Below are positions 1 through 64,000 of a stretch of DNA of 64,000 nucleotides, one piece after another. Source of the DNA: Desulfurobacteriaceae bacterium (lineage in GTDB: Bacteria; Aquificota; Aquificia; Desulfurobacteriales; Desulfurobacteriaceae). The position numbers were made by a program, and so were the translations under genes. The notes under the pieces were generated by a model. It worked only from the letters and a program-made list of their open reading frames with translations. It did not search any database and had not been told where the DNA came from. The stretch spans positions 1-64,000 of the forward strand of contig JAMOTD010000006.1 in the NCBI GenBank assembly GCA_027068415.1, given 5' to 3'. The number at the start of each line of letters is the position of its first letter. Position 1 is the first letter of the stretch.

Positions 1-133
1 TAGAGAAGCTTAAAGGAGAAGGAAAACTCCTAAAAACCCTACCCGTGGACTGCGGGGAGGTTAAGCCCGTGGAGTGGGGTTTTTCCCACGATGAAGCGGG
101 AAGCCACCGACTTTAGTCGGGGGAGGATGTCAC
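1..133 (+). mobile_element. Right end of an IS200/IS605-family element (partial)
   Basis: The left edge of the window carries the last part of a TnpB-type gene. Over the stop codon lies a hairpin (CCGAC at 107-111, loop TTTA, GTCGG at 116-120) followed by GGGAGGATGTCA. A GC-rich hairpin at the tnpB stop followed by GGGAGGAnnTCA is the usual right end of IS605-family elements. In that family it also forms the 3' end of the omega RNA scaffold that guides TnpB. The exact right boundary, about 131-133, is inferred by eye. The rest of the element, including any tnpA, lies outside the window. Confidence 0.55.
3..116 (+). CDS. tnpB: TnpB (OrfB) C-terminal fragment, cut by window edge
   Basis: An open frame enters from the left edge and ends at TAG 114-116. 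Its 37 visible residues include PVDCGEVKPVEWG and end in HDEAGSHRL. The CG pair followed by PVE and a final EAGS is typical of the C-terminal tail of RNA-guided TnpB nucleases of IS605 elements. The catalytic RuvC core would lie to the left, so it cannot be judged whether the gene is intact. The stop codon sits inside the terminal hairpin of the element, as is usual for tnpB. Confidence 0.55.
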   Translation, partial: EKLKGEGKLLKTLPVDCGEVKPVEWGFSHDEAGSHRL

Positions 134-205
134 AAAGGCCGTTGACCCCAACCCGACAACAACTCTGCCGAGCTTAAAGAGTTTACGGCAGGCCGGCCGA
201 AGTAG

Positions 206-844
206 TTAAAACTGAATGTGAACTCTCTTGACTTTCGTCTTCCTCACGGCCTCCGGAATTTCGGAAAGGAGGTCGTGGTTTCTTATCTCGTCCGGGTCTC
301 TTATACCGTTAAAGTTAATTAGGTAAAAACTCGGCTTATCCCCGTAAATTAAGGCCTCATCAAGGATAAGGCCGCAGACTGCAAGCTCTCCCTTTTGGAT
401 AAGTTCCGTAATCTCAGAGAGAGAGAGGAGCTTCTCTATCTGGGCGTCTATGTTAAGCTCCATAAGGGCGGCGTTAAAGAGGCCCTTATCCTCGTACATC
501 GTAAGGAGGATTTCGGCATTCTCCTCGTAGGTCTTCTTAAGGAGCTTAAACTCAAACTCTGCGCTCTGAAGGTTCATCTCTATAAAGCACTCAAGGGGTG
601 TGGCCGTTGAGCCTACTATGGCAATGAGGGGAACTTTAAGCTCTTTAACTGCGTAGTAGACTGTTGCAAGGTTGGGAAAAACCTGAGCCGCCCCGTTTGA
701 GACTATGTAGCTCTCGGGAAAAAGGGAGGAAATCCTCCAGACGACACTTGAGGAGCAGACTATACAGGTATCGTAGCCGGAGCTCTCCTCACGAGTAACA
801 CACTCTCTAACAAGAAGCTTCTCAATAACCCTAACCGGACTCAT
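206..844 (-). CDS. Beta-carbonic-anhydrase-like protein lacking the usual zinc ligands
   Basis: About 212 residues. The layout resembles the beta-carbonic anhydrase fold: a beta strand ending in IVCSSSVVW (about 28-36) where active enzymes have CxDxR, and the strand VPLIAIVGSTATP (about 71-83) where they have GHxxCG. The first Cys is kept, but the Asp/Arg dyad and the zinc-binding His and second Cys are replaced (S, S and T), so carbonic anhydrase activity is unlikely. I chose the ATG at 842-844 because it overlaps the TGA of the upstream phosphoesterase gene as ATGA; another ATG lies six bases upstream. The family call is by pattern only. The function is unknown, perhaps a binding or regulatory protein. 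Confidence 0.5.
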   Translation of the reverse strand: MSPVRVIEKLLVRECVTREESSGYDTCIVCSSSVVWRISSLFPESYIVSNGAAQVFPNLATVYYAVKELKVPLIAIVGSTATPLECFIEMNLQSAEFEFKLLKKTYEENAEILLTMYEDKGLFNAALMELNIDAQIEKLLSLSEITELIQKGELAVCGLILDEALIYGDKPSFYLINFNGIRDPDEIRNHDLLSEIPEAVRKTKVKRVHIQF

Positions 845-1323
845 AGCCACACTATCTCCACAGTAAGCTGAGCAGTGTCCAGTATAGCAAAAGAGCTCCT
901 ACCAGTCAGGTATCCCGAGAGCTCCCCCGGGTTAACAACCTGACACCCGTTAATAACCCTCTTATCTACCTGATGGGTGTGACCGTAGAGGATAAAGTCA
1001 AAGTCTCCCGACTTTGCAAGACTCTCAACAAAAAGGGGCTCGTGCATTACGGCAACCCTCTGGCCGTCTATAACCTTGGCGACGGGAGGCTTCTCTATAA
1101 CCCCGCCGGAAACCTTTAAGAGGCCGGCAATTTCGCCGTCGTTGTTCCCGAAAACGCCGATAAAGTCGCACTTGAGCTCCGAAAGGAGCAGCTTTACGGT
1201 AAAGGGAGAAACGAAGTCGCCGCAGTGGATTACGAGCTCAACCCCTTCAGAATTAACCCTCTCTATGAACTCCCTGACCTTAGGGAGGTTGTCGTGGGTG
1301 TCGGAGACGACCGCTACTTTCAC
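841..1323 (-). CDS. YfcE/MJ0936-type metallophosphoesterase
   Basis: 160 residues of the calcineurin-like phosphoesterase fold. Metal-binding motifs appear in order: SDTHDN (7-12), CGDF (34-37), GNND (60-63), MHEP and GHTH near residue 115. The family hydrolyses phosphodiesters in vitro and depends on two metal ions; the natural substrate is usually unknown. The start is GTG at 1321-1323, which overlaps the topA stop (GTGA), so translation is probably coupled to topA. The stop overlaps the next gene in the same way, giving a topA / phosphoesterase / carbonic-anhydrase-like operon. Confidence 0.9.
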   Translation of the reverse strand: MKVAVVSDTHDNLPKVREFIERVNSEGVELVIHCGDFVSPFTVKLLLSELKCDFIGVFGNNDGEIAGLLKVSGGVIEKPPVAKVIDGQRVAVMHEPLFVESLAKSGDFDFILYGHTHQVDKRVINGCQVVNPGELSGYLTGRSSFAILDTAQLTVEIVWL

Positions 1324-3413
1324 CTCTGCTCTCCCTTAGGGGGTTTACTTGAAACGTAATCGCAGTCGGGGTAGCGACTGCACCCGTAAAAGAGCTTTCC
1401 TTTCTTACTCCTCCTCTCTACTATATCACCTTGGCCGCACTTGGGACACTTACCGAAGGTTAAGGGCTCGGTGTACTTACACTCGGGGTAGTTGGAGCAG
1501 GCAATAAAGCGGCCGAACTTTCCCCTCTTTATAAGGAGCTCCCCGCCGCACTCGGGACACTTCCTGCCTACCTTCTCATCTTCCTTTAAACTCTCCTTGT
1601 ACTTACACTTGGGGTAGTCGGAGCAGGCGATAAAGGTTCCGTAGCGGCCGTGGACCTTTAAGAGAGGAGCTCCGCACTCCGGACAGCTCCTTCCGACCTC
1701 CTCCCCCTTCATTCCCTTGAGCTCCTTCTCTGCCTTCTCAAGGAGCTCCTTAAACTCGCCGAAGTAGAACTCCTTTAGGAGCTCCCTCCAGTCCTTCCTT
1801 CCCTCTTCAATCTTGTCAAGCTCCTCCTCAACTGAGGCGGTGAACTTAACGTCAACGATTTTTGGAAAAAGTTTCTTTAAGAGGGAGTTTATAAACTCCC
1901 CCAGCTCTGTCGGTTTTAACCTCTGCTTTTCCTTCTCAACGTAGCCCCTCTGGATTATGTTTGAGATAATCGTTGCATAGGTTGAAGGCCTGCCGACCCC
2001 TTCCTCCTCAAGGGCTTTAACGAGGGTTCCCTCTGTGTAGCGGGGCGGAGGTTCGGTAAAGTGCTGAACTCCCTTAACCTCTTTTGCCTCAACCTCCTCA
2101 CCCTCTTTTAAGTCGGGAAGGAGCTTCTCCTCAAACTCAACGGGATAGACCTTTAAAAAGCCCTCCTCCTTTAAAGTTGAGCCGGTAGCCCTGAAGGTCA
2201 CTCCTCCTGCCTCTACGTCGGCAGAAACGGTGTTAAAGACGGCGTCCTTCGTCTGGGAGGCGACGAACCTCCTCCAGATTAGGTCGTAGAGTTTGTACTG
2301 CTCGGGGGTTAGGTACTTCTTTACGCTCTCGGGAGTTCTAAAGACAGAAGTAGGCCTTATTGCCTCGTGGGCATCCTGAGCGCTTTTCGGGGCTTTCCCC
2401 TCGTAACTCCTCGGCCTTGCCGGTAAGCTCTCCTTTCCCAGCTCCCGGGCAATAAACTCCCTTACCTCTTTTATCGCCTCGTCCGAAACCCTCGTAGAGT
2501 CGGTTCTCATATAGGTAATTAGACCCACCCTCTCACTTCCGAGGTCAATACCCTCGTAGAGCTGCTGGGCAATCTGCATCGTAAGTTTTGCCGGGAAGCC
2601 GAACCTCTTTGAGGCCTCCTGCTGAAGGGTTGAGGTTATGAAGGGGGCCGGAGGCTTTCTCCTCCTCTCTTTCCTCTCAACTTTAACCACTTTAAAGGGC
2701 TTTCCCGAAACCCTCCTTACCATCTCGTCGGCTTTTTCTCTGCTCGGAATGTCAAACTTCCCCAGCTTCTTACCGTCAACGGCAACAGCTTTTGCCCCGA
2801 ACTCTTGAGAGTCTTTAATAAAAGTTGCCTCAACGGTCCAGTACTCCCTCTTAACGAAGTTCCTTATCTCCTCTTCCCTGTCGCAGATAAGCCTGAGGGC
2901 AACAGACTGAACCCTTCCGGCAGAGAGAGCTCTCTTAAACTTCCTTGATAAAAGCGGGGAAATCGTGTAGCCAACTATCCTGTCAAGGATTCTCCTTGCC
3001 TGCTGGGCGTAGACCTTGTTTTCATCAATCTTATCGGGATTTTTAACCGCCTCTGCTATTGCCTTCTTCGTAATCTCGTTAAACCTTACCCTGTAGATTC
3101 CTTCTTTCTTTATCCTCTTTAAGGCGTTTGCTATGTGCCAGCTTATAGCCTCACCTTCCCTATCGGGGTCGGTTGCAAGGTAGACCTCGTCGCTCTTCTT
3201 TGCGGCCTCCTTAATCTCCTTTAAAACTCTACTTTTACCTTTAATAACTGTGTACTTGGGTTTAAAGTCCTTCTCAATGTCAACGCCGAACTCGTTTTCG
3301 GGCAGGTCAACAACGTGCCCCATTGAAGCTTTGACTATAAAGTCTTTCCCCAAGTACTTCTGTATCGTCTTGGCCTTTGCCGGAGACTCCACTATCAGGA
3401 GCTTCTTTCCCAT
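1320..3413 (-). CDS. topA: DNA topoisomerase I (type IA)
   Basis: 697 residues. The enzyme relaxes negatively supercoiled DNA by cutting one strand through a 5'-phosphotyrosine. The Toprim domain is at the N-terminus, with VESPAKA at 8-14 and DPDREGEA near 82-89. The active-site motif GLITYMRTDSTRVS places the catalytic Tyr near 301. Three C-terminal zinc-ribbon units with CPECG or CPKCG pairs follow from about residue 575. The length is normal for a bacterial TopA with three zinc fingers. The ATG start at 3411-3413 faces a divergent membrane-protein gene across about 113 bases. Confidence 0.97.
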   Translation of the reverse strand: MGKKLLIVESPAKAKTIQKYLGKDFIVKASMGHVVDLPENEFGVDIEKDFKPKYTVIKGKSRVLKEIKEAAKKSDEVYLATDPDREGEAISWHIANALKRIKKEGIYRVRFNEITKKAIAEAVKNPDKIDENKVYAQQARRILDRIVGYTISPLLSRKFKRALSAGRVQSVALRLICDREEEIRNFVKREYWTVEATFIKDSQEFGAKAVAVDGKKLGKFDIPSREKADEMVRRVSGKPFKVVKVERKERRRKPPAPFITSTLQQEASKRFGFPAKLTMQIAQQLYEGIDLGSERVGLITYMRTDSTRVSDEAIKEVREFIARELGKESLPARPRSYEGKAPKSAQDAHEAIRPTSVFRTPESVKKYLTPEQYKLYDLIWRRFVASQTKDAVFNTVSADVEAGGVTFRATGSTLKEEGFLKVYPVEFEEKLLPDLKEGEEVEAKEVKGVQHFTEPPPRYTEGTLVKALEEEGVGRPSTYATIISNIIQRGYVEKEKQRLKPTELGEFINSLLKKLFPKIVDVKFTASVEEELDKIEEGRKDWRELLKEFYFGEFKELLEKAEKELKGMKGEEVGRSCPECGAPLLKVHGRYGTFIACSDYPKCKYKESLKEDEKVGRKCPECGGELLIKRGKFGRFIACSNYPECKYTEPLTFGKCPKCGQGDIVERRSKKGKLFYGCSRYPDCDYVSSKPPKGEQR

Positions 3414-3478
3414 AAACGACCCCTCAGAGCTGTTTTGCCCATAACAATCTATTAGCGATGGCTTTTTAAGTCAAAGAG

Positions 3479-3484
3479 TATAAT
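3479..3484 (+). promoter_or_regulatory. Putative -10 element (TATAAT) for the membrane protein gene
   Basis: A perfect TATAAT lies 42 bases upstream of the ATG at 3527 in the topA-divergent gap. No convincing TTGACA is found 16-18 bases further upstream. A strong ribosome site, GGGAGGTGG at about 3513-3521, precedes the start. Confidence 0.4.
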
Positions 3485-3526
3485 ATTTAAATTGGCCAAA
3501 ATCATAAAAAAGATGGGAGGTGGAAG

Positions 3527-4642
3527 ATGGAGCTCTCAACCGCCGTCTTGACCCAGTACGCAGTAATAGCAGTAAAAGCAGTAGTAATAGCAGTAATAGG
3601 CTGGGTGCTGGCAGTGGTCGGAAAGAACGTTGTTGAAAGGATAGTCGGTAGCATTGACGCCCTCAAAAAACACGAAGGCCTTCCCCAAAGTGCAGGGAGA
3701 CTGACTTACTACTTCGTAATCCTGGTAACTACAGTTGCAGTCCTTGAAGTAATCGGCCTCAAGTATGTTACCGAGCCCTTCATAGACCTTCTCAACAAAG
3801 TTGCAGGCTACCTGCCTAACCTGATAGGAGCAGCTGTAATCCTTATTGTCGGAACCTTCTTTGCAAAGGTAGCAAGGGAATTTGTTGATTCCCTCCTTGA
3901 AACCTTCCAGATTGAGGAGCTGGGCAAGAAGTACGGAATTGAGGACTTGGGAGGAGCAATAGGAAACATCGTTTACCTCCTCATTATCCTCTTCGTCGCA
4001 ATAGCAGCCCTCAACGCCCTTCAAATTGAGGCGATTACCGAGCCTGCAATCTCAATGCTCACGATGATTTTAAACGCAATTCCCAGAATCGTTGCGGCGG
4101 TTGTCGTCTTCGGAATCATCTTCTTCGTAGGTAAGGTGGTGGCCGGAATTACGGCAAAAATCGTTGACGAGCTCAACATTGACGAGCTTGCGAAGGAAAT
4201 CGGAATCTCCTCCGATAAGCTCAAGTTTGAGGAGCTGATTAGGTACTTAATCCTGACCTTTGCCGTTCTCCTCGGCCTCTCTCAGGCTTTCCACTACCTT
4301 GAGGCAGAAGCTCTCTACCAGCTTACCTATCAGTTTACAGTAATAGCCTTTAAACTGGTAGTTGCGGCAGTAATCATCTTCGCAGGAGCATACCTGGGCA
4401 ACCTCTTTGAGAAGAGAACCGAAAACGAGGCAATAGGAAAGGGCGTCAAGTACGCCTTCATTATCGCCTCAATTTTCATCGCTCTGCCCTACGTAGGAGT
4501 CTCTCCCGAGATAATTGAGATTGTCGTCTTTTCGGTTTCACTCGGAGTAGGGCTCGCATTTGCCCTTGCCTTTGGCTTAGGAGGTAAAGAGGCTGCGGCG
4601 GAGCTCCTTAAAAAGCTCCTGAGCTCAAGTAAGGAGAAGTAG
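3527..4642 (+). CDS. Multi-pass membrane protein with MscS-like TM-helix repeats
   Basis: 371 residues with about eight hydrophobic segments. Repeated units combine a Gly/Ala/Val-rich helix such as LIGAAVILIVGTFFAKV, a short amphipathic segment, and an ELGKKYGIEDLG or ELAKEIGI type linker. This arrangement matches the small conserved TM-helix domain (TM_helix family) found in relatives of mechanosensitive channels. The catalytic-sized MscS beta domain is not present. A role in osmotic or ion homeostasis is inferred from the family only. The gene has a strong ribosome site and stands alone between topA and two tRNA genes. Confidence 0.75.
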   Translation: MELSTAVLTQYAVIAVKAVVIAVIGWVLAVVGKNVVERIVGSIDALKKHEGLPQSAGRLTYYFVILVTTVAVLEVIGLKYVTEPFIDLLNKVAGYLPNLIGAAVILIVGTFFAKVAREFVDSLLETFQIEELGKKYGIEDLGGAIGNIVYLLIILFVAIAALNALQIEAITEPAISMLTMILNAIPRIVAAVVVFGIIFFVGKVVAGITAKIVDELNIDELAKEIGISSDKLKFEELIRYLILTFAVLLGLSQAFHYLEAEALYQLTYQFTVIAFKLVVAAVIIFAGAYLGNLFEKRTENEAIGKGVKYAFIIASIFIALPYVGVSPEIIEIVVFSVSLGVGLAFALAFGLGGKEAAAELLKKLLSSSKEK

Positions 4643-4662
4643 TTTTGGGGAGGGGAGCTCCC

Positions 4663-4691
4663 TTGACAACATCCCCTCCTTTCCCTATATT
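4663..4691 (+). promoter_or_regulatory. Sigma-70-type promoter of the tRNA pair
   Basis: TTGACA (4663-4668), a 17-base spacer and TATATT (4686-4691) form a near-consensus promoter. The predicted start, about 4698, is a few bases before the first tRNA base. The spacer overlaps a GGAGGGGA/TCCCCTCC inverted repeat that might also end the preceding gene. Confidence 0.8.
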
Positions 4692-4702
4692 TCCTGTAGC
4701 GT

Positions 4703-4778
4703 GCCGAGGTAGCTCAGTTGGTAGAGCAGGGGACTGAAAATCCCCGTGTCGGCGGTTCGATTCCGCCCCTCGGCACCA
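4703..4778 (+). tRNA. tRNA-Phe (anticodon GAA)
   Basis: A 76-base cloverleaf with encoded CCA. The acceptor stem is GCCGAGG with CCTCGGC, the discriminator is A, and 3' CCA is at 4776-4778. The D arm contains AGCTCAGTTGGTAGAGCA. The anticodon stem GGGGA/TCCCC encloses CTGAAAA, which gives anticodon GAA. The T arm has GGCGG TTCGATT CCGCC. A 7-bp pairing shifted two bases outward is possible but would misplace the discriminator and CCA. Confidence 0.97.
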
Positions 4779-4812
4779 CTTTTTTATTCCCTCCGGAAAA
4801 AACTCCCCAAAA

Positions 4813-4899
4813 GCCCGGGTGGCGGAATTGGCAGACGCACGGGACTTAAAATCCCGGGGCCGCAAGGCCGTGCGGGTTCGATTCCCGCCCCGGGCACCA
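4813..4899 (+). tRNA. tRNA-Leu (anticodon UAA)
   Basis: A class II tRNA of 87 bases with encoded CCA. The acceptor stem is GCCCGGG with CCCGGGC. The anticodon stem CGGGA/TCCCG encloses CTTAAAA, giving anticodon TAA. A long variable arm (GGCCGCAAGGCC) follows, then a T arm with TTCGATT. It lies 34 bases after tRNA-Phe and is probably transcribed with it. Confidence 0.97.
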
Positions 4900-4933
4900 A
4901 CTGTTCCCGCACAATAGGGAAATCTCCCCTCTT

Positions 4934-4962
4934 TTGCACCTTCAGTTAGGAATAACTAAATT
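4934..4962 (+). promoter_or_regulatory. Probable promoter of the hslVU operon
   Basis: TTGCAC (4934-4939), a 17-base spacer and TAAATT (4957-4962) match four of six and four of six consensus positions. The element sits between tRNA-Leu and the GTG start at 4991, where a new transcript for the small membrane protein, hslV and hslU would be expected to begin. Confidence 0.5.
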
Positions 4963-4990
4963 ATCTACCATCCCCTCCAGGAGGTTTAAA

Positions 4991-5242
4991 GTGGAAACTC
5001 TTTTACTTGTAATAGTAACAACCTTCTTAATGAACGTTCCTTTCGGCTGGCTTAGGGAAGGGGTAAGGAAGTTTTCCCCTATGTGGTTCCTCTACGTCCA
5101 CTTCCCGATTCCTTTTATCATTGCCCTGAGAATAGGATTGGGGATTGAGTGGAAGTTTGCCCCGCTACTTATCCTGATTGCCGTGTTGGGACAGTATGTA
5201 GGGGCAAAGCTGAGAAGGGCTCAAACGGTAGTGGAGGAGTGA
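4991..5242 (+). CDS. Small membrane protein upstream of hslV
   Basis: 83 residues with three hydrophobic segments, including [17 protein letters not shown] near the N-terminus and [16 protein letters not shown] near the C-terminus. I do not recognise a characterised family. The GTG start at 4991 has a strong GGAGG ribosome site seven bases upstream; a more upstream ATG at 4934 lies inside the probable promoter and lacks a ribosome site. The stop overlaps the hslV start (TGATG), so the gene is co-translated with hslVU and may act at the membrane in connection with that protease. The function is unknown. Confidence 0.7.
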
Positions 5243-5775
5243 TGGAGTTTCACGGAACGACGATATGCGCCGTTTTACGAAACGGCAGGGTCGCAATGGC
5301 CGGAGACGGTCAGGTAACTTTGGGGAACACCGTATTTAAGAACGGTGCAAGGAAGGTAAGGAAAATCTACGGAGGAAGGGTTTTAGCCGGTTTTGCAGGC
5401 TCGGTTGCAGACGCCTTTGCCCTCTTAGAGAGGTTTGAGGATAAGCTCCAGACCTACGGAGGAAACCTCTTAAAGTCGGCAGTTGAGCTTGCAAAGGACT
5501 GGAGAACAGACAGGGTTTTAAGGCGCCTTGAGGCGATGCTTTTAGTGGCGGATAAAACCAAAATCCTCCTTATTTCGGGAAACGGAGACGTCATAGAGCC
5601 GGACATTCCCGTAATGGCAATAGGCTCGGGGGGAGCCTACGCCCAGGCGGCGGCAAGGGCACTTTACGAGAACACGGAACTCCCTCCCGAGGAGATTGCA
5701 AAAAAGTCCCTTGAGATTGCCGGTCAAATCTGCATTTATACAAACACAAACATTACCGTTGAAGTACTTGAGTAG
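5242..5775 (+). CDS. hslV: HslV peptidase subunit of the HslUV protease
   Basis: 177 residues. HslV forms the double-hexamer threonine peptidase that degrades proteins unfolded by HslU. The N-terminus [11 protein letters not shown] shows a five-residue propeptide before the catalytic Thr, as in the Bacillus homologue rather than E. coli. [11 protein letters not shown] and the lysine in [12 protein letters not shown] are conserved proteasome-fold positions. The ATG at 5242 overlaps the upstream stop. An extended frame back to 5149 has no family similarity and was not used. hslU follows after eight bases. Confidence 0.96.
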
Positions 5776-5783
5776 GAGGTTAT

Positions 5784-7211
5784 ATGCTGAGAAAGCTGTT
5801 CGGGAGCTCTGAGCAACCGGAAAGAGAGGAGAAAAGAGAGTTCCTCACACCCAAGGAAATCGTTGCAGAGCTTGATAAGTACATAGTCGGTCAGAAGGAG
5901 GCCAAAAAGGCCGTTGCGGTAGCCCTCAGGAACAGGTGGAGGAGGCAGAGGCTCCCGGAAGACATGAGGGACGAGGTAGCTCCCAAGAACATAATAATGA
6001 TTGGCCCAACGGGAGTGGGAAAGACTGAGATAGCCAGAAGACTTGCAAAGCTCGTTAGAGCTCCCTTCATAAAGGTTGAGGCAACGAAGTTTACCGAAGT
6101 GGGTTATGTAGGAAGGGACGTTGAATCAATAATACGGGATTTGGTTGAGATAGCCGTAAATATGGTTAAAGAGGAAAAAATAAAAGAGGTTGAGGAGAGG
6201 GCAAGAGAGCTCGCCTACGAACGCCTTGCAGAAATCATGGTTCCCGAGCCCAAAACTCCCCAGCAGTCAATCCAGAGCCTCTTTGACGTCTTTCTCCCCT
6301 CTCCAAAGAGTGAGCCGCAGGCCGAAAGGGAGCTCAGCAGGGTAAAGGACGAGAGGAACAGGGTAAAGAAGCTTCTAAAAGAGGGGAAACTTGACGAGGA
6401 GACTGTGGAGATAGCAGTAACCGTTGAGAGGCCGGGAATAAACGTTATAGGCCTCGGGGCCGGAGCAGAGAACATTCAGGAGATGCTCTCGTCAATCCTT
6501 CCTAAGCCCAAAAAACTGAGGAAGATGAAAGTAAAGGAAGCCCTTAGGTACCTCACTCAGGAGGAGGCCCAGAAGTTAATTGACATGGACGAAGTAATAA
6601 GGGAGGCAATAGACAGGGTTGAAAATCAGGGAATAGTCTTCATTGACGAGATAGACAAGGTTGCTGCAAGGAGCGGAGGAAGGGGGCCGGATGTATCAAG
6701 GGAGGGAGTTCAGAGGGACTTACTCCCAATAGTTGAGGGGAGCAAAGTCTCAACGAAGTACGGCCTCGTAAGGACAGACCACATTCTCTTTATTGCCGCA
6801 GGGGCCTTCCACATAGCCAAGCCCTCCGACCTACTGCCCGAGCTCCAGGGAAGGTTCCCCATAAGGGTTGAGCTGAAACCCCTTACAAAGGAAGACTTTG
6901 TAAGGATATTGACAGAGCCGAAAAATGCCCTGACCAAGCAGTATAAGGCACTCCTTGAGACAGAAGGGGTTGAAATTGAGTTTACCCCCGACGGGATTGA
7001 GGAGATTGCAAGGATTGCCGAGGAGGCGAACACCAAGGCCGAGAACATCGGAGCAAGGCGCCTCCACACCGTAATGGAGAAGCTACTTGAGGAGCTCTCC
7101 TTCAACGCCCCCGAAATGAAGGGACAGAAGGTCGTAATAGACAGGGAGTACGTCAGGGAGAAGCTGAGCAGGGTAATTGAGAACGAAGACCTTACAAAGT
7201 ACATTCTCTAA
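5784..7211 (+). CDS. hslU: HslU, ATPase subunit of the HslUV protease
   Basis: 475 residues. This is the AAA+ unfoldase that feeds HslV. Walker A is GPTGVGKT (74-81), Walker B is IVFIDEID near 280, and GRDVES (the pore-loop region) follows TEVGYV. The intermediate domain runs between the two Walker motifs. The C-terminus EDLTKYIL is the tail that inserts into HslV. It is slightly longer than the E. coli protein (443), mainly in the intermediate domain. An AGGAGG site precedes the ATG. Confidence 0.97.
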
Positions 7212-7221
7212 GGAGCTCTCC

Positions 7222-8253
7222 TTGGAAAGGCTTGAGAGGATAGCGACAAAAGTTGAGAGTTTGGGAGGAGACTTTTACATAACCTTTGACGAGGCCGAAA
7301 GGTTCTACCTTACCGGCCTCTCTTCAACCTTCGGGATTGCCCTCGTAGGAAAGGGAGGAAATTTCTTCATAACCGACGGCCGGTATATTGAGAGGGCAAA
7401 GGAGGTAAGGAATTTTAAGGTAATCCTCTGGAAGGGATGGGAGGAGTTTACATCCCTCTTAAAAGAGCTGAAGGCAGAGAGCTTGATAGTTGACCCTTAC
7501 AGGTTAAAGGCAAAGACCTACAAGGAGCTCTCAAATAAGTTTTACCTGATTGACTCGGAGGGATTCCTAAACGAGTTAAGGGCCGTTAAGAGCGAAAGAG
7601 AGATTTCCCTGATAACGAGGGCGGTTCAGATAGCGGAGCTCAGTTTAAAGAGCGTTCTACACCTCTTAAAGCCGGGAATTACGGAGATTGAGTTCAGGAG
7701 AGCCCTCATTGAGGCCTTCTTTAAATTGGGCGGAAAAGGGGAGGCTTTCCCTACAATTGTAGCCTCGGGGAGGAACTCTGCAGTTCCCCACTGGGAAACG
7801 GGAAACAGGGAAATAAGAGACGGAGACTTAGTGATAGTTGACTTCGGAACGGTTTACGGTGGCTACGTCTCTGACATTACGAGAACCTTTTTAGTAGGAA
7901 ACGTAAGCAATGAAGCCAGAAGGATTTACGACGCCGTACTGGAAGCCCAAGAGCTCGGAGTAAGAGAGCTCTCAGCCGGGAAAAGCTGCAGGGAAGTTGA
8001 CCTTAAAGTAAGGAAGTTCCTTGAGGATAAGGGCTACGGAAAGTTCTTCACCCACTCCCTTGGCCACGGAATAGGAGTTGAAGTCCACGAAGCCCCTACC
8101 CTCTCACAGCGCTCCAAGGAGGTTTTAAAAGAGGGCAACGTAATAACCGTTGAGCCGGGAGTTTACATACCCGAAATCGGCGGAGTAAGGATAGAGGACG
8201 ACTGCTTGATTACCGAAAGGGGAGCTTTCAGGCTATCCCACCTGCCCCGCTAA
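7222..8253 (+). CDS. M24B aminopeptidase (Xaa-Pro peptidase family)
   Basis: 343 residues. An N-terminal creatinase-like domain (1-110) is followed by the pita-bread metallopeptidase domain. Metal ligands are visible in DFGTVYGGYVSDITRTF (two Asp), THSLGHGIGVEVHE (His), ITVEPGVY (Glu) and RIEDD (Glu). It probably removes N-terminal residues before proline in the cytoplasm. I chose the TTG at 7222 because an AAGGAG site lies six bases upstream, just at the hslU stop. A longer frame from 7177 would overlap hslU. The 3' end overlaps the opposite-strand methyltransferase gene by 21 bases. Confidence 0.9.
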   Translation: MERLERIATKVESLGGDFYITFDEAERFYLTGLSSTFGIALVGKGGNFFITDGRYIERAKEVRNFKVILWKGWEEFTSLLKELKAESLIVDPYRLKAKTYKELSNKFYLIDSEGFLNELRAVKSEREISLITRAVQIAELSLKSVLHLLKPGITEIEFRRALIEAFFKLGGKGEAFPTIVASGRNSAVPHWETGNREIRDGDLVIVDFGTVYGGYVSDITRTFLVGNVSNEARRIYDAVLEAQELGVRELSAGKSCREVDLKVRKFLEDKGYGKFFTHSLGHGIGVEVHEAPTLSQRSKEVLKEGNVITVEPGVYIPEIGGVRIEDDCLITERGAFRLSHLPR

Positions 8254-9186
8254 GACCTTAAAGCGCCTGCCCATGTCAACGAGGAGGGTTAGAACTTGGG
8301 GGAGCTCCGCCGGACTGGCAAACCTTTCAATTCCGTTTTCAAGGAGAAAGGAGCTCTGGGGTTTATAGAGAACCTCCTCAAAACCCGCCCCGGCGAGAAG
8401 TCCTCTTAACCTCGTAAAGTCAACGTCGGCGGTTAAGTCGGTCTCCCCCACTCCATCAAGGTAGTCATCAACGAGCCTTCCCTCCCTGTAAGCCCTGAAG
8501 CTCCTCTTAGAGGCAACCTCACGGCAACTACCACCGTAGTCAAAGGTTATAAAAAGCCCCCTCCTTAACTTCCCCGCCAGAGCTCTAAAAAACTCCTCCC
8601 AGCCGATAAAGAAGGGATATTCGCACCCCTCCTCCGGCTCGCAGGGGAGCTCCCCCCTAAAAGGCCTGAGCTCCTCGGCCAGCCTCCCCTCCCGCTCCAC
8701 AACGAAAACCTCGTAGAGCTCCCCGCCCATCTTTAGAATCCTCTTAAAGGGAAAGGCGTCAAAGAGCTCGTTTGAAACTACAACCCCCTCAAGGGAGCCC
8801 GGGAGTTCCTCTAAACCCCTCAGCCACTTAACCTTTCCCCCGAGCCACCAGGGAGGCTTCCTCCTCTCAACGAAGTAGTACTCCCGGGGGTTTAAATACT
8901 CAATCAGGTCTTTTGCTAAAAAGCCCTTACCTCCGCCGACTTCAACGATAACCGGAGGGAGGGAGAGCTCCTCAATTTTCCTTTTTATGAATGAGGCAAC
9001 AACTCTTCCGAAGAGGGGGGAGAGCTCCGGGGCCGTAAAGAAGTCCTCGCCGGGGGAGTTTAAAAGCCTCTTCCCGGTGTAGTAGCCGAACTCGGGGTGG
9101 TAAAGGGAAAGGTAAACAAACCGGTCAAAGGGAATTGCCCCTCTTTCCCGGAGCTCGGAGAGGAGAAAGTCTAAAGGGCTACCCAC
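8233..9186 (-). CDS. MidA/NDUFAF7-type SAM-dependent methyltransferase (COG1565)
   Basis: 317 residues. The N-terminal segment has HPEFGYYTG and EDFFTAPELSPLFG, which are characteristic of the COG1565 family. The SAM-binding motif VEVGGGKGFLAKDL lies near 105-118, and SNELFDAFPFKR is the family's second signature. Eukaryotic relatives methylate an arginine of respiratory complex I; the bacterial substrate is not known. The start overlaps the dprA stop by 16 bases, so it is the last gene of the pgeF-dprA operon. Confidence 0.88.
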   Translation of the reverse strand: MGSPLDFLLSELRERGAIPFDRFVYLSLYHPEFGYYTGKRLLNSPGEDFFTAPELSPLFGRVVASFIKRKIEELSLPPVIVEVGGGKGFLAKDLIEYLNPREYYFVERRKPPWWLGGKVKWLRGLEELPGSLEGVVVSNELFDAFPFKRILKMGGELYEVFVVEREGRLAEELRPFRGELPCEPEEGCEYPFFIGWEEFFRALAGKLRRGLFITFDYGGSCREVASKRSFRAYREGRLVDDYLDGVGETDLTADVDFTRLRGLLAGAGFEEVLYKPQSSFLLENGIERFASPAELPQVLTLLVDMGRRFKVLAGQVG

Positions 9187-10177
9187 TTTACACCCTCTCT
9201 TTTAACAAATCCCGAAATCTCAAGGCGGGAAAGGGCTCTGATAACGTAGCCTATCCCCTTACCCAAGGCGCAAGCCAGCTCGTCGGCACTTAAAGGCCTC
9301 TCCTTAAGGAGGCTGTAGACCTCACCGTACTCCTCAGGCTCTCTCCTTTTAAGCTCCTTTGTTTTTAGGGGAAGACACTCTAAGAGCTCCTCAAATTCAA
9401 CGAGGGGAGTTGCCCCCTCCTTTAAGAGCCTGTTGGTTCCCCGGCTGAAGGGGGAGTCTATGTTTCCGGGAACTACGAAGACCTCCTTTCCCATATCAAG
9501 GGCGTAGTCCACAGTTATAAAAGTACCACTTCTCTCCTTAGCCTCAACTACAACAACGGCGTCGGAGAGTGCGCTTATGAGTCTGTTCCTCCTCGGAAAG
9601 TACTCTTTCCTTGCCCCCGTCCCGAGGGGAAACTCGGATAGTACTCCTCCGCCGGCCTCAGCAATCCGATGGGCAAGGGAAGCATTTGAAGGGGGGTAAA
9701 TCCGGTCAAGGGAGCTCCCCAAAACCGCAACGGTCCTCCCTCCGCCCGCAAGGGCTCCCCTGTGGGCAGCAGAGTCAATCCCGAGCGCAAGGCCGCTGAT
9801 AACAATTATTCCCCTCTCTGAGAGAAACCTTCCCAGCCGGTAGGCAACCCTCCTACCGTAGTCAGAGCACCTCCTTGAGCCCACAACGGCAACAGAGCCC
9901 CCTTCAGGGAGCTTCCCCCACAGGTAAAGGGCAAGGGGAGGCTGCGGGGCCGAAAGGAGCGAAAGAGGGTAGTCGCCGTCAACGGCGGTTATAACCTTAA
10001 AGCCCCTCCTCTCCGCCTCCTCAAGCTCCTTCCGGGCAAGGGGGAGCTCCGCATCAAGGTTAAGGGCTCTCCTCCTGAGGGCCTCCTCAAGGGAGCCGTA
10101 CCTCTCCCTGAGGGAGCGGAACTTTGAAAATCCAAAACCCTTTTAAGGTGAAGGGCAAGAACAAGAAGTCTTTCCAC
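9171..10177 (-). pseudogene. dprA: DprA (DNA processing protein), interrupted by a -1 frameshift
   Basis: DprA loads RecA on incoming single-stranded DNA during transformation. The Rossmann-like core is complete in one frame: VAVVGSRRCSDYG, ISGLALGIDSAAHRGAL, VLGSSLDRIYP, SEFPLG, FPRRNRLISALS and VVEAKERSGTFITVDYAL, with a C-terminal winged-helix segment. The first 17 residues (GTG at 10177, MERLLVLALHLKRVLDF) are in another frame. The two join smoothly if one T is added to the T run at 10127-10130. The core frame has no ATG, GTG or TTG between its upstream stop and the Rossmann domain region near 9884. The start overlaps the pgeF stop (TAGTG). Either a real mutation, an assembly error, or less likely programmed shifting. 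Confidence 0.75.
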
Positions 10178-10779
10178 TACAGCAGCCTTATTGCAGATAG
10201 AGTTCTCTTTTCGGTCTTTTCCCTCCTGTATGAGTAGTAAAGGTCATTTTGACAGGAGGGGCAGAGGTTTAAGTCCTCAACCTCCTCAACTCCGGCGGCC
10301 TTTAACTGAATTCGGTTTGCGAGCTTAAGGTCAAAAAGGTACTTCCCCCCTCCCAGCTCCCTAAAGCAGGCCTCGTACTCCCTGTTAAAGAGCTTTTTAA
10401 CGTCGTAGCCCACCTCATAACAACTGCCGCAAATCCCAACGCCGAGAATCGCCTTTTTTACCCTCGTAAACCTTGCCATGTAGGAGACGGCGTTAAAGGT
10501 TATTCCCTTTAAAGTCCCCCTCCAGCCGGCGTGGACAACCCCGACCGCCCCCTCACCTACGAGGAAAATAGGAAGACAGTCGGCAGTTAAGACCCCTATC
10601 CAGAGCTCTCTGTTGTCGGTAATCAAACTGTCTGCCCGGGGAATTCTCGCCGTTCTCCTTCCCACAAAGAAGACGTCCGCTCCGTGAACCTGAATCGGGG
10701 TTATTACGGGAAGACCTTTTATCTCTTTAATTTCCCTGCCGTCGGCAGGCTTGCGGGATATGAAAATCTCGTAGTCCAT
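10177..10779 (-). CDS. pgeF: PgeF/YfiH-type laccase-domain protein (peptidoglycan editing factor)
   Basis: 200 residues. The family signature is clear: QVHGADV (32-38), LTADCLPIFLV, VVHAGWRGTLKG and a C-terminal CPSCQNDLYYSYRREK. The His, Cys and His of these motifs bind zinc or copper. E. coli YfiH hydrolyses misincorporated L-Ser from UDP-MurNAc; related proteins act as purine nucleoside phosphorylases. No ribosome site precedes the ATG at 10779. The gap to the divergent gene is only 17 bases, and a TAAAAT placed as a -10 element would give a nearly leaderless message. Confidence 0.9.
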   Translation of the reverse strand: MDYEIFISRKPADGREIKEIKGLPVITPIQVHGADVFFVGRRTARIPRADSLITDNRELWIGVLTADCLPIFLVGEGAVGVVHAGWRGTLKGITFNAVSYMARFTRVKKAILGVGICGSCYEVGYDVKKLFNREYEACFRELGGGKYLFDLKLANRIQLKAAGVEEVEDLNLCPSCQNDLYYSYRREKTEKRTLSAIRLL

Positions 10780-10784
10780 AGTGG

Positions 10785-10794
10785 TAGAATTTTA
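10785..10794. promoter_or_regulatory. Overlapping divergent -10-like elements in a 17-bp gap
   Basis: TAGAAT (10785-10790) on the plus strand and TAAAAT (10789-10794) on the minus strand are each spaced so that transcription would begin at or within about three bases of the divergent start codons at 10797 and 10779. Neither gene has a Shine-Dalgarno sequence. The -35 regions are weak, so this is tentative. Confidence 0.3.
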
Positions 10795-10796
10795 GC

Positions 10797-11183
10797 ATGG
10801 TAGTCGTAAAAGAAGAGAGGAGAGCTTTTCCGCCCCTTTACCTCCTTAAGCCCTCTCAACAGTTTCAGCTCTTTGAGGATAAGGTTGAGGAAATTGTTGA
10901 TGGCTTTGCGTTGGAGAGAACGACAAACAGGGCCCTAAGGGAAGTTATGAAGAGGAAGGGGTGGAAGAGGATAAGGAAGATGAAGAAGCGGTTTAAGAGG
11001 TTTGACTCTTACCCATTAGAGGCAAGAAAGATAATATACAACGCCTTCTACAGGCTCTTCCAGAGGCTTGACTGGGCAGAAAGCTCGGGAAGTGAAAGGG
11101 AGATTGAGTATAAGGTCTGGATTACCTCCTCAATTGACTACCTTTACAAACTTGTAAACCTGATAGAGGAGAGGTATGGTTGA
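10797..11183 (+). CDS. Unrecognised basic protein
   Basis: 128 residues, strongly basic in the centre (RKMKKRFKRF near 60-69), predicted helical, no membrane segment or signal peptide. I do not recognise a family. The ATG follows a possible -10 element directly and no ribosome site is visible, so the message may be leaderless. The next frame begins inside its last codons (overlap of eight bases), which indicates an operon with the two following unknown genes. The coding status is supported by this overlap and by codon usage like the neighbours (AGG Arg, AAG Lys). Confidence 0.65.
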   Translation: MVVVKEERRAFPPLYLLKPSQQFQLFEDKVEEIVDGFALERTTNRALREVMKRKGWKRIRKMKKRFKRFDSYPLEARKIIYNAFYRLFQRLDWAESSGSEREIEYKVWITSSIDYLYKLVNLIEERYG

Positions 11184-11526
11184 GCTCTCTTCAAGATGGA
11201 TTCTTCAGGAGCTCTTCGTTGACCCTTCTTTTGAGGGGGAGCTCGGAGAGGGGGAGCTCTACCTGAAAGTGGCAAGCGAAGTGGAGAAGAGGGACAAAGA
11301 GCACCTCTTGGTAGTGGTTGAGCTTTCGGGCTCGGTAATAAATAAAAAAACTCAGGTGGCAAACTTCAGGTTCGTAAACACGACAGAGGTTGAGGCCTCT
11401 GCAAGGAGGAAGAAGAGCGCCGTAAAGAAGGTTGAGGAGAGGAGGAAGAGCGAGCTGTTAACGCTCCTTCCCCTCTACCTTTTAAAGGCGGGAATCATAC
11501 TGAGGAAGGTAAAGGTTGAGCTGTAG
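11176..11526 (+). CDS. Unrecognised small protein
   Basis: 116 residues. The first half alternates in a beta-strand-like pattern (GELYLKVASEV, LLVVVELSGSVI, VANFRFVN); the middle is a charged helix rich in Arg/Lys/Glu; the end is hydrophobic (LLTLLPLYLLKAGIILRKVKVEL). No family is recognised. It overlaps the upstream gene by eight bases and the downstream gene by 11 bases, so all three are probably translated together. Confidence 0.6.
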   Translation: MVELSSRWILQELFVDPSFEGELGEGELYLKVASEVEKRDKEHLLVVVELSGSVINKKTQVANFRFVNTTEVEASARRKKSAVKKVEERRKSELLTLLPLYLLKAGIILRKVKVEL

Positions 11527-12247
11527 CTGCAGGAAGGGAAAAAGGCTCTCGTCAATTGAGAGTAAGGAGATTGAGAGGCTAATAACCTTTGTCAAGGAAA
11601 ACCCCGAGGCCTTCAGGCTGATTTTGGAGGTGGTCAACAGCTTCAGGCCGACAGATTCGGATAGGGTAAAGGCCGAGAGGGTCTTTTTAGCCGTTAAGGA
11701 CATCTTAGAGCTGGGGCTTCTGAGCTACAGCAAGGCGGAGAAGGTCTTAACTATTCTGAAGGAGTTTTTCGTAGGAGGGTGCGACAAGAGGAGGGGAGAC
11801 TTCCTTGAAATCCTGATTTCAAAACTGGGACCCTTTACATTTAGGGGAAGGTACAGAAGGAGCAATCAGTGTAAGGTTTTTAAGGGAAAGAGGAAGCTAT
11901 CTGAGAAGGAAATTGACGTGGCCTTTTCCGGCAGGGGAGTTTTAGAGCTCCACGAGTGTAAAGTCAACATGGTTAGGCAGTGGAGAGACCCGTTAAACAA
12001 GAGGGGAAAAAGAGGGAGCAAGCTCAACTTCTTAAACTCCCTTCCCAAAGAGTGTGGAGGCGAGAAGAGGGTAGTTCCCTGCTGTAGCGGCCTTGACGGG
12101 GAGCTGGGAGCCGAGTACGTGAGGCTGGTCTTCCGCTTTTACGGGTACAGGAATATTAAAGTAATAGGTAGGGAAGAAATTTTTGAAAGGTTAATTGAGA
12201 GGTTAAAATGGTCTTCAGGGACAGGAGAGAGGCCGGGGAGCTCTTAG
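11516..12247 (+). CDS. Possible PD-(D/E)XK-fold nuclease, family not recognised
   Basis: About 243 residues from a TTG start (11516) preceded by GAGGAAGG. The N-terminal half is helical. In the C-terminal half EIDVAF (about 126-131) followed by a strand and LELHECKVN (about 138-146) fits the IxD...ExK core of PD-(D/E)XK nucleases, with a later strand VVPCCSG. Seven cysteines are present, including CSC at the N-terminus. The pattern is short and could be chance, so nuclease function is an inference. The gene overlaps the phosphoribosyltransferase gene by 40 bases. Confidence 0.5.
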   Translation: MSCSCRKGKRLSSIESKEIERLITFVKENPEAFRLILEVVNSFRPTDSDRVKAERVFLAVKDILELGLLSYSKAEKVLTILKEFFVGGCDKRRGDFLEILISKLGPFTFRGRYRRSNQCKVFKGKRKLSEKEIDVAFSGRGVLELHECKVNMVRQWRDPLNKRGKRGSKLNFLNSLPKECGGEKRVVPCCSGLDGELGAEYVRLVFRFYGYRNIKVIGREEIFERLIERLKWSSGTGERPGSS

Positions 12248-12876
12248 CTCAGGCAATATTAAAGAAGTTTGACGGGGAGCTGATTGACCCGGTTGTCGTT
12301 GCAATCCCCCGGGGAGGGGTGGTCGTTGCTGAGCCGATAGCAGAGGCACTGGGAGCTCCCATAGACCTCGTAATACCGAGGAAAATCGGAGCTCCCTTCA
12401 ACGAAGAGTTCGCAATAGGGGCGGTAACCGAGGACGGAACAATCCTCCTTAACCCCACGATAACCCCCGAGTTTGCCGCCAGACTGGGGATAACCGAAGA
12501 GTACACAAGGAGGAAAGCTGCCGAGGAGATTGCCGAGATTGAGAGGAGGAGGAGAAAGTACCTGTCGGGATTAGGGAAAATCCCCAAAGAGGGAAGGGAC
12601 GTAATACTGGTTGACGACGGAATAGCAACGGGACTTACGGTAAAGGCCGCAATAGCCTCCCTGAAGAAGGAGAGACCCAACAGGATAATCCTTGCCGTTC
12701 CGGTAATGCCTGCAGATAAGGTTCCCGAATTTAAGGAGCTGGTTGACGAGCTCGTAGTCCTCTACGCCCCTATAGAGTTCAGTGCTGTAGGGCAGTTCTA
12801 CTACGACTTTTCCCAGACGGCTGACGAGGAGGTCATTGAAATCCTCAGGAGAAACAGGGAAAAGTTCGGCGGCTGA
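12208..12876 (+). CDS. Phosphoribosyltransferase-family protein (COG1926 type)
   Basis: 222 residues. The PRPP-binding loop VILVDDGIATGLT (about 131-143) is clear. The N-terminal part has VVVAIPRGGVVVAEPIA and DLVIPRKIGAPFNEEFAIGAV, characteristic of the stand-alone COG1926 group rather than a known purine or pyrimidine salvage enzyme. The substrate is not known. The TGA stop (12874-12876) abuts the stop of a decayed gene on the other strand with no space for a terminator. Confidence 0.88.
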   Translation: MVFRDRREAGELLAQAILKKFDGELIDPVVVAIPRGGVVVAEPIAEALGAPIDLVIPRKIGAPFNEEFAIGAVTEDGTILLNPTITPEFAARLGITEEYTRRKAAEEIAEIERRRRKYLSGLGKIPKEGRDVILVDDGIATGLTVKAAIASLKKERPNRIILAVPVMPADKVPEFKELVDELVVLYAPIEFSAVGQFYYDFSQTADEEVIEILRRNREKFGG

Positions 12877-13252
12877 TTACCTTCCCCCCGCTCCTCCCCC
12901 ACCGAAGCCTCCTCCCCCGCCGAAGGAGCTCCCTCCACCACATCCGCCGGAAAGGGAGGATATTAAGCTGTTTACCTCGGAGTAGCCAGAGCTGAAGTGA
13001 GCCCCAGATGATAAGGGGTATAGGTTAAAGGTGTAGAAGAGAACCCTGCCGAACAGGAGAAGGATGAGAATAAGGGCTCCGGTAAAGAGGAAGGAGAAAA
13101 GGGCGAGGAGTTTAATCAGGGCACTTCCCCGCCTGTTAACAAAGCGGCCGGAAAGGAGGGGATTTGAGTAGTTAAGGAGGCTCTCTATTCCCCTTTAAGG
13201 AGCTTTAGGCCGGTGATGTCGGAGTTTAACCTCAACCTCCGTGCCATCTCCT
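12877..13252 (-). pseudogene. Remnant of a Gly-tailed membrane protein (DUF2207/TPM-like), frameshifted
   Basis: The end of this stretch on the minus strand, from about 13190 down to TAA at 12877-12879, encodes two hydrophobic segments (LFSFLFTGALILILLLFG and nearby) and ends in a Gly-rich tail with GGGGGFGGGGAGGR. Such tails end DUF2207 and TPM-domain membrane proteins, which often sit next to lemA. Upstream the sense continues in another frame ([18 protein letters not shown]) that ends at a TAG near 13193. No start codon or full N-terminal domain is present. I read this as the 3' remnant of a gene whose 5' part was lost. Family assignment rests mainly on the tail and context. Confidence 0.55.
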
Positions 13253-13864
13253 TTATATAGAGAGGCTTGAAAACCCTCTTATCGTCTTCATAAGGAAAGA
13301 CAGGAGCTCCCTCTCGTAAGGCTCCCGGGGAAGGGAGCCCTTAATCACCACCTCAAGGTAGAAGAGCTTCTTAAAGCCGAAGGCAGAAGCTATCAGGTTT
13401 GAGGGAAAGGTGTCGGCAAGGGTGTTAAACTCCTGAACTACGTTGTAGGTGTACCTGTGTCGGGCAATCTACTCTTCAACCTCCTTCGCCGCTTGAGTAA
13501 GCTCCTTAACCAGCGAGGAGGTTTTAAGCTCGGGGTAGCTCTCAACGGTAAGGAGGAGGTTGCCTAAAACGGTCCTGCTTTCTGCCTCAAGCTTTCCTAT
13601 TTCGGCTGGGGAGGAGCTCTTTAAAACAGAACTCCTTAACCTGGCAATCTCCTCAAGGGTCTCCTTCTCAAACTTCCCGTAGCTCTTAACCGCTTCAAGG
13701 AGCTCGTTTAAAAGGTCAAGCCTCTTCTTAAGGGCAACCCTTATTTGGTTGAGGGTGGCCTCTGCACCGTTTTTGAGCTGCTGAAACCTGTTGTAGGTTG
13801 AGACGGTATAGAGAAAAGCTCCTGCCAAAAGTAGGAAAAAAACGAAAAAGACAAGAAACTTCAA
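13253..13864 (-). pseudogene. lemA: LemA-family protein, interrupted by an in-frame TAG
   Basis: LemA proteins have one N-terminal membrane segment and a helical bundle. Residues 4-24 are hydrophobic, and [25 protein letters not shown] and a following ELLEAVKSY are typical. The frame stops at TAG 13469-13471 after 131 residues, but in the same frame the sequence goes on with [15 protein letters not shown] and [14 protein letters not shown], which is the conserved LemA C-terminus. The TAG therefore replaces one codon of an otherwise intact gene. Past FGFKK the frame runs into foreign-looking residues until TAA at 13253-13255. A 131-residue truncated product may still be made. Confidence 0.75.
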
Positions 13865-13955
13865 GAGAACCTCCCGGTAAGGTTAGTTCAATCACACCAA
13901 ACCCCTTCTGTTAAAATCTTTAAGCCCAAAAACATTAAATCCGAAGGAGGAAGCT

Positions 13956-14225
13956 ATGGTTCTATCGTTCGGGGAGATAAATCAGCCCCACGAAATCGTA
14001 AACATCGCCTACGCCTTTGCTCAGCAAAAGCAAAAGAGCTGGTTTAACGGGGAGCTCCCCATTGATCCGGTAATGAGAGTGGTCTCAATGCTTGAGGAGC
14101 AGGCAAGGCAACTTCAGGCCGACGGAGTAAAGAACATCACAATCAAGATTTTGGAGGGAACTGACAAGGACGGCGATAAAGTAATAAACGTCTGGGGAAT
14201 GGGAACAATCGTAAAGCTTAAGTAG
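13956..14225 (+). CDS. Small protein of unknown function upstream of mtnP
   Basis: 89 residues, soluble, with a predicted helix (DPVMRVVSMLEEQARQLQADGV) followed by beta strands (NITIKILEG, KVINVWGMGTIVKLK). The shape recalls small single-domain proteins such as YbjQ or dodecin, but I cannot assign a family. GGAGGA lies just before the ATG. mtnP begins ten bases after the stop, so the two are probably co-transcribed. Confidence 0.75.
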   Translation: MVLSFGEINQPHEIVNIAYAFAQQKQKSWFNGELPIDPVMRVVSMLEEQARQLQADGVKNITIKILEGTDKDGDKVINVWGMGTIVKLK

Positions 14226-14235
14226 GGAGGAGAAG

Positions 14236-15090
14236 ATGAAAATAGGAGTAATAGGCGGAAGCGGCCTTTACGACATTGAAGGGTTAACCGACGTAAAGGA
14301 GATAAGGCTTGAAACTCCCTTCGGGGAGCCCTCAGACGCCTACATCTGCGGTAAACTGGGAGACAAAGAGGTTTACTTCCTTCCCCGCCACGGCAGGGGG
14401 CACGTCTACCTTCCTTCAGAAGTCCCCTACAGGGCAAACATCTACGGCTTTAAGATGCTCGGGGTTGACTGCATCATCTCTGTTAGCGCCGTAGGCTCAA
14501 TGAAGGAGGAGATTAAGCCCGGAGACTTCGTAATAGTCACCCAGTACTTTGACAGGACAAAGAACAGGCCTTCAACTTTTTTCGGGAACGGAATAGTTGC
14601 CCACATACCCTTTGACACCCCGACCTGCCCCTACCTCAACAAGGTCGTTTACGAGGCCTGCGTTGCAGAGGGAATTCCGGTCCACAAAGAGGGGACTTAC
14701 ATCTGCATTGAGGGACCCCAGTTCTCAACGAAAGCAGAGTCAAAAATCTACAGGAGCTGGGGAGTTGACGTAATCGGAATGACAAACATCCCCGAGGCAA
14801 AGCTCGCAAGGGAGGCAGAAATCCCCTACTCGGCGGTAGCCCTCGCAACCGACTACGACGTCTGGAAAGAGGGAGAAGAGGTCAACGTAGAAAAAGTTCT
14901 TGCAACTATGGCAAAGAACGTTGAGAACGCAAAGAAGATGTTAAAGAGGGTTATTGAAACCATTAAGCCCGAAGATATAGAGAACTCACCTGCCAAAACC
15001 GCACTGGTCGGGGCAATCCAGACCAAGCCCGAGTACATAAGTGAAGAGGCAAAGAAGAGGCTCTGGCTCCTCCTTAAGGACAGGATTTAA
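14236..15090 (+). CDS. mtnP: S-methyl-5'-thioadenosine phosphorylase
   Basis: 284 residues. The enzyme splits methylthioadenosine, a by-product of polyamine synthesis and SAM use, into adenine and methylthioribose-1-phosphate. The phosphate-binding start IGVIGGSGLYDIEGL (2-16) is followed by LPRHGRGH (51-58) and EGPQFSTKAES, and GMTNIPEAKLAREAEI near 175-190 has the catalytic region. Length is normal. The ribosome site GGGAGGAG precedes the ATG. A hairpin terminator follows. Confidence 0.96.
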   Translation: MKIGVIGGSGLYDIEGLTDVKEIRLETPFGEPSDAYICGKLGDKEVYFLPRHGRGHVYLPSEVPYRANIYGFKMLGVDCIISVSAVGSMKEEIKPGDFVIVTQYFDRTKNRPSTFFGNGIVAHIPFDTPTCPYLNKVVYEACVAEGIPVHKEGTYICIEGPQFSTKAESKIYRSWGVDVIGMTNIPEAKLAREAEIPYSAVALATDYDVWKEGEEVNVEKVLATMAKNVENAKKMLKRVIETIKPEDIENSPAKTALVGAIQTKPEYISEEAKKRLWLLLKDRI

Positions 15091-15095
15091 AACCC

Positions 15096-15112
15096 GGGGG
15101 CTTTTTGCCCCC
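15096..15112. terminator. Hairpin between convergent genes (mtnP and membrane protein)
   Basis: GGGGGC, loop TTTTT, GCCCCC form a 6-bp GC stem in the 23-base gap between two convergent genes. The T tract after the stem is poor on the plus strand; the minus strand has TTTTAAA a few bases past it. Probably a bidirectional terminator. Confidence 0.6.
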
Positions 15113-15113
15113 T

Positions 15114-15446
15114 TCACAAAACTTTAAAGATAAAAAGCCCTGTGAGAGCAAGGTTAACCAGAAAAGCCATCAAAACCTCTAAAGGGGTCAGCTTTCCCCG
15201 TCTCACCATTAAGTAGAGGATAAAAATGCCTACGAAGAAGTAGCCCGCCTGAACCAGAAAAAGGGCGTAAATGTCTTTTTGGGGTAAACTCTTAAAAATC
15301 TCAATAACGTCGGGCTCAAAGAAAGAAGAAATAAAGTAGGCGATGCCTATCCACCCGCCCAATGCCATGAGCAAAACGGCAAATGCGAAGAGGAAACGGT
15401 TAAACCTGAAGCTGCTACTACCTTTACTCTTTTCTATAACCGCCAC
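15114..15446 (-). CDS. Small membrane protein, related to its upstream neighbour
   Basis: 110 residues with three hydrophobic segments. The first, FLFAFAVLLMALGGWIGIA, closely resembles the last segment of the upstream gene (FLFSFIVFLIALGGWILI), so the two look like partial duplicates. No family recognised. It begins two bases after the end of the upstream gene. Confidence 0.65.
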   Translation of the reverse strand: MAVIEKSKGSSSFRFNRFLFAFAVLLMALGGWIGIAYFISSFFEPDVIEIFKSLPQKDIYALFLVQAGYFFVGIFILYLMVRRGKLTPLEVLMAFLVNLALTGLFIFKVL

Positions 15447-15448
15447 GA

Positions 15449-15985
15449 CTATCCTCCCCCATAAAAGCCTGAAACGATAAGAATCCAGCCCCCAAGGGCT
15501 ATTAGAAAAACGATAAAGGAGAAGAGAAAACCCGCACGGCGGAAGAGCCCAAGGGCAAAGTAGCCAAAAATAAGGAAGAGAAAACCGTAAACAATATGGT
15601 CAAGAAAGAAACAAGAAGTGTTATGAAATAGATGTCTCAATGGAAAAAAACGAGAAGTATTTTGAGACAGGCGCCTGAACAATGTATAGAGTTCCTCTAT
15701 GCTAAAGAAACAGTAGAGAAAAGAAGAAATAAAGAGTAGACCTGTACCAATAAGGAAATTAAAAAGAAGAAGAGCTAAAGAGAACCTATCAACAAAAGGG
15801 AGCTCCTCCCAAAACCCAGAAGGCTTCTTCTCCTCAAAAAACTTCAGCTTAAAGGGAATTAAGTAAAAGAGAGCGTAAGGAACGGCAAGGCTGACTACTG
15901 CATAGAACCCAAAAACAAGCCATTCAAGATATTTAAGGTTCATAAGAAACCCTCTGAAATGGAAACCAAAAGTTAGAAAGAGCAA
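15449..15985 (-). CDS. AT-rich membrane protein of unknown function
   Basis: 178 residues, about four hydrophobic segments, many Phe and Leu residues. The central soluble part contains an approximate internal repeat (SQNTSRFFPLRH and FHNTSCFFLDH). Base composition between about 15600 and 16070 is clearly richer in A+T than the flanks. No family recognised. The start codon choice is uncertain; a start at the later ATG that begins MNLKYLEWLVFGF would give a more usual N-terminus. Confidence 0.6.
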   Translation of the reverse strand: MLFLTFGFHFRGFLMNLKYLEWLVFGFYAVVSLAVPYALFYLIPFKLKFFEEKKPSGFWEELPFVDRFSLALLLFNFLIGTGLLFISSFLYCFFSIEELYTLFRRLSQNTSRFFPLRHLFHNTSCFFLDHIVYGFLFLIFGYFALGLFRRAGFLFSFIVFLIALGGWILIVSGFYGGG

Positions 15986-16057
15986 ATAGAGTAATAACTC
16001 TTCTTCCTACGGAGCCAGATATCCCCTCCAAAATTTTGATTTTAATACAACGCAAAT

Positions 16058-16063
16058 ATTATA
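16058..16063 (-). promoter_or_regulatory. Putative -10 element (TATAAT) for the membrane-protein pair
   Basis: A perfect TATAAT on the minus strand lies 73 bases upstream of the 15985 start in an AT-rich gap. No good -35 is visible. Confidence 0.35.
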
Positions 16064-16077
16064 ACCAAACCAAAACC

Positions 16078-16491
16078 TTAATCTCTATGGTAGGGGCTTC
16101 CCCTGTTTATCTCTTGAGCTCTAAAGAGCTGCTCAAGTAAGACTATACGGGCAACGTCGTGCTGAAGGGTGAGTTTTGAGAGGGAGAGGAGCAAATCGGC
16201 CTTCTCCTTAACCTCCTCAGAAAGGCCGTCGGCACCGCCGATTAAGAAGGTTATTGTCGGGTGCTTTTCAACTATTTTCGCAAATTCTCTGGAAGTCACC
16301 TCCCTCCCCTTTTCGTCAAGGGCAACAATAAAGCCCTTTGCCTTTTTTAAGAGCCTTTCCCCCTCCTCTTCCCTGCTCTTCCCCTTTTTAACCTCAATTA
16401 CCTCAAGGTTCCTGACCTTTTTAAAGTAGTGCTCCTGAGCCTCTTTAAAGTGAGGAGCAATCTTCCCTACCGCAACAACCCTAAGCTTCAT
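16078..16491 (-). CDS. rlmH: 23S rRNA pseudouridine-1915 N3-methyltransferase
   Basis: 137 residues, the usual length of RlmH, a SPOUT-fold methyltransferase that modifies helix 69 of 23S rRNA on assembled ribosomes. Family features are the start MKLRVVAVGKI, FIVALDEKGREVTSREFA, TFLIGGADGL for the knotted SAM site, and the ending RIVLLEQLFRAQEINRGSPYHRD. It overlaps rsfS by 11 bases; rsfS next to rlmH is a common arrangement. Confidence 0.97.
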   Translation of the reverse strand: MKLRVVAVGKIAPHFKEAQEHYFKKVRNLEVIEVKKGKSREEEGERLLKKAKGFIVALDEKGREVTSREFAKIVEKHPTITFLIGGADGLSEEVKEKADLLLSLSKLTLQHDVARIVLLEQLFRAQEINRGSPYHRD

Positions 16492-16855
16492 TCTTAACTT
16501 CTTCGGGAAGTAGCTGGCCTACCTCAAGTTTGGGAGCGTCAAGCCACAAACTCTCAAGGTTGTAGAGCTCCCTGAACTCGGGCTTAAAGACGTGAACTAT
16601 CACATCTCCGAAGTCCATCAAAATCCAGTTTGCGTTTTCGTAGCCCTCAACGCTTACCGGCAAAATTCCCTGCTCTTTAAACTTCCTCTTTATCTCGTCC
16701 GCAATGGTTCTGGCGTGGGTATCGGAAGAGGCCGTAAGAATTAAAAAGAAATCGGCCAGCGAGCTTAACCCCCTAAGGTCTATCACCACAGGGTTTTCGG
16801 CCTTCTTGTCAAGGGCACTCTTTAAAGCAAGTTTAACTTTTTCAAGACTGTCCAA
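16481..16855 (-). CDS. rsfS: Ribosomal silencing factor RsfS
   Basis: 124 residues. RsfS binds uL14 and blocks subunit joining when nutrients are low. The family core is visible in DLRGLSSLADFFLILTASSDTHARTIADEI, GYENANWILMDFGDVIVHVF and the ending REFYNLESLW-like segment. The gene lies 16 bases after the BamD-like gene and overlaps rlmH. Confidence 0.95.
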   Translation of the reverse strand: MDSLEKVKLALKSALDKKAENPVVIDLRGLSSLADFFLILTASSDTHARTIADEIKRKFKEQGILPVSVEGYENANWILMDFGDVIVHVFKPEFRELYNLESLWLDAPKLEVGQLLPEEVKNEA

Positions 16856-16871
16856 CCTTTTACCTCCTCCT

Positions 16872-17822
16872 TTAAATGGTTTCCTTAATCTTCCACCAGA
16901 TTGAGCGCTTAATGGGGTTAATTACAGGTTCAACTTCAAGGTGTTTTGCTCCGTTGAGTATCTCAAGGGCTCTAACCCCGTAAGGGGAGTTGGGGTACTC
17001 CTTGGCGACCTGAGAGAGAATTTCTCTGCCCTTCTGTCTGTTTTCCTTAGCCACCTTTTTCCACCTCTCTATGTCCTTTTCTATAAGCTCTATTCTGTTT
17101 TTGGCCACTCTTCTCTCGTCGGGGTCATCTGATTTCAGCCTCTCCCTTCCCCTCTCAAGGCTTCTCTTTAACCTCTCTATCTCATCTTTGGCCTGAAGGG
17201 GAGTGTAGTAGTAAGCCCTTCCGATAAGGTAGTTAAGCCTGTCGGGGCTCTCAACGTCCGAGTACTTTCTCTTTACCCTCTCGTAGCGCTTGATTGAGGC
17301 GGTAAACTTCCTGAGCATATCGTAAGTTCCGGCTATGTAAATCTGGTGCTCTGCAAGGATTTTGCGGGCTATTTTCCTATACTCCTTGGCCTTTTTTACC
17401 CTCGGGTCGTTAGGGTAGCGCTTGATAAAACGGTTAAAAATTGAATAGGCCTTCTCTGCAAAAGTAACGTCCCACTCGGGGCCTTTAACTAAGTTTAGGT
17501 AGCAGACTCCAAGCCTGAAGAGGGCGTCTTTAGCACGGGGGGATGCAGGGTAGAGCTCCAAGAACTCCTCATAGTTTAATGCGGCGTTCTCGTAGTCGCC
17601 GTCGTTAAAGTAGGCGTCTGCAAGGGCAATTTTTGCAATTTCTTGCTCTTTGGGAGAGAGCTCCCCGCTTAAAGCCTTCTCAAGGAGGAAGGCTGCCTTA
17701 CCCCAGTCCTCCTGAGAGGCGGCCTCTATTCCCTTCCTGTACTGCTCCTGAGAGGTTTTCGGGATTTTCTCACAGGAGCCCAGGGCTACAAGAACGGCAA
17801 TTCCCAATAGGACTCTCTTCAT
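16872..17822 (-). CDS. bamD: BamD/ComL-like outer-membrane lipoprotein with TPR repeats
   Basis: 316 residues from the ATG at 17820-17822, chosen because a lipoprotein signal follows at once: KR, a hydrophobic stretch and the lipobox LGSC (about 14-17). AGAGGAA precedes it. TPR-type repeats include AKIALADAYFNDGDYENAALNYEEFLELYP and AKDALFRLGVCYLNL, the classic BamD pattern. A long charged helical insert (RLKRSLERGRERLKSDD) and a basic tail are extra. BamD helps fold beta-barrel proteins in the BAM complex. A longer frame begins at 17855. Confidence 0.8.
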   Translation of the reverse strand: MKRVLLGIAVLVALGSCEKIPKTSQEQYRKGIEAASQEDWGKAAFLLEKALSGELSPKEQEIAKIALADAYFNDGDYENAALNYEEFLELYPASPRAKDALFRLGVCYLNLVKGPEWDVTFAEKAYSIFNRFIKRYPNDPRVKKAKEYRKIARKILAEHQIYIAGTYDMLRKFTASIKRYERVKRKYSDVESPDRLNYLIGRAYYYTPLQAKDEIERLKRSLERGRERLKSDDPDERRVAKNRIELIEKDIERWKKVAKENRQKGREILSQVAKEYPNSPYGVRALEILNGAKHLEVEPVINPIKRSIWWKIKETI

Positions 17823-17869
17823 CAAATTCCTCTCTAAGTCAGTTGTAGCTGCCATTAATATAGCACAGG

Positions 17870-19375
17870 CTAACCTCTTGAGATTAAATACTTCTCAACG
17901 TGGTAGTGCTCAACGGGGATAATCTTTATCTCTACACAGTAGAGCTCCGATATCCTGTCAAGAATCTCCTTCTCCTCGTTTTTCAGCTTTTCACAGACGG
18001 AGGGATTGGCGTAAACCCTTATTACGGTCGTGTTTTTAAAGTTTGCCTTAAGGATTCTGAGGAGCTCCCTCTCAATCTCAAATGAGACGGTTTCAAGGGA
18101 CTTTACCCTGCCCCTTCCCTCACAGTAGGGACAGGTCATAGTCAGAGTTTTACCCAGGCTCTTCTTTACCCTCTTTCTCGTCATCTCAACCAAACCCAAG
18201 TCGGACATGCTGACAATTTTCGTCCTCGCCCTGTCTTTACTAAGCTCCCTCTCTAAAGTTTCAAGGAGGAGCTGCTTGTTTTCCGGGTTTCTAAGGTCAA
18301 TAAAGTCAATTACTATTATCCCGCCGATGTCCCTAAGCCTCAGCTGGCGGGCAATCTCTTTGGCTGCCTTCAGGTTTATCTCAAGGGCGGTCTCCTCAAT
18401 TGAGGAGCTCTTTTTGAACTTCCCGCTGTTTACGTCAATTGAAACCAAGGCCTCGGTCTCGTCTATCACTATGTAGCCGCCGCCGGGAAGGTAAACTTTA
18501 CGGGCTAAAGCCTTCTCTATGGCCTCCTCTATCTGAAACTTCTCAAAGAGGGGTATCTCTCCCTTGTAGAGCTTTATCCTGCCGGCAAGTTTTGGAATGA
18601 AGGCCTTTGCAAAGGAGAGAGCCCTCTCGTACTCGGCGAGGGAATCTATTATTACCTCGCTTACCTCTTCGGTAAGAAGGTCTCTCAGGGTTTTGGGAAC
18701 TATCTCAAGGTCTTGATAGAGAAGAGAGGGAGGAGGTTTCTTTTCCGCCTTCTCCTTTAGGCCCTCCCAGACCTTAATGAGGTAGTTTAAGTCCCTTTCA
18801 AGCTCTTCTTTACTTGCACCCTCGGCGGCAGTCCTGACTATTATCCCGTAGTCGGGAGGTTTTATCTCCTCAGCAATTTTCCTTAACCTCTCCCTCTCCC
18901 CATCGTTGGTTATCCTCCTTGATAGGCCGACCCTGTTTATCGTGGGAAGGAGCACGAGGTAGTGGCCGGGGATTGTTATGTTAGTGGTGATTCTGGGACC
19001 TTTCGTTCCGACCGGCTCTTTTATAACCTGAACAAGGAGCTCCTGCCCTTCAGAGAGAACCTCCTCAACGGGAGGGAGCTCCAGCTCCTCTCCCTCAACG
19101 GCAAACTCCTCATCCTCAAACTGAAAGCTGATTGCCTCCTTAACGTAGAGAAAGGCCTTCTTCGGCAGGCCTATGTCAACGAAGGCGGCCTGAACGGCCG
19201 GAACGATTTTTGAGACTTTACCCTTATAGATGTTCCCTACTACGCCCCTTTTCTCTTTCCTCTCAACGTAAAACTCGGTCAGCTGCCCTTCTTCAAGAAC
19301 GGCAATCCTTACCTCTTTCGTAAGGGCGTTTATGAGAATCTGCTTAGAGGGGGTAGAGCTCTTTCCTGACAACAT
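17870..19375 (-). CDS. rng: Ribonuclease E/G family endoribonuclease
   Basis: About 501 residues. The S1 domain near the N-terminus has GNIYKGKVSKIVPAVQAAFVDIG. The DNase I-like catalytic domain carries VDIDVNSGKF-type residues (ALVSIDVNSGKFKKSS) and GGIIVIDFIDL with the metal-binding Asp residues. The zinc link TCPYCEGRG follows, then the small domain. It lacks the long disordered tail of RNase E, so it is RNase G-like and should process rRNA and mRNA. The ATG at 19375 is preceded by GGGAAG; a start at 19393 is possible. The 5' end overlaps the radical-SAM gene. Confidence 0.93.
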   Translation of the reverse strand: MLSGKSSTPSKQILINALTKEVRIAVLEEGQLTEFYVERKEKRGVVGNIYKGKVSKIVPAVQAAFVDIGLPKKAFLYVKEAISFQFEDEEFAVEGEELELPPVEEVLSEGQELLVQVIKEPVGTKGPRITTNITIPGHYLVLLPTINRVGLSRRITNDGERERLRKIAEEIKPPDYGIIVRTAAEGASKEELERDLNYLIKVWEGLKEKAEKKPPPSLLYQDLEIVPKTLRDLLTEEVSEVIIDSLAEYERALSFAKAFIPKLAGRIKLYKGEIPLFEKFQIEEAIEKALARKVYLPGGGYIVIDETEALVSIDVNSGKFKKSSSIEETALEINLKAAKEIARQLRLRDIGGIIVIDFIDLRNPENKQLLLETLERELSKDRARTKIVSMSDLGLVEMTRKRVKKSLGKTLTMTCPYCEGRGRVKSLETVSFEIERELLRILKANFKNTTVIRVYANPSVCEKLKNEEKEILDRISELYCVEIKIIPVEHYHVEKYLISRG

Positions 19376-21788
19376 CGGCACTTCCCAAATCAAGCTCCAT
19401 TATGTTTAGTATATCTTGAACGTTCAGGCTTTTTCCGTCTTTAACTCTAACATCTACCCTCACCCTATTCCCCTCCTCTTCGGCGGCCAAAATCCACTCT
19501 TTAAGGTTAACCTCCTTTCCTTTCCTCGTAAGGGCTTTCTCCCCCTTTAGTGCGCTTAAGTTAAACTCCCTCTTGGGCTTAATAAGGTAGGTTAGCCTCT
19601 TTACTCTCTCTGCCAAGCTCTCCTTAAGCCCCAGCTCAACAAAGCCTTTAAACCTCAAACCTTCCGGGAGGAAGCCGGCCGACTCCTTAATAAACTTCCC
19701 GAAGTCAAACTCCTCACTGCTGAGCTCCACCTCAACAACCTCCCCCAGCCCCTCAACGCCTACGGGAAGGCCGAAGAGTATGTTGAGTTTCGGGTGGGGG
19801 TTAAAGCCCTGAGAGTACCTGAGGGGAGCTCCGAACCTCCTTAAAGTCCTCGTAAAAGCTCTGGTAAGGTCTAAGAGGGAGAGGAATCTTGCAAAACCCC
19901 TCTTCTCAAAAATCAGGGCAACCTTCCTCTTCAGAGGAAACTCCCTCTTGGGACGGGGAGGAACTTCAAACTCAATCCTTTCGGGAATGGGAAACTCCTT
20001 CAGCTTCTTAATTTCCTCCGGAGTACAGGCTCCGCAGGCGTGGCAGCCGACGATTCGGCAGTCGGGAGTCCAGAGCTCCTTTTTAGCCTTAACAAGCTCC
20101 CTCAGTAAGAACTTCTTAGAAACCACCCCCTCAATAAAGTCCCAGGGGAGCTCCTCCTCTAAATCTCTCCTCCCCAGCTCCCGCTCAAGGTCAACTCCGC
20201 TCCTCTCAAAGGCTCTGAGCCAGCCTTCCCAGTTAAAGTACTCGTCCCAGCCGTCAAGCTGGCAACCCTGTCTGTGGGCCTCAAACAGGAGCCCTGCAAC
20301 TTCCTCTCCGCCTCTGGTTAAGACGGCCTCAATTGTTGACTGCCTGTAGTCGTGGAACCTGAGGGTGAAGCTCTTGGGAGCTCTCCTCTTTATAAAGGAA
20401 ATCTTCTCCCTTACCTCTTCTTCTTGCGCAAAGGGCTCCCACTGGAAGGGAGTAAAGGGCTTGGGAACGAAAATTGAGATTCCCGCCGCAAGGTGCTTCC
20501 TTCCCCTATACCTCTTTCCGATTTTGTGAATCTGCCAGAGCATATCAACGAGAGCCTTAACGTCGCTCCACTCCTCAAAGGGAAGGCCAATCATAAAGTA
20601 GAGCTTGAGCCTGTTCCAGCCGCGGCTGAAGAGCCCTTCAACGGCATTAAAGAGGTCTTCGTTGGTTAAGTCTTTGTTTATTACCCTCCTTAGTCTATCG
20701 GAGCCGACTTCGGGGGCAAGGGTAAAACCGGTCTTTTTAACCTGCATTATCTGGGAGGCCAGGTCGGGGTTGAAGCCCTTAACCCTCATTGAGGGAAGGG
20801 AGAGGGAAATCATCTCCCTGTAGCACAGCTCCATAACTTCGGGAACCAAGCGATTAAAACGGCTGTGGTCTGAGATGGAGAGTGCCGAGAGGGAGGCCTC
20901 CTCGTAGCCGGTATTCTTATAGGTCTCCTCAACCAGCTTCCTTACCAGCTTCTCGTCCCTTTCCCTATAGGGCCTGTAGATGTAGCCCGCCTGACAGAAG
21001 CGGCAACCCCTCAAACATCCCCTTGCGGCCTCAACGGCAATTCTGTCCTGAGCGGTTTCAACGGTCGGAACGGGGGGAGAGGTGTGATAGTAGCCCTTTG
21101 GAACGCCCGTAAAGACGGCCTTTTTAACCGGATACCTTCCGAAACGGGGAACCCAGACTCCCCTTACCCTCCTTACCTCTTTCAGGAAATCCTCCCTCGT
21201 TCCGCCGCCCCTCTTAACCTCTCTGAAGAGCTCTCCGATTTCAACAAGCGTCTCCTCACCGTCGCCGATTGAGAAGAGGTCAACAAAGGGGGCAAGGGGA
21301 ACGGGGTTGTAAACGCAGGGGCCACCTGCAAAGACAATCGGGTACTTCCACCCTTCCCTCTCCTCGGAAAAGAGGGGAACCCCTGCAAGCTCAAGGAGTT
21401 TAAGCGCATTGGTGTAGGTAAGCTCGGAGGAAAAGGAGAGCCCCCAAAGGTCGTACTCCCTGACGGGCTTCATCTCCTCTAAGGTGTAGAGGGGAATTCC
21501 CCTCTCTTTCAGGAAGGCCTGCATGTCGGGGCGGGGAAGGTAGGCCCTGTGCATAAGGGCAAACCCGCTTGAGTTGACGAGGTGGTAGAGAATTTTCCCG
21601 CCTATGTGGGAGGAACCCACCTCGTAGAGGTCGGGGTATGAGAGGACGAAGCGGACCTCCCTTTCGGAGAACTTGGGAGCTCTCAGGTTGAGCTCTAAGG
21701 GGAAGTATGAGGCGGGCTTTTTAACTTTGTAGAGCTCTGTTATCTCTTCCCTCAGTCTATCTTTAAGGCTAAAGCTGGTCGTCGTCAA
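19344..21788 (-). CDS. Radical SAM protein (TIGR03960 type) fused to a DUF2344 domain
   Basis: About 814 residues. The N-terminal part has the B12-binding-like region (SYPDLYEVGSSHIGGKILYHL). The radical SAM cluster motif CLRGCRFCQAGY (about 260-271) has the three cysteines. A second Cys-rich motif, CRIVGCHACGAC, lies near 600. The last 230 residues (LIFEKRGFARFLSLLDLTRAFTRTLRR, YSQGFNPHPKLNILFGLPVGVEG) are a DUF2344 domain. This fusion is usually next to rng, as here; its reaction is not established. I prefer the TTG at 21788 because GGGGGAG lies five bases upstream; the frame stays open to 21845. Confidence 0.88.
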   Translation of the reverse strand: MTTTSFSLKDRLREEITELYKVKKPASYFPLELNLRAPKFSEREVRFVLSYPDLYEVGSSHIGGKILYHLVNSSGFALMHRAYLPRPDMQAFLKERGIPLYTLEEMKPVREYDLWGLSFSSELTYTNALKLLELAGVPLFSEEREGWKYPIVFAGGPCVYNPVPLAPFVDLFSIGDGEETLVEIGELFREVKRGGGTREDFLKEVRRVRGVWVPRFGRYPVKKAVFTGVPKGYYHTSPPVPTVETAQDRIAVEAARGCLRGCRFCQAGYIYRPYRERDEKLVRKLVEETYKNTGYEEASLSALSISDHSRFNRLVPEVMELCYREMISLSLPSMRVKGFNPDLASQIMQVKKTGFTLAPEVGSDRLRRVINKDLTNEDLFNAVEGLFSRGWNRLKLYFMIGLPFEEWSDVKALVDMLWQIHKIGKRYRGRKHLAAGISIFVPKPFTPFQWEPFAQEEEVREKISFIKRRAPKSFTLRFHDYRQSTIEAVLTRGGEEVAGLLFEAHRQGCQLDGWDEYFNWEGWLRAFERSGVDLERELGRRDLEEELPWDFIEGVVSKKFLLRELVKAKKELWTPDCRIVGCHACGACTPEEIKKLKEFPIPERIEFEVPPRPKREFPLKRKVALIFEKRGFARFLSLLDLTRAFTRTLRRFGAPLRYSQGFNPHPKLNILFGLPVGVEGLGEVVEVELSSEEFDFGKFIKESAGFLPEGLRFKGFVELGLKESLAERVKRLTYLIKPKREFNLSALKGEKALTRKGKEVNLKEWILAAEEEGNRVRVDVRVKDGKSLNVQDILNIMELDLGSADVVRKELYPL

Positions 21789-22311
21789 ACCACTCCCCCG
21801 TGTCAAAGTAGTCAAACTCGTCCTCCGGAGGGTTTCCGAGATCAAACTCCTTCACTGATTCCTCCTCGTGAGGGGAAATCTCTTCTTCCTCTTTGGGCTC
21901 TTTTGCCTCAACAATTACCGGGTGGGAAAGGAGAGAGCCGAACAGAAGGCCTGCGGCAACTCCCGTAAAAACGGGAAGGTAGGGAAAAAGCGGCTCTAAG
22001 GTGTTCGGGGAAGATTGTCTAAAGAGCTTTTTAACTTCCTGAGGGGAGACGGGAACTCTGACCTCCTCTTTCCCGTCGGAGATTACTACTACAAAGCTCT
22101 CGCCTTCCCTCTCAATTGAGAACTTCCTTATTGAATCGGCAGAGAAAAACTTGACTCCGGTTCCGCCGGCGTAGGTTATGCCGCTATCTGTGAAAATGAG
22201 GGAGCTCCCGTCTAAGCCCCTCACCTCAACCTTTCTCTCCTGCCGTCCCTTTGAAAGGGTGAAGAGGATAATCAGGGCTAAAAAAATCAGGAGGAAGAGA
22301 AATATTCCCAT
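21769..22311 (-). CDS. Membrane protein of unknown function with acidic tail
   Basis: About 180 residues. One N-terminal membrane segment (IFLFLLIFLALIILFTL), a soluble beta-rich middle part (VEVRGLDGSSLIFTDSGITY, KFSIEREGESFVVVISDG), a second hydrophobic segment near 110-130, and a very acidic C-terminus ending DDDQL. No family recognised. The ATG at 22309-22311 follows GAGG; a GTG four codons earlier is possible. It overlaps the alkyltransferase-like gene upstream by about 86 bases and the radical-SAM gene downstream. Confidence 0.65.
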   Translation of the reverse strand: MGIFLFLLIFLALIILFTLSKGRQERKVEVRGLDGSSLIFTDSGITYAGGTGVKFFSADSIRKFSIEREGESFVVVISDGKEEVRVPVSPQEVKKLFRQSSPNTLEPLFPYLPVFTGVAAGLLFGSLLSHPVIVEAKEPKEEEEISPHEEESVKEFDLGNPPEDEFDYFDTGEWFDDDQL

Positions 22312-22573
22312 ACCCGGCCTCACAGAACGAGTAAAACTTTAAAAGCTCAGCCTTCCAAATCTCTAAAGGCTCGTTAGTAAAATTTATTCCTAAATTCCTA
22401 AGAAACTTAAAGTACCCTGAAGAGGGACGGCCGGTAGCCTTTAAGACAACGACCGAGCCGGGGAGAACGCCGTACCGGAAGTAGAAGAGCTTGCACACCG
22501 GATGAAGAACTTTAGAAACCAAACGGGGAGAAGGAATTCCCAGCTCTCGGGCTACCTCCCCGTAGGTTATCAA
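22226..22573 (-). CDS. Alkyltransferase-like (MGMT-fold) protein without the acceptor Cys
   Basis: 115 residues from a TTG start. ITYGEVARELGIPSPRLVSKVL matches the winged-helix DNA-binding part of O6-alkylguanine-DNA alkyltransferases (xTYGEIAxxLGxxxxARAVGxAL). Where those enzymes have PCHRVV, this has PGSVVV, followed by an SSGY that fits the usual GGY. The alkyl-acceptor Cys is thus missing, as in ATL proteins, though ATLs mostly keep PWHR. The family's N-terminal helix (SLFRLASLLLKV) is open in frame upstream, but lacks ATG, GTG or TTG, so a CTG start is possible. The last third overlaps the next gene. Confidence 0.5.
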   Translation of the reverse strand: MITYGEVARELGIPSPRLVSKVLHPVCKLFYFRYGVLPGSVVVLKATGRPSSGYFKFLRNLGINFTNEPLEIWKAELLKFYSFCEAGYGNISLPPDFFSPDYPLHPFKGTAGEKG

Positions 22574-22625
22574 TTCTCTACCACAGCCGACCTTAAGGAG
22601 AAGAGAGGCCAGCCGGAAAAGGGAC

Positions 22626-23306
22626 TCAGAAGCGATAGCTCACCCCCACTAAAAAGGTCTTGTCGGTGTGGTATTGGGCGTCGTCGGGGAGGAGGTTCTG
22701 GTAATCCACCCTGTAGGAGACGTTCAGCGAGAGCTCCCTGCTGAAAGGAACCTTAAAGGTAGTCCTTGAGTGGATAAAGTAATCGTCTCCGTCCTTCAGG
22801 GAGAGCTGGTACGAGAGGCTCTGCTCAAAGGTAAGATTGGAGGTAAGCTTCCTCGCATAATCACCCTTAAGCTCGGCCTGTGAGTAAGTAGAGCTCCCAC
22901 CTCCGGTAAAGTCGTTATAGGTGTAGGTTAGCCTTCCCGAAAGGGTAAAGTCCCTGTTTACCTTCCACGATAGACCCGGCCCGAGGCCACCCCTAAAGTC
23001 GTACCCGGAGAAGGGGTCTCTGAAGGCAAAGCCGTAGAGCTCCAAGAGGAGCCTGTCCGAGAGTTTCCTCCCGGCAACGCCCTCAAGGTTCAGGCGGTTT
23101 GCCGTCTCCTCTCCGCTATCCCTCTTGTAGAGGTAATCGCCCTTTGAGGAGAGCTCCCAAGCCGAGAGCTCCCTCTCTACCTGGTAGGAGAGAGCCAGCG
23201 TATCGGTGTCGCTGTTTCCTGAAGTCTGGGTAAAAGAGACGGTAAGCTCACCAGAGGCCAGCGCAACGGAGGGAAGAAGAGAAAGAACTATAAGAAGTCT
23301 CTTCAT
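22626..23306 (-). CDS. DUF481-family outer-membrane beta-barrel protein
   Basis: 226 residues. A signal peptide (MKRLLIVLSLLPSVALA) precedes a run of amphipathic beta strands of alternating residues, and the protein ends in Tyr-Arg-Phe, the C-terminal aromatic signature for BAM-assisted insertion. The start ELTVSFTQTSGNSDTDTLALS is the typical DUF481 opening. The function of this family is unclear. The ribosome site GAGGTGGAG lies next to the ATG. Confidence 0.85.
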   Translation of the reverse strand: MKRLLIVLSLLPSVALASGELTVSFTQTSGNSDTDTLALSYQVERELSAWELSSKGDYLYKRDSGEETANRLNLEGVAGRKLSDRLLLELYGFAFRDPFSGYDFRGGLGPGLSWKVNRDFTLSGRLTYTYNDFTGGGSSTYSQAELKGDYARKLTSNLTFEQSLSYQLSLKDGDDYFIHSRTTFKVPFSRELSLNVSYRVDYQNLLPDDAQYHTDKTFLVGVSYRF

Positions 23307-23362
23307 ACTCCACCTCTCTACTAATTTGTGGGCGGTTAAAAACTATCCCCGGAAGAGCGAAA

Positions 23363-24046
23363 ATGGAGAGGTATAATTCAGCAAACCTTCCGGAGGTTCC
23401 TTCCTTGGGTGGAAAAATCTACGAGAACCTGAAATCTTTCGCAATTGCCCTCGCCTTAGCCCTCCTAATTAGAACCTTCATAGTTCAGTCCTTCCACATT
23501 CCTTCGGGCTCAATGATACCGACCCTTTTAATCGGGGATTTTATTCTGGTTGACAAAATAACCTACCGCCTGAGAGAGCCCGAAAGAGGAGACGTTGTCG
23601 TCTTCCACTTCCCCTTAAACGAGGAGGTTTACTACGTAAAGCGAATCGTAGGAATTCCGGGAGACAAGGTTGAGGTAAAGGATGGGAAGCTCTACGTAAA
23701 CGGAAAGCCCTGTAAATATCAGTTTGTGGGTAACTACTCCTATCGGGAGAACGGGAAGTTTTATAAGGGGGAACTCTACTACGAGTTTCTACCCAAAAAA
23801 GACAGCGGAGTAAAGAAACACCTGATTTTAAAGACCGGGAGCCAGGGGGATAACACGGAAGTTTTCGTAGTTCCCAAAGGGAAGTACTTCATGATGGGGG
23901 ATAACAGGAATAACAGTTACGACAGCCGCTACTGGGGGTTTGTTGACAGGGATAAAATTGTGGGAATTGCAAGAATTATCTTCTTCTCGTGGGACGGCCA
24001 GAAACACATGCCAAGGTTTAACAGGTTCTTCAGGCTAATTGACTGA
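23363..24046 (+). CDS. lepB: Signal peptidase I
   Basis: 227 residues. It removes signal peptides at the outer face of the inner membrane. One N-terminal membrane segment (SFAIALALALLIRTFIV) is followed by the catalytic Ser in HIPSGSMIPTL (Ser near 50) and the general-base Lys in YYVKRIVGIPGD (Lys near 93). GDNRNNSYDSRYWGFV is the conserved box E. The gene is divergent from the DUF481 gene and convergent with the HU gene. Confidence 0.97.
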   Translation: MERYNSANLPEVPSLGGKIYENLKSFAIALALALLIRTFIVQSFHIPSGSMIPTLLIGDFILVDKITYRLREPERGDVVVFHFPLNEEVYYVKRIVGIPGDKVEVKDGKLYVNGKPCKYQFVGNYSYRENGKFYKGELYYEFLPKKDSGVKKHLILKTGSQGDNTEVFVVPKGKYFMMGDNRNNSYDSRYWGFVDRDKIVGIARIIFFSWDGQKHMPRFNRFFRLID

Positions 24047-24068
24047 TAGGGGGGCAAGAGCCCCCCTA
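24047..24068. terminator. Strong bidirectional terminator between lepB and HU
   Basis: A 9-bp stem, TAGGGGGGC / GCCCCCCTA, with an AAGA loop, is followed on the plus strand by TATATTTATTT. It begins at the base after the lepB stop and ends six bases before the HU stop on the other strand. Confidence 0.88.
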
Positions 24069-24073
24069 TATAT

Positions 24074-24373
24074 TTATTTCTTCCTCTTCTTCTTGAGCTC
24101 CTTCTCGGTAGCCTCTTTGAGGTCCTTTCCGGGCTTGAAGGCAGGAACGAGCTTAGCGGGAACCTCAACCTTCTCGCCTGTCTTGGGATTCCTTGCAACT
24201 CTGGGAGCCCTCTCCTTCATGAGGAAGGTTCCAAAGCCCCTGATTTCTACCTTGTCGCCTTTCTTGAGGGCCTCAGTAACCACCTCAATAAAGGCGTTGA
24301 GAGCCGCTTCGGCGTCCTTTTTTCTGATGTTTGCTTTTTCTGCGATTGCGGCGACGAGTTCGCTCTTTGTCAT
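24074..24373 (-). CDS. hup: HU-family DNA-binding protein
   Basis: 99 residues. HU bends and compacts DNA as a dimer. MTKSELVAAIAEKANIRKKDAEAALNAF is the helical dimer part, GDKVEIRGFGTFLMKERAPRVARNPKTGEKVEVPAKLVPAFKPGK the beta saddle and arms with the conserved GFGTF and RNPKTG. A Lys-rich tail (KELKKKRKK) extends beyond the usual length, as in some thermophiles. The ribosome site is AAGGAGGGAG. Confidence 0.96.
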   Translation of the reverse strand: MTKSELVAAIAEKANIRKKDAEAALNAFIEVVTEALKKGDKVEIRGFGTFLMKERAPRVARNPKTGEKVEVPAKLVPAFKPGKDLKEATEKELKKKRKK

Positions 24374-24426
24374 GCCGCTCCCTCCTTATATTGGTTTAAA
24401 GTCAAGTGTTTCAAGACTTTACCTTG

Positions 24427-24455
24427 AAAATACAATTTTAGCTCTTTATTGTCAA
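24427..24455 (-). promoter_or_regulatory. Promoter of the HU gene
   Basis: TTGACA (24450-24455), a 17-base spacer and TATTTT (24427-24432) on the minus strand. The -35 overlaps the yggU stop. A second weaker pair, TTGAAA with ATATAA 17 bases on, lies nearer the gene. HU can thus be expressed strongly, apart from the upstream operon. Confidence 0.7.
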
Positions 24456-24757
24456 GGTATTTCCTCAACTTTAACACCCAGTTTTTCTTGCAAGCGTGCA
24501 AAATCTATCCCCTCTATTAAAACCCTCTTAACTCTACTGGTCTGGCCGGCTACTATTGAAATTGAGCTCTTGGGAACCTTGAGCTCCTTTGAAAGGAGTT
24601 CTATGAGAGCCTTATTAGCCTTCCCTCCCTCCGGAGGAGCCGTCACTTTCACCTTCAGTCTTCCCGCCTCTACCTTCTCCACCCTGTTCCTTGAGGCCTT
24701 GGGCTGGAGCTTCACCTCTATCTCTATTCCCTCTTTCCTTCTTCTTGCCTGCAGCAT
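24452..24757 (-). CDS. YggU/DUF167-family protein
   Basis: 101 residues. EIEVKLQPKASRNRVEKVEAGRLKVKVTAPPEGGKANKALIELLSKEL matches the DUF167 family over its full length (the family marker is PPxxGKANxAL). The function is unknown. The ATG at 24757 lies 143 bases inside the frame of the upstream DivIVA-like gene, which is an unusually long out-of-frame overlap. Confidence 0.85.
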   Translation of the reverse strand: MLQARRRKEGIEIEVKLQPKASRNRVEKVEAGRLKVKVTAPPEGGKANKALIELLSKELKVPKSSISIVAGQTSRVKRVLIEGIDFARLQEKLGVKVEEIP

Positions 24758-25151
24758 CCTTTCTAAGCTCCTCTAAAATTCTCGTCATCTCTATTATCGC
24801 TATTTTCAGCCTGTCGTACATGCTCTTCTGGGCAAGCCTTAACTTCTCTATCTCTATCTCAAGCTCCCTCTTCTCCTTTTCAAGGAGCTCCTTCTCCTCC
24901 TTTTTCTTCTCAACTATCTTTTCAATCTCTTTCTTGGCCTTCTCTACAATCTCCTTAGTCTTATACTCGGGAGTCTGAACCTTTAACCTCTCAATCTCTT
25001 TAAGGAGCTCGTGATAAGCGTTTGAAACTTCCATGAGAAAGCTGTCAACCTCATCGGGGTCGTAGCCGAAGAGTTTCTTCCTGAACTCCTTGTTCCTGAT
25101 TTCTGACGGCGTGAAGACCCGCTTCCTCTGATTTCTTCTTTGTTCTTCCAT
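24615..25151 (-). CDS. DivIVA-domain coiled-coil protein
   Basis: 178 residues. The N-terminal motif FTPSEIRNKEFRKKLFGYDPDEVDSFL is the DivIVA lipid-binding domain, which senses membrane curvature. A long coiled coil follows (about 40-135). The last 45 residues are low-complexity Gly/Glu/Arg and coincide with the start of yggU in another frame, so the true end may have been shifted by mutation. The yggT gene lies directly upstream, which recalls the ylmG-divIVA order of Gram-positive cell-division clusters. A role in polarity or division is inferred from this. Confidence 0.82.
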   Translation of the reverse strand: MEEQRRNQRKRVFTPSEIRNKEFRKKLFGYDPDEVDSFLMEVSNAYHELLKEIERLKVQTPEYKTKEIVEKAKKEIEKIVEKKKEEKELLEKEKRELEIEIEKLRLAQKSMYDRLKIAIIEMTRILEELRKDAAGKKKERGNRDRGEAPAQGLKEQGGEGRGGKTEGESDGSSGGREG

Positions 25152-25152
25152 C

Positions 25153-25404
25153 TTACAGTCCCCTCAATAGACTATCTACTAACTGAAGAAGGATTATAGC
25201 AATCAACGGGCTCAGGTCTATCCCGCCGATTGGAGGAATTAGCTTCCGTATGGGGGAGAGAAGTCTATCAAGGAGCTCTATAACGGAGTTAACAAAACCG
25301 TTCCTCTGATGGGGAGGGATAAAGGTTAAAAGAGCTCCAACGATTATAAACCATGTAAGACCCTCAATAATAAGGTGGAGAAGGTTTTTTGCAAGCTCTA
25401 CCAA
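25153..25404 (-). CDS. YggT-family membrane protein
   Basis: 83 residues, half the size of E. coli YggT and like the single-domain YlmG of Gram-positives. Two membrane helices flank the family motif LLDRLLSPIRKLIPPIGGIDLSPLIAIILL. The role is not firmly known; YlmG/YggT proteins affect nucleoid and division or osmotic response. It overlaps rdgB by seven bases and is followed at one base by the DivIVA gene. Confidence 0.88.
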   Translation of the reverse strand: MVELAKNLLHLIIEGLTWFIIVGALLTFIPPHQRNGFVNSVIELLDRLLSPIRKLIPPIGGIDLSPLIAIILLQLVDSLLRGL

Positions 25405-25991
25405 GATTTCACCTCTTTAATCAGTTTTACAAGTTTTCTAATCGCCCTCCCCCTGTGGGAGATTTTGTTCTTCTCATCTAAGGGGAGCTCTGCCATAGTC
25501 TTCTCGTAGCCCTCAGGTATAAAGAGGGGGTCGTAGCCAAAGCCACCTTCCCCTCGGAGGGAAGTAATTACCTTTCCTTCAACCGTTCCGGAGCTCCAAA
25601 GTCCCATTCCCTCGGGGAAGGCCAAGAAGAGGAAGGAGACGTACCTTGCAGGAGAGGAGTCAAGCCCGAGTTTCTTCAGCTCCTCAATCAGCTTCCTGTT
25701 GTTCTCCTCGTCGGTAGCCCCCTCACCTGCAAACCTTGAGGAGTAAACTCCCGGCTTTCCCCCCAAGGCATCAACCTCAAGGCCCGAATCTTCGGCAAGA
25801 ACCGGCTCGTTTAGTACCTTAGCGTAGTAAGTGGCCTTCTCGTAAGCGTTCTCGCAGAAGGTTTCTCCCCTTTCCTCCGGAGGGGGAATTTTCCCCTTTT
25901 TAAGGGGAAGAACCTCTATACCGAAGTTTCTTAAAGCTTCCCTAACCTCCCTAACCTTTCCCGGGTTTGTGGTAGCAAAAATAATCCTCAC
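25398..25991 (-). CDS. rdgB: XTP/dITP diphosphatase
   Basis: 197 residues. It cleans the nucleotide pool of dITP and XTP. FATTNPGKVREVREAL at the N-terminus, AEDSGLEVDALGGKPGVYSSRFAG in the middle and GGFGYDPLFIP with ISHRGRAIRKL near the end are the family motifs. It begins right at the rph stop. Confidence 0.96.
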   Translation of the reverse strand: MRIIFATTNPGKVREVREALRNFGIEVLPLKKGKIPPPEERGETFCENAYEKATYYAKVLNEPVLAEDSGLEVDALGGKPGVYSSRFAGEGATDEENNRKLIEELKKLGLDSSPARYVSFLFLAFPEGMGLWSSGTVEGKVITSLRGEGGFGYDPLFIPEGYEKTMAELPLDEKNKISHRGRAIRKLVKLIKEVKSW

Positions 25992-26698
25992 TACTTAACC
26001 CCCAGAGCCTCTTTCTGTTTGGAGATAAGCTCACCTATTCCCTTTGCCGCAAGCTCAAGCAGTTTGTCAAGCTCTTCTCTGGTAAAAGTCCTGCCCTCTC
26101 CTGTTCCCTGAACCTCGGCAAACTCGCCTCGGTCGTTCATAACAACGTTCATGTCAACCTCGGCCATTGAGTCCTCCTCGTAGGTAAGGTCAAGGAGGGG
26201 GACTCCGTCAACAATCCCGACGCTTACCGCGGCAATAAAGGAGTTAACGGCACTCAGCTTACCGATTTTCTCAAGGGCCCTGTAGAGGGCTACAAAAGCC
26301 CCGGTTATTGCGGCGGTTCTCGTTCCGCCGTCGGCCTGAATAACGTCGCAGTCAATCCAGATTGTTATCTCTCCGAGTTCCGTAAGTTCAACGGCACTCC
26401 TTAAGGAGCGGCCTATAAGTCTCTGGATTTCCTGAGTCCTTCCGGTTAACCTCCCCTTTGCAGCCTCCCTTACGGTTCTCTGGGCTGTTGCCCTGGGGAG
26501 CATTGAGTACTCGGCGGTTATCCAGCCCTGACCGGTACCCTTTAAAAAGGGGGGAACCTTCTCCTCAACCGAGGCGGTGCAGATTACCCTCGTGTCGCCG
26601 AACTCTATCAGGCAAGAGCCCTCGGCGTACTTTATGTAGTCAAGGATTAAGTTTACGGGCCTAAGCTGGTCGGGAGCTCTCCCGTCACTCCTTATCAA
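25991..26698 (-). CDS. rph: Ribonuclease PH
   Basis: 235 residues. A phosphorolytic 3'-5' exonuclease that trims tRNA 3' ends. [57 protein letters not shown] and [19 protein letters not shown] are canonical. The protein ends shortly after the usual AAKGI helix. rph next to rdgB is a common pair. Overlaps murI by 14 bases. Confidence 0.97.
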
Positions 26699-27473
26699 TA
26701 TTTACCTCCTCAACTCTTACTTCTCTTCCCATTATCATTTTAGCTATTCTCTCAAAGCGCTCTGTTCTGTCGCTAACCAAAACCTTAACAAACCCTCTCT
26801 CCCCCTTCCTTTTTGTGGGGAGGTTCCTCTCAACTTCCTTGGCAACGGCGTCGGCCGAGTCTATCAGGTTGAGGTGGGGGTAGAGCTCCCCGATTACCCC
26901 CTTTATGAGGGGATAGTGGGTACACCCCAAAACAAGAGTATCTATACCCTCCTCCACGAGAGGCTCAAGGTACCTCCTAACAACCTCCTTGGTTATAGGG
27001 TCGTCAAGCCACCCTTCCTCAATTAGGGGAACAAGGAGGGGACAGGCCTTCTCGTAAACCTCACAGAAAGGGTTTAGGGAGATAATCTCCTTCCTGTAGG
27101 CGTGGCTCTTAACCGTGGCCTCTGTTCCGATTACCCCTACTTTTCCCCCTTTGGTGGCTGATACGGCAAGCTTCGCACCGGGTTTAACCACTCCAATAAC
27201 GGGAAAGGGGAACTCCTCCCTCAAAATCTCAAGAGCGTGGGCACTTGAGGTATTGCAGGCAACAACGAGCATCTTTATTCGGTAAGACTCAAGGAGCCTT
27301 GCGTTCTGAATGCTGTACCTGATTATAGTCCTCTGAGACTTTGTTCCGTAGGGAACCCTTGCGGTGTCGCCGAAGTAAATCAGATTCTCGCCGGGAAGGA
27401 GGTCCCTTATGGCCTTTAAGACCGTAAGCCCTCCCACACCGGAGTCAAAAATGCCAATTGCTCTGTCTGCCAT
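26685..27473 (-). CDS. murI: Glutamate racemase
   Basis: 262 residues. It makes D-glutamate for peptidoglycan. [17 protein letters not shown] at the N-terminus, [10 protein letters not shown], the first catalytic Cys in [11 protein letters not shown] (near 73) and the second in LGCTHYPL (near 183) are all present. It is the first gene of a murI-rph-rdgB-yggT-divIVA-yggU run and is divergent from relA/spoT. Confidence 0.96.
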
Positions 27474-27542
27474 TGCTTCCTCTGAAGGTAGCGGATTAAT
27501 TTAAATGAGTTAGGCCGTAAAAACAGTTTTCGGGTTTAGGTT

Positions 27543-29693
27543 ATGAGGAGCTGCAAGGAAATTATAGATAAAGTAAGGGAATACCGCTCAAACTTTGACG
27601 AGCACTTAATAGAGAAAGCCTACGAGTTTGCAAAGAAAAAGCACGAAGGCCAGTTCAGGAAGTCGGGAGAGCCCTACTTCTCCCACCCGGCAGAGGTTGC
27701 CTACATCCTGGCAGAGCTGAAGATGGACGTCCCCACAATCGTTGCCGGCCTCCTTCACGATACCCTTGAGGATACGGACACTACCGAAGAGGAGATTGAG
27801 AGGGAGTTCGGAAGAGAGGTTCTCTTCATAGTTAAAGGGGTAACGAAACTTGAAGGGTACTCTTTCCAGAGCAAGGAGGAGAAGGAGGCCGAGAGCTTCA
27901 GGAACCTCCTGATTTCACTTGCCGAGGATATAAGGGTTCTCATAGTTAAGCTGGCCGACAGGCTCCACAACATGAGAACCCTCCACCACATGAAGAGGGA
28001 GAGCCAGCTGAGGAACGCAAAGGAGACACTTACGATTTACGCACCCCTTGCCAACAGGCTGGGTATGTACAGGATAAAGAACGAGCTTGAAGACCTTTCC
28101 TTAAAGTACCTTGACCCGGAGGCCTACTACGAGATTGAGAGGAAGGTTAAGGAGAAGAAGAAAAAGCTCCTGCCCTACCTTGAGGGGATTATTGAGAGGG
28201 TTAGGCAGGAGCTCCAAAAGAACGGAATAGACGGCCAAATCCAGTGGAGGATTAAACACATCTACGGAATCTACAAAAAGATGGTAACTAAAGGCATCCC
28301 CTTTGAGGAGGTTTACGACGTAGCGGGAATAAGGGTTATAACGGATACGGTCGGGAACTGCTACCAGATTCTCGGCATTATCCACCACATATGGACTCCC
28401 GTTCCCGGAAGGATTAAGGACTACATAGCCGTCCCAAAGCCCAACATGTACCAGTCCCTCCACACAACTGTCGTAGGCCCGAAGGGGCAGTTTATTGAGT
28501 TTCAAATCAGGACTTGGGAGATGCATCAGGTTGCCGAGCTGGGAATCGCCGCCCACTGGAAGTACAAGGAGGGGGGAGGAGCTCTCAGCGAGAGCGAGAA
28601 GGAAAGGTTCCTGTGGCTGAGGAACCTCCTTGAGTGGGTTAAAGAGGAAAAAGACCCGGAGGAGTTTATAAACTCTGTAAGAACTGACCTCTACGGAGAG
28701 GACATTTACGTTTTCACACCCAAAGGGGACATAAAGACCCTGCCGGTAGGGGCAACTCCGGTTGACTTTGCTTACGCAATCCATACCTCAGTCGGCCACA
28801 GGTGTAGGGCCGCAAAGGTTAACGGAAAATTAGTTCCCCTAAACTACACCTTAAAGAGCGGAGACAAGGTTGAAATAATAACGGGAAGTGAGGAAAGGCC
28901 GAGCAGGGATTGGCTCAACTTCGTTAAAACCTCAAAGGCCCGCCACGCAATACGTTCCTTTATAAGGAAGGAGGAAAACGAAAGGGCGAGGAAGTTGGGA
29001 GAGAGTCTGCTGGATAAAGCTCTCAGGAAACTGGCCGGTAAGAGCCTGAGCTCAATAGAAGAGGAGGAGATTAACGAGAGAATAAAGCCCTTGGGGTACT
29101 CAAACCTCTCCTCCCTCTTAGTTGACGTAGGTTTTGGCAAGATTGAGCCCGATACGGTCGCAAGGAAAATCCTCGGCCTTCCCGTTGAGCAGAGGAGGAA
29201 GAAGAGGAGCTCTACCCTTAAAGGCGAGGTTGCGATAAAGGTTGACGGAATAGACAACGTGGCGGTCAGCCTCGGAAGGTGCTGCCACCCCTTGCCGGGG
29301 GACGAGGTTGTGGGGGTGGTAAACTCGGGTAAGGGCATAGTAATCCATACGAAGAACTGCGTCGTGGCGAGGCAGGTGATGGAGAGCTCCCCCGGCAAGA
29401 TAGTAAAGGTAAACTTCGTCCCGTCAGAGAAGCTCTACCCCGCAAAGCTGAGGGTCTCGGTTATAGATAAGCCGGGAATGCTGGCGGAGGTTTCGGCCGT
29501 AATTTCAAAGCACAACATAAACATATCGGACGTAAAGAGCCGAAGGGCCAACGAGAAGACCGTCCTTGACTTTATAATTCAGGTTAAGAGCAGGGAGGAG
29601 TTCAATCAGGTCTTAAACGCCGTAAGGGGAATAAAGGGAGTAATATCCGCAAAGAGGGTTCACAGGGAAAAGCCAAAGAGAGTTGTTCACTGA
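27543..29693 (+). CDS. Bifunctional (p)ppGpp synthetase/hydrolase, RelA/SpoT family
   Basis: 716 residues. The HD hydrolase domain has its metal ligands in [11 protein letters not shown] (His 48) and LLHDTLEDT (His-Asp 72-73), so hydrolysis should be active. The synthetase domain has YDVAGIRVI and [16 protein letters not shown]. The TGS domain ([25 protein letters not shown]), the zinc-finger region with [12 protein letters not shown], and a C-terminal ACT domain ([23 protein letters not shown]) complete a long Rel. It is probably the organism's only long RSH enzyme. Controls the stringent response in the cytoplasm at ribosomes. Confidence 0.96.
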
Positions 29694-29708
29694 TAGATTA
29701 AATCTATC
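29692..29708 (+). other. AT-rich inverted repeat between relA/spoT and clpP
   Basis: GATAGAT / ATCTATC with a three-base loop starts inside the relA/spoT stop codon and is followed by TT. It could be a weak attenuator, but an AT stem of 7 bp is not very stable for a thermophile. Confidence 0.3.
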
Positions 29709-29745
29709 TTTACCAGTAGCACAACGGGAAATTAAGGAGGAGTTT

Positions 29746-30348
29746 ATGGAAGAGATTCTCAACCAGTTCGTTCCCATAGTAATTGAGCAGACGGGAAGGG
29801 GAGAGAGGGCCTACGACATCTACTCAAGGCTCTTAAAGGACAGAATCATAATGCTGGGAACCCCCATAGACGACCACATTGCAAACCTCATAGTTGCCCA
29901 GCTCCTCTTCTTAGAGGCAGAAGACCCCGAAAAGGACATCTACCTCTACATAAACAGCCCCGGAGGGGTGGTAACGGCGGGCCTTGCAATCTACGACACG
30001 ATGCAGTACATAAAGCCCGACGTCGTAACAATCTGTATGGGGCAGGCGGCCAGCATGGGAGCCGTTCTGCTGGCGGCCGGCGCAAAGGGAAAGCGCTTTG
30101 CACTCCCCCACGCAAGGATAATGATTCACCAGCCCTTGGGAGGCTTTCAGGGTCAGGCGACCGACATTGAAATCCACGCAAAGGAAATCCTCAGGCTCAA
30201 GAGAATGCTCAACGAAATTCTCTCAAACCACACCGGCCAGCCGATTGAGAAGATTGAGCAGGACACCGAAAGGGACTACTTTATGAGCGCAGAGGAGGCC
30301 AAAGAGTACGGCCTCATAGACAAAGTACTAACCAGAAGGGGTGGTTAA
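29746..30348 (+). CDS. clpP: ClpP protease subunit
   Basis: 200 residues from the ATG at 29746, which has AAGGAGG eight bases upstream; a frame from 29683 overlaps relA and lacks similarity. The catalytic Ser is in [11 protein letters not shown] (Ser 103) and the His in [11 protein letters not shown] (His 128). [13 protein letters not shown] is also typical. Degrades unfolded proteins with ClpX or ClpA, neither of which is in the window; the second ATP-dependent protease here is HslUV. Confidence 0.96.
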
Positions 30349-31635
30349 TTGGTTAAGGGAAGGTTTCCCTTAGACAGGGTTGAGGAAGCCATAGAGGACA
30401 TCCGGCAGGGCAAGATGGTGGTCGTCGTTGACGACCCCAACAGGGAGAACGAGGGCGACCTCGTAATGGCCGCGGAGAAGGTCACCCCTGAGGCCATAAA
30501 CTTTATGGCAAAGTACGGAAGGGGGTTAATCTGCCTTGCCCTTCCCGAGGAAAGGTGCGACCAGCTTGGCTTTGAGCCGATGACCGCAAGGCCTTCAGAC
30601 CCAAAGGAAACCGCCTTCTGCGTCTCCGTTGACGCACACCCCAAGTTCGGAACGACAACCGGAATATCGGCCTACGACAGGGCCATAACGATAAAGAGGG
30701 CAGTAAGCCCCGATGCAAAGCCCGAGGACTTCGTTAAACCCGGCCACGTCTTCCCCCTAAGGGCAAGGAAGGGAGGAGTTTTAAAGCGCTCTGGCCACAC
30801 CGAGGCCGCCGTTGACCTTGCCCGCCTTGCAGGGCTCTACCCGGCCGGAGTCATCTGCGAAATTATGGACGAAGACGGGACGATGATGAGGCTCCCGAAA
30901 CTCATAGACTACGCGAGAGAGCACGGCCTCAAAATCATAAGCATAGCCGACCTCATTGAGTACAGGATGAAGAGGGAGAGCCTGATAAGGCGGGAGGCCG
31001 AGGCAAACCTCCCCACAATCTACGGCCAGTGGAAGATCTACGCCTATACCTCAATAGTTGACGGCAAGGAGCACGTCGCCCTCGTGATGGGCAAGATAAG
31101 AGAGGACGAGCCCGTCTTAGTGAGGGTTCACTCCGAGTGTTTAACGGGCGACGTCTTCGGCTCCTTAAAGTGCGACTGCAGGAGCCAGCTCCACAGGGCA
31201 ATGGAGATGATTGCCCAGGAGGGTAAGGGCGTAATCGTTTACTTAAGGCAGGAGGGCAGGGGAATAGGCCTTGTGAACAAGATTAAGGCCTACCACCTTC
31301 AGGACCACGGCTTTGACACGGTTGAGGCCAACGAGAAGTTAGGATTCCCGGCAGATATGAGGGACTTCGGAATCGGAGCCCAGATTTTGAGGGATTTGGG
31401 CGTTAAGAAGATGAGGCTCATGACCAACAACCCGAGAAAGCTAATCGGCCTTGAGGGATACGGCCTTGAGATAGTTGAAAGAGTGCCGATTATAACGGGG
31501 GTCTGCCAGTATAATATCGGCTACCTGAAGGCCAAAAAGGAGAAACTGGGTCATCTACTTGAGTTGGAGGAGGAAAATGGAAAACGGGGAGTTTCAAGTT
31601 CCGGAAGGGATAAAGGAGAAGTTAAACCAGATTAA
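30349..31635 (+). CDS. ribBA: Fused DHBP synthase / GTP cyclohydrolase II
   Basis: 428 residues; catalyses the first steps of both branches of riboflavin synthesis. The N-terminal RibB domain has [20 protein letters not shown] and [24 protein letters not shown]. The C-terminal RibA domain has [24 protein letters not shown] (three zinc Cys), [11 protein letters not shown] and [14 protein letters not shown]. The TTG start is directly at the clpP stop. The last 20 residues run over the start of the next gene and are not conserved. Confidence 0.95.
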
Positions 31636-31861
31636 CAGGCAGTTTGCCACGTTTGTAGAAGAGCTCGTAAGGGACTACGAGGAGAAGGTGAACAACCTTC
31701 AGCAGAGGGTTGAGGAGCTTGAGCAGGAGAATGTTGAGCTCAAGTACAAACTGAGGCAGCTGGGCAACGAGCTGAAGAACCTCAGCGAGAAGATTACCTC
31801 AGAGTTCTTAAAGAGGGCAGAGAACGCCCTTGAGGAGGTTGAGAAATTCAACCGCGAGTAG
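31577..31861 (+). CDS. Small coiled-coil protein
   Basis: 94 residues from ATG 31577, with GGAGGAGG ahead. Residues about 10-85 form one long coiled coil ([26 protein letters not shown]). No family recognised; the size and shape recall small structural or division-associated proteins such as ZapB. It overlaps ribBA by 59 bases and its own end carries the ribosome site of pdxA, so translation of pdxA is probably coupled to it. Confidence 0.75.
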
Positions 31862-32844
31862 CAATCACCTTAGGTGACCCTGCGGGGATAGGGCCCGAAA
31901 TCCTCTTAAAGTCCCTTCCCTTTCTCAGCTCCCTTCCCGGGAGCTTTACCGTTTACGGCTCTAAAGGAGTTCTACAGGTTTACGCGAAGCTCCTCTCAAC
32001 TCCCCTTTCACTAAAAGAGGTTAAAGAGCCGCCTGCCGAAAGGGGGGTCTTCCTCATTGACGCCTACCCTTTAAAAAAAGTTCAGCCGGGAAAGCCCGAC
32101 AGGGAGTGCGGAGCCGCCCAGCTGAAGTTTATAGAGAGGGCAGTTGAGGACGCTAAGAGGGGAAAAGTTGACGCAATAGTAACCCTTCCCATAAACAAGG
32201 AGGTGATAAGGAAGGCCGGCTTCAACTTCCCCGGCCACACGGAATACCTGGCCCACGCCTTTAAGACAGAAGAGTTCGCAATGATGCTCTCAAACGAGAA
32301 GTTGAGGGTTGTGCTTTTAACAACCCACCTTCCCCTGAAAGAGGTTCCGGAAAAAGTTAAAAAGGAAGGGGTCTTAAGGAAGTTAAGGCTGATTAATAGG
32401 GAGCTCCGCCCGAAAAAAATTGGAGTCTGCGGCCTAAACCCCCACGCCGGAGAGGGGGGACTTTTCGGAAGGGAGGAAATTGAAGAGATAGAGCCGGCAG
32501 TAGCGCAAGCCCGGAAAGAGGGAATACCCGCCTTCGGACCCTACCCCTCAGATACGCTCTTTGTAAGGGCGGCCTCGGGAGAGTTTGACGCGGTTTTGGC
32601 AATGTACCACGACCAAGGGCTTATACCGGTTAAGCTCCTCGGTTTCGGAAAGAGCGTTAATACAACCCTCGGGCTTCCGATAATAAGAACGTCGGTAGAC
32701 CACGGAACGGCCTACGACATTGCAGGAAAGGGAGTGGCAGACGAGGAAAGTTTTAAAAAGGCCGTTATTGAGGCAATTAAACTTTTAGATAAAAAGAGAC
32801 CTTTGTTAGAATTAAACACAAACTTAGAAGGGCTAAACCAATGA
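31846..32844 (+). CDS. pdxA: 4-hydroxythreonine-4-phosphate dehydrogenase, probable ATT start
   Basis: 332 residues. PdxA acts in the DXP-dependent vitamin B6 pathway. [15 protein letters not shown] opens the protein; TLPINKEVIRKAGFNFPGHTEYL, GLNPHAGEGGLFG, AMYHDQGLIPVKLLGF and RTSVDHGTAYDIAGKG are family motifs with the metal-binding His residues. After the in-frame TGA at 31840-31842 the only codons before the conserved VAITLGDP are GAA ATT CAA CCG CGA. There is no ATG, GTG or TTG for about 119 codons, until 32203, which would delete a third of the enzyme. GAGGAGG ends seven bases before the ATT at 31846, so ATT is the likely start. Confidence 0.92.
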   Translation: MQPRVAITLGDPAGIGPEILLKSLPFLSSLPGSFTVYGSKGVLQVYAKLLSTPLSLKEVKEPPAERGVFLIDAYPLKKVQPGKPDRECGAAQLKFIERAVEDAKRGKVDAIVTLPINKEVIRKAGFNFPGHTEYLAHAFKTEEFAMMLSNEKLRVVLLTTHLPLKEVPEKVKKEGVLRKLRLINRELRPKKIGVCGLNPHAGEGGLFGREEIEEIEPAVAQARKEGIPAFGPYPSDTLFVRAASGEFDAVLAMYHDQGLIPVKLLGFGKSVNTTLGLPIIRTSVDHGTAYDIAGKGVADEESFKKAVIEAIKLLDKKRPLLELNTNLEGLNQ

Positions 32845-33869
32845 GAGACCTAAGTTTTTTAAAGTTCCCGGCCGCTCAAGGGAATACGGTTCTCCTCTTT
32901 GTCCTGATTTTAACGGTCTTTATTCTCTTCTTTATCCTCGTAGGCCTTATCAGGGAATACGTAAGGAAGAAGAACCTGAAACACTCCTTCTTCAAGGAAG
33001 CCCTTGAGAGGGGGCTTACAGAGGAAGAAGCTCAAATTCTCTGGAAGTACTCTTTGAAGTTTGGGAGGGATCCGTTCCTCGCCCTTGAGTTTAAGGCTCC
33101 CTTTGAAAAAGTTATTGACCTGTACCTCAGGGAAGACCCCAAAGCTGATGAAAAACTCGTTCAAGACATGAGAATAAAGCTGGGGTTTGACTACGTTCCC
33201 TACTTCGTTCCGCTGGTAAGTACAAAAGACATTGAGCTCTTCCAGCCTGCGAAGCTCTACCTTGCGGACAAGAGCCGTTACGAGGTTGCTCTTTTTGATA
33301 AGGACGAGAAGTACATGTACTGGGCAGTTATTGACGAGAGGCGTCCTCCCGATATAGTGGGCCAGAAAGTAACGGTCTCCTTCGTGAGGAAGGGGGACGG
33401 AATCTATAAGTTTGAGTCGGTAGTTGAGAAAATCTTCTTTGACAACGGGAAGATGATTGTCCAGCTCCCTCACACCTTCGAGCTTACGAGGTACCAGAGG
33501 AGGGAGTACGCGAGGGTTGAGGTTGAAGTTCCGGCAACTGTGGGAGTTTACAACAAGCTTGAGGATAAGGTAGAGTGGATTAAAGGCGAAATAGTTGACA
33601 TCTCTGCAGGGGGAGCAAAGGTCTGCATCTCCCTTCAGGACTACCCGAAGGAGCTCCAGCCGGCCTCAGAACTTATCCTCAAGTTCACCCTTGCCGGCAG
33701 GCGCTTTACCCTTAAGGCAAGCGTAGTAAACGTTTACCCCAGGAGGCACACAACCTGCTACGGCGTGAAGTTTGAGGGAATTAAGCCTGAAGACCAGAAG
33801 GCAATCCACGACTTCGTAAAGAACGAGCAGAAAAAACTTGCCCAGCTTGCCCTGAAGAACAGGGGATAG
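32841..33869 (+). CDS. Membrane-anchored PilZ-domain protein (c-di-GMP receptor)
   Basis: 342 residues. One N-terminal membrane segment (VLLFVLILTVFILFFILVGLI, about 18-38), a helical cytoplasmic middle part, a YcgR-like N-domain, and a C-terminal PilZ domain. The c-di-GMP motif RxxxR is RREYAR in TRYQRREYAR, and DISAGGAKV matches DxSxxG. Such proteins slow or steer flagella when c-di-GMP is high. It starts the plus-strand flagellar trio and overlaps the pdxA stop by four bases. Confidence 0.88.
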   Translation: MRDLSFLKFPAAQGNTVLLFVLILTVFILFFILVGLIREYVRKKNLKHSFFKEALERGLTEEEAQILWKYSLKFGRDPFLALEFKAPFEKVIDLYLREDPKADEKLVQDMRIKLGFDYVPYFVPLVSTKDIELFQPAKLYLADKSRYEVALFDKDEKYMYWAVIDERRPPDIVGQKVTVSFVRKGDGIYKFESVVEKIFFDNGKMIVQLPHTFELTRYQRREYARVEVEVPATVGVYNKLEDKVEWIKGEIVDISAGGAKVCISLQDYPKELQPASELILKFTLAGRRFTLKASVVNVYPRRHTTCYGVKFEGIKPEDQKAIHDFVKNEQKKLAQLALKNRG

Positions 33870-33870
33870 G

Positions 33871-34278
33871 TTGAAAGGGCTTGAAAAGGTAGTAGCTCTT
33901 AAAGAGAGAGAGCTAAAGAGGAAACAGGAAGAGCTCAACCTTCTTACGGCAAGGGAAAGGGCTTTAAGGCTTGAAATTGAAAGGGTTGAGGGGGAAATTT
34001 CTTCCCTCAAAGTATTGAACCCTGAATCTGTATTACAGTTTGCCCTAACGAGGGAGGTTTTGGGAGAGCTCCTAAGGAAGAGGGAAGGGCTGAGGAGAGA
34101 GCTGAAGGAGCTCTCAGAGGAGATTGAGGAGAAGAGGGAAGAGCTGGGGAAACTGAGGGGAGAGGTAAACCTCATAAAGGAGCTTTTAAGGAAACGGAAG
34201 CTGAGAGAGGAGCGAGTTGAAGAGGTTCTCAATGAGAGGTTTATCTATCAGGTTCTTTATGGCCGTAGCAGCGGTTAG
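33871..34278 (+). CDS. fliJ: FliJ-like flagellar export coiled-coil protein
   Basis: 135 residues from a TTG start one base after the upstream stop. Nearly the whole chain is coiled coil in two helices, with LKGLEKVVALKERELKRKQEEL at the start and a basic end, the size and layout of FliJ, the stalk-like partner of the FliI ATPase. Sequence conservation in FliJ is low, so the call leans on shape and flagellar context. fliI itself is in the minus-strand series. Confidence 0.65.
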   Translation: MKGLEKVVALKERELKRKQEELNLLTARERALRLEIERVEGEISSLKVLNPESVLQFALTREVLGELLRKREGLRRELKELSEEIEEKREELGKLRGEVNLIKELLRKRKLREERVEEVLNERFIYQVLYGRSSG

Positions 34279-34720
34279 CCTTCTACTGCAGCCGGCCTCG
34301 GCTCAGGAAAAACTTGAGGTTAAAGAGGCAAAGAAAGAGATAGAGAGACTCGTTAAGCTGAGGGAGGAGGTAAAGAGGTTAATTGAGGAGAACAAGGAGC
34401 TCTTAAAGAAGATAGAGGAGGAGAGGGAAAAACTGAGGAGGGAGAGGGAGGAGTTTGAAAAGAGAGTAAAAGAGGTTAAAGCCCAGAGGTACGAGAAGCT
34501 GGCTCAGGTCTTCTCAAAGATGGACCCAGAGCTTGCAGGTCAGAAGATTTCGGCCTTCTCAGACCCAAAAGAAGCCGCCTACATACTCTACAACATGAAG
34601 TCAAGGAAGGCGGGAGAAATCCTCAACTACGTTGACCCAAAGGTCGTTGACGAGATAGTAAGGATACTGACCTCAATCAAAGGGAGCTCCGACGGCGGTA
34701 AATCCTTGCCAAAATCTTAG
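34232..34720 (+). CDS. MotE-like periplasmic protein (signal peptide, coiled coil, MgtE-N fold)
   Basis: About 162 residues from ATG 34232. A signal peptide (RFFMAVAAVSLLLQPASA) is followed by a coiled coil (EEREKLRREREEFEKRVKEVKAQ) and a C-terminal domain with FSKMDPELAGQKISAFSDPKEAAYILYNMKSRKAGEILNYVD-type repeats, like the MgtE N-terminal domain. MotE of epsilonproteobacteria has this design and helps MotC reach the motor. The start lies inside the FliJ-like gene; the 3' end overlaps flhB on the other strand by 44 bases. Confidence 0.75.
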   Translation: MRGLSIRFFMAVAAVSLLLQPASAQEKLEVKEAKKEIERLVKLREEVKRLIEENKELLKKIEEEREKLRREREEFEKRVKEVKAQRYEKLAQVFSKMDPELAGQKISAFSDPKEAAYILYNMKSRKAGEILNYVDPKVVDEIVRILTSIKGSSDGGKSLPKS

Positions 34721-35720
34721 CAACTACCCTGTAAAACTCCTCGGGAATGTAATCACCAACGTCGCAGGAGGAGTAGAGAGCCCTGGCAAGCTCCGGCTTT
34801 TCCTCAACGGGAACGCCGTTTTTAAGGGCAATCTCCTTAATTTTTAAAGCAACCTTATCAACCCCCTTTGCAACAACCTTCGGAGCGTGCATCTTCCCCC
34901 TCTCGTACTTAAGGGCAACTGCGTAGTGGGTCGGGTTTGTAATAACTACGTCGGCCTTGGGGACCTCGGCCATCATCCTCCTCATCGCAATCTCCCTCTG
35001 CCTCTTCCTTATGGCCGACTTGATGAGAGGATGCCCCTCGTACTGCTTCCTCTCTTCCTTAATCTCCTGCTTGCTCATCTTTAAGCTCTCCTCGTACTCC
35101 CACCGCCTATAGAGGAAGTCAACTGCAGCAATGGGAATTGAGAGGAGCCCGAAGGTAAAGAAGAGAATAACCAGCCACTTTACAAGGAGCTCCACCTGAG
35201 AGGAGAGGGGAAGGAGGGGAAAGGAGTAAAAGCCCGAGAGAGCGTACTTAACGGTAAAGTAGCCGACGGCAACGGCAACGGAGAGTTTAAGGGAGCTCTT
35301 TAAGGCCTCAAAGAGGCTCTTAAGAGAGAATACTCTCCCTAAACCCTTTATCGGGTTAACGTTGTCAAGCTTTGGAATCAGAGGCTTGAGGGAAAAGAGG
35401 AAACCGAACTGAACGGCGTTTGAGAGGATGCCGACAACAACGAGGCTCAGAAAGATTGGAAGGAGAAGGAGGAAGAGCTTAAAGAAAAAGGTTTTCGTTA
35501 AAAGAGAGAGCTCAAGGGAGTAGGCCTCGGAAAAGGCGTAGGAAAAGAGGGATTTTAGAACGGTATAGAGGTAGGGAAGGTAGAAGTAAAGGAAAACTGC
35601 CGTAAAGAAGAGGGTAGCAGATATGGGAACGTCTTGACTCTTTAATACCTGACCCTCCTCACGGGCTTTCTGGCGCCGCCGCGGGGTCGCCTTTTCGGTC
35701 TTTGAAGGGTCTTTAGCCAC
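34677..35720 (-). CDS. flhB: Flagellar export protein FlhB
   Basis: 347 residues. Substrate-specificity switch of the export gate in the inner membrane. The start EKTEKATPRRRQKAREEGQ-like segment, four membrane helices and the cytoplasmic autocleavage motif NPTH (VITNPTHYAVALKYE, near 263) are all present. It is the last gene of the long minus-strand flagellar series; its end overlaps the MotE-like gene. Confidence 0.96.
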   Translation of the reverse strand: MAKDPSKTEKATPRRRQKAREEGQVLKSQDVPISATLFFTAVFLYFYLPYLYTVLKSLFSYAFSEAYSLELSLLTKTFFFKLFLLLLPIFLSLVVVGILSNAVQFGFLFSLKPLIPKLDNVNPIKGLGRVFSLKSLFEALKSSLKLSVAVAVGYFTVKYALSGFYSFPLLPLSSQVELLVKWLVILFFTFGLLSIPIAAVDFLYRRWEYEESLKMSKQEIKEERKQYEGHPLIKSAIRKRQREIAMRRMMAEVPKADVVITNPTHYAVALKYERGKMHAPKVVAKGVDKVALKIKEIALKNGVPVEEKPELARALYSSCDVGDYIPEEFYRVVAKILARIYRRRSSL

Positions 35721-36495
35721 CTCTTAAAACCTCCAGGAGTTTAAAGAGGTCTTCCAAGTAGCGCTGAACGAGGTCAACTGTAAAGTAGACAACAACAGAA
35801 AAGCCGAAGGCGAGGGTTAAAAGCCCCACGAAAATCTGCAGTGGCAGGCCGACTATGAAGACGTTTATCTGGGGAATCAGCCTGTTCACGAGGGCAAGGG
35901 CGAGGTTGGTTATAAAGAGGGCAAAGATAAAGGGGAAGGCCAGCTTGAAGCCGAAGGTAAAGATTAAGGCCGACTCCTGAACGAGGAAGTGGAAGAGGGA
36001 GCTCCCGACACCAATATTTCCCGGAGGAATCAACTTAAAGCTCTGGTAGAGAGCCCCGACAAAGAGTTCATCCCCTCCCGTTGCAAAGAAGACTGCATAA
36101 AAGGTAAAGGCAAAGAGCCTTCCCACTATTGAGACCATTCCGAAGGTAGGGTCAAAGAGGTTTGCAATCGTTAAGCCCATCATGTAGCTGATAAGCTCGG
36201 CGGCATAGACGACAACGGCGTAGAAGATAGAGCCGATAAGGGCGAGGAAAAAGCCGATAAGGAACTCCTTAAGAGCCAAAAGGGCAAACTCAACGGTAGA
36301 AGCCGGAGGAGGAAAGTTAAGGGGAGCCAGAGAGGAAAAGAAGAAGGAGAAGGCCAGCAGGAGAACCACCCTAACGGTGGCGGGAACGAAGGGGGTTGAG
36401 AAGAAGGGGAAGGCCATAAAGAAGGCAGAGAGTCTTATAAAGACGAAAAGAAATCCCCAGTAGTGGGAGGAGATGTAGTCAAAGAGCCCGCTCAT
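35713..36495 (-). CDS. fliR: Flagellar export protein FliR
   Basis: 260 residues with about six hydrophobic segments, including FVFIRLSAFFMAFPFFSTPFVPATVRVVLLLAFSFF at the start and GLPLQIFVGLLTLAFGF near the end. FliR forms the export gate with FliP and FliQ. It overlaps fliQ by four bases (ATGA) and flhB by eight bases. Confidence 0.95.
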   Translation of the reverse strand: MSGLFDYISSHYWGFLFVFIRLSAFFMAFPFFSTPFVPATVRVVLLLAFSFFFSSLAPLNFPPPASTVEFALLALKEFLIGFFLALIGSIFYAVVVYAAELISYMMGLTIANLFDPTFGMVSIVGRLFAFTFYAVFFATGGDELFVGALYQSFKLIPPGNIGVGSSLFHFLVQESALIFTFGFKLAFPFIFALFITNLALALVNRLIPQINVFIVGLPLQIFVGLLTLAFGFSVVVYFTVDLVQRYLEDLFKLLEVLRGG

Positions 36496-36761
36496 CTTAC
36501 CATTTGAAGGAGGTAGAGGAAGTTTTCCCTCACGTAATCAACCATCTTAACGAGCATCCAGTTGCCCAAAACGTAAAGGACGACAAGGGTTGCAAGGATT
36601 TTAGGTATAAAGGTAAGGGTCATCTCGTGAATTTGGGTTGCCGCCTGAAAGACGCTTATAACCATTCCCACAATGAAGGTTATCATGAGAACGGGAGTAC
36701 CCACGAGGAAGGCAACCTCAAGCATCTTCTGTCCCAAAGTAACAACCTGGTCAACTGTCAT
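36492..36761 (-). CDS. fliQ: Flagellar export protein FliQ
   Basis: 89 residues, the normal length, two membrane helices (FLVGTPVLMITFIVGMVISVFQAATQI and ATLVVLYVLGNWML). The ATG at 36759-36761 overlaps the fliP stop (ATGA) and begins the conserved MTVDQVVTLG; a longer frame to 36800 lies inside fliP. Confidence 0.95.
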   Translation of the reverse strand: MTVDQVVTLGQKMLEVAFLVGTPVLMITFIVGMVISVFQAATQIHEMTLTFIPKILATLVVLYVLGNWMLVKMVDYVRENFLYLLQMVR

Positions 36762-37462
36762 TTGTAGCTCTCTACGATTGACTTTATAAGGAGCTCCCAC
36801 CCTCCAGAAACGACAAAGAGAATGAGCTTAAAGGGTAGGGAGAGCATCATGGGAGGTATCATCATCATACCCATTGACATCAGAATGCTGGCAACGAGGA
36901 AGTCAATAAGGATAAAGGGAAGGAAGACGACGAAGACGAACTCAAAGGCGGTCTTAACCTCGCTTACCATGAAGGCCGGAATGAGGGTTATGAAGGAGAG
37001 CTCCTTCGGCGAAGAGGGCTTTTCACCCCTTATGTCAAGAAAGAGCTTAAGCTCCTCTTTCCTGGTATTCCTCAGCATAAACTCCTTTAAGGGAACAGAA
37101 GCCCTCTCAACTGCTTCAACGTCGGAAATTTCACCGCTCAGGTAGGGCTTAAGGGCCACCCTGTCAATCTCTTTAAAGGTAGGGTACATAGTAAATAGGG
37201 TAAGGAAGAGGGAAAGGGCAACAACAACTTGGTTGGGAGGGGTTTGGGGTGTTCCCAGGGCGTGCCTTAAGAGGGAGAAGATTATTACGATTCTGGTGAA
37301 GCTGGTAACGGCAATAAGAATTGAAGGCAGAAGGGCTAAAACCGTAAGGAGAAACAAAATTTTAAGGGTTATATCAACCTGTCCCAACCTCTGGGCAATC
37401 TGGTTAAGGGTCTCTCCCCACGCTGCCGCTGGAATTAAGGCTATCAGCAGAACTCTCTTCAT
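36758..37462 (-). CDS. fliP: Flagellar export protein FliP
   Basis: 234 residues. A cleavable signal peptide (MKRVLLIALIPAAAWG) is followed by the signature LLPSILIAVTSFTRIVIIFSLLRHALGTPQTPPNQVVVALSLFLT, a periplasmic loop and IDFLVASILMSMGMMMIPP. FliP forms the core of the FliPQR export gate. Confidence 0.97.
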   Translation of the reverse strand: MKRVLLIALIPAAAWGETLNQIAQRLGQVDITLKILFLLTVLALLPSILIAVTSFTRIVIIFSLLRHALGTPQTPPNQVVVALSLFLTLFTMYPTFKEIDRVALKPYLSGEISDVEAVERASVPLKEFMLRNTRKEELKLFLDIRGEKPSSPKELSFITLIPAFMVSEVKTAFEFVFVVFLPFILIDFLVASILMSMGMMMIPPMMLSLPFKLILFVVSGGWELLIKSIVESYK

Positions 37463-37712
37463 CTTCCAACTCTTTCAAGAGCTTGAAGTCTCCTTTTGAG
37501 TAAAATCCCAGGTACCTTTTCTTTCCCGCACGGAAAATAATAAGCCCCGAATCGCCGCTCAAAGGGAGCCTCTCAAGGAGCTCCAGATTTCTCCCTCCTT
37601 GGGGGGAAAACCTTAAACCGTACCTGTTAACCAAGTAGTAGATGAGGAAGAGAGCCCCTATAAGAGTAAGGGAGTTTAAGAGGAAGTGGAGCTCGCTATA
37701 CAAGGTCAACAA
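37404..37712 (-). CDS. fliO: FliO-like flagellar export protein
   Basis: 102 residues. One membrane segment (LNSLTLIGALFLIYYLV) and a small cytoplasmic domain (LELLERLPLSGDSGLIIFRAGKKRYLG) like the SH3-type domain of FliO, which helps assemble FliP. Its position between fliN and fliP is the usual one. It overlaps fliP by 59 bases and the short fliN by 17 bases. Confidence 0.8.
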   Translation of the reverse strand: MLTLYSELHFLLNSLTLIGALFLIYYLVNRYGLRFSPQGGRNLELLERLPLSGDSGLIIFRAGKKRYLGFYSKGDFKLLKELEDEESSADSLNSSGSVGRDP

Positions 37713-37932
37713 GCCTCAAGCTAACTTTATCGTTAATAACTATAAGCTCCCCGATGCCGAACTTCTCGTCGTTAAGGCGAACCTCAAGGTAGTCTTCAAG
37801 TTTCGTATCAAGGGTTATAAGGTCTCCCTCTTTAAGCTTAAGGACCTTAGAGAGGGGAAGCTCCTTACTCCCCAAAACGAGGGAGATCTTTAACCTGATA
37901 TCCTTAAACCTCTCTAACCTGCCCTCTTTCAT
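37696..37932 (-). CDS. fliN: Short SpoA-domain FliN-like protein
   Basis: 78 residues, only a SpoA domain: ISLVLGSKELPLSKVLKLKEGDLITLDTKLEDYLEVRLND with a final IGELIVINDKVSLRLVDLV. FliN forms the lower C ring and binds FliH. A second, longer FliN-like protein lies next to fliM at 58127. This one occupies the ordinary fliL-fliN-fliO position. Which one is the main C-ring subunit cannot be told from sequence. Confidence 0.85.
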   Translation of the reverse strand: MKEGRLERFKDIRLKISLVLGSKELPLSKVLKLKEGDLITLDTKLEDYLEVRLNDEKFGIGELIVINDKVSLRLVDLV

Positions 37933-37935
37933 AAC

Positions 37936-38442
37936 TTATCCCGTCTGGATTATAAACTCGGTAAAGTAAACGTTCTTAACGCCGCCCAAAGGTAAAATAG
38001 CGTTAACCCTCTTTGCAATCTCCTCCTTCAAAAACTCAATTCCCTCTGGAGTTCTAATCTCGGAGGACTTCTTAGTCAGGAGCAGAGTGGTAATTGCGTC
38101 CTTAATTTCGGGAAGCCTCTTTTGGGCTTCGGCCTGAACCTTCTGGTCTTTAAGCTCAAGAACAACGGAGACCTTGAGGTATCTCTCAATGTCGGGGTCT
38201 GCAAGGTTAACGACGAAAGTCCCCAGGTCAAACATTACCCCGACGTTTTCGGTGGCCTTAATTTCCTCAATAATCTTCTCGGCCTGCTTCTCCTTGGTCT
38301 GCTCATTCTTCTTGTCAAGGACGAGGAACTTATAGGCGGCACCGCCGCCCACTGCTGCCAATATCAAGAATAGGAGAATGAAGATTAGCTTCTTCTTCCC
38401 CCCTTTGCTTTCCCGTTCCTGCTGCTTCTCTTCCTCAGCCAT
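37936..38442 (-). CDS. fliL: Flagellar basal-body-associated protein FliL
   Basis: 168 residues. Basic N-terminus (KGGKKK), one membrane helix (LIFILLFLILAAVGGGAAYKFLV), then the periplasmic FliL domain with DLGTFVVNLADPDIERYLKVSVVLEL and a C-terminus ending VYFTEFIIQTG. FliL forms rings around stator units. It sits between flgE and the short fliN. Confidence 0.95.
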   Translation of the reverse strand: MAEEEKQQERESKGGKKKLIFILLFLILAAVGGGAAYKFLVLDKKNEQTKEKQAEKIIEEIKATENVGVMFDLGTFVVNLADPDIERYLKVSVVLELKDQKVQAEAQKRLPEIKDAITTLLLTKKSSEIRTPEGIEFLKEEIAKRVNAILPLGGVKNVYFTEFIIQTG

Positions 38443-38453
38443 CTAAAACCCCG

Positions 38454-40163
38454 TTATCTCTTGATGTTCATTGTCTCCTGAAGAATCTGGTCGTCGGTTG
38501 TAATAACCCTTGCGTTGGCCTGGTAGGCCCTTTGGGCGGTAATCAGGTTGATAAACTCGTTGGCTATGTCAACGTTGGACATCTCAAGCATTCCGCTCCT
38601 GACCTTTGATATAACCCCTCCGGGCATAATCACGGGAGTAAAGGTCTGGACGTTGGGAACGTAGAGCCAGCTTCCCTTACGGACGAGCATCTCTTTATCC
38701 TTAAAGTTGGCTATTGCAAGGCGGGCTATGTTCTTAACCTTTCCGTTGGTATAGGAGGCCTTGATTGAACCGTCCTCGCTTACAGAAACGCTAATTAAAT
38801 CTCCTTTACTGTTCCCGTCCTGCTGGGCGTAGAAAATAAAGTCGGAGGCAAGCTGCTTCAGATTATCAACGAAAGCACACACGTCAACCGTATTTTTAGC
38901 ATCTGGGTCAGGGCTCGTCATCGTATCATAGCCCGTTATAAGAGGACACTTTACTGGATTATCAGGACTGGGAGCCCCTTCCGAAGCTGTAGAATCTACC
39001 GGCTCTATGTAATCTAAAACAATCTTATCAACGCTTGCGTCGTCAAGGGTGATTTTTCCGGCCGTATAGTCAATCTCACCTACCTTGTTCCCGCCCTCAT
39101 CAAGAATGTCACCTATGTAATGGGTCTCTGTAGTTGCACCGTCGTTAACGGTTATAGTCCTAACAACTCCGCTGTCGTGGTAGTTTACGAGAAACTCATC
39201 TCCTCCCCTTCCGACTTTCTTTATGTGGAGGCTTCCTATCGCGGCAGTAAGGGAGCTAACGTCAAAAGAGCCACCACTCTTTGTAAGGGTCGCGTCGTAG
39301 TTGTAGTTAACTTGGTATCCTGCTTTAATAGAGTCTTTTATAACTTCCCCTTTGTCGTCAAACTGAACCTCAAGGTAAGAGTAAAGAGTATCGTCAATAG
39401 CATTATCGGAAAGCTTTAACTTCATAGGAGTGATAGCACCGTCAACTGTTGTATAAATTCTCCAAGTGTTAACGTCAACCTTCTGGAAATAGTAAGAGAG
39501 GCTGTGGGCATTTCCGAGAGAGTCGTAAATAGTAATAGTATTTACGTAAGAATAACTGTCAGCCTCAGAAGGGTCAAAACCTACGTGATAGAAGGAGCTT
39601 CCAATTTCAGCACTGTCGTCCTCCATCACCTGAGCATCGCTAACCCTTGAATCAAGGTTTGATGGTGAGTTAAAGGTAATCTCTGTAGTCTCCTTGGGAG
39701 GTATATCCATAGGAACGTTAATATTTCCTACAGCACCCGCCATATTCCCGTCTTCGTCAAGCATCCAGCCCTGAACCTTCATACCGAGCATGTTTATAAG
39801 GTCGCCGTTTGCGTCAAGCCTGAACTGACCATTCCTTGTATAGTAGGTCATGCCCTCTTCATCCCTAACCATGAAAAAACCTTCACCGTCAAGGGCAAGG
39901 TCAAGAGGGTTGTTGGTATTCATAAAAGTTCCCTGACTGAAGTCCTTAACTGTGGCACTTACGAAAACTCCCCCTCCGATTTCCTGGTTTACTGGAGAGC
40001 CGTTTTTAAAAGTGGTTAAACTCCTTGCGAGAAGGTCTTCAAAAACGGCCCTCTCGGCCTTAAAGCCTACCGTATTAACGTTGGCAATGTTATCGGAGAT
40101 AACAGAGAGCCACCTCTTGTCTGCCGAAAGGCCGGTAAAGGCGGTGTAAAAAGATTGAAGCAT
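38454..40163 (-). CDS. flgE: Flagellar hook protein FlgE
   Basis: 569 residues. The N-terminus MLQSFYTAFTGLSADKRWLSVISDNIANVNTVGFK and C-terminus NVDIANEFINLITAQRAYQANARVITTDDQILQE are the D0 helices shared by rod and hook proteins. The middle is longer than E. coli FlgE (402). It holds a Thr/Asp/Gly-rich outer domain with two Cys (PVKCPLITGYDT and VDVCAF) that could form a surface disulfide. Codon use in this insert is richer in A+T than in the flanks. Confidence 0.95.
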   Translation of the reverse strand: MLQSFYTAFTGLSADKRWLSVISDNIANVNTVGFKAERAVFEDLLARSLTTFKNGSPVNQEIGGGVFVSATVKDFSQGTFMNTNNPLDLALDGEGFFMVRDEEGMTYYTRNGQFRLDANGDLINMLGMKVQGWMLDEDGNMAGAVGNINVPMDIPPKETTEITFNSPSNLDSRVSDAQVMEDDSAEIGSSFYHVGFDPSEADSYSYVNTITIYDSLGNAHSLSYYFQKVDVNTWRIYTTVDGAITPMKLKLSDNAIDDTLYSYLEVQFDDKGEVIKDSIKAGYQVNYNYDATLTKSGGSFDVSSLTAAIGSLHIKKVGRGGDEFLVNYHDSGVVRTITVNDGATTETHYIGDILDEGGNKVGEIDYTAGKITLDDASVDKIVLDYIEPVDSTASEGAPSPDNPVKCPLITGYDTMTSPDPDAKNTVDVCAFVDNLKQLASDFIFYAQQDGNSKGDLISVSVSEDGSIKASYTNGKVKNIARLAIANFKDKEMLVRKGSWLYVPNVQTFTPVIMPGGVISKVRSGMLEMSNVDIANEFINLITAQRAYQANARVITTDDQILQETMNIKR

Positions 40164-40165
40164 GG

Positions 40166-40819
40166 CTAACCTCCAATTGCGGTTATCTCACTAAAGGGTA
40201 TTTCAGAAACTTCTGTAGTTGCGTAAACCTTCCCGTCTTCTTTTCTCTTAACTCCCTCAACGAGGGCGTAACTCTCAACCTTCACGTCTAAAGAAGAACC
40301 GTCGGAGGCTTTTGCAATAACGCTAACGGTGTAGTAACCGTCGGGAAGGGAGGGGTTATCAATCTCTATCGGATAAGTTCCGGCAGATAAGTCGGTAAAG
40401 AGCTTCTCCTCAACGACGTTGCCCGAGCTGTCAAGAAGGCTAACCCTGACTTCAGAAGCGGGCCCGGAGAGGGTAAAGACGGCTCTCCCCTTACCCTCCT
40501 TGACGTAGGTCTGATTTCCCGAATACTGAATCTCCTTTCCTATAAAGGAGGAGGCAAAGAAGAGAGAATAGGAGTCAAGGGAGGAAATTAGCTTATCAAC
40601 GCTGCTCTCAAACGAGTTGAGGACTTCCATCTCCCTCAGCTTTACAGAGTTATCTATAAACCGGCTTATATCCTGAGCCTCAAGGGGGTCTTGCCACTGG
40701 ATATTCGCAAGGAGGACTTTTAGGAAGTCTTCCTGAGACATTTTGGCGTTATCGTAATTGGCAGGGACTATCTTGACTTGTGATTCATTATTCACTTTAT
40801 AGGTTCCATCTAATCCCAT
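40166..40819 (-). CDS. flgD: Hook cap protein FlgD
   Basis: 217 residues. KMSQEDFLKVLLANIQWQDPLEAQDISRFIDNSVKLREME is the conserved N-terminal part; the rest is the Ig-like and tudor-type domain (VFTLSGPASEVRVSLLDSSGNVV). FlgD guides hook assembly. It ends two bases before flgE and overlaps fliI by 23 bases. Confidence 0.94.
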   Translation of the reverse strand: MGLDGTYKVNNESQVKIVPANYDNAKMSQEDFLKVLLANIQWQDPLEAQDISRFIDNSVKLREMEVLNSFESSVDKLISSLDSYSLFFASSFIGKEIQYSGNQTYVKEGKGRAVFTLSGPASEVRVSLLDSSGNVVEEKLFTDLSAGTYPIEIDNPSLPDGYYTVSVIAKASDGSSLDVKVESYALVEGVKRKEDGKVYATTEVSEIPFSEITAIGG

Positions 40820-42116
40820 ACCTCTCTCCCTCCTTAATTATAGATTCTACCAACCTTGAGAGCTCCTCAAAACTCTCCTCAAGGTTAACTCTTTGGTTAA
40901 TACCCTGCCTTATAAACTCCTCAAGCTTTCCGTGAGCAAAGATAGAAAGGTCAACCTTCGGAGAGGTTCCCTTCTTGTAAAGCCCCAGCTGTATAACTTC
41001 TTGATTGTCCCTGTATAGGGTTTCAAGCTCAAAGACGACAGACTGGAGCTTCAATATCTCCTCACTGACTATCTGGGGAGTAAGCCTGCTTATACTCTTT
41101 AAGACATCAACCGCCGGAAAGAGACGCCTGTTTGCAAGCTCCCGCGAGAGGACTATGTGGCCGTCAAGGAGACCGACAGAGGCGTCTGCAACCGGGTCAA
41201 GGGAAATCTCGTCTCCCTCAACCAAAACGGTGAAAATACCCGTTATGCTTCCGCCTCCGACAAAGTTTCCGGCCCTCTCAACGAGCTTTGCAAGTGAGGA
41301 GAAGACGGAAGGGGTATAGCCTTTACTGGTAGGAGGCTCACCTACAGAAAGGCCGATTTCCCTCTGAGCCATCGCAAAGCGGGTCAGGGAGTCTATGAGG
41401 AGCAGAACGTTCTTACCCATTGAAGAGAAGTACTCTGCAATGGCGCAGGCCGTATAGGCAGCCCTGACTTTGGCAAGGGGAGGCATGTCGGAAGTCGCCA
41501 CTACAACTACGGAGCGCTCAAGGCCGCCGGCGAGATTATCCTCAATAAACTCCCTTACCTCCCTTCCCCTCTCACCTATTAAGGCAACAACGCTAACGTC
41601 GGCATCTGTGTACCTTGAAACCATTCCGAGGAGGGTACTCTTACCAACTCCCGCACCTGCGAAAATTCCCACCCTCTGCCCCTTAGCGACGGTTAGAAGG
41701 CCGTTTATAACCCTGATTCCCAAGTCAAGGGGCTGATTTATCCTTCCCCTCTTCAGAGGGTTAAGGGGAGAGGGCTTAAGGGGAACAAAGTCGGTAGGGG
41801 TAAAGTCCCTGCCGTTAAGGACCCTTCCGAAGGGGTCAATTACACAGCCCAAAACTTTGGGAGAGACCCCTATCTTTACCCCCGAGAGTTTTGCCTCAAT
41901 TTTTGTCCCTATGGTGATTCCCGTAGTGTCGTCGTAGGCCATAAGGAGGGTCTTGCCGTCCCTGAAGCCGACAACTTCGGCCTCTATGGAGCCGTTAACC
42001 TGACAGAAATCCCCTATGTGGACCTTGGGGAGCTTTGCCTCTATTATCGCCCCCTTAACTCCCTCAACCTTTCCTATAACCCTATACTTAGGAAGTCTTT
42101 TTAACCTCTCTTTCAA
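40797..42116 (-). CDS. fliI: Flagellum-specific ATPase FliI
   Basis: 439 residues. Walker A is GIFAGAGVGKSTLLG (near 155-169), with VVVALIGERGREVREF and LLLIDSLTRFAMAQREIGLSVGEPPTSKGYTPSVFS as F1/V1-like ATPase motifs. FliI drives unfolding and delivery of export substrates with FliH and FliJ. It overlaps fliH by 29 bases. Confidence 0.97.
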   Translation of the reverse strand: MKERLKRLPKYRVIGKVEGVKGAIIEAKLPKVHIGDFCQVNGSIEAEVVGFRDGKTLLMAYDDTTGITIGTKIEAKLSGVKIGVSPKVLGCVIDPFGRVLNGRDFTPTDFVPLKPSPLNPLKRGRINQPLDLGIRVINGLLTVAKGQRVGIFAGAGVGKSTLLGMVSRYTDADVSVVALIGERGREVREFIEDNLAGGLERSVVVVATSDMPPLAKVRAAYTACAIAEYFSSMGKNVLLLIDSLTRFAMAQREIGLSVGEPPTSKGYTPSVFSSLAKLVERAGNFVGGGSITGIFTVLVEGDEISLDPVADASVGLLDGHIVLSRELANRRLFPAVDVLKSISRLTPQIVSEEILKLQSVVFELETLYRDNQEVIQLGLYKKGTSPKVDLSIFAHGKLEEFIRQGINQRVNLEESFEELSRLVESIIKEGERYGIRWNL

Positions 42117-42744
42117 CTTCTTCCCTTAATAGGTTTAACTTCTCTTCAAAGTTTGACTCTACGGCAAAGTCCTTAAAGAGAACTCTGAAGTCGTAGTCTC
42201 CGAGCTCCGGGTTAACTCTAACCTTTTCTCCTTCAAGGGCTTGAGCCAGCTTCTCTCCAACCTCAATACCTATAAGCTCTTCTTGGGAAAACTCCTCGGC
42301 TATCCGGGAAATTTTCTCTTTGATGTAAGGAACGTTTGAGGGGTTAAGGTAGAGAAATTCAAGGATTTCAAAGAGGGAGTCAAGGAGAACTCTCCCCACC
42401 TCCTCAACCCTCCTCTTCTTCTCCTCCTCAAAGCTCTTTACTAATGAGTCAATATTCAGTTTTAAGGCCTCAAGCCGGGAGCCGAACTCCTGCATCAGCT
42501 CCCGCTCCTTCCTCTTAAGCTCCTCCTCTTTCTCCTTTAAACCCCTGCTATAGCCCTCTTCAAACCCTTTTTTGTAGGCCTCCTCTTTTACCCTCTCAAT
42601 CTCTTCCTTAAAGGAGGCCTGAAGCTTGAGAATCTCCCTCCTATACCTCTCCTCAAGCTCCTTTAAGGGCTCTTTCTCCTGCGAGCTCTCTTCTCTCTCC
42701 TTTTTAACCTCTATGAATGGCGAAAAGTCCTCAAGCTCAATCAT
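42088..42744 (-). CDS. fliH: FliH-like regulator of FliI
   Basis: 218 residues. A coiled coil (about 20-110) with the FliH-type Gly repeats in AYKKGFEEGYSRGLKEKEE is followed by a small V-type-stator-like domain (RRVEEVGRVLLDSLFEILEFLYLNP). Connects FliI to the C ring. It lies directly between fliF and fliI; fliG, which usually sits there, is elsewhere. Confidence 0.9.
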   Translation of the reverse strand: MIELEDFSPFIEVKKEREESSQEKEPLKELEERYRREILKLQASFKEEIERVKEEAYKKGFEEGYSRGLKEKEEELKRKERELMQEFGSRLEALKLNIDSLVKSFEEEKKRRVEEVGRVLLDSLFEILEFLYLNPSNVPYIKEKISRIAEEFSQEELIGIEVGEKLAQALEGEKVRVNPELGDYDFRVLFKDFAVESNFEEKLNLLREEVEREVKKTS

Positions 42745-44298
42745 TTACCTCTCCTTCAGCCACTTGCTGACTACGTTGGCAATGAGGTCGGGGTAGTCTT
42801 TCGCAACCTCTACGACTTTAAGGTAGGTCGGGTCTTTCTCAATTTGGAGCTCTTTAAGCTCCTCCTCGTGCTCGGCTCTTGCCCTCATCTGCTCAAGGAG
42901 CTCTGCAGGAACTTGCTCCTCTTCCTTCCCTTTCCTTAGGAATTTAAAGGCAACGAAGCCGGAAACCCCCAAAAGGAGAAGGGCGGCGGCAAGGAGGTAG
43001 TACCACGGCACCTGCCTCTCCTCCTCTTTGGGGGTAAGAAGTGAAGCCTCAAAGGGGACGCTGGCTACCGTTACTCTGTCTCCCCTCTTGGGGTCGTAGC
43101 CTATGGCACTCTTAACAATCTCCTCGTAGGTCTTGAGCTCCTCTTGAGAGCGGGGAATAAACTCGTACTTAACGGTTTCGTCTTTCTCCTTAACCTCTTT
43201 GTACTTCCCGTCTACCAGAACTCCTACCGTGATTCTCTTTATCTTGAAAATCGGCGAAACCGTACTCTCAACGGTCTTTGAAACGTCGTAGTTTGTGGTT
43301 ACGTCCTTCTTTTCCCTCTTTATAACCTCTCCCTGAGGCTTGGTGTTTATAACGGGGGGAACATTTGTAGGTGTTCCGGGAGCCCCCTGAGGGGTTTTCT
43401 TAACGGAGCTCTCCTTCTCCTGAACCTTCCTTTGGCTTACAACTGCGGTCATGTCGGGGTCGTAGAGCTCCTTCCTCTTTTCAATTTTTCCCGTCTCAAC
43501 CTCAACCGAGGCGCTTACAACAACCTTGCTGCCCCCCAAAGCCCTTGATAGGAGTTCCCTTACCTTTCTCTCTATGTCCCTTTCAAGCTGTCTCTTTATT
43601 TTGAGCTCCTTCGCGGGAGCCTCCTCACCCTCTATCAGGTCGGTAAGAACCCTTCCCCTGCTGTCAACTACGGTAACATTCTCGGGCTTTAAACCGGGAA
43701 CGGCGTGAGAGACGAGGAAGACTATCGCCTTTACCTGCTCTTTGGTTAAGTCCCTTCCCGGCCACAGGTCAACCAGAACCGAAGCCTTGGGCTCGGAGGT
43801 CTCCCTGACAAATATTGAGTCCTTGGGAAGGGCTATGTTTACCTTAACGTCTCTTATCGCATCTATTCTCCTGATTGTCCTCTCAAGCTCGCCCTCAAGG
43901 GCCCTCAGGTACTCAAGGTTTTGCTGGAACTGGGTTATGCCCAGCTTGGGCTCGTCAAAGATTTCAAACCCGACAACTTTACCGTGAGGAAGACCTTTTG
44001 CCGCAAGCTTTAGCCTTACTTCATAGACCTTATCCTTGGGAACGAGAATAATACTTCCGTCGCCGACAACTTTATAGGGAATCTTCTCTTCCTGAAGGAC
44101 TGCAAGAATTTGACCGGCGTCGTCGGGGGAGAGGTGGGTGTAGAGAACGGCGTAATCGCTGCTGGAACTTCCCCTGATGATAACGAAGGAGAGAATTGAA
44201 ACTATGGCGAGGGCTCCCAGAAGAAGGGCAATATTGCGGGGATTTGCGTTTTTGGAGAAAAAGCTCCTAAGCTCTTCCTGAAGCTTCCTTATCTCCAC
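42745..44298 (-). CDS. fliF: Flagellar MS-ring protein FliF
   Basis: 517 residues. N-terminal membrane helix (IALLLGALAIVSILSFVII), ring-building motifs YAVLYTHLSPDDAGQILAVLQEEKIPY and GIDELGKLGI-type FDEPKLGITQFQQNLEYLRALEGELERTI, and a second membrane helix (YYLLAAALLLLGVSGFVAF near 430). The C-terminal tail (ELQIEKDPTYLKVVEVAKDYPDLIANVVSKWL) is the FliG-binding region. Confidence 0.97.
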   Translation of the reverse strand: MEIRKLQEELRSFFSKNANPRNIALLLGALAIVSILSFVIIRGSSSSDYAVLYTHLSPDDAGQILAVLQEEKIPYKVVGDGSIILVPKDKVYEVRLKLAAKGLPHGKVVGFEIFDEPKLGITQFQQNLEYLRALEGELERTIRRIDAIRDVKVNIALPKDSIFVRETSEPKASVLVDLWPGRDLTKEQVKAIVFLVSHAVPGLKPENVTVVDSRGRVLTDLIEGEEAPAKELKIKRQLERDIERKVRELLSRALGGSKVVVSASVEVETGKIEKRKELYDPDMTAVVSQRKVQEKESSVKKTPQGAPGTPTNVPPVINTKPQGEVIKREKKDVTTNYDVSKTVESTVSPIFKIKRITVGVLVDGKYKEVKEKDETVKYEFIPRSQEELKTYEEIVKSAIGYDPKRGDRVTVASVPFEASLLTPKEEERQVPWYYLLAAALLLLGVSGFVAFKFLRKGKEEEQVPAELLEQMRARAEHEEELKELQIEKDPTYLKVVEVAKDYPDLIANVVSKWLKER

Positions 44299-44301
44299 CT
44301 T

Positions 44302-44589
44302 TTACACCTGCATTCTCATAATTTCCTGATAGCTTTCAAGGGCCTTATTCCTGAGCTCAACCAAAAGCCTCAGGGAGAGCTCGGCCTTCTCAACAGTAAA
44401 GAGGGCTTCTTCAAAGCTCTTAACCCTTCCCTCGGCAAGGGCTTTTTCAACCTCCCCCGCCTTAAGCTGTTGAGAGTTAACTTCTTTAAGGAAGTCTTTC
44501 AAAACCGCTTCAAAGGAGCTCTCACCCCTACCCTCTTCTCTCCCATTCACAGGGGTAAAGGGAAGGGAATTAAGCCCTTCTATCCTCAT
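44302..44589 (-). CDS. fliE: MS-ring/rod adaptor FliE
   Basis: 95 residues. FEAVLKDFLKEVNSQQLKAGEVEKALAEG and ELSLRLLVELRNKALESYQEIMRMQV are the conserved FliE segments; the final RMQV is typical. FliE joins the rod to the MS ring. Three bases separate it from fliF. Confidence 0.95.
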   Translation of the reverse strand: MRIEGLNSLPFTPVNGREEGRGESSFEAVLKDFLKEVNSQQLKAGEVEKALAEGRVKSFEEALFTVEKAELSLRLLVELRNKALESYQEIMRMQV

Positions 44590-44600
44590 CTACCTCCTCC

Positions 44601-45008
44601 CTAAGCCTTTAAAATCTCTATTGCATTTAAGAGCATTCCCTTGCTTGTGTTAAAGGCAGTAAGGTTTGCCTCATAACTCCTCATTGCATTTAAAACGTCA
44701 ACCATCTCCCTCAGGGGATCAACGTTGGGGAGCTTAACGTACCCCCTGCTATCTGCGAGGGGGTTTCCGGGGTCGTACTTGAGCCTGTAGGGTGATGGGT
44801 CTTCTTTAATTTCCTTTACCCTTACTCTGTAAAGTGAAACTTCCCCCTCCTCAACCAGAACCGACTCAAAGACGGGAACCTTTCTGGTATAAGGTTTTCC
44901 GTTCTCGTCAACGGAGTTTGAATTTGCAAGGTTGCTTGAGGCAACGTCAATCCTTACCCTCTGGGCAAGCATTCCGGAAAGTGAGACCTCAAGCCCTTTG
45001 AAAATCAT
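44601..45008 (-). CDS. flgC: Proximal rod protein FlgC
   Basis: 135 residues. GLEVSLSGMLAQRVRIDVASSNLANSNSVDENGKPYTRK and VKLPNVDPLREMVDVLNAMRSYEANLTAFNTSKGML are canonical FlgC segments. The start overlaps the flgB stop. Confidence 0.96.
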   Translation of the reverse strand: MIFKGLEVSLSGMLAQRVRIDVASSNLANSNSVDENGKPYTRKVPVFESVLVEEGEVSLYRVRVKEIKEDPSPYRLKYDPGNPLADSRGYVKLPNVDPLREMVDVLNAMRSYEANLTAFNTSKGMLLNAIEILKA

Positions 45009-45382
45009 TACCTACCCCCCATAACCAACTTCAGCTTTCCCACCTCTTTTCTAAGAACTTCGTTTAAAGTTCTGGCCATAATTGCCGTCTCTGCAAGTTT
45101 TGCAAGCTCTTTATCAAGGTTAACCCTGTTGCCATCGTACCCGGAGACGTCATCAAGGGTAATCTCCTTAAACTTTACCCCCCTTTGCGGCTCAGGCTCA
45201 ATGTGGCGGGGGTCTGTCTTTTTAAGCCTTATCTCCTCCCTCAGCTCCCTCTCAAAGAGGAGCTCCTTGGGCTTGTAAAAGGGGGTATCGGCGTTTGCTA
45301 TGTTGCTCTGGATAACCTCAGAACGCCTGTAGAAGTACTCTATTCCCTCTTCAATTGGCTTTAGCCGGCGAAAGAGCTCCAT
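45008..45382 (-). CDS. flgB: Proximal rod protein FlgB
   Basis: 124 residues from the ATG at 45380-45382 (MELFRRLKP); a frame to 45448 lies in the upstream TPR gene and has no similarity. SEVIQSNIANADTPFYKPKELLF and a C-terminus ELAKLAETAIMARTLNEVLRKEVGKLKLVM are FlgB segments. It overlaps the TPR gene by 32 bases and is thus coupled to it. Confidence 0.95.
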   Translation of the reverse strand: MELFRRLKPIEEGIEYFYRRSEVIQSNIANADTPFYKPKELLFERELREEIRLKKTDPRHIEPEPQRGVKFKEITLDDVSGYDGNRVNLDKELAKLAETAIMARTLNEVLRKEVGKLKLVMGGR

Positions 45383-47297
45383 CTCTAATCTCCCTCTCAA
45401 GGAGAGTGTTCTGGTAAACGGTGGTTGAAAGGGTAGCCATTGAGTCAAGGCACTTGCTGACGACCGGGTAGACCTTTGCCGCCTCCGAGAGCTCCCCCAA
45501 CCTCGTTGCAGAGAGGAGGAGATAACTCCCGATTAAACAGTTCTTATAACCTCCCTCGTAGAGAGCTTTAGCAACCGAGTGGGCCACCTGGTAATCTCCT
45601 CCCAAAGTCGCCCTTTCAAGGAGTTTATCAAGCGCCGCCTTCACAACAAGCTCCCTTCCGTAATTCTTAATTAAATCTTCTTCAAACTTTTTAAAATTAG
45701 TGAACGCTGATTCAATCTTACCAATTTCTGAGAGATAGTAAATAGCCACACTTGAAACTTCAAGCTCATTTTCCCTACAGGCAGAGCTTAAAACTTTAAG
45801 GTTCGGAGTCTTCACCGGCAGGAAGATGCTTATCTCGGCTTTTAAAAGGAGGTAGTCGCACCTCCTCTTATTCTTAACCTGACTTAATACTTTAAGCGCC
45901 TCCTTAAAGTCCCTCGTATCAACGAGGGCACGGGCCATCATAATGCGGCTGTCGTCATCCTTCCACCTCTTGAGTATGAAGGAGAGGAGCTCCAACCTCA
46001 AGCGCCTCATGTTGCACTTTTTAAGGTCGGAGGCAAACTTGAGGAGAACTCTCCTGCCGAAGAGCTCCTGAAAGAACCGCGGGTTTGAGCGGTAGAGGGC
46101 ACATCCCTTGTCGGCAGGCAGCTTAAGGAGGTAGGGCTTCCAAAGGTACCTTATAAACTCCCTCTGCTCGTACTTAACCTCCTCAGGAAAGACGAGGGAG
46201 ACCTCCCAAGTCAACCTCTTAAAGGGCTCTTTAAGGGAGTCAAGTTTAAAAACGAGGTAGCCCAGGTCTGCAAGGGCGTATATCCCGACGTAAGTAGTCC
46301 TGTAGTTTACAAGGATTGAGGCTATGTACTTTATCGGGTCTTTAAAGGCCTCGTCCTGAGTAAGCATAGCCCTGTACTTAATTTCGGGCCTCTCCATCAT
46401 CGGAATTATCTTTAGGCGCGCCACAACCGCCTCGAGGGAGTCGGGGTAGTCCCTTATAACCGAGTAGTAGTAGACGAAAGCCAACTTGTAATTGCCCTTT
46501 TTAAGCTCAACGTCCCCCAGCCTCAAAGTTGCCCTTCTTACAACCTCCCTGTCTCTGGTAAGGCTGACAATTCTCCTGAAGAGCTGCTCTGCAAGGGTGT
46601 AGTTGCCTATTCTGTAAATGTTCTCAGCAACTAAAAGGTAATAGGAGGGGTTGTCTATCAGGTATTCTTCATATTCCTTGTAGAGCTTAAAGAAGTAGGG
46701 AAGGGCCTCTCTGTACTTTCCTTTGGAAAAGAGGGCAAGGCCTTTAATAAAGGTAATCTCCTTCTCCTCATCCTTATTCAGCTTGTTCTGGGTGCTTATA
46801 AGAATGAAGTACTCGTCAACTATGTCCGGGCGCCTTATCCAGACGGCCGTCCTTATTATTCCGACGGTCGTCTTAACCTTCTCTTCTTGAGTTTTGGCCT
46901 TCAAAAAGGCAACCCTGTAAACAGCCAAGGCCTGCTCGTAGAATGAGAGGGCTTCGTAGATTCTGGCTTTAGTGAAGTAGTAGTCCCAAGGGAGTTCTCC
47001 CTTACCCACCTCAATAAAGTAGAGCTGAAGGTAGTTTAAGGCCTGCCACAGGTACTTCTTCATTCCCGTCTTTCTGCCTATGGCGTAGTAAGTCTTGGAG
47101 AGCATTAAGAGGGCATCTTTATAGTACTTTGAGCCGGGCTTTAAGAGCTCAAGGAAGTAGTTGAGGGCAGTAGAGTAGGAGCCTATCCTGTACTGGTAGA
47201 GTCCCTTCTTAAAAATCTTTCCGTCCCTGTCTATCTCAACCTTACCGTAGGAGGCCGTTGAAATCAGAAGGATAAGAGCAATGGCCAACCACCTCAA
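45351..47297 (-). CDS. Large periplasmic TPR protein in the rod operon
   Basis: 648 residues. A signal peptide (MRWLAIALILLISTASYG) is followed by a solenoid of TPR or similar helical repeats over the whole chain, for example GLYQYRIGSYSTALNYFLELL, KARIYEALSFYEQALAVYRVAF and AENIYRIGNYTLAEQLFRRIV. No membrane helix or catalytic motif is seen. It lies between fliK and flgB and overlaps both. In Campylobacter and Helicobacter, PflA and PflB are periplasmic TPR-like proteins that build the disk and hold stators; a similar scaffold role here is my inference from design and position. Confidence 0.8.
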   Translation of the reverse strand: MRWLAIALILLISTASYGKVEIDRDGKIFKKGLYQYRIGSYSTALNYFLELLKPGSKYYKDALLMLSKTYYAIGRKTGMKKYLWQALNYLQLYFIEVGKGELPWDYYFTKARIYEALSFYEQALAVYRVAFLKAKTQEEKVKTTVGIIRTAVWIRRPDIVDEYFILISTQNKLNKDEEKEITFIKGLALFSKGKYREALPYFFKLYKEYEEYLIDNPSYYLLVAENIYRIGNYTLAEQLFRRIVSLTRDREVVRRATLRLGDVELKKGNYKLAFVYYYSVIRDYPDSLEAVVARLKIIPMMERPEIKYRAMLTQDEAFKDPIKYIASILVNYRTTYVGIYALADLGYLVFKLDSLKEPFKRLTWEVSLVFPEEVKYEQREFIRYLWKPYLLKLPADKGCALYRSNPRFFQELFGRRVLLKFASDLKKCNMRRLRLELLSFILKRWKDDDSRIMMARALVDTRDFKEALKVLSQVKNKRRCDYLLLKAEISIFLPVKTPNLKVLSSACRENELEVSSVAIYYLSEIGKIESAFTNFKKFEEDLIKNYGRELVVKAALDKLLERATLGGDYQVAHSVAKALYEGGYKNCLIGSYLLLSATRLGELSEAAKVYPVVSKCLDSMATLSTTVYQNTLLEREIRDGALSPAKAN

Positions 47298-48904
47298 ACT
47301 CTCAACTCCGTTAACCTTTCTCTTACTTCACCTCTACCCTTAACCTTCAGGTAAACCTTTCCGGGAGTAAACCCGGAGGAGCGGATAATTGTGCGAATCT
47401 CCTGAGCGAGGAAGGGCTCGGCAGAGAAAGTCTCGGGAAGGTGGAGAGTCAAGTTCAGAAACCCCGCCCTGTTAAAGGAGAGCCTCATTAAGACCTCACC
47501 GTTCCTAACGACGAAGCTGTGGAAGTTGGAGCTTGTAGCGGCGGAGTGTCTCGGAGCTCCGCTTCCGTTTCCTTCAGAAGGTTTCCAATCGTGGCTATGG
47601 CTCTGCTCTTGGGAAGGTGAAGGCAGAGAAAAAGAGGTTGTAGGTTTTTGGGCGTGATAAACCGAAATCTTCCTATTTAGTTCAACTCCCTCAGTAGTAA
47701 AGGAAGAAGGAGTATAGGAACTCTGAGAATCACTTTCGGGAGAAGGCTTAACATCCCATTCCTTAAAGTCGGAGCTCCGAAACTTTAAAGAGGGCTCCTT
47801 AACCTCAAAGTTCAAGAGTTTACCCTTCCTCTTTTTGGGTTTTACGGTGGGAGCCTTTACCTCCTTTATCTTTTCCGAAACCTCAGCAGAAACCTGCGGC
47901 CGGCCTTTCTCTACCGGAAGCCCTTCAGGAAAAATTTTTTGTTTTGCTTCTTTTAAGAGCAGAGCTCCCTCCTTTACGGCCGCAAACTCCCTCCCCAAAA
48001 ACTCAAATTCACCGCCTTTTAAGGGAGCTTCCGGCTTTCTTTCTGCGGTAAGGGGACTTTTTTTCCTCTCCTTTTGCAAGGAAAAAAGTTTTTCAGCCGG
48101 ACTTTCTTTAATTTCTTCGGTTTCAGCTAAAGGAGGAAAAGTAAGAGTTTTCCTCTTTTCACCTTTCCCCGAAGAGGGAAGAGTCTTATCAGCCCTCTTT
48201 AAAGGCTCAGAAGTCTCGCCGGAAGGAGGCAGGTGACTTCTGCAGCGAGGTACTCCCTTTAAAAGCGAGGAAGGAGCTTTTTTATTCACTTTAACCATCT
48301 TCTCCGAGTAATGGAACCTTATCTCTTTTCCCTTTTCATCGGTTAAATTTTCGGTAGAGCCGGCTTCTTTTAGCTTCTCAAAAGTCTTCTCAGAGCTCTT
48401 AGGGGTTAGGGAGAGGGGAGTTGGCGGCGTGGGAGTAGATTTAAATTCCCTTGAGTTTGCTTTTTTACCTGTAAATCCCTCCTTTTTGGATTTAACAACA
48501 GCCGACGCCGACTTTTCTTTTAAACCTTCCAAATTTTCTAAAACCCTTAACTCCTCTACCCTTTCTCTTTTATCTCTTTTAGTCCTTTCCCATTTTTTAA
48601 ATTCCGGATTTTCCTTCTCTACGGTTCTCTTTACAGCCCTCCCTTTAGGCCTCTCGGCCACTTTAGAGAGAATAACAGAAACCCCGTGGGCTTTAAATAA
48701 GGGGAGAGGAAATAACTTGCCGGCCGTCTTCGGCCGAGTTTGAAAACCGGCTGAGTGCACCTCTTCTAAGTCCTTAAATTTCAAAACTTCCTTAAAAAGG
48801 AGACGTTCAAATGGAGGAGCTCCCTTAGAAGCGACGGTTAAAACCTTTTTCCCCTCTGTATTTAACTTCGGGTTAACTTTTAAAAGAAGGTTGAGAAGTA
48901 CCAT
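47294..48904 (-). CDS. fliK: FliK-like hook-length control protein
   Basis: 536 residues. Most of the chain is low-complexity, rich in Lys, Glu, Pro and Ser, as expected for the flexible ruler of FliK. The last 90 residues (VVRNGEVLMRLSFNRAGFLNLTLHLPETFSAEPFLAQEIRTIIRSSGF) look like the C-terminal domain that contacts FlhB. The call relies on this end and on position next to fliA and the rod genes. GAGAGGAG precedes the ATG. Confidence 0.75.
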   Translation of the reverse strand: MVLLNLLLKVNPKLNTEGKKVLTVASKGAPPFERLLFKEVLKFKDLEEVHSAGFQTRPKTAGKLFPLPLFKAHGVSVILSKVAERPKGRAVKRTVEKENPEFKKWERTKRDKRERVEELRVLENLEGLKEKSASAVVKSKKEGFTGKKANSREFKSTPTPPTPLSLTPKSSEKTFEKLKEAGSTENLTDEKGKEIRFHYSEKMVKVNKKAPSSLLKGVPRCRSHLPPSGETSEPLKRADKTLPSSGKGEKRKTLTFPPLAETEEIKESPAEKLFSLQKERKKSPLTAERKPEAPLKGGEFEFLGREFAAVKEGALLLKEAKQKIFPEGLPVEKGRPQVSAEVSEKIKEVKAPTVKPKKRKGKLLNFEVKEPSLKFRSSDFKEWDVKPSPESDSQSSYTPSSFTTEGVELNRKISVYHAQKPTTSFSLPSPSQEQSHSHDWKPSEGNGSGAPRHSAATSSNFHSFVVRNGEVLMRLSFNRAGFLNLTLHLPETFSAEPFLAQEIRTIIRSSGFTPGKVYLKVKGRGEVRERLTELRV

Positions 48905-48934
48905 CTCCTCTCCAAATTAATGACTCACGATTCA

Positions 48935-48940
48935 ATTATA
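48935..48940 (-). promoter_or_regulatory. Putative -10 element (TATAAT) before fliK
   Basis: TATAAT on the minus strand lies 31 bases upstream of the fliK start in the 37-base fliA-fliK gap, the largest gap inside the minus-strand flagellar series. No -35 or sigma-28 pattern was found with it. Confidence 0.3.
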
Positions 48941-48941
48941 C

Positions 48942-49547
48942 TTAACCGGATAGGAGCTCCCTCAGCTTCTTTATAGCCGCCGTCTTTATCTGTGAAACCC
49001 TTGAGACCGAAATACCGAGGATTTCCCCTATTGACTTTAAGTCAAGCTCCTCAACGAAGATAAGCTGAAGTATGAGCTGCTCCTTATCTGAAAGCTTCTT
49101 TATGGCCTCGGCAAGCCTCTCTTTAGCGTCTTTTAAGAGGAGTTCCTCTTCGGGAGTGGGGCAGTCTGCGGCAAGGGTATCCTTTACGGTAAAGCGGTCT
49201 GAGTCGGAAAAGAGCTTCTCCTCAATTGAGATAAAGGAGACAATCTCCTCCTTCAAGTCGCTTATTTCACCGTTCTTTACCTTTTCCCTCACGCTTCTGG
49301 GGAGGAAATCCAGCTTCCTCAGGTAGTCAAGGATTTCTCCCCTTATTTTTATGTAGGCGTAGGTTGAGAACTTGGCCTTCTTCTGGTCGTACTTCTCAAT
49401 GGCCTTTATGAGGCCTATAACTCCGGTATTGACGAGCTCCTCAAACTCAACGGCTCCCTCGGGAATTCTCCTGTAAATCCTGTTTGCAACCTTCTTAACT
49501 AAAGGAAGGTGCTCCAAAACAAGCTCTTTCTTCGTCTTTATGTACAT
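48942..49547 (-). CDS. fliA: Sigma-28 family sigma factor FliA, shortened in region 3
   Basis: 201 residues against about 240 for most FliA. Region 2 is complete (VKKVANRIYRRIPEGAVEFEELVNTGVIGLIKAIEKYD, FSTYAYIKIRGEILDYLRKLDFLPRSVR), and region 4 is complete (LSDKEQLILQLIFVEELDLKSIGEILGISVSRVSQIKTAAIKKLRELL). Between them, the helix-turn-helix of region 3, usually a GREPTxEEIA type segment, is missing; only about 45 residues remain where FliA usually has about 85. It directs RNA polymerase to late flagellar promoters. The gene lies between flhG and fliK, as in many bacteria. No flgM is seen. Confidence 0.92.
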   Translation of the reverse strand: MYIKTKKELVLEHLPLVKKVANRIYRRIPEGAVEFEELVNTGVIGLIKAIEKYDQKKAKFSTYAYIKIRGEILDYLRKLDFLPRSVREKVKNGEISDLKEEIVSFISIEEKLFSDSDRFTVKDTLAADCPTPEEELLLKDAKERLAEAIKKLSDKEQLILQLIFVEELDLKSIGEILGISVSRVSQIKTAAIKKLRELLSG

Positions 49548-50405
49548 CTACTCTCCTTCAAAGAAGAATTTAATCAGCCTCCTGATGAAACCTTCTTTGG
49601 GCTCTTTAAGGAGCTGACCGGTCTCAAGCTGAGCAATCCTCTTAATCTCAACCGAGTAGGGGTCTGAGGGGTAGAGCTCCACAATCGGCATCCTCCCCCT
49701 TAAGGCCTCCCTGAACCTCTCCGTGTAGGGAACTACACCGGCAAGGGTAAGGTCTATTCCGAGGAACCTGTTAACGGAGAGCTGGAGCCTTTCAAAGGTC
49801 TCAAACCCTTCCCTTCTACTCCTTGCCATATTAATGACGACCTTAAAGTTTGAATAGCCGTAGAGTTTGTAGAGGCTCTTAATAAAGGCGTAAGCGTCTG
49901 TAAGGGCGGTGGGCTCGGGGGTGGTAACGACGTAGGTGGTTGCCGCCGCCCTTGAAAAACCTATAGTGTAGCGGTTTAAACCGGCCGAGTTATCAAGGAG
50001 TATGTAGTCGTAGTTCTTAATTACCCTCTCAAGCTGAAGGAGGAGGTTCGCAGTCTCAAGGTTTTCAAGCTCGTCAATCTCGTCTATTCCGGAAAAGCCC
50101 AGAACGACGTCGTAGTTGTAGGCCCTCTGGATAACCTTCTCTATGGGCGTTCCCTTTAAGAGGCTCTTTAAGTTCTTATCGGGAGAGAGCCCCAAGAGAA
50201 GGTGGACGTTCCCCAGCCCTATGTCGCAGTCAAGGAGGAGAACTTTCTTCTTAAAGGTGTTTGCAAGGGTGTAGGCGAGGGAGGTCACTATTCCCGTCTT
50301 ACCGACTCCCCCCTTACCGCTGACGAAGGAGAGGACTTTCCCGTTTACTCCCCTTTCCCTTTGCTTTATCAACTTCACGAGGCTCTCTACCTGATTTCCC
50401 ATCAC
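49548..50405 (-). CDS. flhG: FlhG/FleN MinD-like ATPase
   Basis: 285 residues. The deviant Walker A is SFVSGKGGVGKTGIVTSLA (near 28-46), then VLLLDCDIGLGNVHLLLGL and YDYILLDNSAGLNRYTIGF. FlhG limits flagellar number by acting on FlhF and the C ring. The C-terminal amphipathic helix (FIRRLIKFFFEG) could bind the membrane. It overlaps flhF by four bases and precedes fliA directly. Confidence 0.94.
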   Translation of the reverse strand: MMGNQVESLVKLIKQRERGVNGKVLSFVSGKGGVGKTGIVTSLAYTLANTFKKKVLLLDCDIGLGNVHLLLGLSPDKNLKSLLKGTPIEKVIQRAYNYDVVLGFSGIDEIDELENLETANLLLQLERVIKNYDYILLDNSAGLNRYTIGFSRAAATTYVVTTPEPTALTDAYAFIKSLYKLYGYSNFKVVINMARSRREGFETFERLQLSVNRFLGIDLTLAGVVPYTERFREALRGRMPIVELYPSDPYSVEIKRIAQLETGQLLKEPKEGFIRRLIKFFFEGE

Positions 50406-51547
50406 TCTCCTAAGAGGTAGTTTGTTATGAGCTCCGGGGTTAAGAGTTTAATGTCCTCTGGAACCCTCTGCCCCGTACTTATGTAGGAGACGGGCAGGCC
50501 GGAGGTATAGGGAACGTTGAGGAGTATTCCGGGGCTGGAGCTCTCGTCAATTTTGGTAAAGAAGATTGAGGAAATCGGGAAGAAACTCCTGTACCTGTTT
50601 ACAACCTCCATAGCCTCGTTAGTTCCGTAGTTACAGCTTATCAGGAGGAGCATCTCTGCCGGAACCTCAAGCCCCGAAAGGGTTGCCTTTATCTCCCCTA
50701 AGCGCCAGTAGTCGTAGTGGCTCCTGCCTACCGTATCAATCAGAATAACGTCAAGCTCCTTTAAGCTCTCAACAATTTCCTTTAACTTCTTCTGGTCGGT
50801 TGCAACGAAGAAGGGAATGTTGAGGATTGAGGCGTAAGTCCTCGCCTGAGCAACTCCCCCTACCTTAAAGGTGTCGGTAGTAATTACCCCTACCTTGAGC
50901 TCCTGCTCTATGACGAACTTGCTGGCAATTTTAAAAAGGTTGGTGGTCTTACCCACCCCCGTCGGCCCGAGGAAAACAAAGGCCTTCTTCTGGCCCTCCT
51001 CAACCTTAAACTCGCCGGTAAACTTAAGGTGCTTTTCTATTCCCTTTAAAAGGGCCTCCCTGAAGGTTGCGGTATTCAGGTCAAGTTTTTCGCTCTCAAG
51101 GTCAAGACCGCAGGCCTCCTTAACGACCGCCTTTGCAACCTCAGGTTCAACCCCCTTTTTAACCAGGAGCGATAGGAGCTCCAGTGCATCACCGGTAAAC
51201 TCGCCGAACTCCTCGGGGGTACAGACAACCCTCTCCTCAAGGTGAACGGGAACAGGCGGGGGAGGTGAAGCAACCGAAGGGGAATTCTCTTTAAGCTCCT
51301 TTAAGAGCCTTTTAATCTCCCCTATCTCCTCTTCAAGCTTCACAATTTCGGAGCTCTCGGCCTCTCTATCCCTCTCTTTCTCCTCTTCCTTTTTCAAAAC
51401 AAAAAGCCTGTACCACTTCTTTTTCAGGAAGGGAAGGAACCCCCTCTTCTCAACTTCGTAGTAGAGGATTTCAACATCTCCCAGCTCCTTCTTGGCCTTC
51501 TCTATAAGACCGTTTAACTCTTCTCCCTCGTAAACTTTAACGCTCAT
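50402..51547 (-). CDS. flhF: FlhF, SRP-like GTPase for flagellar placement
   Basis: 381 residues. An N-terminal B domain with charged linker, then the NG domain: [56 protein letters not shown] and FTKIDESSSPG. FlhF marks the site of flagellar assembly, often a pole, in its GTP form. The gene order flhA-flhF-flhG-fliA is the conserved polar-flagellum order. Confidence 0.95.
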   Translation of the reverse strand: MSVKVYEGEELNGLIEKAKKELGDVEILYYEVEKRGFLPFLKKKWYRLFVLKKEEEKERDREAESSEIVKLEEEIGEIKRLLKELKENSPSVASPPPPVPVHLEERVVCTPEEFGEFTGDALELLSLLVKKGVEPEVAKAVVKEACGLDLESEKLDLNTATFREALLKGIEKHLKFTGEFKVEEGQKKAFVFLGPTGVGKTTNLFKIASKFVIEQELKVGVITTDTFKVGGVAQARTYASILNIPFFVATDQKKLKEIVESLKELDVILIDTVGRSHYDYWRLGEIKATLSGLEVPAEMLLLISCNYGTNEAMEVVNRYRSFFPISSIFFTKIDESSSPGILLNVPYTSGLPVSYISTGQRVPEDIKLLTPELITNYLLGE

Positions 51548-53625
51548 TGTCCCTTAACCACTCCGAGAATGTTTACCTTAACTCCCGGCTCAACCTCGGC
51601 GTAGGAAAGAACCGCAACGCTGGGAAGGTAGGGCTCCAAAATCCTCCTTAGGTGAGGCCTTACCGCCGGTGAGGTAAGAATTACAGGCTGAAGCTGATTT
51701 TTGATAAAGGGCTCTATTTGTTGACTCACGCTTCTAACGAGATTCTGAACGAAAACCGGCTCAAGTGGAGGGAGGTAGCCGCCGTTCTCCTTTATCTTCT
51801 TCAGTATAAACTCCTCGGTTTCGGGCTCAAGGGAGAGGGCGTAAAGGGTTCCGTCTTTGGCGTAGAGGTTCGTTATTAACCTTGAAAGTGCCTGACGGGC
51901 AAACTCGGTAAGGATGTCGGGGTCTTTAGTCCTCTCAATATTGTCTGCAACGGCCTCAATTATGCTCATAAGGTCTTTAACGGGAATTCCCTCCCTCAGA
52001 AGGTTCTGGAGAACCCTCGTTAAAATCCCGTAGGGAACCTGCTCCGGAACGATTTCTTTCACAATCGGGTACTTCTTTGAGAGGTTCTCAACGAGCTTCT
52101 TAACGTCGGCTCTGGTTAAAATCTCGTGGGCGTGTTTCTTTATAACCTCAGAAAGGTGAGTCACTATTACGGTAGGAACGTCAACAACCGTGTAGCCCAT
52201 CAGTTTCGCCCTATCCCTCTCCTCACCGCTGACCCAGTAGGCAGGAAGGCCGAAGGCGGGCTCGGTAGTCGGCTTACCCTTAAGTTTACCCTTTATCCCC
52301 CCTGTGTCTATTGCAAGCTCCTTGCCGGGCTCAACCTCTCCCCTTGCAACCTCAACGTCCCTCAAGAGTATCCTGTACTCGTTGGGCTTAAGCTCAAGGT
52401 TATCCCTCAGGTGAACGAGGGGAATTATTATTCCCAGCTCCTTGGCAAGCTGCTTCCTCAGGTTTTTAATCTTCCTTATAACCTCACCGTTCTGGCTCTC
52501 GTCAACGTACTGGATAAGGGAGTAGCCGATTTCAAGTGTTATGGGCTCGGGCTGAACGACGATATCCTCGGGCTTTTCCTCCTCCCTGCTCTCCTTTAAG
52601 AGCTCCTTTGCCCTCCTCTCGGCCTCCTCAATCTCCCTTGCCTTTTCAACTTTGTAAACCATGTAGGCAACAACTGCCATAAGGGCCGCGAGAATTCCAA
52701 ATGGGAGGGTGGGCATCCCGGGAACAAGGCCTATAACGGCAAGTGTAAGGGCGGCCATAAAGAGGGGTTTGTGGTACTGGGTAAGCTGTTTAAAGATTTC
52801 CCTTCCCAAGTCGGTCTCGGCGGCGGCTCTGGTAACCATCAAACCTGCGGCGGTTGAGGTTATCAGCGAGGGTATCTGAGAGACGAGGCCGTCCCCTACC
52901 GTTAAAAGGGTAAAGGTCTTTGCCGCCTGAGAGAAACTCATGTGGTGCTGGAAGACCCCTATCAGGAGGCCTCCGATTATGTTTATCAGGGTGATTATTA
53001 TTCCCGCTATTGCATCGCCCCTTATGAACTTTGAGGCACCGTCCATAGCACCGTAGAAGTCGGCCTCACGGGCTATTTCTTCCCTCCTTCTCCTTGCCTC
53101 CTCCTCGTCAATAAGGCCGGCGTTAAGGTCGGCGTCTATGCTCATCTGTTTACCGGGCATCGCGTCAAGGATAAACCTTGCAGCAACCTCCGAAATCCTC
53201 TCTGTTCCCTTTGTTATTACGATGTAGTTGATGATTACTAAAATGGCAAAGACGACAATTCCCACTATGTAGTTGCCGCCCACGACGAACTGGCCGAAGG
53301 CCCTTATAACGCTACCGGCGGCGTCGGGCCCCTCGTGGCCGTGGAGGAGAATCCTCCTGGTTGTTGCAACGTTAAGGGAGAGGCGGAAGAGGGTGGCAAG
53401 GAGGAGGAGTGAGGGAAATGAGGAGAGCTCCAGCGGGTACTTAACGTAAACGGTCGTCATCAAAATCAAAAGTGAGAAGGTAATACTCGCCGTAAGGAGA
53501 ATGTCAAGGAGGAAAGAGGGAATGGGTAAAATCATACTGGCCAAAATGGCCAGTATCAGAACGACGAAGACAACGTCGGAGTACTTATAGACCCTGTCGT
53601 AGTAAACGGTTAAACTCTCCCTCAT
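51544..53625 (-). CDS. flhA: Flagellar export gate protein FlhA
   Basis: 693 residues. About eight membrane helices in the first 320 residues, with the FHIPEP-region signature SLNVATTRRILLHGHEGPDAAGSVIRAFGQFVVGGNYIVGIVVFAILVIINYIVITKGTERISEVAARFILDAMPGKQMSIDADLNAG, then the large cytoplasmic domain that docks chaperone-substrate complexes. It overlaps both neighbours by four bases. Confidence 0.97.
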   Translation of the reverse strand: MRESLTVYYDRVYKYSDVVFVVLILAILASMILPIPSFLLDILLTASITFSLLILMTTVYVKYPLELSSFPSLLLLATLFRLSLNVATTRRILLHGHEGPDAAGSVIRAFGQFVVGGNYIVGIVVFAILVIINYIVITKGTERISEVAARFILDAMPGKQMSIDADLNAGLIDEEEARRRREEIAREADFYGAMDGASKFIRGDAIAGIIITLINIIGGLLIGVFQHHMSFSQAAKTFTLLTVGDGLVSQIPSLITSTAAGLMVTRAAAETDLGREIFKQLTQYHKPLFMAALTLAVIGLVPGMPTLPFGILAALMAVVAYMVYKVEKAREIEEAERRAKELLKESREEEKPEDIVVQPEPITLEIGYSLIQYVDESQNGEVIRKIKNLRKQLAKELGIIIPLVHLRDNLELKPNEYRILLRDVEVARGEVEPGKELAIDTGGIKGKLKGKPTTEPAFGLPAYWVSGEERDRAKLMGYTVVDVPTVIVTHLSEVIKKHAHEILTRADVKKLVENLSKKYPIVKEIVPEQVPYGILTRVLQNLLREGIPVKDLMSIIEAVADNIERTKDPDILTEFARQALSRLITNLYAKDGTLYALSLEPETEEFILKKIKENGGYLPPLEPVFVQNLVRSVSQQIEPFIKNQLQPVILTSPAVRPHLRRILEPYLPSVAVLSYAEVEPGVKVNILGVVKGQ

Positions 53626-53912
53626 TCTCCCCCGACGCTCCTGTAACGGCTGATGGCCTCCTCAACGAAGGTTGTTAGGTTTAAAGGGTCGCTCTCTGCA
53701 ATCTCCCTTGAGAGCTCCATAGTAAACATATCCCTGTAAACCCTCCCCTGAAACGAGGAGCCGAAGAGGGGGGAGCCCTCCGGCAGTGCCTCCTTTAAGA
53801 AGAGGTGAAAAAGGTAGGCTTCAAACTCCTTAACGGCCTCTTTAGAACTCTTAATCTGTGATAGAGCGTTTAAGTCCCAGTAAACCCCTCCGAGCTCAGC
53901 CTTACTTACCAA
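53622..53912 (-). CDS. flgJ: FlgJ-like rod-binding protein without a muramidase domain
   Basis: 96 residues. SSKEAVKEFEAYLFHLFLKEALPE, RVYRDMFTMELSREIAESDPLNL matches the rod-binding N-terminal domain of FlgJ. The peptidoglycan hydrolase domain of gammaproteobacterial FlgJ is absent, so another enzyme must open the wall for the rod. The start lies ten bases after flgI. Confidence 0.9.
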   Translation of the reverse strand: MVSKAELGGVYWDLNALSQIKSSKEAVKEFEAYLFHLFLKEALPEGSPLFGSSFQGRVYRDMFTMELSREIAESDPLNLTTFVEEAISRYRSVGGE

Positions 53913-53921
53913 AACTCCCTC

Positions 53922-55007
53922 CTACATAACTATTATCTTTGCGTGGAGCTTGCCTGCGGCCTTTATGGCCTGAAGAATTGCAATTAAATCCCCCGGTGAA
54001 ACTCCCAGCTCGTTAAGTGCCTTAACTAAATCCCTGAGGGACGGAGAATCTATTGCGAAAATCCTTCCGTTCTCTTCAACAACGGTGGTCTTAACCTCTT
54101 GAGTTTCAACCGTTCTACCCCCGGAAAGGGGAGGGGGCTGAGAGATAACAGGCTTTTTTACGACGGAGACGTAGATGTTTCCGTGGGAGACGTAAACGGG
54201 CGGGTCCATCTTAATGTCCCCGCTCATTATTACCGTTCCGGTCTTCTCGTAAATAACGATAGTCGGCTCGGGACTTGTCTTAACCTTCAGGCTTAGAACC
54301 TCTGAAATGAAGTCAACCCTGTTAACCCCGGGGGGGAACTGAACTTTTACGGTCGCAGAGTCAACAGCCTTTGCAATCCTTCCGAACTTACTATTAATAA
54401 CGTCTGCAATCTCAGAGGCAAGGGCAAAATCGGGATTGTTGAGAGTAAGGGTCAGCTCCCTAACCTGACTCAGCTCAAAGGGAAGGGCCCTCTCAACGAT
54501 TCCTCCGTTAGGGACTATTCCTGCCGTGGGAAAGTTCTTCTGGACTTTTCCTCCCTTGTTTGACTCGCTATAACCTCCGCCGGTTGAGACAGGCCCCTGG
54601 GCAAATGCGTAGATTTTACCGTCGGGGCCAAGGAGTGGAGTCCTTATGAGAACGCCGTTTGCAAGGCTTTTTGCGTCTCCTATTGATGCAACCTCAACGT
54701 CAAAGCTCATTCCCGGCTTTGCAAAGGGGGGAAGTTTTGCGGTAACCATCACGGCGGCAGCGTTCTTGGTCTTAACCGCTTTGGGGTCAACGTAAACCCC
54801 CATTTTTCTGAGCATGTTTGCAACGCTCTGGAGAGTAAAGACGCTGGTAGTTCCGTCTCCGGTTCCGTTCAGCCCCACCACTATACCGTAGCCGGTCAGG
54901 TAGTTGGGTCTTACACCCTCAACGTTTACGAGAGTCCCTATCTTAACCTCCGCCCCGAAAGACAGGGAGGTAAAGAGAAGAAAGAGAGCAACAAAAAGCC
55001 TCAGCAT
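53922..55007 (-). CDS. flgI: Flagellar P-ring protein FlgI
   Basis: 361 residues with a signal peptide (LFVALFLLFTSLSFG). VEGVRPNYLTGYGIVVGLNGTGDGT, AAAVMVTAKLPPFAKPGMSFDVEVASIGDAKSLANGVLIRTPLLGPDGKIYAFAQGPVSTGG and the C-terminus LVKALNELGVSPGDLIAILQAIKAAGKLHAKIIVM are canonical. Shows that the cell has a periplasm and outer membrane. Confidence 0.97.
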   Translation of the reverse strand: MLRLFVALFLLFTSLSFGAEVKIGTLVNVEGVRPNYLTGYGIVVGLNGTGDGTTSVFTLQSVANMLRKMGVYVDPKAVKTKNAAAVMVTAKLPPFAKPGMSFDVEVASIGDAKSLANGVLIRTPLLGPDGKIYAFAQGPVSTGGGYSESNKGGKVQKNFPTAGIVPNGGIVERALPFELSQVRELTLTLNNPDFALASEIADVINSKFGRIAKAVDSATVKVQFPPGVNRVDFISEVLSLKVKTSPEPTIVIYEKTGTVIMSGDIKMDPPVYVSHGNIYVSVVKKPVISQPPPLSGGRTVETQEVKTTVVEENGRIFAIDSPSLRDLVKALNELGVSPGDLIAILQAIKAAGKLHAKIIVM

Positions 55008-55015
55008 ATCCTCCC

Positions 55016-55705
55016 CTAAAAAGGCCAGATTTTTGAGAGAAACCTTGCAAGCCAGCCGGGCCTTGAGCTCTCGTTAAAATAGCCCTTACCGTTATACTCA
55101 ACGTACATGTCGGCAACCTTACTTGAGGGAACCGAGTTATCCGGCTCTATGTCAGAAGGCCTTACAATTCCGGAGATTTTAAGAACTTGATACTCGTCGT
55201 TTATCTTTATGACTTTCTTTCCCACAACGTAGAGGTCTCCGTTGGGATAGACTTTAACGACCCTCACGGTAATTGTGGCTATAAGTTTTGCATTCCTTGA
55301 AGTTGCTCCCTTTCCGGAAAAGGAGCTTGAAGGAGAAGTTGAAAAACCAATTAGTGGGTCTTTGCTTTTACCGGGGAATTTTTTACCGAAAAGAACCGGC
55401 TTATTAACGTTTATGTCGTAGGAGCTCTTCTTCTGAGCAGTGTTCTTTGCAGAGCCACTACCGGAGATGTTCTCGTAGACCTTAATAGTAATAACATCAC
55501 CTACGTTTCTGGCTTTAGGGTCTGAAAAGAGGTTCTCATATCCGGAAAAGAGAGAGCCGGGGGAGGGTTTGGGAGCCTCATACTCCGGAGGAGGAGCTTC
55601 AGGAAAGGCAACAACCTCCTCCTTCTTATGAACACAGGATGTTAGTGAACAGAGAACCACTATTCCGATAAAAAGGTAACCGAACCGTCCTTTTCTACTC
55701 TGCAT
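55016..55705 (-). CDS. flgH: Flagellar L-ring lipoprotein FlgH
   Basis: 229 residues. Lipoprotein signal with lipobox LTSC (near 26-29). GSLFSGYENLFSDPKARNVGDVITIKVYENISGSGSAKN, LIATITVRVVKVYPNGDLYVVGKKVIKINDEYQVLKISGIVRPSDIEPDN and the final GWLARFLSKIWPF are FlgH segments. It forms the outer-membrane bushing. Overlaps flgA by about 46 bases. Confidence 0.97.
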   Translation of the reverse strand: MQSRKGRFGYLFIGIVVLCSLTSCVHKKEEVVAFPEAPPPEYEAPKPSPGSLFSGYENLFSDPKARNVGDVITIKVYENISGSGSAKNTAQKKSSYDINVNKPVLFGKKFPGKSKDPLIGFSTSPSSSFSGKGATSRNAKLIATITVRVVKVYPNGDLYVVGKKVIKINDEYQVLKISGIVRPSDIEPDNSVPSSKVADMYVEYNGKGYFNESSRPGWLARFLSKIWPF

Positions 55706-56640
55706 CTTAATATTTTCCCGGTAGAGAGGTTTTTAACTTTTATTATATTCCCCGCAGCCCCGTTTTCTAACGCAACTCCAAGAAGCTCTATGTGAACTGC
55801 GCCGCTGTCGTAAACAACCTTAACGGGCATCCCCCTTTTAACTATGAAGTTGGGCCTTAAATACCGCTCCTTTATGGGCTCTCCGGCGAGCAAATCCCTT
55901 ACGGCAACCTTACCAACAACCTCCTTTAGCTCGGAGGGAGCTCCCCGGGCTTTAAGGGAGGGGAGCTCCCTGATTTCAACCATCTCCGGCCTTATTAAAG
56001 TTCCCCTCGGAATGGGAACTTTCGCAACCGCAACCTTAACCTTTCTGTCTATTCTTGCCGTAATCCAGAGCTTCTTCAGGAGCTTTCCGTCGCTGTAAAC
56101 CTTATAGACAAACCTTGCGTAGCCCCTTCCCATTGAGTCAAGGGAGACCTCGTCTTTAAACTTACCTACCGGAAGCCTCAGGGTCGGTGAGGGAAGGGAA
56201 ATCAGGATAACGTCGGGGTAGTTCCTCTTTAAGAACTCCCCCACCAGCTCCCTTATCCTTTCGCCCCCCGCAACGGTACAGCTCCTCTCAACCTTAACGA
56301 AGGGAGCTCCCTTAACTCTAATTTCCTTAAAGGAAACCTTATTTTCCCTCAGGTAAGAGGCAATTTTACCGGCAATCTCCCTCTTTGAGAGGGTTTTGCT
56401 CCTGCAGGGCTGAGGGCTCTCGGAGACGACAATCCTCTTTAAAACCTCAACCTCTACCGGACTTCCCTCTATCTTTGCAACGTCGGAAAGGTAAACCCTC
56501 TCTCCCTCCACTTTCCCGCTACTCTTAACAAAGACCTCGGCGGCCTGAGAGGCCGCCGAGAAAAGGAAGAAAAGGAGAGTCAAGGTGAGGGGGTTAAGTT
56601 TTAAGGCTTGCAACGGTTCTGAGCATCTCATCCGCGGCAA
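55660..56640 (-). CDS. flgA: P-ring assembly chaperone FlgA
   Basis: Up to 326 residues. A signal peptide (LTLLFFLFSAASQA) is followed by SAF-domain segments VAVAKVPIPRGTLIRPEMVEIRELP and VRDLLAGEPIKERYLRPNFIVKRGMPVKVVYDSGAVHIELLGVALENGAAGNIIKVKNLSTGKILRCRV. The start is uncertain: the open frame begins with TTG at 56640, but ATG four codons later or TTG at 56613 would put the signal peptide nearer the N-terminus. All of these lie inside flgG. Confidence 0.9.
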   Translation of the reverse strand: MPRMRCSEPLQALKLNPLTLTLLFFLFSAASQAAEVFVKSSGKVEGERVYLSDVAKIEGSPVEVEVLKRIVVSESPQPCRSKTLSKREIAGKIASYLRENKVSFKEIRVKGAPFVKVERSCTVAGGERIRELVGEFLKRNYPDVILISLPSPTLRLPVGKFKDEVSLDSMGRGYARFVYKVYSDGKLLKKLWITARIDRKVKVAVAKVPIPRGTLIRPEMVEIRELPSLKARGAPSELKEVVGKVAVRDLLAGEPIKERYLRPNFIVKRGMPVKVVYDSGAVHIELLGVALENGAAGNIIKVKNLSTGKILRCRVEKDGSVTFLSE

Positions 56641-57394
56641 TTATTCCCTTAGAGTTAATCTCGTAAGCCCTCTGGGCAACGATAAGGTTTACCATCTCCT
56701 CAACTATGTTAACGTTTGAGGCCTCTAAAAAACCCTGAGTCAGCTTTCCGAAGCCGTCGGTGTTGGGGTCTCCCTCAATCGGCTCGCCGGAGGCGTCGGT
56801 CTTAACCAAGAGGTTGCCCCCTATTGACTTGAGGCCGGCAGGGTTCATGAAGACGTAGAGTTTAATGGTTCCGGCCTCCTCAGTAACCTGCTCCCCTCCA
56901 TTGTTCCTAACAACGTAAACCTTACCGTTTGGGGAGATTGAGATGTTTACGACGGTCTCGGGGGCGGAAACCTGAATGTTAGGGGAGAGCTTGTAGCCCT
57001 CGGGGGTGACTATGTACCCCTCGTCGTCAAGCTGGAAGTTCCCGGCTCTCGTGTAGGCCTCACCGCCGCCGGGGAGCTCTATCTTGAAGAAGCCCCTTCC
57101 CTGAATTGCAACGTCAAGGGGCTTGTCGGTCTTAATGAGGCTCCCCTGAGTAAATATCTTGCTCACGTCCGAGAGCTTGACTCCGAGGCCGATTTGAATT
57201 CCCGAAGGAACCCTGTTCTCCTCAGAGCTCATAACCCCCGGGTCTCTGATGTCCTGATAAATCAAATCCTCAAAGTTTGCCCTTGAGCGCTTATACCCCA
57301 CCGTATTTACGTTTGCTATGTTGTGGGAGATAACGTCAAGGTTTGTCTGCTGCGCCTCCATTCCCGTTGCTGAAGTCCAAAGAGCTCTGAGCAT
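56594..57394 (-). CDS. flgG: Distal rod protein FlgG
   Basis: 266 residues. LRALWTSATGMEAQQTNLDVISHNIANVNTVGYKRSRANFEDLIYQ, LDVAIQGRGFFKIELPGGGEAYTRAGNFQLDDEGYIV and NVNIVEEMVNLIVAQRAYEINSKGIIAADEML are canonical for FlgG, including the FEDLIYQ stretch that marks the distal rod. Confidence 0.97.
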   Translation of the reverse strand: MLRALWTSATGMEAQQTNLDVISHNIANVNTVGYKRSRANFEDLIYQDIRDPGVMSSEENRVPSGIQIGLGVKLSDVSKIFTQGSLIKTDKPLDVAIQGRGFFKIELPGGGEAYTRAGNFQLDDEGYIVTPEGYKLSPNIQVSAPETVVNISISPNGKVYVVRNNGGEQVTEEAGTIKLYVFMNPAGLKSIGGNLLVKTDASGEPIEGDPNTDGFGKLTQGFLEASNVNIVEEMVNLIVAQRAYEINSKGIIAADEMLRTVASLKT

Positions 57395-57407
57395 ATCTCA
57401 ACCCTCC

Positions 57408-58124
57408 CTATACCTTTCCGACTTCATTGCTCTTTAAGTTCATATTCCCAAGGCCCCTGATTACGTTCCCGTAGATTTCAAACCTCCTTTGGGCCTCTAT
57501 CAGGTTAACCATCTCCTTAACCAAGTTGACGTTTGAGCCCTCAAGGTAGCCCTGAAGGACTCTCGCGTTGGTCGGCTGAGGAGTGCCGAGACCCCGATAG
57601 TAGGAGTCTCCCACCGGCTTAACAGAGTCAAAGTCAACGATTTTCAGAATTCCCACCTGAGTATTGCCCTCATAGACGACGCCGTCTTCGGTTATCGTTA
57701 CCTTCCCGCTCCCCTGAAGGACGATTTCGCCTCCGGAGATGTCAAGGACGGGGTTTCCCTTGGAGTCGACGAGCCTCCCGAGGGCGTCAACGAAGAAATG
57801 GCCGTTTCTGGTGTAGAGCTCCCCCCCTTTAGTCTTAACCGCAAAGAAACCCCTACCCTGAAGGGCAAGGTCAAGGGGAGCTCCCGTCTTCTTGAGGGGC
57901 CCCTGAGAGAGGATGACGTGGGTTGCCTTAAACCGGGGAAAGATTAATAGGTTGTAGGCATCTGCGCCGTTGTCGGGAATGTGCTGGGACATCTCCTCCT
58001 CAAGGAGCTTCTTAAAGCCCGGAGTGTTCGCGTTAGCGACGTTGTTGGTTACAGTCTCAAGCTGCTCAGAGGCCCTCTCTCCTCCGGCCGCCAAGACGTA
58101 AAGGGACTGAACCGTTAAAGCCAT
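57408..58124 (-). CDS. flgF: Rod protein FlgF
   Basis: 238 residues. Same family as FlgG, but without the distal-rod stretch: LETVTNNVANANTPGFKKLLEEEM, LDLALQGRGFFAVKTKGGELYTRNGHFFVDALGRLV, and GSNVNLVKEMVNLIEAQRRFEIYGNVIRGL. It lies directly before flgG, the usual order. Confidence 0.95.
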   Translation of the reverse strand: MALTVQSLYVLAAGGERASEQLETVTNNVANANTPGFKKLLEEEMSQHIPDNGADAYNLLIFPRFKATHVILSQGPLKKTGAPLDLALQGRGFFAVKTKGGELYTRNGHFFVDALGRLVDSKGNPVLDISGGEIVLQGSGKVTITEDGVVYEGNTQVGILKIVDFDSVKPVGDSYYRGLGTPQPTNARVLQGYLEGSNVNLVKEMVNLIEAQRRFEIYGNVIRGLGNMNLKSNEVGKV

Positions 58125-58126
58125 GG

Positions 58127-58561
58127 CTACTCCTCAATAAGTTTAAGCCTCTCCTCCGGAGTGATTATCTGAACTATCTCAACCCCGTAGCTATCCTTAA
58201 CGACGTAGAGCTTCCCCTTTGCTACCAGCTTTCCGTTTATCTTTATGTCAACGGGCTCGTCAACGAACCTGTCAAGCTCAACAACGCTGTTTGTGTGGAG
58301 GTTCAAAATCTCCTCCAAGGGGAGCCTCGTTGAGCCCACCTCAACTGTTATTTCAAGGGGGATGTCTTTAAGGAGCTCCATCTTCCCGTCACACCTCTCT
58401 TCCCCCTCTTTGACCTCTGATTCACTGTTCAATTCTGGGGAAGAAGAAGCGCTCCCCTCCTGCCGGGCGGCCATAATATCCTCGGAGCTCTCCCCTTCCT
58501 GCTCCCGAGCACCGCCCTCTGCCTCTTTAGTCTCCTGCTGAGCCTTGAGGACCTCCTCCAT
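58127..58561 (-). CDS. fliN: FliN-like C-ring protein with acidic N-terminal extension
   Basis: 144 residues. About 60 N-terminal residues are Glu/Ser-rich and of low complexity (EGESSEDIMAARQEGSASSS); the rest is a SpoA domain (LLKDIPLEITVEVGSTRLPLEEILNLHTNSVVELDRFVDEPVDIKINGKLVAKGKLYVVKDSYGVEIV). It follows fliM with a 35-base overlap, so it is the FliN copy tied to FliM. A second copy is at 37696. Confidence 0.92.
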   Translation of the reverse strand: MEEVLKAQQETKEAEGGAREQEGESSEDIMAARQEGSASSSPELNSESEVKEGEERCDGKMELLKDIPLEITVEVGSTRLPLEEILNLHTNSVVELDRFVDEPVDIKINGKLVAKGKLYVVKDSYGVEIVQIITPEERLKLIEE

Positions 58562-59507
58562 CTCCGTTAACCTCTCCGTAGATTAAAGCGGCAAACCTAT
58601 TCTTAACTTTACCAAGTTTTGCAGTAAACTTGGGGCTCTCCTCAACGTAAAGCTTCAATGGAGCATCCTTGGGGACATCAAGGGGGAGTTTATCCCCTAC
58701 CTTCCACTCAAGGACGTCTCTCAACTTATACCTCTTCCTTGCAAGCTCCAGAGACAACCTTAATTTAGTTTTAAGAACTTTTTTCCTTAAGTACTCATCC
58801 CAGACCGGGTCTTTCTCAGCAAAGAGGGCTTCGGAGAAGATGATTTCTTTCATGGGCATAAACATTCCGTGGGGGAAGCAGAAGAAGAAGGGGGCCTCGT
58901 AGCCGTCAACGTCCATACTGCACTCAACTACTATAACCTTTTCACTCCCCGAAACTATCCTTGCAAGGGCGGGGTTAAGCTCTATCCCTTTAAGCTTAAC
59001 TTCAACCGGGTAAACGTCCTTCCAGACCTGTTGAAAAGTTTCAAGGGCAACCTTTACAATATCTTCAATTATTCTCATTTCAAGCTTGGTAAACTCCCGC
59101 CCCTCAATCTTGAAGGGCTTTGCAGGGCCGCCGAACATTACGCTTATAACCACGAAAACGAGCCTTGAATCAAGAACAAAGAGGAAGTTCTCTTTAAAGG
59201 GTTTTATGGAAACTATACTGTAGCTTGCAGGCATAGGAATTTTCGTAATAAAGCTGTTAAAGCGGGTTATGTAAACGCTCTCCTTTGAAATCATCGCAAC
59301 CTGAGGGACGAGGCGCCTTATAGCTTCACGGTAAATCTTGACCCACCGTTCAAAGAGGAGCTCAAGGCCGGGAACCCCCCCCTTTTTTATGTGCTCAACT
59401 TGGGAAAAGTCAAAAGGAACGACTTCCGGCTTCTTCTCTTCCTCCGTCGTCTCCCCGCCCCCTAAAAGGGCATCTATCTCTTCCTGGGAGAGGAACTCGT
59501 CAGACAC
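58527..59507 (-). CDS. fliM: Flagellar motor switch protein FliM
   Basis: 326 residues. The N-terminal peptide MSDEFLSQEEIDALLGG is the CheY-P binding site of FliM. The middle CheC-like domain follows (VPGLELLFERWVKIYREAIRRLV, LFVLDSRLVFVVISVMFGG), then a C-terminal SpoA domain that pairs with FliN. Presence of the CheY-binding peptide implies a chemotaxis system elsewhere. Confidence 0.96.
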   Translation of the reverse strand: MSDEFLSQEEIDALLGGGETTEEEKKPEVVPFDFSQVEHIKKGGVPGLELLFERWVKIYREAIRRLVPQVAMISKESVYITRFNSFITKIPMPASYSIVSIKPFKENFLFVLDSRLVFVVISVMFGGPAKPFKIEGREFTKLEMRIIEDIVKVALETFQQVWKDVYPVEVKLKGIELNPALARIVSGSEKVIVVECSMDVDGYEAPFFFCFPHGMFMPMKEIIFSEALFAEKDPVWDEYLRKKVLKTKLRLSLELARKRYKLRDVLEWKVGDKLPLDVPKDAPLKLYVEESPKFTAKLGKVKNRFAALIYGEVNGDGGGPQGSAGD

Positions 59508-59525
59508 AGGCTACTTCCTCCAGGG

Positions 59526-60563
59526 TTAAACGAGCTCTTCTGCCCCACCGAGCTCTATTTTTCCTTCTTCTGCCAGCTTCTTTATTATAGCAATGAGCTT
59601 TTTCCTCGCCCTCTCTACGTCGGACTTCTTAACGGGACCAAGCGCCTCAAGGTCTTCAAGGAACATCTGGGCGGCACGCTTGGACATGTTTGACAGGAAC
59701 TTGTCAAGGATTTCCTGAGGAGCTCCCTTAAGGGCCAGCATGAGGTCGTTCTTGTCAACGGCTTTGAGGATTTCAATGATTGCCCTACTATCAAGCTTAA
59801 CGATGTCCTCAAACTTGAACATCCTCTCCTCAATAGCCTCTGCAAGGGAAGGGTTCTCCTTCCTGATTTCCTCAAGGAGCTCGGTTGCAATTTCTTTAGG
59901 CAGGTTGTTAACGATTTCAGCAGCAATGTCAATTCCGCTTAAGGTCTGCTCTTTACCGGCCCCGACGTTTGCAAGCTCCTCCTCAAGGGCTTCGGTCACT
60001 ATCCTGAGGGTCTTCATTGAAATCTTCTCAAGCTGGGCAAGGCGCTTTATCACCTCCTCCTGAACGTTCGTAGCACCCAGCCTCTTTGGGAGGTACTGGA
60101 TTACCTCGGCAGCCTTCATAGGGGGAAGCTGGGAGAGGATTATGGCGATTATCTGGGGGTGCTCCTTCTCAATCAGCTTTGCAATGAACTTGGGGTCCAT
60201 CTTCTGAAGCTCTTCAAAAACGACCTTGCCGCTCTCTGAGAGCATTGACTCCTCAAAGAGCTCCTGGAGTTTGTCGGGGGGAAGGGCCTTTTCAAGGAGG
60301 CGGCGGAGCTCTTCAGGGGCCGTCCTTAAAGGAGCAATTTCTGAGAGCTCGTCGTAGGCCTCCTTTAAGACGAGCTTAACCATGTCCCTCTTAATAGTTC
60401 CGAAGGTTAAAACGGTCTTAGCAAGTTTAGTGAGCTCGTGCTCCTTTAACTTCTTTATAACGTTTACGGCAACCTCCTCGGGCAGGGCGAGAATTAAAAC
60501 TGCCGCCTTCTGGGCGCCGGTTATTCGCTCTGTCCTGTGCTTTTCTTCCCCCCTTTCTGCCAT
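59526..60563 (-). CDS. fliG: Flagellar motor switch protein FliG
   Basis: 345 residues. FliG N-, middle and C-domains: ITGAQKAAVLILALPEEVAVNVIKKL, EHPQIIAIILSQLPPMKAAEVIQYLP with the EHPQ motif, and FEDIVKLDSRAIIEILKAVDKNDLMLALKGAPQEILDKFLSNMSKRAAQMFLEDLEALGPVKKSDVERA carrying the torque helix. It starts the minus-strand flagellar series and is away from fliF, its usual neighbour. Confidence 0.97.
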   Translation of the reverse strand: MAERGEEKHRTERITGAQKAAVLILALPEEVAVNVIKKLKEHELTKLAKTVLTFGTIKRDMVKLVLKEAYDELSEIAPLRTAPEELRRLLEKALPPDKLQELFEESMLSESGKVVFEELQKMDPKFIAKLIEKEHPQIIAIILSQLPPMKAAEVIQYLPKRLGATNVQEEVIKRLAQLEKISMKTLRIVTEALEEELANVGAGKEQTLSGIDIAAEIVNNLPKEIATELLEEIRKENPSLAEAIEERMFKFEDIVKLDSRAIIEILKAVDKNDLMLALKGAPQEILDKFLSNMSKRAAQMFLEDLEALGPVKKSDVERARKKLIAIIKKLAEEGKIELGGAEELV

Positions 60564-60578
60564 AAAATCACCGCCTCT

Positions 60579-61085
60579 TTAGTGTTTCTTGTGGCTGAAG
60601 TAGAGCGCCAAGGCCAGCATAAGAACTCCCGCCGCAAGGTAGAGGGTCTCAACGGGAGTTTTGTACCTAATGTGAATTGCGTACTTAAAGAAGGTTACGA
60701 TTAAAACCATTAAAACGACCTTGGCCAGCTTCTCCTTAAGGTCGTCAAGGCTGTGAATTGCCAAGATTTTTGAGGAATTTTCGTCGCTCTCTGCCTCGTC
60801 AATTTTACTTATGAAGAGCTCGTAGAGGCCGAGGGAGAAGATGATTAAAACAGTTGCAATAAGGTAGAGGTCAATGGCCCCGACAATTGTCCCGACTATG
60901 AGCTCGTGCTCGTGGGCAGAGATATGAAACCGATTTTCAAAAAGGTGCCTTATAGGCTCAAAAATCTCAACTGAGGCGACTATAAAGAGCCCCAAGGCTG
61001 CGAAGAGGGAGAAAATTACGGCAAAAAGAACCATCCAGCGGGTTCGCCAGAGAAAAGCTTCAAAGAGCCTCTCTAATAACTTCAT
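60579..61085 (-). CDS. YqhA/UPF0114-family membrane protein
   Basis: 168 residues with four membrane segments. RTRWMVLFAVIFSLFAALGLFIVASVEIF, GAIDLYLIATVLIIFSLGLYELFISKID and KVVLMVLIVTFFKYAI are the family's conserved helices. Function unknown. It directly follows the transporter gene and precedes fliG by 15 bases; it may be co-transcribed with either. Confidence 0.88.
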   Translation of the reverse strand: MKLLERLFEAFLWRTRWMVLFAVIFSLFAALGLFIVASVEIFEPIRHLFENRFHISAHEHELIVGTIVGAIDLYLIATVLIIFSLGLYELFISKIDEAESDENSSKILAIHSLDDLKEKLAKVVLMVLIVTFFKYAIHIRYKTPVETLYLAAGVLMLALALYFSHKKH

Positions 61086-62456
61086 TTAGATACCTCCGAA
61101 AACTGCGTGCTCAAGGTAGAATAAAAGTATAGCAATAACGACGGTAACAACGGCAACGGGAGTTCCGTACTTCATAAACCTGAAGAAGTCTATCTTGTAG
61201 CCGTTCCTCTCGGCAATGTCGGCAGTAACGATGTTTGCCGAAGCCCCGATTATGGTCAGGTTCCCTCCCAAACAAGCTCCCAGTGAAAGGGCCCACCAGA
61301 GGGGGTCCATAACGCTTCCCATCTGGGCTTCCATACCCTTTAAGACGTAGGCCATTGACATCGTAAAGGGTATGTTGTCAACGAATCCAGAAATTAGTGC
61401 AGAGGTAAAACCAACTATGAGAATCCCGCTGTGAATATTGGTTCCTATCTCCTTAATTAACCAGTTTGCTGCAGCCTCAAAGACCCCGTTAACTTCAAGG
61501 GCACCGACTACCATAAAGAGACCCATGAAGAATATGAGGGTAGTCCACTCAACCTTCTCCAAAATCCAAGCCGGTGATAGGCCGCTTATGAGGGCAAGCA
61601 CTGTAGCCATAAAAAGGGCAATTACGCCCGGCTCAAGGCCGAGGTTGTGGCCGACTATAAAGAGGACGATTGTTATGAGGAAAACCGTTACCGACTTCTT
61701 CATCAGCTTCCTGTCAAGGAGGCTCTCGTCAACCTTACCGGAGAGAACTTCCCGGAGCTCCTCAGGTGTAGCCTTTGACTTTAAGAATCCTCCCTTTGCC
61801 ATCATAAAGTGCATCACCAGTAGCCCTAAGAGGAAGGCAACCGTTGCGTAGGGGGCAACCTCTATGAGGAAGTCGTTAAAGGTCTTTCCGGCAATACTTC
61901 CGATTATGATGTTAGGCGGGTCACCGATTAGAGTTGCAGTACCTCCGGTGTTTGAGGCAAGAACTATTGCAATAAGGTAAGGAATCGGGTTGAGCTTTAA
62001 CTTCTCGGCTATGTTAATCATAACCGGAGCCATAAATAGAACGGTGGTAACGTTATCAAGGAAGGCCGAAAAGACTGCCGTTAATAGCGAAAATATCCAG
62101 AGAACTCTCGCAGGCGAGCCTTTCGTAAGCTTAACCGCCTTTGCGGCAACAAGGTGGAAGAAGCCGCTCTTACCCATAACGGTAACTATGTTCATCATTC
62201 CGAAGAGGAGGAGAATCGTATTCTGGTCTATTGCCTCCCAAGCCTTTTCCGGTGTTATTACTCCTACAACGAGAACGAGAGAGGCTCCGATTAAGGCTGC
62301 AATCGTCCTGTGGAAGAACTTCTCAAGGAGTATCATTGCGTAGGTAAAGATGAAGAGTAAAACGCTCAACTCGGCAAGCTCGGCCTTTGAAAGGTGTAGG
62401 TGGAAAGCCGCTATGAGGCCCCCTACCGTTTCGTGTCCGCCTGCTCCGTGTGCCAT
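61086..62456 (-). CDS. ArsB/NhaD-type ion transporter (SLC13 superfamily)
   Basis: 456 residues, about 11-12 membrane segments. ASNTGGTATLIGDPPNIIIGS (near 168-188) is the signature of the IT superfamily, and a second inverted-repeat copy, ALSLGACLGGNLTIIGASANIV, lies near 400. The closest described groups are NhaD Na+/H+ antiporters and ArsB-type permeases; the substrate cannot be read from sequence. The start overlaps the recN stop region by 34 bases. Confidence 0.88.
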   Translation of the reverse strand: MAHGAGGHETVGGLIAAFHLHLSKAELAELSVLLFIFTYAMILLEKFFHRTIAALIGASLVLVVGVITPEKAWEAIDQNTILLLFGMMNIVTVMGKSGFFHLVAAKAVKLTKGSPARVLWIFSLLTAVFSAFLDNVTTVLFMAPVMINIAEKLKLNPIPYLIAIVLASNTGGTATLIGDPPNIIIGSIAGKTFNDFLIEVAPYATVAFLLGLLVMHFMMAKGGFLKSKATPEELREVLSGKVDESLLDRKLMKKSVTVFLITIVLFIVGHNLGLEPGVIALFMATVLALISGLSPAWILEKVEWTTLIFFMGLFMVVGALEVNGVFEAAANWLIKEIGTNIHSGILIVGFTSALISGFVDNIPFTMSMAYVLKGMEAQMGSVMDPLWWALSLGACLGGNLTIIGASANIVTADIAERNGYKIDFFRFMKYGTPVAVVTVVIAILLFYLEHAVFGGI

Positions 62457-64000
62457 CTCTCCTCCCAGCTCTTTATTAGGTCGTCGGCAGCCTTAAGGCC
62501 GCCGCCGCTTACCTCTCCCGAAATCATAATTGAGAGCTCCCTTCTAAGCTCCTCTCCCTCAAGAAGCTTAACTTTAACCTCTCCTCCCTCAGCCTTTTCA
62601 AGCTTAAAAACCCTGTCTGCAGCGGCAACCACCTGAGGCCAGTGGCTAACCGCTATAACCTGAGTTTTCTTTCCTATCTCTTTTAGTTTTTCGGCAACCT
62701 TCCTCAGGATTTTACCCGACATCCCGCTGTCTATCTCGTCAAAGACCATTACGGTATTCTCGGGAGAGAGGATTTTGAGAACTGAGAGGAGAAACCTTGA
62801 GAGCTCCCCGCCCGAGATTGCCTCTGAAAGGGGAGAAAGGGGAAGCCTCGGGTTTCCAGAAAAGAAGAACCTAACCCTCTCAAGGCCAATAGGCGAAGGC
62901 TCTTCAAGGGGAATAAACTCAACTTCAAACCGGGCTTCGGAAAGGCCGAGCTCCTCAAACTCTTTCCTTAAGAGCTCCTTTAACCTTTCGGCCCCCTCTC
63001 TCCTCCTTGCCGAGAGCTCCCTCCCGAGCTTTAAGAGCTCCTCCCTCAGCCCTTTAACCCTCTCCTCTTCCTCCTTAAGCCCCTCGTCTCCCCTCTCAAG
63101 GAGCTCCAGCCTCTCTTTGGCCTTTTTAAGGAACTCCCTAACGTCTAATAAGGTAGGGCCGTACTTCCTCTTAATCCTCTCTATCCGGATGAGCCTCTCC
63201 TCTATTTCGGAAAGGCTCATCCGGGTCTCGGGGGGCTCAACCCTGCCCTCTATCTCCGAGACTACTCCCTCAAGGCCGTAGTAGATTTCCTCAAGCCTTT
63301 CCCTTATCTCGGGGAATAGGGAAAGCCCCTCAAACTCCCTGATAACCTCGGAAATGAGGGAGAGAGCCGAGGGCTCACCTTCGTAGAGGAGGTAGAGACT
63401 CTTTTCCCTCAACTGCCTCAGCTCCTCGGCCTTTGAGACGAGCTCCTTTAACTCTAAGAGCTCCTCTTCCTCCCCCTCCTTTATGTCGGCCTCTTCAATC
63501 TCAGAAATCTGGAACTTTAAAACGTCAATCTCCCTCTCCCTGTCCGAGAGCTCCTGTCTTAACTTCTCAAACCTTTCAAGGGCTTCCTTATACTTCAGGT
63601 AGAGCTCCCTGTAGCTCTTAAGGAGCTCAGCGTTTGACGAGACCTCATCAACCAGTGCAAGCTGATAGGATGGCTTTAGGAGCTCCGTCGCCAGCCTCTG
63701 GGACTGAAAGAGGATAAGGGGAGAGACAATCTCCTCAACCTTTTTTTGCGGAACTCTCATTCCGTTGAGGAAGAACCTTGAGCGGGAAGACTTTAACTCT
63801 CTCCTAACCGAGAGCTCTTCTTCCCCCAGCTTAAAGAGAGCTTCAACGAAGGTACCCTCAGAAGCTATAGGGCTCCTTTCTCCCTTAAGGAAGTTAATTG
63901 AGGAAAGCAGAAGGGATTTTCCCGTTCCGGTTTCTCCGATTATTACGTTAAGGCCGGGAGAAAAGAGGAGCTCTCCCGTTATTGCACCGAACTTAAAGAG
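62423..64000 (-). CDS. recN: DNA repair protein RecN, N-terminus cut by window edge
   Basis: 525 codons are visible and the frame is still open at the right edge. RecN is an SMC-like ATPase in double-strand break repair. Walker A is NVIIGETGTGKSLLLSSINFLKG in the part near the edge; two coiled-coil arms follow; then the C-terminal lobe with ISGGELSRFLLSVLKIL (ABC signature), VMVFDEIDSGMSGKI (Walker B) and VIAVSHWPQVVAAAD. About ten N-terminal residues are missing. The arms are somewhat shorter than in E. coli RecN. Confidence 0.95.
   Translation of the reverse strand, partial: LFKFGAITGELLFSPGLNVIIGETGTGKSLLLSSINFLKGERSPIASEGTFVEALFKLGEEELSVRRELKSSRSRFFLNGMRVPQKKVEEIVSPLILFQSQRLATELLKPSYQLALVDEVSSNAELLKSYRELYLKYKEALERFEKLRQELSDREREIDVLKFQISEIEEADIKEGEEEELLELKELVSKAEELRQLREKSLYLLYEGEPSALSLISEVIREFEGLSLFPEIRERLEEIYYGLEGVVSEIEGRVEPPETRMSLSEIEERLIRIERIKRKYGPTLLDVREFLKKAKERLELLERGDEGLKEEEERVKGLREELLKLGRELSARRREGAERLKELLRKEFEELGLSEARFEVEFIPLEEPSPIGLERVRFFFSGNPRLPLSPLSEAISGGELSRFLLSVLKILSPENTVMVFDEIDSGMSGKILRKVAEKLKEIGKKTQVIAVSHWPQVVAAADRVFKLEKAEGGEVKVKLLEGEELRRELSIMISGEVSGGGLKAADDLIKSWEERWHTEQADTKR

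Follow-up and report, generated by a model that had tools for sequence, protein, structure and literature searches.

In Campylobacter, PflA is an exported protein with a TPR superhelix behind an N-terminal β-sandwich; it builds the spokes that run from the FlgY E-ring to the stators (PMC12222027, PMC13023049). The solenoid of Helicobacter pylori PflA spans residues 195-801 (PMC11392913). PflB is a second long periplasmic TPR solenoid of this motor, carrying a transmembrane anchor and a cytoplasmic tail, and a β hairpin in the middle of the solenoid is used in the literature to define it. MotC of Sinorhizobium and MotK of Cereibacter, as described in a review, are likewise periplasmic, TPR-rich and paired with a MotE protein, and are counted as PflA relatives by the review authors (PMC13023049). 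The spirochete collar proteins FlcA and FlcB are also TPR-rich and work with FlbB, the MotE homologue. Furthermore, it has been proposed that single TPR proteins encoded near flagellar clusters are PflA analogues, in about half of flagellated species. A preliminary description of the gene analyzed here held that its design is unlike that of any standard flagellar gene, a statement contradicted by these systems and by the published survey (PMC11870540, PMC13023049).

The gene was found in a window, that is, the whole stretch of DNA analyzed, of 64,000 nt from a thermophilic Desulfurobacteriaceae bacterium (GCA_027068415.1, contig JAMOTD010000006.1, positions 1 to 64,000, forward strand). It occupies positions 45351..47297 on the minus strand, with a TTG start at 47297 and a stop at 45351-45353, and encodes a TPR-solenoid protein of 648 aa, predicted to be periplasmic. 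The preliminary description was right about this open reading frame, the strand being minus, and about its placement between fliK and the rod genes. The stop codon of the FliK-like gene directly upstream (47294..48904, minus strand) shares the four bases TTGA with the TTG start, and the likely ATG start of flgB, at 45382, lies 32 bases within the 3' end of the TPR gene. The FliK-like gene has no match among the Pfam and NCBIfam models and is named only from its position and C-terminal pattern, both conserved in about 85 loci. The rod gene flgB (45008..45382) was recognized by a weak Flg_bb_rod match and synteny, and it is followed on the same strand by a second rod gene, flgC (44601..45008; Pfam Flg_bb_rod and Flg_bbr_C), fliE (44302..44589; Pfam FliE, 5.5e-23), the MS-ring gene fliF (42745..44298), fliH and fliI. 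The name fliF was given from sequence appearance and the conserved gene order rather than from a Pfam scan, and the gene showed about 50-80% identity to the loci of relatives in BLAST. The TPR reading frame is not a chance one, since it is conserved over an alignment of 50 orthologues, in which 41 columns are nearly invariant, and the gene order is kept across two phyla.

A hydrophobic signal-like N-terminus was predicted in all 51 aligned family members, at about residues 1-18 in the window protein, and a second hydrophobic segment was seen in none of the 51. An AlphaFold2 model of the window protein, built with 33 orthologues in the alignment, showed a solenoid made up entirely of helices, 39 in number (mean pLDDT 90.9). 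These predictions agree with the secreted, periplasmic solenoid proposed in the preliminary description. Pfam detected generic TPR repeats only, NCBIfam gave no named family above its cut-off, and a PDB sequence search returned designed or generic TPR proteins only. The cysteines of the window protein number exactly six and form three pairs spaced by 27-29 residues (399/428, 480/507 and 587/616). Among the 51 sequences, both partners were present in 45 and both absent in 6 for the first pair, 49 and 2 for the second, and 51 and 0 for the third, so that the partners of each pair come and go together without exception. In the model, each of the pairs 480/507 and 587/616 connects the beginning of a helix with the far end of the helix that follows it in a hairpin. 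The natural reading is that the three pairs would form disulfides in the periplasm.

To follow the gene through the phylum, 61 Aquificota genomes were sampled, with FliM presence used as the marker of a flagellum. The TPR gene was found in 49/49 FliM-positive genomes and in 3/12 FliM-negative ones (Fisher p 1.3e-8, with no correction for kinship). Of the three FliM-negative carriers, two are fragmented drafts. In the third, G060 of the group f4, which we infer to be Aquificaceae, FliM was undetectable, yet the TPR-flgB-flgC-fliE-fliF block and MotE are kept. Within f4, the TPR gene and FliM are jointly missing in at least three separate places, comprising five g15 genomes, G034 (g14) and G038 (g11). 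G034 has a MotE-like match nonetheless. Because every FliM-positive genome carries the gene, its absence from motile relatives, which the preliminary description had named as evidence that would speak against it, was not observed.

Direct orthologues are present in the groups f1, f2 and f3 (Desulfurobacteriaceae and Hydrogenothermaceae). Every f1 and f3 locus read has the order fliK-TPR-flgB-flgC-fliE-fliF, and in every locus read of f1, f3 and f4 the TPR gene adjoins flgB, directly upstream. In f2, it lies outside the operon and away from flgB, still behind a gene with a FliK-like C-terminus. First searches suggested that the gene is absent from Aquificaceae and matched TPR proteins of about 850 aa (e.g., L060), which are not orthologues, as no flagellar genes were recognized around them. 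The suggested absence was overturned when the protein in the flgB slot was read and compared: in Aquificaceae, the gene directly before each flgB encodes an exported protein about 600 residues long. The profile of this family (18 members, 18/18 directly upstream of flgB) matched that of the window-protein family over its full length (hhalign, E 7.6e-22 over 559 columns), a kinship visible by profile comparison only. In five Aquificaceae loci (L142, L143, L144, L147 and L153), the TPR gene overlaps the 3' end of a gene that occupies the place of fliK and resembles, by appearance, a queuine tRNA-ribosyltransferase gene. Taken together, these data indicate that the TPR gene is a true flagellar gene, fixed to the Aquificota flagellar cluster.

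When an alignment query was scanned over the contigs of 84,980 genomes, about 15 Campylobacterota loci, many of them titled Nitratiruptor, were found with the Aquificota-type gene order; a single-protein query gave no match in the same kind of scan. The flagellar cluster of Nitratiruptor is known to have been acquired from Aquificota (Mo et al. 2022, PMC9321776), and the TPR gene travelled into Nitratiruptor-type Campylobacterota together with it. Pairwise distances among the TPR proteins correlate with the FliF distances (Mantel r 0.87, 0/999 permutations). In the TPR tree, the Campylobacterota sequences formed one clade (93/89) that was not nested in Persephonella, so that the recent transfer from Persephonella described in the literature is not directly mirrored in this gene tree.

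Strong matches to the Aquificota-type TPR protein were found in 7/200 Campylobacterota genomes. FliM was present in 7/7 of these carriers, and canonical PflA and PflB queries, their identity verified by comparison with the solved motor scaffold 9hmf, detected PflA and PflB in 0/7. PflA was detected in 85/101 Campylobacterota genomes, and none of these 85 had a strong match to the TPR protein. Some weak Campylobacterota matches to the window-protein query were PflA or PflB themselves, at E values that generic TPR proteins also reach, and these were set aside. A preprint states that Nitratiruptor has PflA and no PflB (PMC11870540); the protein counted there as Nitratiruptor PflA is probably this TPR protein. 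Three genomes of the same class as the Nitratiruptor genome G136 (G151, G173 and G187) are FliM-positive and gave neither PflA nor the TPR protein.

The window genome has in common with PflA-bearing organisms a flagellar protein with a predicted Sec signal peptide, a TPR superhelix of about 600 residues and a gene for a FlgY/MotE partner. In a PDB fold search with the window model, the PflA chain 9hmf_K, the identity of which was confirmed, came first of 350,542 chains (E 1.1e-8), and PflA ranked fourth when the independent model of an Aquificaceae homologue was used. The TM-scores to PflA were 0.26-0.31, with eukaryotic TPR proteins almost as high. A profile comparison (hhalign) matched the whole PflA solenoid over 576 columns with E 1.1e-12 and a score of 113; as an unrelated long TPR family used as a control did equally well (E 1.9e-12, score 108), this match was dropped as proof of kinship. 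Because of this control and the low TM-scores, common descent with PflA is unproven by sequence or fold; the likeness, as far as sequences and predicted models can tell, is inseparable from that of other long TPR solenoids, and we do not assign the protein to the PflA family.

There are also clear differences from the Campylobacter proteins. The window protein lacks the N-terminal β-sandwich/AMIN domain and the linker that dock PflA to PflB; its model contains no strands and its TPR helices begin right at the mature N-terminus, and the N-terminus of the Aquificaceae homologue is signal-like only. It also differs from PflA in its predicted disulfide pairs and in its gene position, the fliK-flgB slot rather than a place beside nuo genes. 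PflB (9hmf chain L, 9leq chain B) resembles it as a long periplasmic solenoid of the motor, with a fold match at rank 35 and a weak, partial profile match (E 2.5e-5). Neither the hairpin that defines PflB nor its anchor was seen in the window protein, in the model or the 51-member alignment, and the lack of an anchor shows that it is not PflB. The model of the Aquificaceae homologue has one small antiparallel β hairpin in mid-solenoid (residues 376-385; L142:8120-9919). FlcA was ruled out as an identity by its NCBIfam model, which gave no match to the window protein; against the Aquificaceae homologue, this model reached 0.00035, far under the cut-off.

The TPR proteins surveyed in PMC11870540 share with the Aquificota family a single copy, a place inside the flagellar cluster and a FlgY homologue in the genome, and the Aquificota family is an instance of this published class of PflA analogues. 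Within this class it is specific in the absence of a β-sandwich, in its paired cysteines and in its phylum-wide slot before flgB. Aquificota are mentioned nowhere in the main text of that preprint. The family appears to be undescribed in the main texts searched, and these yielded no published Aquificota motor structure.

The window also encodes the MotE-like protein mentioned in the preliminary description, a MotE/FlgY/FlbB-type E-ring protein at 34232..34720 on the plus strand (ATG at 34232), with a signal peptide, a coiled coil and an ARM-like MgtE_N domain (2.9e-6, above the cut-off). It stands behind a fliJ-like gene (33871..34278, plus strand), named by position and a coiled-coil SPAM-type match just below the cut-off (3.9e-8), and MotE was found also in FliM-positive relatives. 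Given the MotE/FlgY gene in the window genome and in relatives, and the rank of PflA in the fold searches, the reading that fits best is that of a PflA-like spoke: the TPR protein is probably a fixed part of the motor that connects the stators with the MotE/FlgY E-ring. According to this hypothesis, a soluble protein exported by Sec would fold to a superhelix, its C-terminal half stapled by three disulfides, and its copies would be arranged round the basal body as radial spokes. Each spoke may touch the E-ring encircling the MS-ring at one end and meet FliL and the periplasmic part of MotB at the other, by which stator units would be placed and held. The protein would thus fill the role of PflA (or of MotC/MotK or FlcB) alone, with neither a PflB rim nor a basal disk. 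Of the equivalence to PflA and PflB suggested in the preliminary description, the data support a periplasmic motor solenoid, with PflA as its top PDB fold match, that occurs in recipient Campylobacterota lacking PflA and PflB. They do not support disks, as no FlgP/LPP20 family protein of the basal disk was found in the window's genome, the recipient clade has no PflB and the PflA β-sandwich is missing; the enlarged motor with extra stators is a guess.

A gene placed next to the rod genes could just as well encode an assembly factor as a spoke. A periplasmic TPR chaperone or placement factor could bind FlgB, FlgC or FliE, or act at the rod-P-ring stage, and leave after completion of the rod. 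The neighborhood of flgB is the most constant feature of the gene, which overlaps flgB translationally, and TPR proteins are assembly factors in many cases. However, no such factor is known to be needed for rod assembly in well-studied flagella, the gene order ties the TPR gene to fliK too, with the f2 gene lying away from flgB, and a superhelix of fixed length, about 630 residues, is more like a scaffold than a small chaperone. We regard this role as unlikely. Less probable still is that the protein acts on the stator side in the manner of MotC/MotK, binding MotB in the periplasm and activating or anchoring stators without a spoke to the E-ring. MotC and MotK work with MotE, which is encoded here, and are periplasmic and TPR-rich like the window protein (PMC13023049), and the genome has two MotB-like genes; yet these proteins are known here by review description, and this reading overlaps that of PflA, since the review authors count MotC and MotK as PflA relatives. 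The two MotB-like genes adjoin each other outside the window (G000:C15:95409-96270; L278, L279). Aquifex has a second MotB too, so the pair is probably ordinary. A general envelope protein of the BamD/YbgF/LapB type merely riding in the flagellar operon is highly improbable: generic TPR and YbgF-like models are the best Pfam and NCBIfam matches, but the NCBIfam matches are all far below their cut-offs, and the gene disappeared along with flagella on at least three occasions and was transferred with the cluster to another phylum.

If the protein is a PflA-like spoke, a further and more tentative possibility is a minimal scaffold, in which MotE and a single disulfide-stapled solenoid position the stators without PflB, cage or disks, and which may have entered Nitratiruptor as a working module, replacing the whole Campylobacter-type scaffold. 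Such a scaffold would show a form of the spoke without the PflA β-sandwich and the minimum required for holding stators. The question of E-rings and spokes in early flagellar motors has so far rested on TPR proteins that are untraceable by sequence. Gene order, co-loss and profile homology allow the Aquificota family to be traced across an entire deep-branching phylum, and it can be pursued into a second one, in which it is found in place of PflA and PflB. For this reason, the motors of Nitratiruptor and of Persephonella or Aquifex constitute a natural swap experiment on what a spoke needs to hold stators. Outside Nitratiruptor, a contig titled Sulfuricurvum sp. MAG (L120) showed the Aquificota-type TPR-flgB-flgC-fliE-fliF order on a long branch; either the transferred cluster has spread more widely or the bin carries the wrong label.
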